A stretch of 39,868 nt of DNA from an uncultured Pelagibacteraceae bacterium (GTDB lineage: Bacteria > Pseudomonadota > Alphaproteobacteria > Pelagibacterales > Pelagibacteraceae). The translations under genes were made by a program, and so were the position numbers. The notes beneath the pieces were generated by a model. The model had not been told where the DNA came from and did not search any database. It saw nothing but the letters and a program-made list of their open reading frames with translations. The stretch is taken from contig CACNFL010000011.1 of the NCBI GenBank assembly GCA_902619745.1, forward strand, positions 1-39,868, read 5' to 3'. Below are positions 1 to 39,868 of this stretch, piece by piece (the first letter of the stretch is position 1; the number at the start of each line of letters is the position of its first letter).

Positions 1-461
1 CTCTTAGTCTTATATTTAATATTTAGCTGATTAATATTAGAAGTTAGAGTAGATATATTTTCTTCTCCAATAATATTACCTAATTCATTAAGAATAGATG
101 TTTTACTTTTCACATTAAGATTATCTAGATTTTTATTATCAAAATTATAATTTGTTACTGTAAAAACAATTAATACCACACAAGCTGCAGCTAAAGCATT
201 TACTAATTTAATTTCATAATCAAACAATTTTTGAAAAATAGATTTTTTTTCTTTGATTAAAAGGTCTATAGTTCTTTGAGGAATATTTTCTTGCTCTATA
301 GATTTGTATTTTTCAAATAATAAATTATTAATCTGCCTATATTCATCTACTTTTTTTTTAGCAGTGGGATTATCTTGTATAAATTTTTCAACCTCACTAA
401 TATCTTTAGCGTCTAATTCTCCATCCACATATAATTGTAATTTAATATCGTCAATATTCAT
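1..461 (-). CDS. Anti-sigma factor, transmembrane (partial, C-terminus beyond window)
   Basis: Reading frame open from an ATG at 461-459 to the window edge, 153 residues seen. The N-terminus (YVDGELDAKD near residues 11-20, then a charged helix with KKKVDEYRQ) looks like the cytoplasmic sigma-binding domain of anti-sigma factors. One membrane helix follows at about residues 86-103 (LVNALAAACVVLIVFTV), and the rest would be periplasmic, rich in Asn and Ser. The HxxxCxxC zinc motif of ZAS-type anti-sigma factors such as ChrR is absent. The start codon overlaps the sigma-factor stop as ATGA, which implies translational coupling. Inferred role: holds the upstream ECF sigma factor at the inner membrane until an envelope signal arrives. 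The signal is unknown. The family call rests on architecture and position rather than strong sequence recognition. Confidence 0.75.
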   Translation of the reverse strand, partial: MNIDDIKLQLYVDGELDAKDISEVEKFIQDNPTAKKKVDEYRQINNLLFEKYKSIEQENIPQRTIDLLIKEKKSIFQKLFDYEIKLVNALAAACVVLIVFTVTNYNFDNKNLDNLNVKSKTSILNELGNIIGEENISTLTSNINQLNIKYKTK

Positions 462-973
462 AATTTCTTCTCTTTATTGAATTCATTATTTACTTGAGTT
501 AAAATTCTTCTTGCTTCATGTATTCTGCTCATAATTGTTCCTATTGGCACTTTTAGAATATCTGCAGTTTCTTTATAACTTTTTTTTTGAACTGTAACTA
601 ATATTAAAGTTTCTTTTAATTTTTCAGATAAATTATTTATTTTTTCAAATACACTATCTTTAGTTGAGATATAATCTAAATTGTCATCGTTTTTAATAGA
701 TAATGCTGGATCATTTTCTATATTTTTAGATGTTATTGAAATTTCATTTCTGGTGTATTTTTTTCTTAAATTATCTTTCCAAGTGTTTGAGATTAATCTG
801 TAGATGTATGCTTGAAAGTTGTCTATTTTGAGAAAATCAAATTTAGCTAAAATTTTTACAATAGAGTCATGTAATAAATCATCTCCGCTCTCTTTGTCGT
901 TTGTAAGAGCGTAACAATATCTCCTTAATTTAGGCATTAATATCATAAGTTCTTTTTTGTTTTTTTCATTCAT
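458..973 (-). CDS. RNA polymerase sigma factor, ECF subfamily
   Basis: At 171 residues this is the usual length for an ECF sigma factor. Region 2 lies at about residues 8-75 (RRYCYALTNDKESGDDLLHD, then AYIYRLISNTWKDNLRKK). Region 4 lies at about 110-165 (LSEKLKETLILV, then a helix-turn-helix around YKETADILKVPIGTIMSRIH and EARRIL). It directs RNA polymerase to a small regulon. It forms a two-gene operon with the downstream anti-sigma gene (ATGA overlap) and is divergent from the secreted protein gene at 1085. A mirror-symmetric promoter-like element between them suggests it activates both directions, including its own gene. The ECF group and the signal cannot be assigned by eye. Confidence 0.93.
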   Translation of the reverse strand: MNEKNKKELMILMPKLRRYCYALTNDKESGDDLLHDSIVKILAKFDFLKIDNFQAYIYRLISNTWKDNLRKKYTRNEISITSKNIENDPALSIKNDDNLDYISTKDSVFEKINNLSEKLKETLILVTVQKKSYKETADILKVPIGTIMSRIHEARRILTQVNNEFNKEKKL

Positions 974-993
974 ATGACTAAATAATTATATTA

Positions 994-1012
994 GTCTAAT
1001 GTTATATTAGAC
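994..1012. repeat. Short inverted repeat next to the minus-strand -10-like element
   Basis: Arms GTCTAAT (994-1000) and ATTAGAC (1006-1012) form a perfect 7-base inverted repeat around a 5-base centre. It overlaps the proposed minus-strand -10-like TAGACG (1008-1013) and lies upstream of the sigma-factor start at 973. It could be a repressor operator or simply part of the promoter. There is no T-tract in either direction, so a terminator is unlikely. Confidence 0.5.
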
Positions 1013-1063
1013 GAGCAAATAAAGTATTTATTCGATCGAATAATTAAAGACTTTATTCGTCTA
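1008..1063. promoter_or_regulatory. Symmetric divergent promoter, probably ECF-dependent
   Basis: A 16-base perfect palindrome TTATTCGATCGAATAA (1028-1043) is flanked at equal distance by TAGACG (1008-1013) and CGTCTA (1058-1063). All four elements share one axis at 1035.5. Read outward in each direction this is CGAAT, 16 bases, CGTCTA, which resembles the layout of ECF promoters (a -35 containing GAA, a 16-17 base spacer and a -10 beginning CGTC). The spacers themselves are mostly not symmetric. The plus copy would serve the gene at 1085, where AAAGGAG (1071-1077) is the ribosome site. The minus copy would serve the sigma factor at 973. Promoter function is inferred; the symmetry is seen directly. 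Confidence 0.6.
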
Positions 1064-1084
1064 TGTTAATAAAGGAGAAAAAAC

Positions 1085-2458
1085 ATGAAAAATAAGCAAT
1101 ATAATAGACTTTTTGACAAGTCTTTAAAATTAGTAATTGCTACAATTTTTTCATTTTCACTTATTAACAGTCCAATTCTTTTTAAACTGACTGATATTTC
1201 TGAATTTGAATCTGTAGCTTTTGCTAATCAAGGTAAAGGTAAGGGGAATTCTGGTGGCAATGGAAATCAGGGAAATAATAATTCTTCTTCTTCAAAAGCA
1301 TCAAGTGAAGCATCTAAGGAAGCAGAGAAAGCTAGTAAAGAAGCAGAAAAAGCAGCAGAGAAAGCTAGCAAAGAAGCAGAAAAAGCAGCAGAGAAAGCTA
1401 GCAAAGAAGCAGAAAAAGCAGCAGATAATGCTAGCAAAGAAGCAGAAAAATCTGCAAAGAAGGCAGAAAAAGAAGCAGAGAAACAAATTAAGTTTACCAA
1501 AAAAGTAGATAAAAAAATTGGTAAGGCTTTTGAAAAATATGCAAAAGATATTTCTAAAGCACAAGATAAATATCAAAAAGCTGCTGAAAAAATAGTTGAA
1601 GCTAAAAATCCTGATAAAAAAATTCAGCAAGTAGAAGATAAGTTAGCAAATAGAATATCTGATGCTGATGATAAGTTTATCGAGGATTTAAACAAGGTAT
1701 CAAAACAGTTAGTTAAAAATGAAAGTGTATCTTTAGTCAATAGCGGATGGGTTAGCGATAAGGTTTACTCTAAAGATTTTGTAAATCATGGACAAAGAGT
1801 TTCAACTTATGTTGAAATAGCTAAAGCTCAGGGTCTACCCGCATATGTTGGTGCCTTACAAGCAAACTTTGGTAATCCATACGAAACAGGAATAGTTGAT
1901 TTACAAAACCAAATAACTGATTTGAATAATCAAATTATTCAAAATAATGAGCTAATTGGAACTTTGAATAATCAAATTAACTTAAATAATCAAACTATTG
2001 ATGGAAATCTTGCAACAATAACTGTTCTACAGACTGAAACAACAACTTTAAATAATCAGTTAACAGATTTAAATAATCAAATAACTGATCTTAATACTCA
2101 GTTAAATAATACTGAATTAACTGAAGAAGAAGTTGCTGGTATTCAAGAACAAATTGATGCTCTTAATAATAATGCTACAGAGTTAAATGCTCAAATAGCT
2201 ACAACAGAGACTCAATTAAATACTGTTCAAGGTGAGATAACTACTTTAGAAACAGAGATAGCAAATTCAACAAATGAAATAGCTAATCTTGAAACTGATA
2301 TAGTTAACGCTACTAATAACATTACAACTACTGAAGCAGAGTTAACTTTAACAATTGAAAATGTTAAACCAGGTGTCGGTGTTGATAGCGGCTGGGAAAC
2401 AGTAAATCTAGATATAAATAATGATGGTGTTGTTAATGAGGCGGATATCGATGCTTAA
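1085..2458 (+). CDS. Secreted repeat-rich coiled-coil protein with C-terminal dockerin/EF-hand-type calcium loop
   Basis: 457 residues, family not recognised. The N-terminus is a long signal peptide (hydrophobic at about residues 16-38, possible cleavage after AFA near residue 48). Next comes a Gly/Asn/Ser linker, then a Lys-Glu-Ala helix at about 75-170 built partly from 11-residue repeats (unit EKASKEAEKAA). A less repetitive middle spans about 180-270. Continuous heptads of the type LNNQITD run from about 273 to 427 and predict a rod of some 150 residues. The tail DINNDGVVNEAD (443-454) matches a dockerin-type calcium loop, with ligand positions Asp, Asn, Asp and Asp. A good Shine-Dalgarno site, AAAGGAG (1071-1077), lies 7 bases before the ATG. 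It is divergent from the ECF sigma gene and is followed by an intrinsic terminator. Inferred role: extracellular or envelope filament or spacer controlled by the sigma factor. Confidence 0.8.
   Translation: MKNKQYNRLFDKSLKLVIATIFSFSLINSPILFKLTDISEFESVAFANQGKGKGNSGGNGNQGNNNSSSSKASSEASKEAEKASKEAEKAAEKASKEAEKAAEKASKEAEKAADNASKEAEKSAKKAEKEAEKQIKFTKKVDKKIGKAFEKYAKDISKAQDKYQKAAEKIVEAKNPDKKIQQVEDKLANRISDADDKFIEDLNKVSKQLVKNESVSLVNSGWVSDKVYSKDFVNHGQRVSTYVEIAKAQGLPAYVGALQANFGNPYETGIVDLQNQITDLNNQIIQNNELIGTLNNQINLNNQTIDGNLATITVLQTETTTLNNQLTDLNNQITDLNTQLNNTELTEEEVAGIQEQIDALNNNATELNAQIATTETQLNTVQGEITTLETEIANSTNEIANLETDIVNATNNITTTEAELTLTIENVKPGVGVDSGWETVNLDINNDGVVNEADIDA
1325..1456 (+). repeat. 33-bp in-frame tandem repeat, about four copies
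   Basis: Units begin at 1325, 1358, 1391 and 1424. The first three are nearly identical in DNA (for example AAAGCTAGCAAAGAAGC shared with a single T/C change); the fourth has diverged at both ends. Each unit encodes 11 residues, EKASKEAEKAA. The near identity at synonymous positions suggests recent duplication by slippage or unequal recombination, so copy number may vary between strains. Confidence 0.9.
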
Positions 2459-2882
2459 ATTATTTATAAAAAAATTCGGAAAGCCCCAATTTAAGTTGGG
2501 GCTTTTTGTATTAATTTTATTTACAATTTTTAACGGACAGTCTTTTGCTAAACATGAGGGTTTGGAAGAGAGATTATATAGTAAAATGACAAATTTTAAT
2601 GTTAAGAGAGCAACAGAGAATTTAATGCTTGCACTAGAAACTAAGCCAGATGGAGAGAAACATGTATGGAAAAGTGGATCTTACAAAGGCTACATCATTC
2701 CAAAAACTACTTTTATTAATTTAGAAGGATATTTTTGCAGAACTTACCTTGAGGTTTTAGTTAGAAGAGCTGAATATAATATGTATGATAATACAGCTTG
2801 TAGAGATCATGATGGTGAATGGGTGTGGATTGAGACAACTAGTGCCAACGAAACTCAAGGTAACGTAAAAATTAATCACTAA
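2451..2882 (+). CDS. Small exported protein resembling the 17-kDa / RT0821-type surface antigen domain
   Basis: 143 residues from ATG 2451, which overlaps the end of the preceding gene by 8 bases. An in-frame ATG at 2421 also exists but lies deeper in that gene. The signal peptide reads KLGLFVLILFTIFNGQSFA, with likely cleavage before KHEG. The mature C-terminal part has the pattern FCRTYLEVLVRR, then TACRDHDGEWVW. This resembles the two-cysteine beta domain (CREYQ...GTACRQPDGxW) of alphaproteobacterial 17-kDa surface antigens. There is no lipobox, so the product is predicted to be soluble periplasmic or surface-attached. An intrinsic terminator hairpin (2480-2507) lies inside the signal-peptide codons, which makes its expression dependent on read-through. 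The function of the domain is unknown. Confidence 0.7.
   Translation: MLKLFIKKFGKPQFKLGLFVLILFTIFNGQSFAKHEGLEERLYSKMTNFNVKRATENLMLALETKPDGEKHVWKSGSYKGYIIPKTTFINLEGYFCRTYLEVLVRRAEYNMYDNTACRDHDGEWVWIETTSANETQGNVKINH
2480..2507 (+). terminator. Rho-independent terminator inside the coding start of the next gene
   Basis: AAAGCCCCAA (2480-2489) pairs perfectly with TTGGGGCTTT (2496-2505) around a 6-base loop and ends in TTTTT (2503-2507). It lies 21 bases after the stop of the secreted-protein gene. The same bases are codons 10-19 of the gene starting at 2451, so it can act as terminator for the first gene and attenuator for the second. Confidence 0.85.
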
Positions 2883-2916
2883 TTTACTTAAAATAAAAAA
2901 GCTATATAAATCAAAT

Positions 2917-5583
2917 ATGGCTGAAAAAACCTTAAATGAAATAAGAAATACTTTTTTAAAGTATTTTGAAAAGAACGATCATAAGATTGTAGAATCCAGT
3001 AATCTGGTTCCAAACAATGATCCTACATTGATGTTTGCCAATTCAGGAATGGTTCAGTTTAAGAATGTATTTACAGGATTAGAAAAAAGAGATTATGTAA
3101 GAGCCACAACATCACAAAAGTGTGTAAGGGCAGGTGGTAAACATAACGATTTAGAAAATGTTGGTTACACTCCAAGGCACCACACTTTTTTTGAGATGTT
3201 GGGAAACTTTTCATTTGGTGATTACTTTAAAGAACAAGCAATTAACTACGCTTGGAACTTAATTACTAAAGATTTTGGAATAGATAAAAATAGACTTTAT
3301 GTAACCGTGTTTCATGAAGACGATGAAGCCTTTAATTTTTGGAAGAAAATAGCGGGTTTTAGCGATGATAGAATAATTAGAATTGCTACTTCAGATAATT
3401 TTTGGTCAATGGGTGAGACAGGTCCTTGTGGACCTTGCTCTGAAATATTCTTTGATCATGGTGATCATTTACCTGGAGGATTACCAGGGTCTAAAGATGA
3501 AGATGGAGATAGGTTTATAGAAATTTGGAACTTAGTCTTTATGCAATTTGAACAAGTTACAAAAGATAAAAGAATAAATCTTCCAAAACCATCTGTTGAT
3601 ACTGGAATGGGACTTGAGAGAATAGCAGCTTTACTACAAGGTACTCATGATAATTACGAAACAGATCATTTTAAAAAAATAATTAACTCAGCATCTGAAA
3701 TTGTAAAAGTTAAATCAGATAAATCTAATCTTTCAAGTTTTAGAGTTATTGCTGATCACTTAAGAGCAAGCTCTTTTTTAATTGCTGAAGGAGTTTTGCC
3801 TTCAAACGAAGGAAGAGGATATGTTCTCAGAAGAATTATGAGAAGAGGGATGAGACATTCCCACTTACTTGGATCTAAGGAACCAGTTTTTTATAATTTG
3901 TTTGACACACTTAAAAATGAAATGTCAGGCAACTATCCAGAGTTAGTTAGAGCAGAGTCTTTAATTAAAGAAACTTTAAAAATGGAAGAAGAAAAATTCT
4001 TAATTCTATTAGACAGAGGAATAAAAATTTTAAATGATGAAATATCTAAAATAGATAAAGTACTACCAGGTGAGGTAGCTTTTAAATTATATGACACCTA
4101 TGGTTTCCCGTTAGATCTGACAGAAGATATTTTAAGAAATAAATCTATGTCAATTGATACTGAAAAGTTTCAATCTTTAATGAGGGAAAGTAGAGAACTA
4201 GCTAAGAAAAATTGGAAAGGTTCTGGAGATGCGGTGGTTGAAGATATTTGGTTTGGAATAAAAGATAAATTAGAAGCGACTGAATTTTTAGGATACGAAA
4301 CCAATCAAGCTGAAGGTGTCGTGTTATCTCTTTTAAAAGATAATAAAGAGGTAGATCAGTTAAAAGAAAATGATGAAGGAATGATTATAGTAAATCAAAC
4401 TCCTTTCTACGGCGAGTCTGGTGGACAAGTTGGTGATACTGGTGAAATAGTATCAAATGATTTTAAATTTGAAGTAACTGATGTCCAAAAAAAACTTGGA
4501 GATTTATTTGTTCATTATGGAAAGGTTAAGAGTGGATCTATAAAACTACAAGAAAGTGTAGAGTTAAAAATTGATGTGAAAAGAAGAGATAATACTCGTG
4601 CTTATCATTCAGCCACTCATTTGCTACACGAATCTTTACGAAGAGTTCTAGGAACTCATGTAACTCAAAAAGGCTCATTAGTAGAGCCAAGCAGATTAAG
4701 ATTTGATTTCAGTCATATGAAGCCAATTTTGAATGAAGAAATTGATAAAATAGAAGAATTTGTAAACAACATGGTGTCTAAAAAATCTGAGGTTAAAACT
4801 AGATTAATGACACCTGATGAGGCAGTTGAAAATGGTGCTTTAGCATTATTTGGTGAAAAATACGGGGATGAAGTAAGGGTTCTTTCAATGGGAGACGAGG
4901 AAGGTAAGTATTTTTCGACTGAATTATGCGGTGGAACACATGTTAAAAACACAGGTGATATTGGTAAATTTAAGATTGTCAGTCAGTCCTCAATTGCTGC
5001 AGGGGTTAGAAGAATTGAGGCTTTGAGAGACAAACAATTAGAGGAATATTTAAAAAATAAAGAGAAATTATCAAACCTATCTGCAGAAAAAGATGAGGAA
5101 ACAATTAAAGATTTAAGTCAGCAAATTATAAAACTTGGTGGAAAGCCAACTTTGGAAGAAGCTGATCAAAAAACTTTAATTAAAAATTTAACTAAACAAT
5201 TAGAGACTATCTCAGTAAATAAAATTTTAGAGGATAAATCTAAAAATATTATTAAAGACGAAGAAATTAATGGAGTTAAGTTAAGACTTCAAAAAATAGA
5301 TGGATTACCTCCAAAAGAATTAAGAAAACTTGTAGATAAAGGTAAAAAAGATTTAGGTGAAGGTATTGTGGTTGTATTTGCAAATAAAGATGACAAGGTT
5401 GGATTAGCTGTTGGCGTAACTGACAATTTAACTAACAAGTTTGATGCAGTTCAATTTGTTAAAGTTGGATCTGAAATAATTGGTGGTAAAGGCGGTGGTG
5501 GAAGAAAAGACTTTGCCCAAGCTGGTGGACAAGACCAGTCAAAAATTGAAGAAGCTTTTGAAAAGCTTAAGAGTTTAGTTTAA
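2917..5583 (+). CDS. alaS: Alanyl-tRNA synthetase
   Basis: 888 residues, close to the usual length of about 875. It charges tRNA-Ala in the cytosol. The N-terminal class II catalytic core includes [19 protein letters not shown] and the GMGLERIA motif. The editing domain has the zinc ligands HxxxH (His564, His568) and CGGTH (Cys671, His675). The C-terminal C-Ala domain ends with [16 protein letters not shown], the usual DHHA1 signature. No key residue appears to be missing. It is probably expressed from its own promoter in the short gap after 2882. Its 3' end overlaps icd, on the opposite strand, by 9 bases. Confidence 0.98.
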
Positions 5584-6789
5584 TTTCTTTTTTAAATTTC
5601 CATCAATTTCATCTAAAAATTGATTTGTGGTCAAGAATTTACTATTTGGACCTACAAGAATTGCTAAATCTTTTGTCATTGATCCACTTTCCACACATTC
5701 AATACAAACTTTTTCTAAAGTTTGTGCAAATTTGATCAGTTCTTCATTACCATCTAATTTACCTCTGTGAGCCAATCCTCTAGTCCAAGCAAAAATTGAC
5801 GCGATAGGGTTGGTTGAAGTTTCTTTTCCTTGTTGATGCATTCTATAATGTCTAGTTACTGTTCCGTGAGCAGCTTCTGCTTCCATTACTTTTCCATCTG
5901 GAGTTAACAATGTACTCGTCATCAATCCTAAAGATCCATAACCTTGTGCCATAGTATCTGATTGCACATCTCCATCATAATTTTTACAAGCCCAAATATA
6001 TTTTCCACTCCACTTCATTGCACATGCAACCATATCATCAATTAACCTGTGTTCGTAAGTCAAATTATTTTTTTCAAATTCACTCTTATATTCTTTGTCA
6101 AAAATTTCTTGAAAAATATCTTTAAATCTTCCATCGTATTGTTTAAGAATTGTATTTTTTGTAGACATATAAACAGGCCATTTTTTAATTAACCCATAAC
6201 TGAAACAAGATCTTGCAAAGTCCTCAATAGACTTATCTAAATTGTACATTGATAAAGCCACACCAGGACCTGTAAAATTAAATACTTCATATTTAATTTC
6301 ATCTTTTCCATCTTCAGATGTCCACTTCACTTCCATTTTTCCTTTTCCAGGAACTTTAAAATCTGTTGCTCTATATTGATCACCAAAAGCATGTCTTCCA
6401 ATAATCACCGGGTCAGTCCAAGAGGGAACAAGTTTTGGAATATTTTTACAAATAATTGGTTCTCTAAATACCGTTCCTCCAATTATATTTCTTATGGTTC
6501 CGTTTGGAGATCTCCACATTTTTTTTAAATCAAATTCTTCTACTCTCGCTTCATCAGGTGTAATCGTTGCACACTTAATTCCAACACCAATTTTTTTAAT
6601 AGCATTTGCAGAGTCGACCGTAATCTGATCATCGGTATTATCTCTGCTTTTCATGCCTAAATCGTAGTATTCAATGCCTAGATCTATATATGGAAGGATT
6701 AATTTATTTTTGATGAACTCCCATATAATACGAGTCATTTCATCACCATCCAGCTCAACAACTGGGTTTTTTACCTTGATTTTGCTCAT
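5575..6789 (-). CDS. icd: Isocitrate dehydrogenase (NADP-dependent, type II homodimeric form)
   Basis: 404 residues. It oxidises isocitrate to 2-oxoglutarate with NADP+ in the TCA cycle. It starts [20 protein letters not shown], typical of the eukaryote/alphaproteobacterial type II enzyme rather than the E. coli type. The family signature [19 protein letters not shown] is intact, as are [13 protein letters not shown] and [16 protein letters not shown] towards the C-terminus. It is transcribed away from psd (76-base gap) and converges on alaS with a 9-base overlap, which leaves no room for a separate terminator. Confidence 0.97.
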
Positions 6790-6865
6790 TAAATAAAAAT
6801 TATCTTATTAATTGAATTTGATCATTTTATATACATATTAATCGAAAATTAGCAAATAGAAGAAT

Positions 6866-7513
6866 ATGTTTAGTAAGATATTTCCAAAAATTCACACAGA
6901 AGGATACAAGTTTATAGTCATAGCTGTATTCATAACTATCATTTTTCTAATTATTAATAATTTTTTAGGATTAATAGGAATATTACTAACTGTCTGGGTT
7001 TATTATTTTTTTAGAGATCCAGAAAGAACAATTATAGGAGATGATAGTTACTTAGTAAGCCCTGCAGATGGAGAAGTGATTAAAGTTGAAGAGGTAGATG
7101 GTCCAAAAGAACTTGGACTAGAAAATAAAAAATTTAAAAAAATAAGTATTTTTATGAACGTCTTTGATTGTCATGTAAACAGAACACCGTGCTCAGGTAT
7201 TGTTGAAGATATTTTATATAAACCAGGTAAATTTTTAAATGCATCTTTAGATAAAGCAAGCGAAGACAATGAGAGAAACTATTATAAAATTAAAGATAAG
7301 CATGGGAATGATATTGTAGTTGTTCAAATTGCAGGATTAGTTGCAAGAAGAATAGTTTGTGAAACAAATAAAAACCAAGAATTAAGTCAAGGTGATAGAA
7401 TTGGAATGATTAGATTTGGTAGTAGAGCGGATGTTTATTATGAAAATTATGAACCACTAGTTAAAGTTGGTCAAACAGCAATTTCAGGAGAAACACTGCT
7501 GGCTAAAAATTAA
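6866..7513 (+). CDS. psd: Phosphatidylserine decarboxylase (short, archaeal-type)
   Basis: 215 residues. It converts phosphatidylserine to phosphatidylethanolamine at the inner membrane. Two membrane segments lie at about residues 15-48. The soluble part has VSPADGEV (65-72), FMNVFDCHVNRTP (96-108) and the self-cleavage site FGSR with Gly185-Ser186, where the serine becomes the pyruvoyl group. The length fits the short PSD class with a GS site in place of the LGST site of E. coli Psd. It is followed 3 bases later by pssA, so the two consecutive steps of phosphatidylethanolamine synthesis are co-transcribed. Confidence 0.96.
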   Translation: MFSKIFPKIHTEGYKFIVIAVFITIIFLIINNFLGLIGILLTVWVYYFFRDPERTIIGDDSYLVSPADGEVIKVEEVDGPKELGLENKKFKKISIFMNVFDCHVNRTPCSGIVEDILYKPGKFLNASLDKASEDNERNYYKIKDKHGNDIVVVQIAGLVARRIVCETNKNQELSQGDRIGMIRFGSRADVYYENYEPLVKVGQTAISGETLLAKN

Positions 7514-7516
7514 TTT

Positions 7517-8326
7517 ATGGAACAGCCAAAAAACAATTTAAAAATTGTTACAGATAAAAAGACTAACGCAAGAGTGATTTTACCTAACATGCTAACTCTT
7601 ATTGGGGTTTGTATAGGTTTGTCATCAATAAGATTTGCATTAGATGGAAAATTTGAATTTGCAATTATAGCAATTATGTTTGCTGCTCTTATTGATGGAT
7701 TAGATGGAAGAATAGCTAGACTAATTAAAGGGACATCAAAAGTTGGTAAGGAGTTAGACTCTCTTACGGACATGATAAGTTTTGGAGTAGCTCCAGCATT
7801 TATTATGTATTTCTGGAAACTAAATACATTAGGAAGATTTGGATGGTTGTTATGTTTAATATATGTAATTTGTGTTGCATTACGTTTAGCTCGTTTTAAT
7901 GTAAATACAGGTCAAGCACCTTCTTGGAGAGATAATTTTTTTGAAGGGGTTCCATCCCCAGCAGGAGGTATCTTAGTTCTTACTCCATTAATTTTTAGTC
8001 TTTCAAGCATCGATTTTATAACTATAAATTATAATATTGTTGTTCCAGTTTTTTTTATTGTAACATCTCTATTACTGATCAGTAAATTTCCAAGTTATTC
8101 ATTTAAAAAAATTGTAATTCAAAGAAAAGCAACCATTTTTCTTTTATTTGGAATAGTTTTATTTTTTGGATTACTTTTAATATATCCATTTAACGTTATA
8201 TCTATTAGTGCAATCATATACTTAGGTATGCTTCCAATCAGTTTTGTTCATTATCAAAAATTAAAAAAACAAAACGAAGATCAGAATTATAAAGATGAAG
8301 ATGACGATCTCGAAGATATTTTGTGA
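7517..8326 (+). CDS. pssA: CDP-diacylglycerol--serine O-phosphatidyltransferase
   Basis: 269 residues, a polytopic inner-membrane enzyme that makes phosphatidylserine from CDP-diacylglycerol and serine. The CDP-alcohol phosphotransferase motif is complete: Asp63-Gly64, Ala67-Arg68, Gly77, Asp81, Asp85 (DGRIARLIKGTSKVGKELD and then SLTD). Six to eight hydrophobic helices follow, and the tail is acidic and charged. It lies 3 bases after psd and overlaps the next gene by 1-4 bases. Confidence 0.96.
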   Translation: MEQPKNNLKIVTDKKTNARVILPNMLTLIGVCIGLSSIRFALDGKFEFAIIAIMFAALIDGLDGRIARLIKGTSKVGKELDSLTDMISFGVAPAFIMYFWKLNTLGRFGWLLCLIYVICVALRLARFNVNTGQAPSWRDNFFEGVPSPAGGILVLTPLIFSLSSIDFITINYNIVVPVFFIVTSLLLISKFPSYSFKKIVIQRKATIFLLFGIVLFFGLLLIYPFNVISISAIIYLGMLPISFVHYQKLKKQNEDQNYKDEDDDLEDIL

Positions 8327-9237
8327 TGAAAAAAAATGTCATTGTATCATTAGCTGATTCAAATTATTTCCCTTTATTAAATGAGCTTATAGACTCTATT
8401 AAAAGATTTAAAGAGAGTTCTGAAGTTGCAATATGTATTTTGGATGCTGGTTTATCAAAGGATCAAAAGACTGAATTATCATCAAAAGTAGATGAAATAA
8501 AATCAGCAGAGTGGGATATAAAAGTTCCAGATAATAAAATTAAAGGACGCGAATGGTTAAAGAGCCAAGTATCTAGGGCTTTTTTACCTAAATATTTTCC
8601 AAACTATGAAAAATATTTATGGATTGATTGTGATGCTTGGGTCAATGATTGGCAATCAGTTGAGCTTTATTTTAAAGCGTGTGAAAATGGCAAGTTAGGA
8701 ATTACACAAACTATCGGACCAGGTTACAAGATTACTTCAAGAGTAAATTGGGTTTTTGGAAAACTAGCAATTATTAAATCTCAAAATTTCAAACACGCAA
8801 TAAAATCCAATATTAGTTTAGAAAAAGCTAGAAAGTTAGCCTTTGCTCCTCACATCAATATCGGTGTTTTTTCTTTAGAAAAAAATTCTATGTGCTGGAA
8901 TTCATGGCAGGAAAATTTAAAACAAACACTTAAAGGTGGAGAAATATTTGGGTCTGAACAATTAGCGATGAATATGTCTGTGTATGTTGATAATGTCGAA
9001 ACTGAATTCCTTCCATTAAACTGTAATTGGATCACTAGTAATCTTTTGCCAAAGTTTGATGAGGATAAAGATACATGGGTAGAGCCTTATTTACCTAATT
9101 ATAAAATTGGAATTATGCATTTAGCTGCTGGTATCTGGAAAGATAAGGAAGATATGAGATTAAACAAGAATATTAAAATAGATATTCAAACTCTTACAGG
9201 TAAAATTTTAAATAAAAGTTTAAGATTTAATAATTAA
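8323..9237 (+). CDS. Glycosyltransferase-like protein (GT8-type nucleotide-sugar fold)
   Basis: 304 residues from GTG 8323, or 303 from the adjacent ATG 8326. The start overlaps the pssA stop (GTGATG), so the genes are translationally coupled. The N-terminus VIVSLADSNYFPLLNELIDS resembles the opening strand and helix of GT-A sugar transferases. The segment WIDCDAWVND (near residues 101-110) supplies a DxD-like metal/nucleotide site (DCD). FAPHINIGVF and GSEQLAMN resemble later GT8 motifs. No signal peptide or membrane helix is seen, so it is probably cytosolic or peripheral. Donor and acceptor are unknown; its position next to phospholipid genes makes a lipid or envelope glycan acceptor possible. 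Confidence 0.65.
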   Translation: MMKKNVIVSLADSNYFPLLNELIDSIKRFKESSEVAICILDAGLSKDQKTELSSKVDEIKSAEWDIKVPDNKIKGREWLKSQVSRAFLPKYFPNYEKYLWIDCDAWVNDWQSVELYFKACENGKLGITQTIGPGYKITSRVNWVFGKLAIIKSQNFKHAIKSNISLEKARKLAFAPHINIGVFSLEKNSMCWNSWQENLKQTLKGGEIFGSEQLAMNMSVYVDNVETEFLPLNCNWITSNLLPKFDEDKDTWVEPYLPNYKIGIMHLAAGIWKDKEDMRLNKNIKIDIQTLTGKILNKSLRFNN

Positions 9238-9849
9238 TTGAAAAAAAATAAAATATCCAAGAACTGGGTTAATAAGCAGCGTAGGGATATCTATGTAAGA
9301 CAATCTAAAGTAGATGGGTATCGCGCTAGATCAGCTTACAAATTAATTGAAATTGATGAAAAATTTAAAATTTTTAAAGGTGGATTATCAGTAATTGATA
9401 TTGGTGCAGCTCCAGGAAGCTGGTCACAATATGCTCTCAAAGCAGCTAAAAGTGGAAAATTGATATCCATAGATTTAAAAAAAATGGAACCCATAGGTAA
9501 TAGCGTTCAAATCCAAGGAGATTTTACTGAAGAAAAAACTCAAGAAGAAATTAAAAAATATATAAACGGCAAAGTTGACGTCGTAATGTCTGATATGGCC
9601 GTAGATACGACTGGTATTAAAAATATAGACTCAATTCAAACAGGAGAACTATGCAAAGAGGCAATGTTTTTTGCAAAAGATTTAATGAAAGAAAATGGAT
9701 ATTTTATTTCAAAAATTTTCATGGGAGGAACATTTAACGAAATCGTCGCAGAGGGAAAAAAATATTTTAAAGAAGTTAAGGTTTTTAAACCAAAATCTAG
9801 CAGAAAAGATTCAAAAGAAAGTTTTATAATTTGTAGAAAAATCCGATAG
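9238..9849 (+). CDS. rlmE: 23S rRNA (uridine-2'-O-)-methyltransferase
   Basis: 203 residues, FtsJ/RrmJ family. It methylates the ribose of the A-loop uridine (U2552 in E. coli numbering) on the 50S subunit. The SAM motif is IDIGAAPGSWSQ (54-65). The catalytic tetrad Lys35, Asp119, Lys159 and Glu194 is complete and spaced as in the E. coli enzyme. The start is taken as TTG 9238, directly abutting the previous stop. There is no in-frame ATG before residue 83, and the N-terminal SKNWVNKQRRDIYVRQ is conserved in the family. It is followed by guaB after 37 bases. Confidence 0.95.
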   Translation: MKKNKISKNWVNKQRRDIYVRQSKVDGYRARSAYKLIEIDEKFKIFKGGLSVIDIGAAPGSWSQYALKAAKSGKLISIDLKKMEPIGNSVQIQGDFTEEKTQEEIKKYINGKVDVVMSDMAVDTTGIKNIDSIQTGELCKEAMFFAKDLMKENGYFISKIFMGGTFNEIVAEGKKYFKEVKVFKPKSSRKDSKESFIICRKIR

Positions 9850-9886
9850 AGACTTTTAATTTAAAAGGAATCGTATATAAAAGATT

Positions 9887-10963
9887 ATGGTTCCCATAAA
9901 AGAAGCACTTACCTTTGATGATGTTACATTAGCTCCTAAGTATTCAGAAATATTACCTTCTGATGCTGACACTAGTGTATCTTTAACAAAACATTTAAAG
10001 CTTAAAATTCCACTTTTATCATCTGCAATGGATACTGTCACAGAGAGCAGAATGGCAATAGCTATAGCTAAAGCTGGGGGTATTGGAGTAATTCACAGAA
10101 ACCTTGATATAAACAAACAAGTATCAGAGATAAAAAAAGTAAAAAAACAAAAACTAATTGTTGGAGCAGCTGTAGGTGCAGCACCAAATGAATTTATCAG
10201 AGCTAAAGAAATAATTAAAGAAGGTGTCGATTTAATCGTAGTAGACACAGCACATGGCCATACAAAGAAAGTTGCCGAAATAATTAAATATATTAAAAAA
10301 ATAAAAACTAACAAAATTGCTTTGTGTGCAGGAAATATTGCAACACCAGAAGCTGCAAAATTCCTAATAAAGTTAGGAGTAGATATAATTAAAATTGGTA
10401 TAGGTCCAGGTTCAATTTGTACAACAAGACTGGTTGCTGGAATAGGAGTTCCGCAACTAAGCGCAATCTTAGCTGTAAGAAGTGGTTTAAAAAATAAAAA
10501 TGTTAAAATAATTTCAGATGGGGGAATAAAATATTCTGGTGATTTAGCAAAAGCTTTTGCTGCAGGAGCAGATGCTGTAATGATAGGTTCGTTATTCGCA
10601 GGTACAAACGAAACCCCAGGAAAATTAATAAAAAAAAATGGACAGCTTTTCAAAAGTTTTAGAGGAATGGGGTCTGTTGGAGCTATGAATAAAGGGTCAG
10701 CTGATAGATACTTTCAAAAAAAACAAAAAGACTCCTCAAAATATGTGCCTGAAGGTGTTGAAGGTTTCGTAAAATATAAAGGAGATGTTGGGAGTATTAT
10801 TTATAAATTAATTGGTGGATTGAAATCTTCCATGGGCTATCTTGGATCAAAAACAATCATTAAATTAAGAAATAAACCACAATTTGTGAAAATTACAAAA
10901 GCTGGATTTTATGAAAGTATGGTTCATAATGTAGATGTGGTAAAAAACGATAGTAAATATTAA
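9887..10963 (+). CDS. guaB: IMP dehydrogenase lacking the CBS (Bateman) domain
   Basis: 358 residues, against about 485-490 for usual bacterial enzymes. It oxidises IMP to XMP with NAD+, the first step committed to GMP. The TIM-barrel core is intact: EALTFDDVTLAPKYSEILPS at the start, DTAHGH, GIGPGSICTTR with catalytic Cys178, SDGGIKYSGD, and FRGMGSVGAM before the flap. The sequence passes from HRNLDINKQVSEIKKVKKQ straight to LIVGAAVGA near residues 75-100, exactly where the paired CBS module normally sits. The catalytic cysteine is about 127 residues earlier than in E. coli GuaB. No frameshift is seen, so this looks like a clean domain loss. The stop overlaps the next start (TAATG). Confidence 0.95.
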   Translation: MVPIKEALTFDDVTLAPKYSEILPSDADTSVSLTKHLKLKIPLLSSAMDTVTESRMAIAIAKAGGIGVIHRNLDINKQVSEIKKVKKQKLIVGAAVGAAPNEFIRAKEIIKEGVDLIVVDTAHGHTKKVAEIIKYIKKIKTNKIALCAGNIATPEAAKFLIKLGVDIIKIGIGPGSICTTRLVAGIGVPQLSAILAVRSGLKNKNVKIISDGGIKYSGDLAKAFAAGADAVMIGSLFAGTNETPGKLIKKNGQLFKSFRGMGSVGAMNKGSADRYFQKKQKDSSKYVPEGVEGFVKYKGDVGSIIYKLIGGLKSSMGYLGSKTIIKLRNKPQFVKITKAGFYESMVHNVDVVKNDSKY

Positions 10964-11403
10964 TGAGTAACTTTTTAAAATTAACAGGAATAATACTTTT
11001 AACAGCTTTTTTTAACAGTACGTCTTTTAGTAAAGAAAATTTTTTTAATGAAGCTTTAGAATTGTATAAAAAAGAAAAATATGAAGATGCGCGTTTTCTA
11101 TTTGAGAGAAATATTGTTTTTAATCCAAAAGATGCAAACTCATATTTATATTTAGCAAAAATTTATAACCAAGAAGAAAATCAAAGAAAAGAAGAATACA
11201 ATTTAGAAACGACACTTTTAATTGAGCCTGATAACGAAGAAGCTTTATTGATGTTAATGAAAATTGCTTTAGAAAAATCTAATTATGAAAAAGTCAAAGA
11301 TCTTTCAGATAAGTTTGTAAAAGTTTGTAAAAATTTATGTGATGAAAACAAAGATATCCAAGAGTCATTAAAAAATATAGAACCTGAAAATAATGAGTCT
11401 TGA
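10963..11403 (+). CDS. Exported TPR-repeat protein between guaB and guaA
   Basis: 146 residues. The signal peptide [17 protein letters not shown] is followed by about three TPR helix pairs ([20 protein letters not shown], then [14 protein letters not shown], then a third around [19 protein letters not shown]). The product is predicted to be periplasmic or outer-membrane associated, and TPRs usually bind protein partners. It overlaps guaB by 1 base and guaA by 11 bases, so it is embedded in the guanine nucleotide operon although nothing in it suggests a metabolic role. It may ride along for expression level only. Confidence 0.8.
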
Positions 11404-12955
11404 TCAAAATCTTAACAAAATCTTAATAATAGATTTTGGTTCTCAATTTACTCAATTAATTGCAAGAAGAGTAAGAGAATTAGGTGTTTTTTCAGAGATA
11501 GTTAGTCACAAAAAAATAAAATTAAAAGACATAAATAACAGTATTAAAGGAATAGTATTATCTGGCGGTCCATTAAACGTTTATCAAATAAATAAATACT
11601 CATTTGATAAAAAAATTTTACAACTTGATATACCTGTTCTTGGAATATGTTTTGGACATCAAATTTTATCAAAACTTAATGGTGGAAGGGTAAAACAATC
11701 AAAACATAGAGAATTTGGTTTAGCTAATGTTTATAAAAAAAATAACAGTCTTTTAACAACTAATTTTTTTGGAAATAAAAAATTCAAACAAGTTTGGATG
11801 AGCCATGCTGATCAAGTTTCAAAACTGCCTAAGAATTTTAAAGTTGTTGCATCAAGCACTAATTCAAAATTTGCAATTGTTGAAAATAAAATTAAAAAAT
11901 ATTATGGAGTACAATTTCATCCTGAAGTAACTCATACAGAGAATGGAAAGAAATTAATAAGTAATTTTATTTTTTTAGTTTGTAAAATTAAAAAAAATTG
12001 GTCCTCTAAGGATCAAAAAAATCAGCTTATTAAAGATGTTAGAAAACAAGTTGCAAATAACAAGGTTATTTGTGCATTATCAGGAGGCGTAGATAGCAGT
12101 GTAGTTGCTCAATTACTTAATAAAGCTATTGGAAAAAAACTTTATTGTATTTTTGTAAACACTGGCCTTTTGAGAAAAAATGAGGAAGTGCAAGTAGTTC
12201 AAACTTTTAAGAAGCGTTTAAAAATGAATTTAATTTATGTAAATGCTGAAAAAGAATTCTTAAAAAAATTAAAAAATGTTTCTGATCCAGAAAAAAAAAG
12301 AAAAATAATTGGTAATTTATTTATTAAAATCTTCGAACGATACGCTAAGAAAATTAAAAATGTTAAATTTTTAGCTCAGGGCACTCTTTATCCAGATTTG
12401 ATTGAGAGTAAATCTGTTACTGGAAGCCAAACTTCTAAAATTAAATCGCATCATAATGTTGGTGGCTTACCCAAAAAAATGAATTTAAAATTAGTAGAAC
12501 CACTAAAATTCTTATTTAAGGATGAGGTAAGAAAATTAGGTTTAGAGTTAAATTTAAGTAAAGAAATTATTTCAAGACATCCTTTTCCTGGACCAGGCTT
12601 AGCAATCCGTATGCCAGGTATTATAACTAATGAAAAAATTAAAATTTTAAAAGAAGCTGATTATTATTTTATTCAAGCCTTAAAAGATCACGGTCTTTAT
12701 CATAAGATTTGGCAAGCTTATGCAGCATTACTTCCAGTAAAAACAGTGGGTGTTATGGGAGACAATCGTACTTATGAATACTTATGTTTATTAAGAGCAA
12801 TTACATCTGAAGACGGAATGACAGCTGATTATTATGAATTTAAAAAGTCTTTCATGCAAACTATATCAAATAAAATAGTTAATAGTATAAGGGGTATAAA
12901 CAGAGTAGTATATGATGTTACTTCAAAACCACCTAGTACTATTGAATTAGAGTAG
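11393..12955 (+). CDS. guaA: GMP synthase (glutamine-hydrolysing)
   Basis: 520 residues, close to the family norm of about 525. It aminates XMP to GMP with ATP and glutamine. The N-terminal class I amidotransferase has the triad Cys86 (GICFGHQ), His176 and Glu178 (QFHPEVT). The ATP-pyrophosphatase domain has the PP-loop SGGVDS at 230-235. The C-terminal dimerisation domain ends with KPPSTIELE, equivalent to the usual KPPxTIEWE. It follows guaB in the same operon, so two successive steps are encoded together. The ATG at 11393 lies inside the preceding TPR gene. Confidence 0.97.
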
Positions 12956-12977
12956 TTTTTAATTATAAATTAACATT

Positions 12978-13397
12978 ATGAAATATTTACACACAATGAT
13001 TAGAGTTAAAGACGTGGATGAGTCTCTAAGATTTTTCTGCGAAGGGCTTGGTTTAAAAGAAACAAGAAGAATGGAAAATGAAAAAGGAAGATTTACATTA
13101 ATTTTTCTTGCAGCACCAAATGATGAAAAAGCAGAAATAGAATTAACATATAATTGGGATGGCGATGAGCTTGGAGAAGGTTCAAGAAATTTTGGTCATC
13201 TTGCCTATAGAGTAGATAATATTTATGAAACTTGCCAAAGATTAATGGATATGGGTTATACTATTAATAGACCTCCAAGAGATGGCCATATGGCTTTTGT
13301 TAGGTCACCAGACAAAATTTCAATTGAAATTCTTCAAGAAGGAAATTTAGAACCTAAAGAACCTTGGGCTTCTATGGAAAATACCGGCTCTTGGTAA
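12978..13397 (+). CDS. gloA: Lactoylglutathione lyase (glyoxalase I)
   Basis: 139 residues. It isomerises the methylglyoxal-glutathione hemithioacetal to S-lactoylglutathione in the cytosol. The metal ligands expected from the E. coli enzyme are present: His5, Glu55 (in IELTYNW), His74 (NFGHLAY) and Glu117 (SIEIL). The length matches the short Ni-type bacterial form. It lies 22 bases after guaA and 4 bases before panB in the same direction, so it is probably part of the same transcript. Confidence 0.95.
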   Translation: MKYLHTMIRVKDVDESLRFFCEGLGLKETRRMENEKGRFTLIFLAAPNDEKAEIELTYNWDGDELGEGSRNFGHLAYRVDNIYETCQRLMDMGYTINRPPRDGHMAFVRSPDKISIEILQEGNLEPKEPWASMENTGSW

Positions 13398-13401
13398 GTC
13401 G

Positions 13402-14175
13402 ATGAAAAAAAAAATTTCAGATTTAATTAAAAAAAAAAATAAACAAAAAATTGTAAGTTTAACTGCTTACTCAAAAAACGTAGCATCAATTTTAGATAAT
13501 CATTGCGATATTATACTTGTTGGAGATTCTCTTGGTTCGGTTTTATACAATTATAAATCTACAAGAGAAGTAACTTTGAGCACTATGATTGAACATTCTA
13601 AAAGTGTCAGAATGGGTATAAAAAAAAGTTTAATGATTGTTGATATGCCACATAATACCTATCGAACTCCCAAAGAGGCTTTAAAAAATGCAAAACAAAT
13701 AATGAAAAAAACTAAATGTGATGGAGTAAAATTGGAAGGTGGAAAAAAAATTTATGAGACAATCAAAACTTTAGTTAAAAATAAAATTCCAGTTATGGGT
13801 CATTTAGGTTTGCTTCCCCAGTCAGATAAAACTTTCAAATTTAAAGGCAAAAAAAAGCTAGAGAGAAATCACATCCTAAGAGACTCGCAATTGTTAGAAA
13901 AAGCTGGAGTATTTTCTATTGTTTTAGAATGTGTTGAGACTTCTTTAGCAAAACTTGTAAGTCAAAATATTACAGTTCCAACAATAGGGATCGGGGCTTC
14001 TAAATATTGCGATGGTCAAATATTAGTTTTTGATGATTTAATTGGATTAAATCCTATGAATTATAAGTTCGTAAAAAAATATGCAAATATTAGAAATGAT
14101 ATTTCTAAAGCTGTTTCTAATTATTCAAAAGAAGTCAGAAAAGTTAAATTTCCTAATAAAAAAAATTCTTTTTAA
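13402..14175 (+). CDS. panB: 3-methyl-2-oxobutanoate hydroxymethyltransferase
   Basis: 257 residues. It makes ketopantoate from 2-oxoisovalerate and methylene-tetrahydrofolate, the first step of pantothenate synthesis. Metal and catalytic residues are visible: Asp42 (VGDSLG), Asp81 (VDMPHNTYRTP), Lys110 and Glu112 (CDGVKLEGG), and a later Glu in IVLECVE. It is the last gene of the plus-strand run. Its stop abuts the stop of the convergent TerC-family gene with no gap. No panC or panD lies in the window. Confidence 0.95.
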   Translation: MKKKISDLIKKKNKQKIVSLTAYSKNVASILDNHCDIILVGDSLGSVLYNYKSTREVTLSTMIEHSKSVRMGIKKSLMIVDMPHNTYRTPKEALKNAKQIMKKTKCDGVKLEGGKKIYETIKTLVKNKIPVMGHLGLLPQSDKTFKFKGKKKLERNHILRDSQLLEKAGVFSIVLECVETSLAKLVSQNITVPTIGIGASKYCDGQILVFDDLIGLNPMNYKFVKKYANIRNDISKAVSNYSKEVRKVKFPNKKNSF

Positions 14176-14787
14176 TTAAAAGTATTTTTTAAATTCTTCA
14201 TTAATATTTAATATTTCAAGATCAACCAATCCACCAATTACTAATTGGAGACCAACGATTAAGATAAATACTAATCCTATATAAGCTATCCAAATATGTC
14301 TTTGAATATAATTAGCCATATATGTAGCTAAAGCACCAGTTAAAACAACTGATAACATAAGTCCAAATATCATAAATCCAAAATATCCTTTTGCTGCCGC
14401 AACTACACCAATGACATTGTCAAAACTGATCATGATATCTGCAAATAAAACCTTTCCTATACTACTAATATACGAAGGTTCTTTCCCTTTTTTTGAAGTT
14501 GGTTTTACTTTTTTAATGTCTAGTAAATCTTTCCTTAAATCATTAACGATCCAAATTAATAATAAACCACCCAAAATTTTTATAAAATAAAACTCAAATA
14601 AAAAAGTCGCAAAAATTGCAAAAAAAATTTTAAAAACAAAGGCTCCAATTACACCCCAAAGAATTATTTGTTTTCTATTTTTTGGAACAAAATTTGAAGC
14701 AATAGACCCAACTATTACCGCATTATCTGCTGTTAATATAATTGTGATAAAAATTATATTGGTTAAAATTATGAGCTCTTCAATCAA
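14176..14787 (-). CDS. TerC family (YjbE-like) integral membrane protein
   Basis: 203 residues with about seven membrane helices. Two acidic/Asn motifs inside membrane segments are characteristic of TerC proteins: ILTADNAVIVG near residues 17-27 and MISFDNVIGVVAAAKG in the second half. Known members handle metal ions such as manganese or calcium, or assist metalation of exported proteins. Which of these applies here cannot be told. It is convergent with panB and upstream of the divergently transcribed TRAP operon. Confidence 0.85.
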   Translation of the reverse strand: MIEELIILTNIIFITIILTADNAVIVGSIASNFVPKNRKQIILWGVIGAFVFKIFFAIFATFLFEFYFIKILGGLLLIWIVNDLRKDLLDIKKVKPTSKKGKEPSYISSIGKVLFADIMISFDNVIGVVAAAKGYFGFMIFGLMLSVVLTGALATYMANYIQRHIWIAYIGLVFILIVGLQLVIGGLVDLEILNINEEFKKYF

Positions 14788-14888
14788 GATAACATTATAA
14801 TAGTATAATCTGACAAATTTTCAATGAGACCATAATGATAATTTTATTGATTTAACCTCTAAGAGATAATTAAATGTTAACTTAAAAA

Positions 14889-14894
14889 AGGAGG
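14889..14894 (+). promoter_or_regulatory. Consensus Shine-Dalgarno of the TRAP binding protein
   Basis: AGGAGG lies 4 bases before the ATG at 14899. A full-consensus site is unusual here, since most genes in the window overlap their neighbour or have only A-rich leaders. It fits a highly translated periplasmic binding protein. Confidence 0.8.
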
Positions 14895-14898
14895 ATAG

Positions 14899-15870
14899 AT
14901 GAAATTATTTAAATTATTTATATCTATAATTACTTCAGTATTACTATTTGCAAACGTTTCTTTAGCTGAAAAATGGGATATGGCACTAGCTTATGGTGCT
15001 GGAAACTTTCATTCAGCTAATGCAACAGAATTTGCAAAGAATGTAACTGAAAAAAGTGGTGGAAAACTTACAATTGTTACTCACCCAGGTGGTTCATTAT
15101 TTAAAGGTGGTGAAATTTTCAGAGCTGTAAGAACAGGTCAAGCACCTATTGGTGAAAGATTTATGTCTGCTCTTGGAAAAGAAGATCCTTTATATGAAAT
15201 AGACTCATTACCTTTCTTAGCAACTACTTATGATGATGCTATGAAATTATATGAAGCTTCAAAGCCATATATTGTTAAGAGTCTTGATGAAAAAGGACTG
15301 GTATTTCTTTATGCAGTGCCATGGCCTGCACAAGGACTTTACAGTAAAAAGCAAATTAAAAAAGTTGGTGATCTAAATGGATTAAAATTTAGAGCATACA
15401 ACTCAGCAACAATTAGAATTGCAGAGTTAACAGGAATGGCACCAACAAAAATTGAAGCAGCAGAAATTAGCCAAGCATTTTCTACAGGTGCTGTTGAAAG
15501 TATGATTACTTCTCCTACAACTGGTAAAAATAGCAAAATTTGGGAAAATGGTGTTAAATATTTTTATGATATAGCAGCATGGTTTCCAAAAAATATGATC
15601 ATAGCTAATAAAGCCGCTTGGAATAAACTTGATAAAGCAACTCAAGATCTTGTCATGAACCAAGCAGCAATTGCTGAAGAAAAGGGTTGGGAATTATCTA
15701 AACAGGGTAATACTGGAGACAAGAAAGCTTTAGCAGATGCTGGAATGGAAGTAGGCGAGGTTAATTCAGCTTTGAAAAAACATTTTGAAAAAGTTGGAGC
15801 AACAATGTCTGAAGAGTGGAAAGCAAAAGCTGGAGACAGAGGTGCTGCAGTTTTATCTGCTTACAAATAA
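14899..15870 (+). CDS. dctP: TRAP transporter periplasmic substrate-binding subunit
   Basis: 323 residues. The signal peptide is cleaved probably after SLA (residue 23). The mature protein has the DctP-family fold: GGSLFKGGEIFRAVRTG (65-80), a hinge, and GLKFRAYNSAT, where Arg165 is the conserved arginine that normally pairs with a substrate carboxylate. It delivers an organic acid anion to the DctQM permease with sodium coupling. The exact substrate is not determined by these motifs. Nearby pxp genes make pyroglutamate one candidate. A consensus ribosome site precedes it and a terminator-like hairpin follows, so it should be made in excess of the permease. Confidence 0.93.
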   Translation: MKLFKLFISIITSVLLFANVSLAEKWDMALAYGAGNFHSANATEFAKNVTEKSGGKLTIVTHPGGSLFKGGEIFRAVRTGQAPIGERFMSALGKEDPLYEIDSLPFLATTYDDAMKLYEASKPYIVKSLDEKGLVFLYAVPWPAQGLYSKKQIKKVGDLNGLKFRAYNSATIRIAELTGMAPTKIEAAEISQAFSTGAVESMITSPTTGKNSKIWENGVKYFYDIAAWFPKNMIIANKAAWNKLDKATQDLVMNQAAIAEEKGWELSKQGNTGDKKALADAGMEVGEVNSALKKHFEKVGATMSEEWKAKAGDRGAAVLSAYK

Positions 15871-15881
15871 ATAGTCTTAAA

Positions 15882-15914
15882 AAAAAGGCCAACTTGTAGT
15901 AAGTTGGCCTTTTT
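15882..15914 (+). terminator. Intrinsic terminator/attenuator between dctP and dctQ
   Basis: A 14-base perfect stem, AAAAAGGCCAACTT (15882-15895) with AAGTTGGCCTTTTT (15901-15914), has a 5-base loop and a T-run in its 3' arm. It is only 5 bases before the dctQ ATG at 15920. It probably terminates part of the transcripts after dctP and lets some through to dctQM. The A-run on the 5' side means it could also work on the minus strand, though nothing there needs it. Confidence 0.85.
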
Positions 15915-15919
15915 ACTAA

Positions 15920-16408
15920 ATGCTTCAATCAATAAATAATAATCTAAATAAACTTTACAAATTTTCAGGTTATTTAGCTGCTTTTTTTTTAATACTTGTT
16001 GCAGTTTTTATTTTAATTGGAATTTCCTCGAGGATTTTTGGTTTTTACATAAGGGGTTTAGCTGAGTACTCAGGCTACTGCATGGCTGCAGCCTCTTTTT
16101 ATGCTTTAGCTTTTACTTTTGTTGAGGGTGGACATATTCGAATTACTCTTTTCTTAGAAAAAGCCTCTTCATCTTATAAGAGATTTTTAGAAATATGGTG
16201 TCTGATTGTAGCAACAATTTTTTCAGGTTATTTGTCTTTTTACTTATGGAAAATGTTATTAATCTCTTATGATTTTCAAGAGAGAAGCGAAGGTGCAGAT
16301 GAGATCTTAATTTGGATACCTCAAACTAGTGTAGCTATTGGATCTTTAATTCTTTTTATAGCTGTATTACATAAATTTATTTTAACAATTTCAAATAAGA
16401 ATGACTGA
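15920..16408 (+). CDS. dctQ: TRAP transporter small permease subunit
   Basis: 162 residues with four membrane helices, the usual DctQ layout. It is the small subunit of the inner-membrane carrier and is needed for docking of the binding protein. The segment IRGLAEYSGYCMAAASFYAL with the following EGGHIRITLFLE is typical of the family. It starts 5 bases after the attenuator hairpin with no clear Shine-Dalgarno site. Its end overlaps dctM by 8 bases. Confidence 0.92.
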   Translation: MLQSINNNLNKLYKFSGYLAAFFLILVAVFILIGISSRIFGFYIRGLAEYSGYCMAAASFYALAFTFVEGGHIRITLFLEKASSSYKRFLEIWCLIVATIFSGYLSFYLWKMLLISYDFQERSEGADEILIWIPQTSVAIGSLILFIAVLHKFILTISNKND

Positions 16409-17711
16409 AATATTTCTCATAATATTTTTTATAAGTGTACTTTTATTCTTTCTTGGATCTGGCATCTGGGTAGCGATAAGCATGATAGGTGTTTCAACAA
16501 TTGGGATGATGTTATTTACTTCAAGACCAGTTGGAGATGCCATGGCAACTACGATATGGGGAACCTCATCATCATGGACATTAACAGCTTTACCATTGTT
16601 TGTTTGGATGGGTGAAATATTATTTAGGACTAAGTTATCTGAAAATTTATTTGCTGGACTATCACCATGGATGCAAAAATTACCTGGTGGATTAATTCAT
16701 GTAAATGTTGTTGGTTGTGCACTTTTTGCTGCAATTTCTGGCTCTTCTGCTGCAACTGTTGCAACAGTAGGTAAGATGTCAATTCCAGAACTAAGAAAAA
16801 GAAAATACCCAGAAAAAATTTTGTTAGGCAGTCTAGCTGGCTCAGGAACTTTAGGACTTCTTATTCCTCCTTCAATAATATTAATAATTTACGGAGTAAC
16901 TGTTCAAGAGTCTATTGCAAAGCTATTTATTGCAGGAATTATTCCAGGGATAATGATTGCACTTATATTTATGTCTTACGTGATGATTTGGTCTTTAATA
17001 AATAAAAAAAGCATGCCAAAGTATGTAGAAAATTTTTCTTTTCTAGAAAAAATAAGAAAATCAAAACAATTATTACCAGTAATTATTTTAATATCAGCTG
17101 TGATTGGATCAATATACACTGGAGTTGCAACAGCAACTGAGGCTGCTTCTTTAGGTGTAGTAGGGGCTTTAATTTTATCTTACTTTCAAAAGAGCTTAAC
17201 CATTGAAACATTTAAACAATCATTGTTAGGAGCAACTAAAACATCTTGTATGATTGCTTTTATTTTAGCTGGCTCTACATTTTTATCATTAGCCATGGGA
17301 TTTACAGGTCTTCCAAGAAATCTAGCTATCTGGATACAAAATATGGAGCTATCACCTTATGTATTAATTTTTGTATTAATGATTTTTTATATTATTCTTG
17401 GAATGTTTCTTGATGGAATTTCAGCAGTAGTATTAACAATGGCAATCATTGAACCAATGATTAGACAGGCTGGTTTTGACATGATTTGGTTTGGAATATT
17501 TTTAGTTATTGTAGTTGAGATGGCTCAAATCACGCCACCTGTAGGATTTAATTTATTTGTTTTACAAGGAATGGCCAACAAAGATATGGGGTTTATTGCA
17601 AGAAGTGCTTTTCCATTATTTTTATTAATGATACTTGCAGTAATACTTGTTGTTATTTTTCCTGAAATTGCATTATGGATGCCTCAACAAATGGTTCAAA
17701 ATATAAATTAA
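16401..17711 (+). CDS. dctM: TRAP transporter large permease subunit
   Basis: 436 residues with about twelve hydrophobic helices. It is the sodium-coupled transport subunit. Family motifs are present: AAISGSSAATVATVG near residue 112, LIPPSIILIIYG near 153, ATATEAASLGVVGA in the middle, and VEMAQITPPVGFNLFVLQG near 372. It overlaps dctQ by 8 bases. Its stop overlaps the stop of the convergent TPR gene by 4 bases. Confidence 0.95.
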   Translation: MTEIFLIIFFISVLLFFLGSGIWVAISMIGVSTIGMMLFTSRPVGDAMATTIWGTSSSWTLTALPLFVWMGEILFRTKLSENLFAGLSPWMQKLPGGLIHVNVVGCALFAAISGSSAATVATVGKMSIPELRKRKYPEKILLGSLAGSGTLGLLIPPSIILIIYGVTVQESIAKLFIAGIIPGIMIALIFMSYVMIWSLINKKSMPKYVENFSFLEKIRKSKQLLPVIILISAVIGSIYTGVATATEAASLGVVGALILSYFQKSLTIETFKQSLLGATKTSCMIAFILAGSTFLSLAMGFTGLPRNLAIWIQNMELSPYVLIFVLMIFYIILGMFLDGISAVVLTMAIIEPMIRQAGFDMIWFGIFLVIVVEMAQITPPVGFNLFVLQGMANKDMGFIARSAFPLFLLMILAVILVVIFPEIALWMPQQMVQNIN

Positions 17712-18193
17712 TATTTTGATTTTTTTGTTCCATCAATAATTTCTTTTAACTCTGTATACTCTTCGCAATTACAACTTTCTAATACTTTTAATCTTTCTTT
17801 GGCTAAATCTATTCTATTAGTAACCACGTATAATTCACCCAAATATTCGTTTATACCCACGTGATTTGGATCAATTTCTAAACCTAAAAGATAATACTTT
17901 TCTCCATTTTCAAAATCTCCAAGTTTTCTAGTTGTAAAACCAAGATAGTTTAAAGTATCTGCTTGGAGTGGTTTTTTTTTGTTTGATTTGATTAATAAGG
18001 CCTGAGCTTTTTCATATCGTTTGTTGGCTTTTTCTATTTTTCCTTTTTTTTCATATTTTTTAGCTGCTTTAATTAAAGTAACAGCCTGAGTATAATCTGA
18101 TTTTACTTTACTAGTACTGTCTGATCCTGCGGAATATGAATTTGTTGATAGTAAAACTAAAAACAAAAGTGAATAAAAAGTTTTTTTGATCAT
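17708..18193 (-). CDS. Exported TPR-repeat protein
   Basis: 161 residues. The signal peptide KTFYSLLFLVLLSTNSYSA is followed by a Lys-rich helix (KYEKKGKIEKANKRYEKAQ) and two clearer TPR units (DTLNYLGFTTRKLGDFENGE and INEYLGELYVVTNRIDLAKE). A CNC pair sits near the C-terminus. Probably periplasmic, with unknown partners. Its start overlaps the pxpA stop by 4 bases, so the two are co-transcribed. The link to oxoproline metabolism is positional only. Confidence 0.8.
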   Translation of the reverse strand: MIKKTFYSLLFLVLLSTNSYSAGSDSTSKVKSDYTQAVTLIKAAKKYEKKGKIEKANKRYEKAQALLIKSNKKKPLQADTLNYLGFTTRKLGDFENGEKYYLLGLEIDPNHVGINEYLGELYVVTNRIDLAKERLKVLESCNCEEYTELKEIIDGTKKSKY

Positions 18194-18963
18194 ATAAATT
18201 TTTTCATTTGGTTAAGTGGTTTTAATTTCAGCCCATTTTCTATTAAATTTTCTCTAATTGATTTTGCAGTAGACAATGAACTTTCATTATCCCCATGTAT
18301 GCACACTGAGTCTATTTCACAAGGTATCTGCTTTCCACTGTGACAATTAAGTGACTGATTTTTTACCATATTTAATACGTGTTTTTTAGCTTCTTCTGGA
18401 TTAGTAATAAGAGCGTGTGGTTTTTTTCTAGAAACCAAATTGCCATCATCCTCATAATTTCTATCTGCAAAAATTTCACAAGCTATTCGCATGTTTAGTT
18501 TTTTGGCTGCTTCTTCCATTTTAGATCCTGTAGGAACCAAATAAATTAAATCTTTACTTATCTCGTTTATAGCTTTTGCTAAAGTAGTAGCTAAATCTAT
18601 GTCCTCACAAGCCATATTATTTAAAGCACCGTGTGGTTTTATGTGAGTAACATTCTCCCCATGATCTTGAGCAATTTTTTGAAGAATTTCATATTGATCA
18701 ATAATCAATTGCCTTACCTCATTAGGTGGAAGACTCATTCTTTGCCTTCCAAAATTTTCAGGGTCATTAAATGACGGATGCGCTCCAATACTAACACCAT
18801 TTTTTTTTGAAATTTGAACTACTTGATTCATCGACTCACTATCACCTGCATGATAACCACATGCGACATTTGCAGAATTAACTATTTCTAGTAAATCTGG
18901 ATCATACTTATTTGAATGATGTTTTGATTTTTCACCTAAATCGCAATTTATATTAATTTCCAT
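18190..18963 (-). CDS. pxpA: 5-oxoprolinase subunit A (LamB/YcsF family)
   Basis: 257 residues from ATG 18963, chosen because the family begins MxIxxNCDLGE, as here (MEININCDLGE). An in-frame ATG at 18987 would add eight unconserved residues. With PxpB and PxpC it hydrolyses 5-oxoproline (pyroglutamate) to glutamate using ATP. Family blocks include ANVACGYHAGD, GAHPSFNDPENFGR, HIKPHGALNN, FADRNYEDDGNLVSR and VCIHGDN. It is divergent from pxpB with only 27 bases between, so at least one promoter must lie inside a coding region. All three subunits are adjacent but split over two strands. Confidence 0.95.
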   Translation of the reverse strand: MEININCDLGEKSKHHSNKYDPDLLEIVNSANVACGYHAGDSESMNQVVQISKKNGVSIGAHPSFNDPENFGRQRMSLPPNEVRQLIIDQYEILQKIAQDHGENVTHIKPHGALNNMACEDIDLATTLAKAINEISKDLIYLVPTGSKMEEAAKKLNMRIACEIFADRNYEDDGNLVSRKKPHALITNPEEAKKHVLNMVKNQSLNCHSGKQIPCEIDSVCIHGDNESSLSTAKSIRENLIENGLKLKPLNQMKKFI

Positions 18964-18990
18964 AGTCTCTAATGTTAAGTATAACATGAC

Positions 18991-19665
18991 ATGATAAAAA
19001 ATATATCAAATCTTGGTGACGCAGCTTTGTACTGTGATTTTGGTAATGAAGTAAATAAATCAATTAATTCACAAGTAATAAAATATTTTAAAACTATTAA
19101 AGAAAAAAAATTTGAAGGGATAAATAATTTAACACCTTCTTATAATAAACTAATTATTTCTTATGATCTAAAAAAAACAAATTTTAAAGAAGTAAAAAAT
19201 TATGTTGAAAACATTAATGCTCAAGACTCAAATGATATAAATTCAAAAAAATTAGAAATACCAGTTTGTTGTCATGAAAATTTTTCAATGGACATTAAAA
19301 GATTGGAAGAAATATTAAAATTAAGTAGAGAAAAAATTTTAGATAATTTTCTAAATAAGGAATATTTCTGTTACATGACAGGTTTTATTGCAGGTATGCC
19401 TTTTCTTGGTGATCTTAATAACAATATGCGAGCTCAACGTTTAGAAACTCCAAGAGTAAAAGTCCCGAAGAATTCAGTGGCTTTGACCGAACAGTTTGCA
19501 AGTATTTATACTTTTGAAAGTCCTGGTGGATGGAATATAATAGGTAACACACCCATTGACATATTTGATAGTTCAAAAGAGGATAAACCAAATCTAATTA
19601 ACCCAGGAGATACGGTAATTTTCAAGGAAATTACTTTAGATCAGTATAAAAATTATAATGAGTAG
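18991..19665 (+). CDS. pxpB: 5-oxoprolinase subunit B (KipI family)
   Basis: 224 residues, an allophanate-hydrolase-subunit-1-like protein. The family block near residues 130-190 is present: CYMTGFIAGMPFLGDL, then TPRVKVPKNSVALTEQFASI and ESPGGWNIIGNTP. It acts with PxpC and PxpA in ATP-dependent opening of 5-oxoproline. It overlaps pxpC by 8 bases. Homologues in Bacillus (KipI) also inhibit a sporulation kinase, which is not relevant here. Confidence 0.94.
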   Translation: MIKNISNLGDAALYCDFGNEVNKSINSQVIKYFKTIKEKKFEGINNLTPSYNKLIISYDLKKTNFKEVKNYVENINAQDSNDINSKKLEIPVCCHENFSMDIKRLEEILKLSREKILDNFLNKEYFCYMTGFIAGMPFLGDLNNNMRAQRLETPRVKVPKNSVALTEQFASIYTFESPGGWNIIGNTPIDIFDSSKEDKPNLINPGDTVIFKEITLDQYKNYNE

Positions 19666-20602
19666 TAATTATCTAGATATAATCAGACCTGGAATTAATA
19701 CTACCTTTCAAGATAAAGGCAGGGATCATCTTTATCATATTGGTATCCCTTTTAGTGGTGCTATGGATAATAGAAATTATCTTATAGCTAATAAACTTGT
19801 TAATAATAATTTAGACTCTGCAGTCATAGAGTTTGCATATCAAGGTCCTCATATAAAATATTCCGGAGAAAAAATTAATTTTGCCATCACTGGAGATGTA
19901 ATTTTTTCAATTAAAAAAAAAGATACTGAAATTGAGGGTAAATGTTACGAAAGTTATCATATTGAAAATGGAGATGAGATAAATATCATATCTACAAATA
20001 AATCAGTTTATGGATATTTAGCATTAGGTGGAGAGTTCGATTTAAAATTTCAATGGAATAGTTGCTCTATAAATACGAAAGCAAAAATTGGATCTAATGA
20101 TGGAAAAAAATTAGATTTAGGGCAAAGAATAAATTTTAAAAAAATAAATTCAAATAAGGATATTAAAAAAACTAATTACATTAATACTAAAATAGAAAAC
20201 ATAAGGGTGATTAAAGGTACTAATTTTGATTACTTTTCTGAAGAAGGTAAAAAAATATTTTATGAAAAGGAATTCACAGTATCAAAACTTTCGGACAGAA
20301 TGGGTATGAGATTAGAAGGGCCTAAAATAGATAATATTGTGAATACCAATATAAAATCGGAGGGTTTGATTAAAGGTGTAATCCAAGTACCTGCAGATGG
20401 AAATCCAATTATAATGCTTTCAGATCATGGTACTATTGGCGGTTATCCAAAAATTGGAGTTGTGGCTAGTGTCGATTATGACCGATTAGTACAGATGTCT
20501 CCTGGTTCAAAAATAAAATTTAAAGAGATTAATTTAACTGATGCAGAGACTTTATTTAAGTTATATGAAATGGAAACTCAAAATTTACTATCACAAATTT
20601 AA
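19658..20602 (+). CDS. pxpC: 5-oxoprolinase subunit C (KipA family)
   Basis: 314 residues, biotin-dependent-carboxyltransferase-like family. Recognisable blocks are IIRPGINTTFQDKGRDHLYH and GIPFSGAMDNRNYLIANKLV at the start, then LALGGEFD, KLSDRMGMRLEGP, and VPADGNPIIMLSDHGTIGGY followed by PKIGVVASVD. It is the partner of PxpB in the 5-oxoprolinase complex. It overlaps pxpB by 8 bases and the next gene by 1 base. Confidence 0.95.
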   Translation: MSSNYLDIIRPGINTTFQDKGRDHLYHIGIPFSGAMDNRNYLIANKLVNNNLDSAVIEFAYQGPHIKYSGEKINFAITGDVIFSIKKKDTEIEGKCYESYHIENGDEINIISTNKSVYGYLALGGEFDLKFQWNSCSINTKAKIGSNDGKKLDLGQRINFKKINSNKDIKKTNYINTKIENIRVIKGTNFDYFSEEGKKIFYEKEFTVSKLSDRMGMRLEGPKIDNIVNTNIKSEGLIKGVIQVPADGNPIIMLSDHGTIGGYPKIGVVASVDYDRLVQMSPGSKIKFKEINLTDAETLFKLYEMETQNLLSQI

Positions 20603-21474
20603 TGAATTTTTTATCAAAAATACCAGGTCCTTTTTTAGTTTTTTTAGGAGCTTGTGCATTAAGTTTTGGAGGTTTAATTGTTAAGTCTTTTGATGGATCT
20701 ACACTTTGGCAAATATTATTTTGGAGATCACTTTTCTTTATTGGAGTAATTACAATTTTTTTAATCTTTACTTACAAAGGAAAAATTTTCAGTGCGCTTT
20801 ATAAATCTGGAATTCCAGGTTTATTTGGAGGTATAATTTTATCCATTGGATTTGCTAGCTATGTATTTGCTATGTACGAAACAACAGTAGCTAATGCAAA
20901 CTTCATAATTCAAACTCAAGCTTTGTTTTTAGCAATTTTTGGTTACGTATTTTTAAAAGAAAAGATTTCAAAAATTACATTAACTTGCATTATTACAGCA
21001 GTAGCTGGTATCATTTTAATGTTGGGAAGTTCACTGACACCAGGTCAAATGACTGGAAACTTAGTTGCATTTATTATGCCGATATCATTTGCAATCTTAA
21101 TTTTAATTGTAAGAAAATATCCAAAAGTCGACATGATACCTTTGCAACTGGTTGCTGGAATTTTTGCAACACTAATAGGTTTGTTCATGTCACCGAGTAT
21201 TTTGGTTTCAACAAATGATATTTTTTTAGGTTTTATTGCAGGATTTTTTCAAGTTGGACTTGGATTTATACTTATAACAATTGGAGCAAGATCAACTCCT
21301 TCAGCATTTGTTGGAATCATAATGTTAACTGAAGCTGTTCTAGGACCTTTGTGGGCATGGATGTTTGCAAACGAAAATCCGCCACTTACAGTGCTTTTTG
21401 GTGGAGCGGTAGTTATAACAGCGGTGGTTATACAGTTTTTGTCTCCATTACTTGTCAAAAAGGTAGCTAAATAA
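20602..21474 (+). CDS. EamA/DMT-superfamily transporter
   Basis: 290 residues with ten predicted membrane helices in two EamA halves. The first half has FASYVFAMYETTVANANFII followed by FLKEKIS. The second has GARSTPSAFVGIIMLTEAVL followed by GPLWAWMF. Members move amino acids or other small metabolites across the inner membrane. It overlaps pxpC by 1 base, so an oxoproline or related amino acid substrate is possible but not shown. It is the last gene before the gcv promoter. Confidence 0.88.
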   Translation: MNFLSKIPGPFLVFLGACALSFGGLIVKSFDGSTLWQILFWRSLFFIGVITIFLIFTYKGKIFSALYKSGIPGLFGGIILSIGFASYVFAMYETTVANANFIIQTQALFLAIFGYVFLKEKISKITLTCIITAVAGIILMLGSSLTPGQMTGNLVAFIMPISFAILILIVRKYPKVDMIPLQLVAGIFATLIGLFMSPSILVSTNDIFLGFIAGFFQVGLGFILITIGARSTPSAFVGIIMLTEAVLGPLWAWMFANENPPLTVLFGGAVVITAVVIQFLSPLLVKKVAK

Positions 21475-21476
21475 AT

Positions 21477-21506
21477 TTCACATAAACATTTTAAATGTGC
21501 TATAAA
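21477..21506 (+). promoter_or_regulatory. Predicted sigma-70 promoter of the gcv operon
   Basis: TTCACA (21477-21482) is followed after 18 bases by TATAAA (21501-21506), with an extended -10 TG at 21498-21499. Expected transcription start is around 21513, just where the riboswitch begins. A 13-base palindrome, ACATTTTAAATGT (21486-21498), fills much of the spacer and could be an operator. Judged by eye only. Confidence 0.5.
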
Positions 21507-21514
21507 TTTATATA

Positions 21515-21670
21515 CGGGAGAGACTACTTTTGTAGCGCCGAAGGAGCAACCACCCCGGAAACTCTCAGGCAAAAGGACCGTACATATTAACTCTGGAAAG
21601 AGAATTATTCTCGCCGAAGGAGCAAATCTCTCAGGCACCAAGACAGAGGGGGCACAGAAGAGTTAATATG
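21515..21670 (+). promoter_or_regulatory. Tandem glycine riboswitch with translational expression platform
   Basis: Two glycine aptamers in series. Aptamer 1 spans 21515-21580 (CGGGAGAGAC, GCGCCGAAGGAGCAA, CTCTCAGGCAAAAGGACCG). Aptamer 2 spans 21591-21650 (CTCTGGAAAGAGA, CTCGCCGAAGGAGCAA, CTCTCAGGCACCAAGACAGA). A 10-base linker joins them. The conserved GCCGAAGGAGCAA and CTCAGGCA blocks appear in both. The outer stem of aptamer 2 is CTCTG (21591-21595) with CAGAG (21644-21648). No terminator T-run precedes gcvT. Instead the linker and stem strand 21583-21594 (CATATTAACTCT) is perfectly complementary to 21659-21670, which ends in the gcvT ATG. Glycine binding should therefore free the start codon and switch on glycine cleavage. 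Confidence 0.95.
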
Positions 21671-22771
21671 GAAATAAAAAAAACATCACTAAATAAACTT
21701 CACCAAAGTAATAACGCTAAGTTTGTAGAATTTGCTGGCTATGAAATGCCTATTCAGTATAGCAAAGGTATTATTGAAGAGCATAAATTCACAAGATCCC
21801 ACTCTGGAATATTTGATGTATCTCATATGGGCCAGCTATTTATATATGGTGATGAAAGTTTAACTGAAGAATTAGAAAAAATTTTTCCATTAGATTTGAA
21901 AAATCTAAAACTAAACTGCTCTAAGTATAGTTTTTTAATGAATGAAGATGCTGGAATTTATGATGATTTAATCATTACTAAAATAGAGCAGGGGTATTTA
22001 ATTATCTTAAATGCTGCATGCAAAGATAAAGATTTTGAAATTTTATCTAATTTACTAGGTTCGAAATTTAAAATGAATTTAGATAACCATAGATCTTTGA
22101 TAGCAATTCAAGGACCTAAGTCTGTTGAAATTTTAAACTCAATCATAAATGGGGTTGATCAACTAAATTTTATGACAGGAAATTGGTTCGATTCTGATAA
22201 TCAAAAATTATTTGTCACAAGATCAGGTTATACAGGGGAAGATGGATTTGAAATTTCAATTTCTAACGATAAAGCTGAAAAATTCGTTGAAAATTTAATA
22301 GAAAAGGGAGCACAACTTATAGGACTTGGGGCAAGAGATACCTTGAGATTAGAAGCTGGATTATGTTTATATGGTCACGAATTAAATATTAATAAAACAC
22401 CAGTTGAGGCTAACCTTAGATGGGCAATCTCAAAATCTAGATTATCAAATGGGGGTTTTATTGGATCGAAAAAAATTATGAACCAAATGCAAGATGGAGC
22501 AAGCCAAATAAGAGTAGGGATTAAACCCGAAGGTAGATTGATTGCTAGAGAAAAAACTAAAATATTTGATGATACAGATACACAAATCGGAGAGATAACT
22601 AGTGGCACGTTTGGACCAAGTGTAAATGGTCCTATAGCGATGGGTTATGTTAATAAAGATTTTTCAAAAATTGATACTAAGATTTTGCTTGAGGTAAGAG
22701 GGAAAAAACATCCAGCAAATGTTTGTGCATTACCATTTTATAAAAAAAATTATGTGAAAGGAGTAAATTAA
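21668..22771 (+). CDS. gcvT: Aminomethyltransferase (glycine cleavage T protein)
   Basis: 367 residues. It transfers the aminomethyl carbon from lipoylated H protein to tetrahydrofolate, releasing ammonia and making methylene-tetrahydrofolate. Family blocks: [19 protein letters not shown] (18-36), IFDVSHMGQ (48-56), [30 protein letters not shown] in the middle, and [12 protein letters not shown] near the end. It is translated from the ATG at the end of the glycine riboswitch. It overlaps gcvH by 1 base. Confidence 0.97.
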
Positions 22772-23151
22772 TGAGTGAAGTAAAATTTTCAAAAGAACAT
22801 GAGTGGATTACTTTAGAGGGAGATGTAGCCACAATAGGAATCACAAAACATGCAACAGAAATGCTTGGAGACATAGTTTTTGCAGAACTTCCTGAAAAAG
22901 GATCTAATGTTGAAAAAGATGGTACAGCGGGAGTAGTAGAGTCTACGAAAGCTGCTAGTGATGTTTATACTCCAGTTAGTGGCGAAGTAGTAGATACTAA
23001 TCAAGCTATTGTCGATGATCCGTCTAAAATTAATGAAGATCCAGAGGGTTCAGCATGGTTTTTTAAACTTAAAATGAAAGATCAATCTGAAATGGATAGC
23101 CTAATGAACAAAGAAGAATACGATAAATTTGCAAAGGAGAGTGCTAGCTAA
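22771..23151 (+). CDS. gcvH: Glycine cleavage system H protein
   Basis: 126 residues, standard length. It is the carrier whose lipoyl-lysine shuttles the aminomethyl group between P, T and L proteins. The lipoylation site is Lys60 in [19 protein letters not shown]. The start [16 protein letters not shown] is typical. AAAGGAG lies 10 bases before the ATG, inside the end of gcvT. It overlaps both neighbours by 1 base. Confidence 0.98.
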
Positions 23152-26021
23152 TGTTACATAATTCTCAGAAAGATTTTTTAAAAAGGCACATTGGACCTTC
23201 GAATGAAGATCAAAATAAAATGCTTAAGGAACTTAATTACAAATCACTAGATGATTTAATCAAAAGTACAGTTCCAGAAAAGATCCAATTGAAAGATGAA
23301 TTAAATATTGGTGAGTCTAATTCAGAATATGAAGCATTAAGAAAATTAAAAGCGATTTCAAAAAAAAATCAAATTTACTCTAACTTTATAGGGATGGGTT
23401 ATTATGGCACTTATACGCCATATGTAATTTTAAGAAATATTTTAGAAAATCCAGGTTGGTACACTTCTTATACACCTTATCAACCCGAGGTAGCTCAAGG
23501 AAGATTAGAAATGCTGCTTAATTTCCAACAAATGATAGTTGATTTTACAGGAATGGATATTGCAAATGCATCTTTATTAGATGAAGGAACAGCGGCTGCA
23601 GAAGCAATGGGATTAAGTCATAGATTAAATAAAAAAGATAGTAATTTAGTTTTTGTCTCAGAAAATTGTCACCCACAAACAATAGATGTAATCCAAACAA
23701 GAGCAGAACCAATGGGATTAAAAGTACTTGTTGGAAATGAAGATGAAGTATTAGGTCAATTAAAGGAAGATTTAGTTTGTGGTATATTACAATATCCAGG
23801 AACTTTAGGAGATATAAAAGATCCTAGTGAAGCAATTAGTAAAATTCATAAAATAAATGGTAAAGCAATATTAGCTTGTGATTTATTAGCACTTGCTAAA
23901 TTAAAAACACCAAGAGAGTTAGGTGCTGATATTGCAGTTGGAAGTTCTCAAAGATTTGGAATTCCTATGGGTTACGGTGGACCTCATGCTGCCTTCTTTG
24001 CAACAAAAGACGAATACAAAAGATCTATGCCAGGAAGAATTGTGGGTGTCTCTGTTGATAGACATGGAAACAAAGCGTACAGATTATCATTACAAACTAG
24101 GGAACAACATATAAGAAGAGATAAAGCTACAAGTAATATTTGTACTGCTCAAGCTTTGTTAGCAATTGTGTCAGCAGCATATGCTATTTATCATGGTCCC
24201 GAGGGTATCAGAATTATAGCTGAGAGAGTTTCTCAATTAGCTAAAAACTTTGCAGATAAATTAAAACAATCAGGATATGAAATATATTCAGATCATTTCT
24301 TTGATACAGTTACAATAGTTACTAAAGATAAAACTGATCAAATCTTTAAAAATGCTTTAGATCAAAAGGTAAACATTAGAAGAGTAAATTCTGAAATGCT
24401 AGCTGTTTCTTTTGATGAAAAGAAAAATGTTTATAGAGTAAATCAATTACTAAAAATTTTTAATGCAGCAGAATCAATTAAAAAGGAAGATCCAACAGTA
24501 AGTTTACCCAATCTTCCAAAAAATTTATTAAGAACTTCAAAATATTTAGAACATCCTGTTTTTAATTCTTATCATTCGGAAACAGAGATGCTTAGATATT
24601 TAAAAAAATTAGAAGATAAGGATATAGCTTTAAATAGAACTATGATTGCACTTGGCTCATGTACTATGAAATTAAATGCTACTGCAGAAATGATACCTAT
24701 TTCATGGAGAGAATTAGCAGAGCCTCATCCATTTGTGCCTATTGAGCAGATGGAAGGATATAGAGATTTATTCACTGATCTTAAAAATTGGCTTAGATCA
24801 ATTACTGGTTTTTCTGGTGTTTCACTTCAACCAAATGCAGGCGCTCAAGGGGAGTATGCAGGATTAATGGTTATTAGAAAATATCATTTAGATAGAGGCG
24901 AAGAAAACAGGAATATATGTTTAATACCTAGCTCAGCACATGGAACCAATCCTGCTAGTGCACAAATGGTAGGAATGAAAGTTGTCGTTGTTGATTGTGA
25001 CAAAGAAGGAAATGTTGATTTTGAGGATTTAAAGAAAAAAGCAGAAATGCATTCTGAAAATCTTGGAGCATTAATGGTCACTTATCCGTCTACTCACGGA
25101 GTATTTGAGGAAAAAATTACAGATATATGTGAGTTAATTCATAAACACGGTGGCCAAGTTTATATGGATGGTGCAAATTTAAATGCGCTTGTTGGTATAG
25201 CAAGACCTGGAAATTTTGGTCCAGATGTTTGTCACATAAACTTACACAAAACATTCTGTATTCCACATGGTGGTGGAGGACCAGGAATGGGACCAATTGC
25301 GTGTAAAAGACATTTACAAGTTTATTTGCCTAATCATCCAGTTGTTAAGGACTGTGGACCTGCCACAGGAATAGGAGCAGTTTCAGCAGCACCTTGGGGA
25401 AGTTCAAGTATTTTATCAATTTCATGGATGTATATTAAAATGATGGGTTCTGAAGGTTTAAAATTAGCTACTGAAATTGCAATACTAAATGCAAATTATA
25501 TAGCTCATAGACTTAAAGATCATTACCCAATTCTTTATAAAGGTTCAAACGGAAATGTAGCTCATGAATGTATTATTGACATTCGATCTATTAAAACTGA
25601 AACAGGGATTACTGAAGAAGATATAGCAAAAAGATTAATCGATTATGGTTTTCATGCACCAACAATGTCATGGCCAGTAGCAGGCACAATGATGATTGAA
25701 CCAACTGAAAGTGAAAGCTTGTCTGAGCTAGATAGATTTTGTGATACTTTGATTAGCATTAAATCAGAAATAGATATGATCAAATCAGAAAAATTTGATA
25801 AAGTTGATAATCCAATTAAAAATGCACCTCATACAGATATTGAGTTAGCTTCAGATGAATGGAATCATAAATATTCAAGAGAGCAAGCTGCGTATCCTGC
25901 AAAATTCTTAAAAGCAAATAAATTTTGGCCTCCGGTTGCAAGAGTTGATAACGTATACGGAGATAAAAATATTTTTTGTACTTGTCCAAGTATGGATGAG
26001 TTTAAAGAAGATGCAGCATAA
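23151..26021 (+). CDS. gcvP: Glycine dehydrogenase (decarboxylating), P protein, single-chain
   Basis: 956 residues, the fused form of the P protein in which the two halves are one chain. It decarboxylates glycine on pyridoxal phosphate and loads H protein. The N-terminal half opens FLKRHIGPSNEDQ and contains GMGYYGTYTPYVILRN. The C-terminal half has the PLP site INLHKTFCIPHGGGGPGMGP with Lys700. The length and both halves appear complete. The L protein (lpd) is not in the window. The stop is 6 bases before the next gene, so read-through into the lipid cluster is plausible. Confidence 0.98.
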   Translation: MLHNSQKDFLKRHIGPSNEDQNKMLKELNYKSLDDLIKSTVPEKIQLKDELNIGESNSEYEALRKLKAISKKNQIYSNFIGMGYYGTYTPYVILRNILENPGWYTSYTPYQPEVAQGRLEMLLNFQQMIVDFTGMDIANASLLDEGTAAAEAMGLSHRLNKKDSNLVFVSENCHPQTIDVIQTRAEPMGLKVLVGNEDEVLGQLKEDLVCGILQYPGTLGDIKDPSEAISKIHKINGKAILACDLLALAKLKTPRELGADIAVGSSQRFGIPMGYGGPHAAFFATKDEYKRSMPGRIVGVSVDRHGNKAYRLSLQTREQHIRRDKATSNICTAQALLAIVSAAYAIYHGPEGIRIIAERVSQLAKNFADKLKQSGYEIYSDHFFDTVTIVTKDKTDQIFKNALDQKVNIRRVNSEMLAVSFDEKKNVYRVNQLLKIFNAAESIKKEDPTVSLPNLPKNLLRTSKYLEHPVFNSYHSETEMLRYLKKLEDKDIALNRTMIALGSCTMKLNATAEMIPISWRELAEPHPFVPIEQMEGYRDLFTDLKNWLRSITGFSGVSLQPNAGAQGEYAGLMVIRKYHLDRGEENRNICLIPSSAHGTNPASAQMVGMKVVVVDCDKEGNVDFEDLKKKAEMHSENLGALMVTYPSTHGVFEEKITDICELIHKHGGQVYMDGANLNALVGIARPGNFGPDVCHINLHKTFCIPHGGGGPGMGPIACKRHLQVYLPNHPVVKDCGPATGIGAVSAAPWGSSSILSISWMYIKMMGSEGLKLATEIAILNANYIAHRLKDHYPILYKGSNGNVAHECIIDIRSIKTETGITEEDIAKRLIDYGFHAPTMSWPVAGTMMIEPTESESLSELDRFCDTLISIKSEIDMIKSEKFDKVDNPIKNAPHTDIELASDEWNHKYSREQAAYPAKFLKANKFWPPVARVDNVYGDKNIFCTCPSMDEFKEDAA

Positions 26022-26027
26022 TAATTA

Positions 26028-27266
26028 ATGAAAATTGCTGTTGTTGGTTCAGGTATTTCCGGATTAAGTGCTGCTTATTATTTATCTAAAAAACATCATG
26101 TAGATCTTTTCGAGCGAGAAGACCATTTTGGTGGACACTCTCATACAATAGATTTGATTTTTGATGAAAAAAAAGTTTCAGTAGATATTGGTTTCATTGT
26201 TTTTAATTTTCAAACTTATCCAAATTTAATTAATTTTTTTAAGGAAAATGATATTCAAATTGAAAAAAGTAATATGTCTTTTTCAGTTTCAGTAGATAAT
26301 ACAAACTTTGAATATTGTGGAAAAGGATTGAGTGGAATTTTCTCTAATAAATCAAATTTGTTTAACATAGAGTTCTTAAAAATGTTTTTTGATATCATTA
26401 AATTTTATAAAAAAAGTGATCAAGTAAACATATCCAATGATAAAATTACTTTAGGTGAATATTTAAAAATTAATAAATTATCAAAAACATTTGTTGATTA
26501 TCATATAATACCAATGGTATCTGCAATTTGGTCTATGCCTCCTTATGAAGCGAGCAAGATGCCGATTGGTTTCTTTCTTAGATTTTTCCAAAATCATGGT
26601 TTGTTTAAATTGAAAAATAGACCGCAGTGGTACACAGTAACCAATAGAAGTAGAACTTATGTTAATAAAATACTTTCCCAAATAAGTGGTGAACACTATA
26701 AAAATTACAAAGTTACAAGAGTTAAACGAAAATCATCAGGATTAGACCTGTACTATGGTGGAGAAAGCGAATTTTTTGATTATGATAAAGTGGTTTTGGC
26801 AACACATGCTGATGAAGCTTTAAAGTTAATTGAAAATCCAACTGAAGATGAGAAAAATATTCTTTCAAATTTTAGCTATAAAGAAAATATAGCTTACATA
26901 CATACAGATCAGCGAGCCATGCCAAAAAATAAAAAAGCTTGGTCTTCTTGGAATTCATCAATAGATGACAAGAATTTAGAGAAAAATTCAATAAGCTACT
27001 GGTTAAATTTATTACAAAATTTAAAGTGTGATGAAAATATTTTCTTAACACTAAATCCTTACTTCAATATTGATGAGAAAAAAATATTGAGAAAAGTAAA
27101 ATTTACACATCCATATTACGATCAAAAAGCATTAGATGCTCAATCAGAGCTTATTAAAATACAAAATCAAAAAGATTTACTTTTTTGTGGCAGTTATTTT
27201 GGTTACGGATTTCATGAAGATGGAATAAAATCATCTATTGAAATGCTGAAAAACCTTAATGATTAG
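26028..27266 (+). CDS. FAD-dependent oxidoreductase / amine-oxidase-like protein of fatty-acid-modification clusters (COG2907 type)
   Basis: 412 residues. The N-terminal FAD dinucleotide-binding motif is VVGSGISGLSAAYYLSK (5-21), followed by the second glycine cluster in FGGHSHT and then VDIGFIVFN. SYFGYGFHEDGIKSSIEML near the C-terminus closes the FAD site. The family regularly sits beside DUF1365 and CFA-like methyltransferase genes in Proteobacteria, as it does here. A desaturase or oxidase acting on membrane fatty acids is the likely role. In Rhodobacter, related clusters take part in methylated furan fatty acid synthesis (from memory). It overlaps the next gene by 8 bases. Confidence 0.85.
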   Translation: MKIAVVGSGISGLSAAYYLSKKHHVDLFEREDHFGGHSHTIDLIFDEKKVSVDIGFIVFNFQTYPNLINFFKENDIQIEKSNMSFSVSVDNTNFEYCGKGLSGIFSNKSNLFNIEFLKMFFDIIKFYKKSDQVNISNDKITLGEYLKINKLSKTFVDYHIIPMVSAIWSMPPYEASKMPIGFFLRFFQNHGLFKLKNRPQWYTVTNRSRTYVNKILSQISGEHYKNYKVTRVKRKSSGLDLYYGGESEFFDYDKVVLATHADEALKLIENPTEDEKNILSNFSYKENIAYIHTDQRAMPKNKKAWSSWNSSIDDKNLEKNSISYWLNLLQNLKCDENIFLTLNPYFNIDEKKILRKVKFTHPYYDQKALDAQSELIKIQNQKDLLFCGSYFGYGFHEDGIKSSIEMLKNLND

Positions 27267-28023
27267 TTCTTGTATATATAATGGAAATGTAATCCATAAG
27301 AGATTTAAACCGAAAGAACATTTTTTTAAATATAAAGTATTTTCATTATTTTTAGATCTATCAGAGCTAAATGAGCTTAATGATAAATTAAAATTTTTTT
27401 CATTAAATAAATTTAATCTTATTAGTTTTTATGAGAAAGATCATGGTGATCGTGATGGGTCATCTCTTTTTGAATGGGTAAAAAAAAATCTAATTAATAA
27501 CGAAATCAGTACAGACAATATAAAAGTTAAACTTTTATGCTATCCAAGAATATTTGGTTATGTTTTTAATCCACTAAGTATTTTTTTTGTATATGATAGA
27601 AATGATAATTTAATTTCTATTTTGTATGAAGTTAAGAATACATTTGGTGAGCAACACACATATGTTTTTAAAGTGGAGGGACAAAATAAATTAATTCAAA
27701 ATAATTGCTCAAAGAAATTTCATGTTTCACCATTTATTGAAATGAATTGTAATTATTTTTTTAGGATATTAAACCCAGAGCAGAAGTTGTCAGTTGTAAT
27801 AGATCAATACGATCAAGAAGGAAAAATTCTTTTCGCATCTCAAGATGGTGAAAGATCTGATTTGACAAGTAAAAACTTAATGAATTCTTATCTTAAACAC
27901 CCCTTAATGACATTTAAAATTATCTCTGCGATACATTTTGAAGCGTTTAAATTGTGGATTAAAGGAATTAAATTTATTAAGAAAAAATTTAAAATTAAAA
28001 ATAATATAACAGTAGAAAATTAA
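27259..28023 (+). CDS. DUF1365 family protein
   Basis: 254 residues. Family marks: CIYNGNVIHKRFKPKEHFFK at the N-terminus, LLCYPRIFGYVFNPLSIFFV near residues 94-113, EVKNTFGEQHTYVF, and KKFHVSPFIEMN with the pattern HVSPF. It is mostly soluble, with amphipathic ends. DUF1365 proteins occur almost always between the FAD enzyme and the CFA-like methyltransferase, so a joint role in fatty acid modification is inferred. The reaction is not known to me. It overlaps both neighbours (8 bases and 1 base). Confidence 0.88.
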   Translation: MISSCIYNGNVIHKRFKPKEHFFKYKVFSLFLDLSELNELNDKLKFFSLNKFNLISFYEKDHGDRDGSSLFEWVKKNLINNEISTDNIKVKLLCYPRIFGYVFNPLSIFFVYDRNDNLISILYEVKNTFGEQHTYVFKVEGQNKLIQNNCSKKFHVSPFIEMNCNYFFRILNPEQKLSVVIDQYDQEGKILFASQDGERSDLTSKNLMNSYLKHPLMTFKIISAIHFEAFKLWIKGIKFIKKKFKIKNNITVEN

Positions 28024-29201
28024 TGTTTTTAAATAACACTGCAGATAAATTAGTTTTTAAATTTCTTAATAAAATAAATAATGGTTATCTAGAGCTTACT
28101 ACACATAACGGAAAAGTTTTAAAGTTTGGAAATCGAAATGAAAAATTGCATGCAAATATTTCAATCAAAAAACCAAATTTTAATTATAATTTAATTAGAG
28201 GTGGTAGTATTGGATTTGCTGAAAGCTACATGAGAGGTGAATTTGAAACTGACAACTTATCAAGTTTAATTGAATTAACTGCAAGAAATATAGAAGTCAT
28301 ATATAAATTTTCTGGCCTTCTCGATTTTCCAATAATTAATTTTGTAAAAAATAAGATAATCAAAAATACTAAAAGTAGAAGCAAAGAAAATATTGCCAAA
28401 CATTATGATCTTGGGAATGATTTTTTTTCTCTTTGGTTAGATGACACACTTACTTATTCTAGTGCTATTTTTGATGATAAATCGAAAAATCTTTCTGACG
28501 CTCAAAATAATAAATATCAAAAATTAATTGATCTAATTAAACCAAATAATGGTGACAAAGTTTTAGAAATAGGATGTGGTTGGGGAGGTTTTGCTGAATA
28601 TTTAGGTAAAAAATATGATGTTAAACTTGACTGTATTACAATATCAAAAAAACAATTTGAATACGCAAAAGAAAGAATTTTTAATTGTGGTTTAAATGAA
28701 AAAGTAAATATTGAAATAAAGGATTACAGAGATCTTAAAAGTAAATACAATTCTATTGCCTCTATAGAGATGATCGAGGCTGTTGGTCAAAATTATTTAG
28801 AGGGTTATTTTAAAACTATTAAAACCAACTTATCTGATGGTGGTAAAGCAGCTATTCAAGCAATTACTATCGATGATAGATTGTTTGATAGATACAAAAA
28901 TAAACAAGATTTTATTCAAAAATATATTTTTCCTGGTGGTTTTTTACCTAATAAAAATAGCATTAATCGTTATGTTTCTGATAACGGTTTGACTATAAAT
29001 TCATATATTTCTTATGCTGATCATTATGCAAATACATTAGCTATATGGAGAAATGAGTTTTTAAAAAAATGGGATTTAATAAAAAATCAAGGCTTTGACT
29101 TAACATTTAAAAGAATGTGGGAATTTTATCTTTCTTATTGTGAAGCTGGATTTAAGTCAAAAAATATTGATCTGATACAATTTTCAATGCAAAACAAATA
29201 A
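28023..29201 (+). CDS. CFA-synthase-family SAM-dependent fatty acid methyltransferase
   Basis: 392 residues, against about 380-420 in the family. An N-terminal lipid-binding-like region is followed by the class I methyltransferase domain: NIAKHYDLGNDFFSLWLDDT and LTYSSAIF, the SAM site VLEIGCGWGGFAEYL, and later FIQKYIFPGGFLPN. It adds a one-carbon unit from SAM to the double bond of membrane phospholipid acyl chains. Where true cyclopropane synthases have a Glu-His pair (FEHVG), this protein reads EMIEAVGQ (249-256), with alanine at 253. That suggests the branch that makes methylated rather than cyclopropane chains. It lies 5 bases before the DUF3833 lipoprotein gene. Confidence 0.9.
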   Translation: MFLNNTADKLVFKFLNKINNGYLELTTHNGKVLKFGNRNEKLHANISIKKPNFNYNLIRGGSIGFAESYMRGEFETDNLSSLIELTARNIEVIYKFSGLLDFPIINFVKNKIIKNTKSRSKENIAKHYDLGNDFFSLWLDDTLTYSSAIFDDKSKNLSDAQNNKYQKLIDLIKPNNGDKVLEIGCGWGGFAEYLGKKYDVKLDCITISKKQFEYAKERIFNCGLNEKVNIEIKDYRDLKSKYNSIASIEMIEAVGQNYLEGYFKTIKTNLSDGGKAAIQAITIDDRLFDRYKNKQDFIQKYIFPGGFLPNKNSINRYVSDNGLTINSYISYADHYANTLAIWRNEFLKKWDLIKNQGFDLTFKRMWEFYLSYCEAGFKSKNIDLIQFSMQNK

Positions 29202-29206
29202 AAATA

Positions 29207-29767
29207 ATGGAGATGTTTATGCGACATATAAAAATAATTAAGTCAATTTCATTGATAATTTCATTATTCTTAATTACAAGTTGCTCAAATAATAGCGCTA
29301 TGAAACCAGAAGACTTTAAAAACAAAGAGCCAAGATTAATTATTGAGGAATACTTATCTGGAAATGTTAAGGCTTGGGGTGTTCTACAAAATAGATCAGG
29401 AAAAGTTACAAGACAATTTTCTGCAGATTTAAATGGAACCTGGGATGGAAAGCAATTAATTCTTAAAGAAAAATTTAATTGGGATGATGGTGAAGTTCAA
29501 GACCGAGAATGGAAAATAAATAAAATTGATGAGCACAATTATGAAGGAACAGCAGGAGATGTTGTAGGTAAAGCAATAGGATATTCTTATGGACCTGCGT
29601 TTAAATTTGAATATGTTTTATTAGTTCCAGTTAAAGGTAAAGAATTAAAAATAACTTTCGATGATTGGATTTTTAAACAGGATGATAGAGTTGCAATTAA
29701 TAGAGCAACAATGACTAAATTTGGTTTTAAAGTAGCTGAATTGACAGTTGTATTTGTAAAAGATTAA
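29207..29767 (+). CDS. DUF3833 family lipoprotein
   Basis: 186 residues from ATG 29207. ATG 29219 (MRHIK) has a better spaced GGAG and may be the true start. The lipoprotein signal ends LITSCS, with the lipidated cysteine at residue 26 of the longer form. The mature domain reads as a lipocalin-like beta barrel (RQFSADLNGTWDGKQLILKE, then DREWKINKID, WIFKQDDRVAINRATMTKFG). DUF3833 genes are regular companions of CFA/DUF1365 clusters. Inferred role: binds or moves modified lipids at the outer membrane or periplasm. The stop abuts that of the convergent SDR gene. Confidence 0.85.
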   Translation: MEMFMRHIKIIKSISLIISLFLITSCSNNSAMKPEDFKNKEPRLIIEEYLSGNVKAWGVLQNRSGKVTRQFSADLNGTWDGKQLILKEKFNWDDGEVQDREWKINKIDEHNYEGTAGDVVGKAIGYSYGPAFKFEYVLLVPVKGKELKITFDDWIFKQDDRVAINRATMTKFGFKVAELTVVFVKD

Positions 29768-30526
29768 TTATTTTTTTTGATATTTCGTTAGTTTTCCAAC
29801 TAAACCAAAATAAATTTTACTCGGTAAAAAACTTAATAGTTTTAATGTAATTGTAAGTGATTTTGGAAAATGAATTTCAAATATATTTTTGTTAACTAAA
29901 CCCTCATAAATTTGATCTGCAGCATACTCAGGAGTTTTTAAAAAAGGCATTTTAAAATCATTTTTATCTGTCATTGGTGTTTTAATAAATCCAGGAGACA
30001 CTAAACAAACACGTACATTGTATCTTTTAAAATCAAAGTACAAACTTTCAGCTAAGTTATTTAATGCAGATTTAGATGGTCCATATCCAGTTGAATTAGG
30101 TAACCCCCTATATCCTGCAATTGAAGAAACAATAGTAATTATTCCGTTTTTTTTATCTCTAAAGTATTGTTCAACTGCTTTAATGCTATTCACAGTTCCA
30201 AAAAAATTTACTTTAAAGACATCTTCCATTTGTTCGACATCTATATCTTTTTCTTTTTTGGGATCCCATGTTCCAGTTGAAAAAAAACAAATATCTACAT
30301 TTTCATATTTGTTTTTAATTTCATTAAATACTTCTTTGCACTTTTCTTTATTTGTTACGTCTAAAGGAAAACTTGAAATATTTTCATAAGAATTTGAAAG
30401 CTCATTTAGTAATTCAGTTCTTCTTGCAGATACAGCAACATTCCATCCCTTACTTGCAAACTTAATTGCTAAAGCTTTTCCAATACCAGTACTACCACCT
30501 GTAATCCAAATAGTTTTTTTAGTCAT
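29768..30526 (-). CDS. Short-chain dehydrogenase/reductase
   Basis: 252 residues. The Rossmann motif is TGGSTGIGKALA (9-20), the structural segment is near residues 82-88, and the catalytic Ser and Tyr-Lys lie in IVSSIAGYRGLP and YGPSKSAL. FIKTPMT follows the active site. The substrate is unknown. Similar SDR genes accompany FAD-enzyme/DUF1365/CFA clusters, so a lipid carbonyl substrate is possible. It runs opposite to the cluster, converging on the DUF3833 gene with no gap and diverging from tspO with 8 bases between starts. Confidence 0.88.
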   Translation of the reverse strand: MTKKTIWITGGSTGIGKALAIKFASKGWNVAVSARRTELLNELSNSYENISSFPLDVTNKEKCKEVFNEIKNKYENVDICFFSTGTWDPKKEKDIDVEQMEDVFKVNFFGTVNSIKAVEQYFRDKKNGIITIVSSIAGYRGLPNSTGYGPSKSALNNLAESLYFDFKRYNVRVCLVSPGFIKTPMTDKNDFKMPFLKTPEYAADQIYEGLVNKNIFEIHFPKSLTITLKLLSFLPSKIYFGLVGKLTKYQKK

Positions 30527-30534
30527 TTTTTGTT

Positions 30535-31017
30535 ATGTATATATCTAACATGTTTAAAAATAAATTTTTAACATTTATATTGTTTCTTGCTATTACATTC
30601 TCTGCTTCATTGATTGGCGGTTTAGCCACTGTTACTTTTAAAGAGCCATGGTACTCATTACTAAACAAACCAACATTTAATCCACCAGATTGGATATTCG
30701 GACCTGTTTGGACCACCTTGTATACATTGATGACAGTTGCAATATGGCTTTTTTGGCATACAAAAAATAGAGATATGAATACTGTTTATATTTATTTTAT
30801 CCATTTAGTATTCAATACAACTTGGAGTGTAGTTTTTTTTGTTTTTCACAACATGGTTTTGGCTCTTTTAGTATTAATCATACTAATGGGATTGATAATC
30901 AATCTTATTTTAAGGTTTAAACGCGTCAAGATGTTGAGCGCCTATCTAATGATTCCATATTTACTTTGGAGCAGCTTTGCACTAATTCTGAATACAAGTT
31001 TAATTATATTAAATTAG
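30535..31017 (+). CDS. tspO: TspO/MBR family tryptophan-rich sensory protein
   Basis: 160 residues with five membrane helices. Family motifs: EPWYSLLNKPTFNPPDWIFG and PVWTTLYTLM, FNTTWSVVFF, and PYLLWSSFALILN at the end. TspO binds porphyrins and, in Rhodobacter, modulates oxygen- and light-related gene expression. ATG 30535 is used; Met6 at 30550 is an alternative. The starts of tspO and the SDR are 8 bases apart, so their promoters must overlap the opposite coding regions. Confidence 0.94.
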   Translation: MYISNMFKNKFLTFILFLAITFSASLIGGLATVTFKEPWYSLLNKPTFNPPDWIFGPVWTTLYTLMTVAIWLFWHTKNRDMNTVYIYFIHLVFNTTWSVVFFVFHNMVLALLVLIILMGLIINLILRFKRVKMLSAYLMIPYLLWSSFALILNTSLIILN

Positions 31018-31019
31018 AT

Positions 31020-32123
31020 ATGGATGATGTTGTAGTAATTGGTGGCGGAATAATAGGAGCGGCAACTGCTTATTTTTTATCTAAAGAAGGTAGAAAAGTA
31101 AAAGTTATTGAAAGAGATCCTACTTATAAAACAGCTTCATTCCCATTATCTCTAGGTGGTTTTAGAAGACAATTTTTCCAAAAAGAAAACATTTTATTAG
31201 GAAAATTTGCAAGAGAATTTATTTTTCAAATACCAGAATTATTAAAAACAGAAAAAAATCCTAATCCAACAGCTAGTATGGTAACCAATGGATATCTTTT
31301 AATGTTTGGTCCTGAACATGCTGAAGAACAATATAGAGCATTAGAAAATCATAAAGAATGTGATGCAGGAACAAAAAATATTAAAGGGTCAGAATTATCT
31401 AAGGTTTTCCCTTATGTAAATAGTGATGGGATAGAGACAGCAACTTATACGGACAATCAAAGCGAGGGATGGATTGATCCATTTATGTTTCATAGCGCTC
31501 TTAAAAGTAAAGCAATAGAGCTTGGAGCAGAATTTATTAAAGGTGAAGTAAAAAGTATTTCTGAAATAAATGCCAAAACAATTATTTCTGCAGCTGGTTG
31601 TTGGACTAAAGAATTGTTAGAAGATATTCCTGTTGTTCCTCAAAAGCATACTGTGTTTAGAGTAAAATGCCCAACATATATAAAAGAGATGCCACTAAGT
31701 GGAGACTTAACAACCGGTGTTTATTGGAGACCAGAAGGAGGGGAATATTTAGCAGGATCACCTATTTCAGTATTTGATGCAGATGATTTGGAACCAGCTT
31801 GGAATGATTTTGAGGAATTAGTTTGGCCAGCACTTGCTAAGAGAATACCAGCCTTTGAAGAATTAAAATTAACTGGTGGATGGGCAGGTTACTATGATTG
31901 TAATAGATTAGACAATAATGCAGTTGTTGGTAAGCATCCAAAATATGAGAACGTTTACATGGCATCTGGATTTACAGGTAGAGGGTTGATGCAAGCACCA
32001 GGTATTGGAAGAGCTTTGACAGAGTTAATTACAACAGGATCTTATCAAACAATTGATATAAGTGATTTTGCTGTAGAGAGGGTATTGGGTAAAAATGCAA
32101 GACCTGAGCCATATGTGTTATAA
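31020..32123 (+). CDS. DAO-family FAD-dependent oxidoreductase (sarcosine/dimethylglycine oxidase-like, FOXRED1-like)
   Basis: 367 residues from ATG 31020 (MDDVVVIGGG). A longer in-frame start at 30966 would lie inside tspO and adds an unconserved stretch. The FAD motif is VVVIGGGIIGAATAYFLSKE. Typical DAO blocks are SLGGFRRQF, GYLLMFGPEHAEEQYRALEN, TDNQSEGWIDPFMF, AAGCWTKELL, and GFTGRGLMQAPGIGRALTEL at the C-terminus. It probably oxidises an N-methylated or secondary amino acid; the substrate is not evident. It starts 2 bases after the tspO stop. A methylated-glycine substrate would suit the nearby one-carbon genes, but this is inference. Confidence 0.88.
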   Translation: MDDVVVIGGGIIGAATAYFLSKEGRKVKVIERDPTYKTASFPLSLGGFRRQFFQKENILLGKFAREFIFQIPELLKTEKNPNPTASMVTNGYLLMFGPEHAEEQYRALENHKECDAGTKNIKGSELSKVFPYVNSDGIETATYTDNQSEGWIDPFMFHSALKSKAIELGAEFIKGEVKSISEINAKTIISAAGCWTKELLEDIPVVPQKHTVFRVKCPTYIKEMPLSGDLTTGVYWRPEGGEYLAGSPISVFDADDLEPAWNDFEELVWPALAKRIPAFEELKLTGGWAGYYDCNRLDNNAVVGKHPKYENVYMASGFTGRGLMQAPGIGRALTELITTGSYQTIDISDFAVERVLGKNARPEPYVL

Positions 32124-32138
32124 ATATTAAAAAAATAA

Positions 32139-32810
32139 ATGAAAATAAAGTTGATATTTATATTAGCTTTATTTTTTTTCTCATTAATTTTATTTAATAA
32201 AAAAGTTATTCAATTTGTTTTTGAAACAAAACTATCACAATGGACAGAATATAATACTAAGTTAATAATAACTAAATTTGATTTTTTTTCAGGTAAAATA
32301 AAAATTAAAGATATAAGTCTTAAAAATAAACCAAGTTTTTTTTATCAAAATTTATTCGAGGCTAATCAGATTAATATTTCTATAGAGCCAAATACATATT
32401 TTAATGAATTAGTAATAATAAAAAATCTTGAATTAAAAGGGTCAAAATTTTTTTTTGAAATTAAAAATCTTAAAAAAGATGAGATTAAAGACAATTTAAA
32501 TCTGATTGATAGATTAAAAAAAAACAAAAATCCTAAAATATATCCAAAAAAAAATAAGGACAAAAATTTTGTTATTAATAATTTAAATATTAGCAATGCA
32601 ATTGCGTTTATAAAGTATGAGAAATATGACGAAAATATTATTATACCCTTATCCGATATGAGTTTTAGTAAAGTTGGTAATTCAGGACACTCCGATCCTG
32701 AATTTCAGCATTATAAAAATGTTATGAAAATTATTTTGACTAATATTTTTTTTAAAATTCAAGATGAAAATTTAAGAGAACTAATTAAAGAAAAATATAT
32801 AGAAAGATAA
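32139..32810 (+). CDS. Membrane-anchored protein of unknown function, AsmA-like layout
   Basis: 223 residues, not recognised with confidence. An N-terminal signal anchor (KLIFILALFFFSLILF) is followed by beta-rich repeats of the form KIKIKDISLKNKPSFFY and NELVIIKNLELKGSKFFFEI. This alternating pattern is seen in the N-terminal part of AsmA-like envelope proteins. A Lys/Asn-rich linker at about 125-145 follows, then VGNSGHSDPEFQHYKNVMK and an amphipathic helix. Probably periplasmic, attached to the inner membrane. It lies 15 bases after the DAO gene and ends 4 bases from the convergent selO. Confidence 0.6.
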   Translation: MKIKLIFILALFFFSLILFNKKVIQFVFETKLSQWTEYNTKLIITKFDFFSGKIKIKDISLKNKPSFFYQNLFEANQINISIEPNTYFNELVIIKNLELKGSKFFFEIKNLKKDEIKDNLNLIDRLKKNKNPKIYPKKNKDKNFVINNLNISNAIAFIKYEKYDENIIIPLSDMSFSKVGNSGHSDPEFQHYKNVMKIILTNIFFKIQDENLRELIKEKYIER

Positions 32811-32814
32811 TATT

Positions 32815-34260
32815 TTAAGTTCCACAAAAAGTTTGATATTTTTTATTGCTCGATGGAGCAGGCGTTTGATATTCTTCAATATTGTTCTGATTGTCATAAG
32901 GATTTTTTAAAATTGCTAATAATTTTTTCATTTTCTCTAAACTTCCTTTGTCTGCTTCAGCTAAAGCTTCCTCTACTTTATGATTTCTAGGAATAACAGT
33001 TGGATTATTTGTTTTCATAAGTTTAGTTTGTTTTTCCTTAGTTGAATTATTTAACTCAGATCTTTTTTTCCAGTCATTTTTCCAATTGATAAAATCATTA
33101 TTTTTATAAATTTCATCTAAATTGACATCCATTAGATTACAAAAAGTATTTGTATAATCTGCTTTATTTTTTTCCATCCAATTAAACAAATCATTAATTA
33201 ATTTTTTATCATTTTTATCCTCACCAAATAGACCAAGCTTATCTCTCATCATATTTAACCACTTATCTTCATAAATATTTTGGAAATTATCTATTAAATC
33301 TGTAGCTAATTTTATTGCAGTATCTTCATCTTTATCAATTAGAGGGATTAAACATTCTGCAAATCTTGCTAAATTCCACTTTGTAATTGGTGGTTGGTTA
33401 GAAAAGGCATATCTTCCAAATTTGTCGATTGAGCTAAATACAGTTTTTGGATCATAATGATCTATAAATGCACAAGGACCGTAATCAATCGTTTCACCTG
33501 AAATTGCCATGTTATCAGTATTCATAACCCCATGAATAAATCCAACTCTCATCCAATTGATTACTAGCTGGCATTGCTTTTCCATTACAAGATTTAACAA
33601 GTCTAATGCTTTTGAATTTGATGTTTTGATTTCTGGATAATGTCTATTTACTGTGTAGTCGACTAAAGTATTTAAATTTTCAATGTTTTGAGTTGCAGCT
33701 ATGTATTGAAATGTTCCAACCCGAAGATGACTTGATGCAACTCTTGTTAATATAGCGCCCTGTAAAAGATTTTCTCTTACAACTTTCTCTCCTGTTTTGA
33801 CTACAGCAAGGCTTCTAGTGGTTGGAATATTTAATGAATGTATCGCTTCGCTGATAATATATTCCCTAAGCATAGGTCCCAGAGCTGCTCTTCCATCACC
33901 ACCTCTAGAAAAAGAAGTTCTTCCTGAACCTTTAAACTGAATATCAAAACGATTTTCATTGTTAACTAAATGTTCGCCCAACAAAACTGCTCTACCATCC
34001 CCTAACATAGTAAAGTGTCCAAATTGATGACCCGCATATGCTTGCGCTATGGTATTAGTTTCTTCTGGTATGGTGTTTCCAGAAAATATTTCTGCTAATT
34101 TTTTTTTGTCTGTTTTTGAAAAATCTAAATTTAAAGTAGATGCTAGTTCCTCATTTAAAATTACTAATTCAGGATCATGAACAGGAGTTGGTTTAATATT
34201 TTCTTTAAAAGTACTTGATAACTTTGAATATGTATTATCAAAATGCCAACCAATGGTCAT
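32815..34260 (-). CDS. selO: Protein adenylyltransferase SelO (YdiU/UPF0061)
   Basis: 481 residues, matching E. coli YdiU (about 478). It is a pseudokinase-fold enzyme that AMPylates proteins, linked to redox stress. Family blocks: AYAGHQFGHFTMLGDGRAVL, FKGSGRTSFSRGGDGRAALG, MLREYIISEAIHSL, and HGVMNTDNMAISGETIDYGP with the metal-binding Asn and Asp. The extreme C-terminus is FCGT, so a cysteine stands where the human protein has selenocysteine. It lies 5 bases after fdsA on the same strand and is probably the last gene of the formate dehydrogenase transcript. Confidence 0.95.
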   Translation of the reverse strand: MTIGWHFDNTYSKLSSTFKENIKPTPVHDPELVILNEELASTLNLDFSKTDKKKLAEIFSGNTIPEETNTIAQAYAGHQFGHFTMLGDGRAVLLGEHLVNNENRFDIQFKGSGRTSFSRGGDGRAALGPMLREYIISEAIHSLNIPTTRSLAVVKTGEKVVRENLLQGAILTRVASSHLRVGTFQYIAATQNIENLNTLVDYTVNRHYPEIKTSNSKALDLLNLVMEKQCQLVINWMRVGFIHGVMNTDNMAISGETIDYGPCAFIDHYDPKTVFSSIDKFGRYAFSNQPPITKWNLARFAECLIPLIDKDEDTAIKLATDLIDNFQNIYEDKWLNMMRDKLGLFGEDKNDKKLINDLFNWMEKNKADYTNTFCNLMDVNLDEIYKNNDFINWKNDWKKRSELNNSTKEKQTKLMKTNNPTVIPRNHKVEEALAEADKGSLEKMKKLLAILKNPYDNQNNIEEYQTPAPSSNKKYQTFCGT

Positions 34261-34265
34261 TTTAA

Positions 34266-37034
34266 TTAACTAACTTCAGCTTGATTCTCTTTTGGTTTAA
34301 CTTCTGTTTTAAATTGATTAGAGATTTTTTGTACTTCAACAGAAGATACTTTGTATTCAGCACACATTGTTTCTTCATCTTTACCATGACCTGTAACCAT
34401 ATTAACCATATGCTCCGGGAAATGGAACGTAGTAAACACAATTCCCTCTTTAACTTTATCTGTAACTTCAACTTTAAGTGCAACCTCACCTCTACCTGAA
34501 TAAAGTCTTCCGATATCACCAGTATTTAGATCTCTATGAGCCGCATCTTTAGGATGAATTAATAAAACATCTTCATCAACAATATTTATATTTTTTGTTC
34601 TTCTAGTCATTGTTGCTGCGTTGTAATGTTGCAAAACTCTACTTGTTGTTAAAATCAAAGGATAGTCTTTTTGATTAGCTTCTATTTCTGATGATTCTTT
34701 CCAATCAAAGTTTTTTAGTCTGCCTTTACCTAATTTAAATGTTTCTGTATGTAAAATTTTTGTATCAGTTCCATCTTCTTGAACTGGCCATTGTAATCCA
34801 AATTTTCCAAGTCTCTCTCTAGTAACTCCCTTAAAGAAAGGAACGATATCAGCAATTTCTGATAGAACTTGATCTGCATCATAAGTTGGCTGATCAAAAC
34901 CTAATTTCTGCATCATCTCAGTTACAATTAATCCATCAGGTTTAGTGCCTGGTAGAGGAGGTACAGCTCTGTTCACTCTTTGAATTCTTCGCTCAGTATT
35001 TGTAAACGTCCCATCTTTTTCTAAGAAAGTTGTACCTGGCAGAACAACAGTTGCTAATTTTGCTGTTTCACTCATAAATATTTCTTGAACAACTAAAAGT
35101 TCTAAAGAATTCATAGCTTCAATTACATGTGCGCTATTAGGATCTGTTTGAACAATATCTTCACCTATAATCCATAAACCTTTTAATTCCTTGTTTATTG
35201 CAGCTTCAAACATTTGAGGAATTTTTAATCCTGGTATAGTTGGGTGAGTTACTCCATATTTTTGGGTGTAGAATTCTTGATGCTTTTCATCAGCTACAGG
35301 AAAATATCCAGCACCTTGGTGTGGTTGACATCCCATATCTGCTGCACCTTGAACATTGTTTTGACCTCTTAGAGGATTAACCCCGACACCTTTTCGTCCA
35401 ATGTTTCCAGTAATCATTGCTAGATCTGCAATTAACATTACAGTTTTAGATCCTTGTTCGTGTTCAGTAACTCCTAAACCATGGAACTCCATTGAATTTC
35501 TTGCAGTAGCATATGCAATTGCTGCTTCTTTAACTAATTGTTTATCTACACCAGCTACTTTTGCTAAATGATCAACATCTTGTCTTTCAATTTCTTTTAA
35601 GAAATTATCAAAACCTTCAGTTCTATCTCTAATAAAATCTGCATTATAAAGTTTTGATTTAATAATAAAGTGTAACATCATGTTTAGAACTGCAACGTTA
35701 GTTCCTGGTCTTAGTTTAATATGATAATCAGCAAGTTTTGCTAGTTCAGTTGTAACTGGATCAAGTACAATTAATTTTTTACCTTTCATGACTTGCTGTT
35801 TTATTTTTGCACCTGTTACAGGATGAGCATTAGTTGGATTAGCTCCAATTACCAAAAATAAATCCGCATGATAAATATCTTCTGTAGAGTTAGTTGCTGC
35901 CCCAGTCCCAAAAGTTTGTTGCATTCCCCAAGCTGTTGGTGAATGACAAATTCTTGCACAACAATCTACACTGTTAGTTCCCACAGCCGCTCTAATCATT
36001 TTTTGAAAAACATAATTTTCTTCATTCGTACATCTTGCTGAAGAAATTCCAGCAAAGGCATCTGGACCATTATCTTTTGTAATTCTGTTCATTTCTTTTT
36101 TAATGAATTCATAAGCTTCATCCCACGAAGCTTCTTCAAACTTTCCATTTCTTTTAATTAAAGGTGTTTTTAATCTGTCCGGATGATCATAAAAACTAAA
36201 TGCATATCTTCCTTTAATACATGTATGACCAGCATTTACCTCTGTTTGTTTTGGAGTATCTATTGCAACAACTTTATCATCTTTTATTGATGCTTCTAAA
36301 TTACATCCAACACCACAGTATGAACAAGTTGTTCTAACTTTTTTATCTACAGCTGCAGATTTAGATTGAAAAACATCTGAAATAGCATCCGTTGGACACG
36401 TATGTGCACATGCTCCACAAGATACACATGAACTATCTCCAAACATCATATCATTGTCAGTTGTTATTCTAGATTCAAAACCTCTTCCACTCATTGTTAG
36501 TACAAATGAACCTTGAATTTCATCACAAGCTCTGACACATCTTCCACAATTAATACAGTTGTCTAAGTTCATTCTCATGTAATCATGAGAAGTATCTCTT
36601 GGTATACCTTTGTGCTGTTTAGGACTGTTGTATCTGTGATCAGCAACTCCTAGATCGTTTGCTACTGTTTGTAATTCACAATTATTATTTACCTCACAAG
36701 TATCACATTCCATTGGATGGTCTGTTAAAACTAATTCAACAATATTTTTTCTTAGACTTGTTAAAGCTTCATTTGAAGTAAAGATATGTTGGTTTTCAGC
36801 AACTGGAGTATGACAAGATGCGACCACTCTTGTTGGACCATCTTTTTCTAAAGCAACTTCCACAGAGCAAACTCTGCAAGCACCATAAGGGGCTAGGTTT
36901 GGATCATCACATAAGGTAGGTACTTTTTTTTCACCTACATAGCTTTTTACAAATTTTAAAATAGATGTGTGTTTAGGACCAATTTCGTATGGTTTTCCAT
37001 CAATATAAGCAATTTTTCTTTTTTCTGAGCTCAT
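34266..37034 (-). CDS. fdsA: NAD-dependent formate dehydrogenase, molybdopterin catalytic (alpha) subunit
   Basis: 922 residues, the size of FdsA-type subunits. It oxidises formate to CO2 and passes electrons to the beta subunit and NAD+. Domains in order: N-terminal [2Fe-2S] ferredoxin (LCDDPNLAPYGACRVC), a His/Cys-ligated cluster (CHTPVAENQH and HPMECDTCEVNNNC), two [4Fe-4S] sites (CINCGRCVRACDE and CVSCGACAHTCPTDA), the proximal cluster (CSYCGVGCNLEA), then the bis-MGD domain. The catalytic residue is Cys363 next to His364 (ARICHSPT), a cysteine and not selenocysteine. The C-terminal cofactor domain ends with a Lys/Glu-rich tail. Its start overlaps the fdsB stop by 1 base. Confidence 0.95.
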   Translation of the reverse strand: MSSEKRKIAYIDGKPYEIGPKHTSILKFVKSYVGEKKVPTLCDDPNLAPYGACRVCSVEVALEKDGPTRVVASCHTPVAENQHIFTSNEALTSLRKNIVELVLTDHPMECDTCEVNNNCELQTVANDLGVADHRYNSPKQHKGIPRDTSHDYMRMNLDNCINCGRCVRACDEIQGSFVLTMSGRGFESRITTDNDMMFGDSSCVSCGACAHTCPTDAISDVFQSKSAAVDKKVRTTCSYCGVGCNLEASIKDDKVVAIDTPKQTEVNAGHTCIKGRYAFSFYDHPDRLKTPLIKRNGKFEEASWDEAYEFIKKEMNRITKDNGPDAFAGISSARCTNEENYVFQKMIRAAVGTNSVDCCARICHSPTAWGMQQTFGTGAATNSTEDIYHADLFLVIGANPTNAHPVTGAKIKQQVMKGKKLIVLDPVTTELAKLADYHIKLRPGTNVAVLNMMLHFIIKSKLYNADFIRDRTEGFDNFLKEIERQDVDHLAKVAGVDKQLVKEAAIAYATARNSMEFHGLGVTEHEQGSKTVMLIADLAMITGNIGRKGVGVNPLRGQNNVQGAADMGCQPHQGAGYFPVADEKHQEFYTQKYGVTHPTIPGLKIPQMFEAAINKELKGLWIIGEDIVQTDPNSAHVIEAMNSLELLVVQEIFMSETAKLATVVLPGTTFLEKDGTFTNTERRIQRVNRAVPPLPGTKPDGLIVTEMMQKLGFDQPTYDADQVLSEIADIVPFFKGVTRERLGKFGLQWPVQEDGTDTKILHTETFKLGKGRLKNFDWKESSEIEANQKDYPLILTTSRVLQHYNAATMTRRTKNINIVDEDVLLIHPKDAAHRDLNTGDIGRLYSGRGEVALKVEVTDKVKEGIVFTTFHFPEHMVNMVTGHGKDEETMCAEYKVSSVEVQKISNQFKTEVKPKENQAEVS

Positions 37035-38689
37035 TAATTATCTTTCATCATATCATTTTTCATTTCATCACCAAAGTATTTTAGAATGTTCTGAATTGGA
37101 GTTGGGATTGCTCCACAAAGAGCACATAAGCATCCTTTTTGCATGGTAACCAACAATTCTTCTAGTAATTTTAATGGAATTTTAGCTGTTTTCTTCTTAG
37201 CTTGATCAAACATCTCCTTACCTCTGTAAGATCCAAGTCTTCCTGGGAAACATTTCCCGCATGATTCTTCTGCTGAGAATTCAAACAAGTGATGAATGTA
37301 TTCAGCCATTGGAAAATCTTTTGGAATACTAACTACACTTGCGTGACCTAACATAAAACCTTTTGCTGTGAACTCTTGAAAATCTAAATTTAAATTTTCT
37401 ATTTCACTTAAAGGAACAACCCCACCTAATGGGCCTCCTATTTGAAAAGCTTTAACAGGTTCTTTGTATCCACCACCAATTTCATTAAATATTTTTTTCA
37501 TTGGTGTACCCATATCAATTTCATAAACACCTGGGTTGTTAAAGAAACTATCTAAACAAACTAATTTTGTTCCAGCTGATTTTTTATTTCCAACTGAAGA
37601 AAATTTTTCTGATCCATTTAATAAAATTCCAGTTGCAGCAGCTAATGTTTCAACATTATTAACTACAGTTGGTTTTTTATATAAACCTTCTGTTACAGGA
37701 AACGGAGGTCTAACATCAACTTCTGCTCTTCTTCCTTCAATAGATGCAATCAAAGCTGTTTCTTCTCCACAAATATAAGCACCTTGACCAATACAAATTC
37801 CAAGATCAAAAGAAAAATCAGTTCCTAAAATATTTTCACCTAGTAAATTTAATTTTTTAAGTTCATTGATGCAGCCATTAATTGCTTCAATAGATTTAGG
37901 ATATTCACCTCTAATGTATAATACTCCTTCATTACTTCCTATCACATAACCACAAATTAACATTCCAAAAATAACTTTTAAAGGTTGGTCCTCTAATAAA
38001 TATCTATCTGAGAAAGCACCAGAGTCGCCCTCATCTGCATTGCAGATAACATATTTTTTATCTCCTCTTGCTTTACTACAGAAATCCCATTTCATTCCTG
38101 TTGGAAAACCTGCACCACCTCTTCCTGTTAAATTTGAGTCTAATAATGATTTTATTATTTCTTTTTTATCTGTTTTTAAAAATTTGCTTAATTGATTTTT
38201 GAATTGATCTGTTGAGGATAACTTGTCATCCATTAAAAAACTTGTTGTAGCAAAACTTTTTGAGAAAAATTTTTCTTGTTTAATTTCTTCACCCTTAATT
38301 ATTTGGTCAATTTTATCTATATCTTTACCAGCGTAATTTTCTCCATCATAGTGAAATGCATGGTTTTCATAACAATGACCTAAGCAGAACATTTCTCCAA
38401 CTTTGTCATCACCTAGTTTTTCTTTTAGTTTATCTTTTAATTTGTCTTGAGTACCCGCACACATGCATGCACTACCGTTACAAACAAAAGCTTTCTTTTC
38501 TCTATGAGAGGGTCTTAAAAATTCATAAAAGGATTCTGCACCATGGAGAGTTGAAACGCCTAGGTTATGTTTTTTGGCAATTTCTTTTATATCTTGTGGA
38601 TTATCGCTTAAGGTATTTTCTGAGATTTGCTTAAATAGGTTATCTTTTAAGCCTATTCTGCCTGATAAATTACTTATATTTTTTGACAC
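37034..38689 (-). CDS. fdsB: Formate dehydrogenase beta subunit, NuoE-like plus NuoF-like fusion
   Basis: 551 residues. The N-terminal thioredoxin-like [2Fe-2S] domain has ligands Cys70, Cys75, Cys102 and Cys106, related to NuoE. The NuoF-like part has the FMN/NADH site GRGGAGFPTGMKWDFCSKAR and CNADEGDSGAFSDRY, then GAYICGEETALI. The C-terminal [4Fe-4S] motif is ESCGKCFPGRLG with CLCALCG later. It transfers electrons from the catalytic subunit to NAD+. No separate FdsG-like (NuoE) subunit is seen in the window, so the fused domain may stand alone. It lies 18 bases after fdhD and overlaps fdsA. Confidence 0.94.
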   Translation of the reverse strand: MSKNISNLSGRIGLKDNLFKQISENTLSDNPQDIKEIAKKHNLGVSTLHGAESFYEFLRPSHREKKAFVCNGSACMCAGTQDKLKDKLKEKLGDDKVGEMFCLGHCYENHAFHYDGENYAGKDIDKIDQIIKGEEIKQEKFFSKSFATTSFLMDDKLSSTDQFKNQLSKFLKTDKKEIIKSLLDSNLTGRGGAGFPTGMKWDFCSKARGDKKYVICNADEGDSGAFSDRYLLEDQPLKVIFGMLICGYVIGSNEGVLYIRGEYPKSIEAINGCINELKKLNLLGENILGTDFSFDLGICIGQGAYICGEETALIASIEGRRAEVDVRPPFPVTEGLYKKPTVVNNVETLAAATGILLNGSEKFSSVGNKKSAGTKLVCLDSFFNNPGVYEIDMGTPMKKIFNEIGGGYKEPVKAFQIGGPLGGVVPLSEIENLNLDFQEFTAKGFMLGHASVVSIPKDFPMAEYIHHLFEFSAEESCGKCFPGRLGSYRGKEMFDQAKKKTAKIPLKLLEELLVTMQKGCLCALCGAIPTPIQNILKYFGDEMKNDMMKDN

Positions 38690-38707
38690 AAATACCCTTT
38701 TCTTAAT

Positions 38708-39547
38708 TTAGCCCACAATAACTTTTTTGTTATTTGTGTAAATATTAAAACTGTCCCTCTTTACGAAACCAACAAGGGTAATGTCAAATTTATTCGCTAA
38801 ATCAATGGCAAGACTAGTTGGCGCACCAACGCCAATCATTATACCTATATCCGTCATCAAAACTTTTTGAACCAATTCAAAATTAAGTCTGCCTGAGCAT
38901 GTTATAAATTGGTTTTTAGGATCAATTTGATTGTTCTTTAATGCACAACCAATAAGTTTATCTAGAGCATTATGTCTTCCCACATCCTCTCTAACAGCAA
39001 CCAATTCTCCATTACTATTAAAAAGACCACTTGCATGAATTCCACCTGTTTTACTGAATTCTGATTGGCCTTCTCTCAATGTATCTGGTGATTTAACAAT
39101 TACCTCTTTCTTGATTTTGGGCTCTGATGGATTTGTTTTATTTTTTTTAATTATTTCTAGAGCATCAAGTGAAGATTTTCCACATACACCACAGGATGAA
39201 TTAGTTAAAAAGTCTCTTTTTATTTTTGAAATATTTATATTTTTAGAATTATTTAAAGTTGCTAATATTTTATTTTGAATATTGTATTGACCAACTTTAT
39301 CTCCATAACTTTCTATTGAATCAATATCACTAATATTTGTTATAATTTGTTCATTATATAAAAATCCTCTTACAAGATCCTCATCATCACCAGGAGTTCT
39401 CATTGTAATAGATAAACTTTGATTTATCCATTTATCAGTTTCTTTATACTTTAATGAAATCTCCAATGGTTCTTCAATTGAAATTAAATCATCTATATTT
39501 TCAAATTTGTTAGATGAATATTTTAAAACTTTGTATTTAGAATTCAT
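38708..39547 (-). CDS. fdhD: Formate dehydrogenase accessory sulfurtransferase
   Basis: 279 residues. FdhD carries sulfur to the molybdenum cofactor before it is inserted into formate dehydrogenase. The sulfur-handling pair is Cys119 and Cys122 (SSCGVCGKSSLDAL). Other family blocks are MRTPGDDEDLVRGFLYNEQI near residue 49, SKTGGIHASGLFNSNGELVA, VREDVGRHNALDKLIG, and the C-terminal IGVGAPTSLAIDLA. It is encoded just upstream of its client subunits in the same transcript. Confidence 0.97.
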   Translation of the reverse strand: MNSKYKVLKYSSNKFENIDDLISIEEPLEISLKYKETDKWINQSLSITMRTPGDDEDLVRGFLYNEQIITNISDIDSIESYGDKVGQYNIQNKILATLNNSKNINISKIKRDFLTNSSCGVCGKSSLDALEIIKKNKTNPSEPKIKKEVIVKSPDTLREGQSEFSKTGGIHASGLFNSNGELVAVREDVGRHNALDKLIGCALKNNQIDPKNQFITCSGRLNFELVQKVLMTDIGIMIGVGAPTSLAIDLANKFDITLVGFVKRDSFNIYTNNKKVIVG

Positions 39548-39551
39548 TAAA

Positions 39552-39868
39552 TTATTTTAGAGGATAGTTTTTTTTTAATAAATATTTGTTAATTATAATT
39601 GCTAATAACAATATAATTATACAACCAAAAATTATTGGATTAATTAAATAATCATAAGAGGCACTCCCAATAATAACTATGATTGGATTTCCACCAGCAG
39701 GTGGGTGAACAATATTAAATACAATCATTAAAAAAACTCCAGCTCCAACAGCAATTGCAATACTGATATAAATAGGGAGCTGAATATAGTTCACAAAAAT
39801 TACTCCTACTAAAGCGGTTACCAAATGTCCAAAAAAAACATTCTTTGGTTGTGCAAATGGGCTTTCAG
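39552..39868 (-). CDS. HPP family integral membrane protein (partial, N-terminus beyond window)
   Basis: The frame stays open to the window edge. The last 104 residues or so are visible, including SPFAQPKNVFFGHLVTALVG, read from the edge through position 39824. The family motif HPPAGGNPIIVIIG follows, and then membrane helices. HPP proteins have four to five membrane helices; plant plastid members transport nitrite, and most bacterial members are uncharacterised. The stop is 4 bases before the fdhD start, so it is probably the upstream gene of the formate dehydrogenase transcript. Transport of formate, a small anion like nitrite, is a possible role but is inference only. Confidence 0.85.
   Translation of the reverse strand, partial: ESPFAQPKNVFFGHLVTALVGVIFVNYIQLPIYISIAIAVGAGVFLMIVFNIVHPPAGGNPIIVIIGSASYDYLINPIIFGCIIILLLAIIINKYLLKKNYPLK

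What the first reader, a model, noticed from the sequence alone, without database searches (positions are those of the whole stretch)
1008..1063. Mirror-symmetric divergent ECF promoter between a sigma factor and a secreted protein
A perfect 16-base palindrome (1028-1043) and two flanking hexamers, TAGACG (1008-1013) and CGTCTA (1058-1063), share one exact axis at 1035.5. Outward on each strand this reads CGAAT, 16 bases, CGTCTA, the layout expected of an ECF promoter. The spacers are largely asymmetric, so only the promoter-like elements keep the symmetry. This suggests one compact site where the sigma factor drives its own operon and its target with two back-to-back -35 elements sharing a palindrome. 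Only one polymerase may fit at a time, which would force a choice between directions.
Basis: partly seen in the sequence, partly recalled or inferred. Interest (0 to 1): 0.75.

Follow-up and report, generated by a model that had tools for sequence, protein, structure and literature searches.

The report
Two-way mirror promoter in SAR11
In a few ocean SAR11 bacteria, a DNA site with exact mirror symmetry, whose key elements are identical in four related genomes, sits between a sigma-factor gene and genes for two likely exported proteins, and likely works as a two-way promoter through which the sigma factor would switch on both sides at once.

Summary
The 16-bp palindrome (1028-1043) and the mirrored TAGACG/CGTCTA share one axis at 1035.5; 4 of 20,000 shuffled gaps do as well. 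In 4 of 4 orthologous gaps (two clades) both TCGAATAA halves and both CGTC cores sit at identical spacing: 24 of 24 columns invariant, against 12 of 28 spacer columns. The full CGTCTA is kept in 5 of 8 half-sites. The elements match ECF26-type promoters: 7 of 10 Sinorhizobium sequences checked read GGAAT or CGAAT, N16-17, CGTC or CGTT (PMC6180224). The palindrome is two 7-bp -35 elements back to back around a 2-bp centre. Strongest support: in one relative, a tandem copy of the target gene has a one-way version, CGAAT-N16-CGTC, without the mirrored half, which argues against a dimeric-repressor operator. The site belongs to an accessory cassette (sigma, anti-sigma, two likely exported proteins) between recA and alaS, in a group described as having two sigma factors. 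Bidirectional promoters built on a shared -10 are known; one built on fused -35 elements of an ECF sigma factor is, as far as I found, a new variant. Two-way activity and one-polymerase-at-a-time are inferred, not shown.

The parts
1008..1013 (-). -10 element (CGTCTA) of the sigma-side promoter; core CGTC
   Evidence: CGTC invariant at offset 23-26 from the axis in 4 of 4 sigma-side half-sites
1028..1034 (-). -35 element CGAATAA of the sigma-side promoter (left half of the palindrome)
   Evidence: invariant in 4 of 4 gaps
1035..1036 (.). 2-bp centre (AT) between the two -35 elements; symmetry axis 1035.5
   Evidence: invariant in 4 of 4 gaps
1037..1043 (+). -35 element CGAATAA of the target-side promoter (right half of the palindrome)
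   Evidence: invariant in 4 of 4 gaps; CGAATA also in the one-way copy in L087
1058..1063 (+). -10 element (CGTCTA) of the target-side promoter; core CGTC
   Evidence: CGTC invariant in 4 of 4 target-side half-sites and in the one-way copy
1070..1071 (+). predicted transcription start, target side
   Evidence: inferred: 12 and 13 bases past the first base of CGTT/CGTC at SMa0142 and SMc04049, whose printed sequences end at the mapped start (PMC6180224 Table 1)
1000..1001 (-). predicted transcription start, sigma side
   Evidence: same inference as for the target side
1071..1077 (+). Shine-Dalgarno-like AAAGGAG of the target gene; none seen by eye at that distance before the sigma gene
   Evidence: AAGGAG kept on the target side in 4 of 4 gaps and in L087
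458..973 (-). ECF sigma factor, 171 aa
   Evidence: Pfam Sigma70_r2 and Sigma70_r4_2; 32% identical (52 of 165 columns) to S. meliloti RpoE6
3..461 (-). likely anti-sigma factor, cut off by the contig end; overlaps the sigma gene by 4 bases; 202 aa in L005 and L007, 201 in L006
   Evidence: gene order in 4 of 4 loci; local match to the S. meliloti EcfR6 frame, E = 8e-5 for that single comparison, 70 columns; weak match to an anti-sigma model far below its cut-off (23.3 of 200 bits); no relevant Pfam match
1085..2458 (+). target gene 1: 457-aa likely exported coiled-coil protein (hydrophobic start, by eye) with a calcium-repeat-like DINNDGVVNEADID end
   Evidence: sequence; weak coiled-coil matches only, below cut-offs; beside the sigma gene in L005 and L007, cut at the contig end in L006
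2451..2882 (+). target gene 2: 143-aa likely exported protein, faintly like 17-kDa surface antigens; start overlaps the stop of gene 1
   Evidence: 101 homologues; 17kDa_Anti_2 listed for 19 of 26 members at E up to 1, best 0.0004; 12.6 bits against a cut-off of 26.6 for the window's own protein

Best explanation
The 56-bp mirror site at 1008-1063, whose -35 and -10 core elements are invariant in four related SAR11 gaps, is likely a single two-way promoter made of two back-to-back ECF26-type promoters whose -35 elements are fused into the palindrome, from which the neighbouring ECF sigma factor would transcribe both its own sigma/anti-sigma operon and a divergent operon for two likely exported proteins. 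Shown: symmetry, spacing, conservation, gene order, and a one-way copy of the same element upstream of a duplicated target gene. Inferred: when the anti-sigma factor releases the sigma factor, sigma region 4 binds either 7-bp CGAATAA half and region 2 opens the matching CGTC, in one of two orientations. Inferred: the two half-sites lie 2 bp apart and the predicted starts about 70 bp apart, so two polymerases cannot load together. At high activity, target transcription would therefore compete with sigma autoactivation and cap the positive feedback. Both arms carry the same promoter elements, but only the target arm has a Shine-Dalgarno sequence, so protein output would lean to the target.
For: Exact mirror layout, 4 of 20,000 shuffles. 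Element columns invariant 24 of 24 against 12 of 28 spacer columns, Fisher p = 3e-6; between the two clades the spacers are 14-15 of 28 identical, near the level of third codon positions in the sigma gene (97-102 of 172). CGTC at the same offset in 9 of 9 half-sites, including the one-way copy in L087, where the mirrored half is missing (TTTTAA before TCGAAT); that motif on the sense strand arises in 6 of 200,000 mononucleotide shuffles of that gap. The composite occurs in 3 of 399 genus genomes, exactly the 3 with an ortholog of at least 80% identity. Of 10 ECF26-linked S. meliloti promoter sequences taken from PMC6180224 Table 1, 4 read CGAAT/GGAAT-N16-17-CGTC (SMc01022, SMc04291, SMc04049, rpoE4), 3 the same with CGTT at N16 (SMa0142, SMa0144, SMa0148) and 3 do not fit; SMc01022 has CGAATAA and CGTCTA as here, with one base more between. 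The paper gives the group consensus as GGAATA/GT.
Against: No transcript, binding or mutant data for this sigma factor were available. The four gaps fall into two clades (window with L005, L006 with L007), so conservation is essentially one deep comparison, and the Fisher test treats columns as independent. The last two bases of the -10 hexamer are not kept (5 of 8). In the best-studied relative, rpoE6, the target side has the ECF26 promoter but the mapped start of the sigma gene has RpoD/RpoH-like motifs and no mirrored half; the paper still argues for autogenous control there, partly by a promoter inside rpoE6, and reports that RpoE3 of the same group does not seem to activate its own operon. 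Group assignment rests on 32% identity and the motif. The spacer in the mapped CGTC-type ECF26 sites is 17 in 3 of 4, 16 here. Competition between polymerases was not seen at low basal activity in five E. coli bidirectional promoters (PMC12825309).
Confidence: 0.82

Rival explanations
1. The palindrome is an operator for a dimeric DNA-binding regulator that controls both divergent genes; the CGTC hexamers are unrelated or belong to overlapping promoters.
For: A perfect 16-20 bp palindrome in a divergent gap is the classical look of an operator; 18 consecutive columns around the axis are invariant.
Against: The one-way copy in L087 keeps one half and CGTC at the same spacing but not the mirrored half. 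No regulator gene other than sigma/anti-sigma is seen in the cassette. Elsewhere in 4 carrier genomes the palindrome is found only with 2 mismatches, in 4 places, with 2 places in the reversed control. Each half is an ECF26-like -35 sequence at the right distance from CGTC.
Confidence: 0.08
2. Only one direction is a real sigma-dependent promoter; the other half is residual or coincidental symmetry, and the sigma gene is transcribed by the housekeeping polymerase (a TATAAT lies at 990-985 on the minus strand).
For: At S. meliloti rpoE6 only the target side has a mapped ECF26 promoter in the gap, and rpoE6's own start has RpoD/RpoH-like motifs (PMC6180224). The sigma gene here lacks a Shine-Dalgarno sequence (by eye).
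Against: The sigma-side -35 and CGTC are as invariant as the target-side ones (8 of 8 and 4 of 4 columns on each side), with exact spacing, while the spacer drifted. A one-way site in the same lineage does not keep the mirror half.
Confidence: 0.09
3. The mirror symmetry serves a DNA or RNA secondary structure (cruciform or hairpin) rather than promoter recognition.
For: The window strand folds far better than shuffles (z = -4.4), and two of three relatives still fold well (z = -3.6 and -2.7).
Against: Folding fades with divergence (z = -1.6 in L007) and the predicted shapes differ, because the spacers do not stay complementary; only the promoter-like elements keep symmetry.
Confidence: 0.01

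Closest known systems
ECF26 sigma factors and promoters of Sinorhizobium meliloti (RpoE1, RpoE4, RpoE6; PMC6180224)
   Same: ECF sigma gene followed by an anti-sigma gene; RpoE6 is transcribed divergently from its target, a serine protease; promoters of the form GGAAT/CGAAT-N16-17-CGTC or CGTT in 7 of 10 sequences checked
   Different: In the rpoE6 gap only the target side has a mapped ECF26 promoter and there is no mirrored half; the target proteins show no significant BLASTP match
Sigma-70 bidirectional promoters of E. coli (Warman et al., PMC12825309)
   Same: One pseudo-symmetric sequence read by polymerase in two orientations; opposing polymerases exclude each other
   Different: There the symmetric element is a shared -10 and starts are most often 18 (also 10 or 23) bp apart; here the -35 elements are fused, the -10 elements face outward and predicted starts are about 70 bp apart
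Autoregulated ECF sigma/anti-sigma operons in general (recalled)
   Same: The sigma factor is predicted to activate its own operon and a neighbouring target
   Different: The promoters are usually separate sequences; here they are one mirror-symmetric site

Membership tests
ECF (group 4) sigma factors | sigma-70 regions 2 and 4 only, short protein | tested here: met
   Sigma70_r2 and Sigma70_r4_2 above cut-off in 171 aa; TIGR02937 sigma70-ECF above cut-off (64.2 against 42.9 bits)
ECF26 group | group-specific sequence profile or tree placement | tested here: inconclusive
   No ECF-group models at hand; the closest characterised relative found is RpoE6 (ECF26), 32%; PRK12511 matches at 85 bits, below its 185-bit cut-off
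ECF26 group | promoter -35 GGAATA, -10 GT, spacing as mapped | tested here: met
   CGAATA in 9 of 9 half-sites and CGTC at N16; first base C instead of G, as in mapped SMc01022; mapped spacers 16 or 17
ECF26 group | downstream anti-sigma with N-terminal anti-sigma domain, membrane helix, periplasmic C-terminal domain | tested here: inconclusive
   Gene order met; N-terminal match to the EcfR6 frame, no relevant Pfam domain, low-confidence model (mean pLDDT 58.5) with N-terminal helices, a long helix and a C-terminal beta part
Bidirectional promoters of the E. coli type | shared -10 element, starts about 10-23 bp apart | tested here: not met
   44 bp lie between the two CGTC cores and the -35 halves meet at the axis
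Bidirectional promoters in the wide sense | transcription in both directions from one site | not testable with these tools
   no expression data
Palindromic operator of a dimeric regulator | both halves kept wherever the regulator acts | tested here: not met
   the one-way copy in L087 lacks the mirrored half

The most novel reading that the evidence does not exclude
This is a -35-centred bidirectional promoter: two sigma-4 sites fused into one palindrome, so a single ECF holoenzyme docks in either orientation. It would act as a built-in one-polymerase governor, in which every target transcript costs a chance to make more sigma factor. A lineage with otherwise two sigma factors would thus hold a self-limiting switch in one 56-bp site.
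Probability: 0.45. Interest if true: 0.68.

Novelty: new variant of a known kind. Interest (0 to 1): 0.52.

Why it matters
SAR11 is described as having only two sigma factors (sigma-70 and sigma-32; passage in PMC13198564). Here a few lineages carry what looks like a complete accessory ECF switch with its own promoter sequence. The mirror design separates promoter identity (equal on both sides) from output (set by ribosome-binding sites). It would also make polymerase competition at an autoregulated promoter testable in a minimal piece of DNA, and it could serve as a compact two-way part for gene circuits.

Tried and rejected
Operator for a dimeric regulator: rejected by the one-way copy and by the absence of other good copies. 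Cruciform or hairpin: disfavoured by decay in relatives. A hairpin-like repeat GTCTAAT..ATTAGAC at 994-1012 beside the sigma-side -10 is near-kept in L005 but not in L006 or L007 (read by eye), so dropped.

Wider regulon: CGAATAA-N14-CGTCT with up to 1 mismatch in 4 carrier genomes gave 15 places, 8 of them in the gap itself, 7 elsewhere against 26 in the reversed control. CGAAT-N15..18-CGTCT gave 9 places, 7 in the gap, 2 elsewhere against 6 control matches. Both patterns miss the one-way promoter in G212, whose -10 is CGTCA, so further targets with looser -10 elements are not excluded; three of the four genomes are 76-83% complete.

Mirrored ECF26-type pairs elsewhere: 6 of 289 class genomes matched, one being the window's own; the 5 others all lie inside stop-free frames (largest covering frame 272-1018 codons; in G+C-rich DNA this suggests but does not prove coding) with little symmetry (8-14 mirrored of 26-30 positions), and the control gave 1. 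They are read as chance. In the 30 distant ECF loci held (189 of 289 genomes had matches; 30 loci were fetched) a looser two-way scan over the whole loci found 47 single matches in 22 loci and 0 back-to-back pairs, with the window as positive control. An earlier scan of the same loci looked at one side only and is superseded. The distant ECF gene of G385 (24% identity) has no such site by eye. A further weak hit, G438 (25%, 71 residues), was not pursued.

Full report
What is there. The gap between the ECF sigma gene (458-973, minus) and a likely exported coiled-coil gene (1085-2458, plus) holds a perfect 16-bp palindrome and two mirrored hexamers around one axis at 1035.5. Read outward, each strand gives CGAATAA-N14-CGTCTA, that is CGAAT-N16-CGTCTA, found nowhere else in the genome as held. 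Shuffles give the palindrome in 271 of 20,000 and the palindrome plus a mirrored run of six in 4 of 20,000.

Conservation. Orthologues of the sigma factor with at least 80% identity are rare: 3 of 399 genus genomes, the window's own included (a fourth hit is only 24% identical). Of 297 order genomes 3 matched: the window's own, G494 (96%, site sequences as in L005) and a weak partial hit (25%). With the window this makes four distinct gaps. In all four, TCGAATAA on both sides of the axis and CGTC on both sides are invariant at identical offsets (24 of 24 columns), while 12 of 28 spacer columns are (Fisher p = 3e-6). The four gaps form two clades, so this is essentially one deep comparison; across it the spacers are 14-15 of 28 identical and third codon positions of the sigma gene 97-102 of 172. 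The full hexamer CGTCTA is kept in 5 of 8 half-sites. The composite pattern occurs in exactly the 3 of 399 genomes that hold a close orthologue.

What the elements are. I took ten ECF26-linked promoter sequences of S. meliloti from PMC6180224 Table 1 (passages and one section seen). Four fit CGAAT/GGAAT-N16-17-CGTC, three fit with CGTT at N16, three do not fit. SMc01022 reads CGAATAA followed by CGTCTA, the same letters as here with one more base between. The closest characterised protein found, RpoE6 of that group (32%; its locus L059 carries no annotation and was identified by the paper's rpoE6 and SMa0142 promoter stretches), is also divergent from its main target, but its gap carries a mapped ECF26 promoter on the target side only. 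So the palindrome here is best read as two complete 7-bp -35 elements plus a 2-bp centre (7+2+7 = 16).

The discriminating case. In genome G212 the cassette holds a second, tandem coiled-coil gene. The 103 bp before it contain a terminator-like hairpin and then TCGAAT-N16-CGTC, the same Shine-Dalgarno sequence and the start codon; the bases to the left of TCGAAT are TTTTAA, not the mirror half. A one-way gene thus keeps one half of the site. That is what two fused promoters predict and what a dimer operator or a cruciform does not. The two contig pieces of G212 are not linked in the assembly, so that they form one cassette is inferred from gene content (sigma side on one, alaS on the other).

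Setting. Sigma, anti-sigma (overlapping by 4 bp) and the target pair sit between recA and alaS in L005 and L007; L006 shows the recA side and the window the alaS side. In 7 of 8 other SAR11 genomes examined (none with the sigma gene) a motif in alaS lies 376-419 bp after one near the end of recA; in the eighth another insertion lies there. The second target protein occurs in 3 of 235 genus genomes, the same three that carry the sigma factor. The cassette thus looks like an accessory unit that travels with its promoter.

How it probably works (inferred). Release of the sigma factor from its anti-sigma factor gives a holoenzyme that can dock on either half. From the starts of two S. meliloti promoters (12 and 13 bases past the -10 core), transcription should begin near 1070 and 1001. 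The sites are too close for two polymerases, so at high activity the directions should compete, as shown for activated sigma-70 bidirectional promoters but not at their basal level (PMC12825309, abstract and introduction). A strong ribosome-binding site is seen only on the target side in all four gaps, so equal promoters would give unequal protein.

Limits. There are no expression data. Membership in ECF26 is supported by the motif and the nearest homologue but not by a group model, and the mapped relatives differ in spacer length by up to one base. Export of the target proteins is read by eye from hydrophobic starts. Scans for further targets were strict and missed the G212 one-way site, so the regulon may be larger. 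The literature search covered open-access papers only.

Noticed in passing
window 2477-2508: A strong terminator-like hairpin (AAAGCCCCAATTTAAGTTGGGGCTTTTT) lies inside the start of the 143-aa gene (residues KPQFKLGLF), whose ATG overlaps the stop of the upstream gene. The stem arms are identical in L005 and L007 and KPQ recurs in 10 of 26 aligned homologues. This suggests translation-coupled attenuation between the two target proteins.
   Followed up: partly
L087 1-2537 (genome G212): Tandem duplication of the coiled-coil target gene within the cassette; the second copy has its own terminator-then-promoter leader.
   Followed up: yes
L072 2640-4149: In a SAR11 genome without the cassette, the place after recA holds a different insertion, with a GNSGGP-like protease frame on the minus strand (by eye); the recA-alaS junction may be a hot spot for accessory genes.
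   Followed up: no
window 985-990 (-): TATAAT 12-17 bases upstream of the sigma start codon, which has no Shine-Dalgarno sequence by eye; possibly a near-leaderless housekeeping promoter giving basal sigma factor. The promoter scan did not list it.
   Followed up: no
L009 (genome G385): A second, distant ECF sigma/anti-sigma-like pair in a SAR11 genome (24% identity), next to a frame with MORN-like repeats (by eye).
   Followed up: partly
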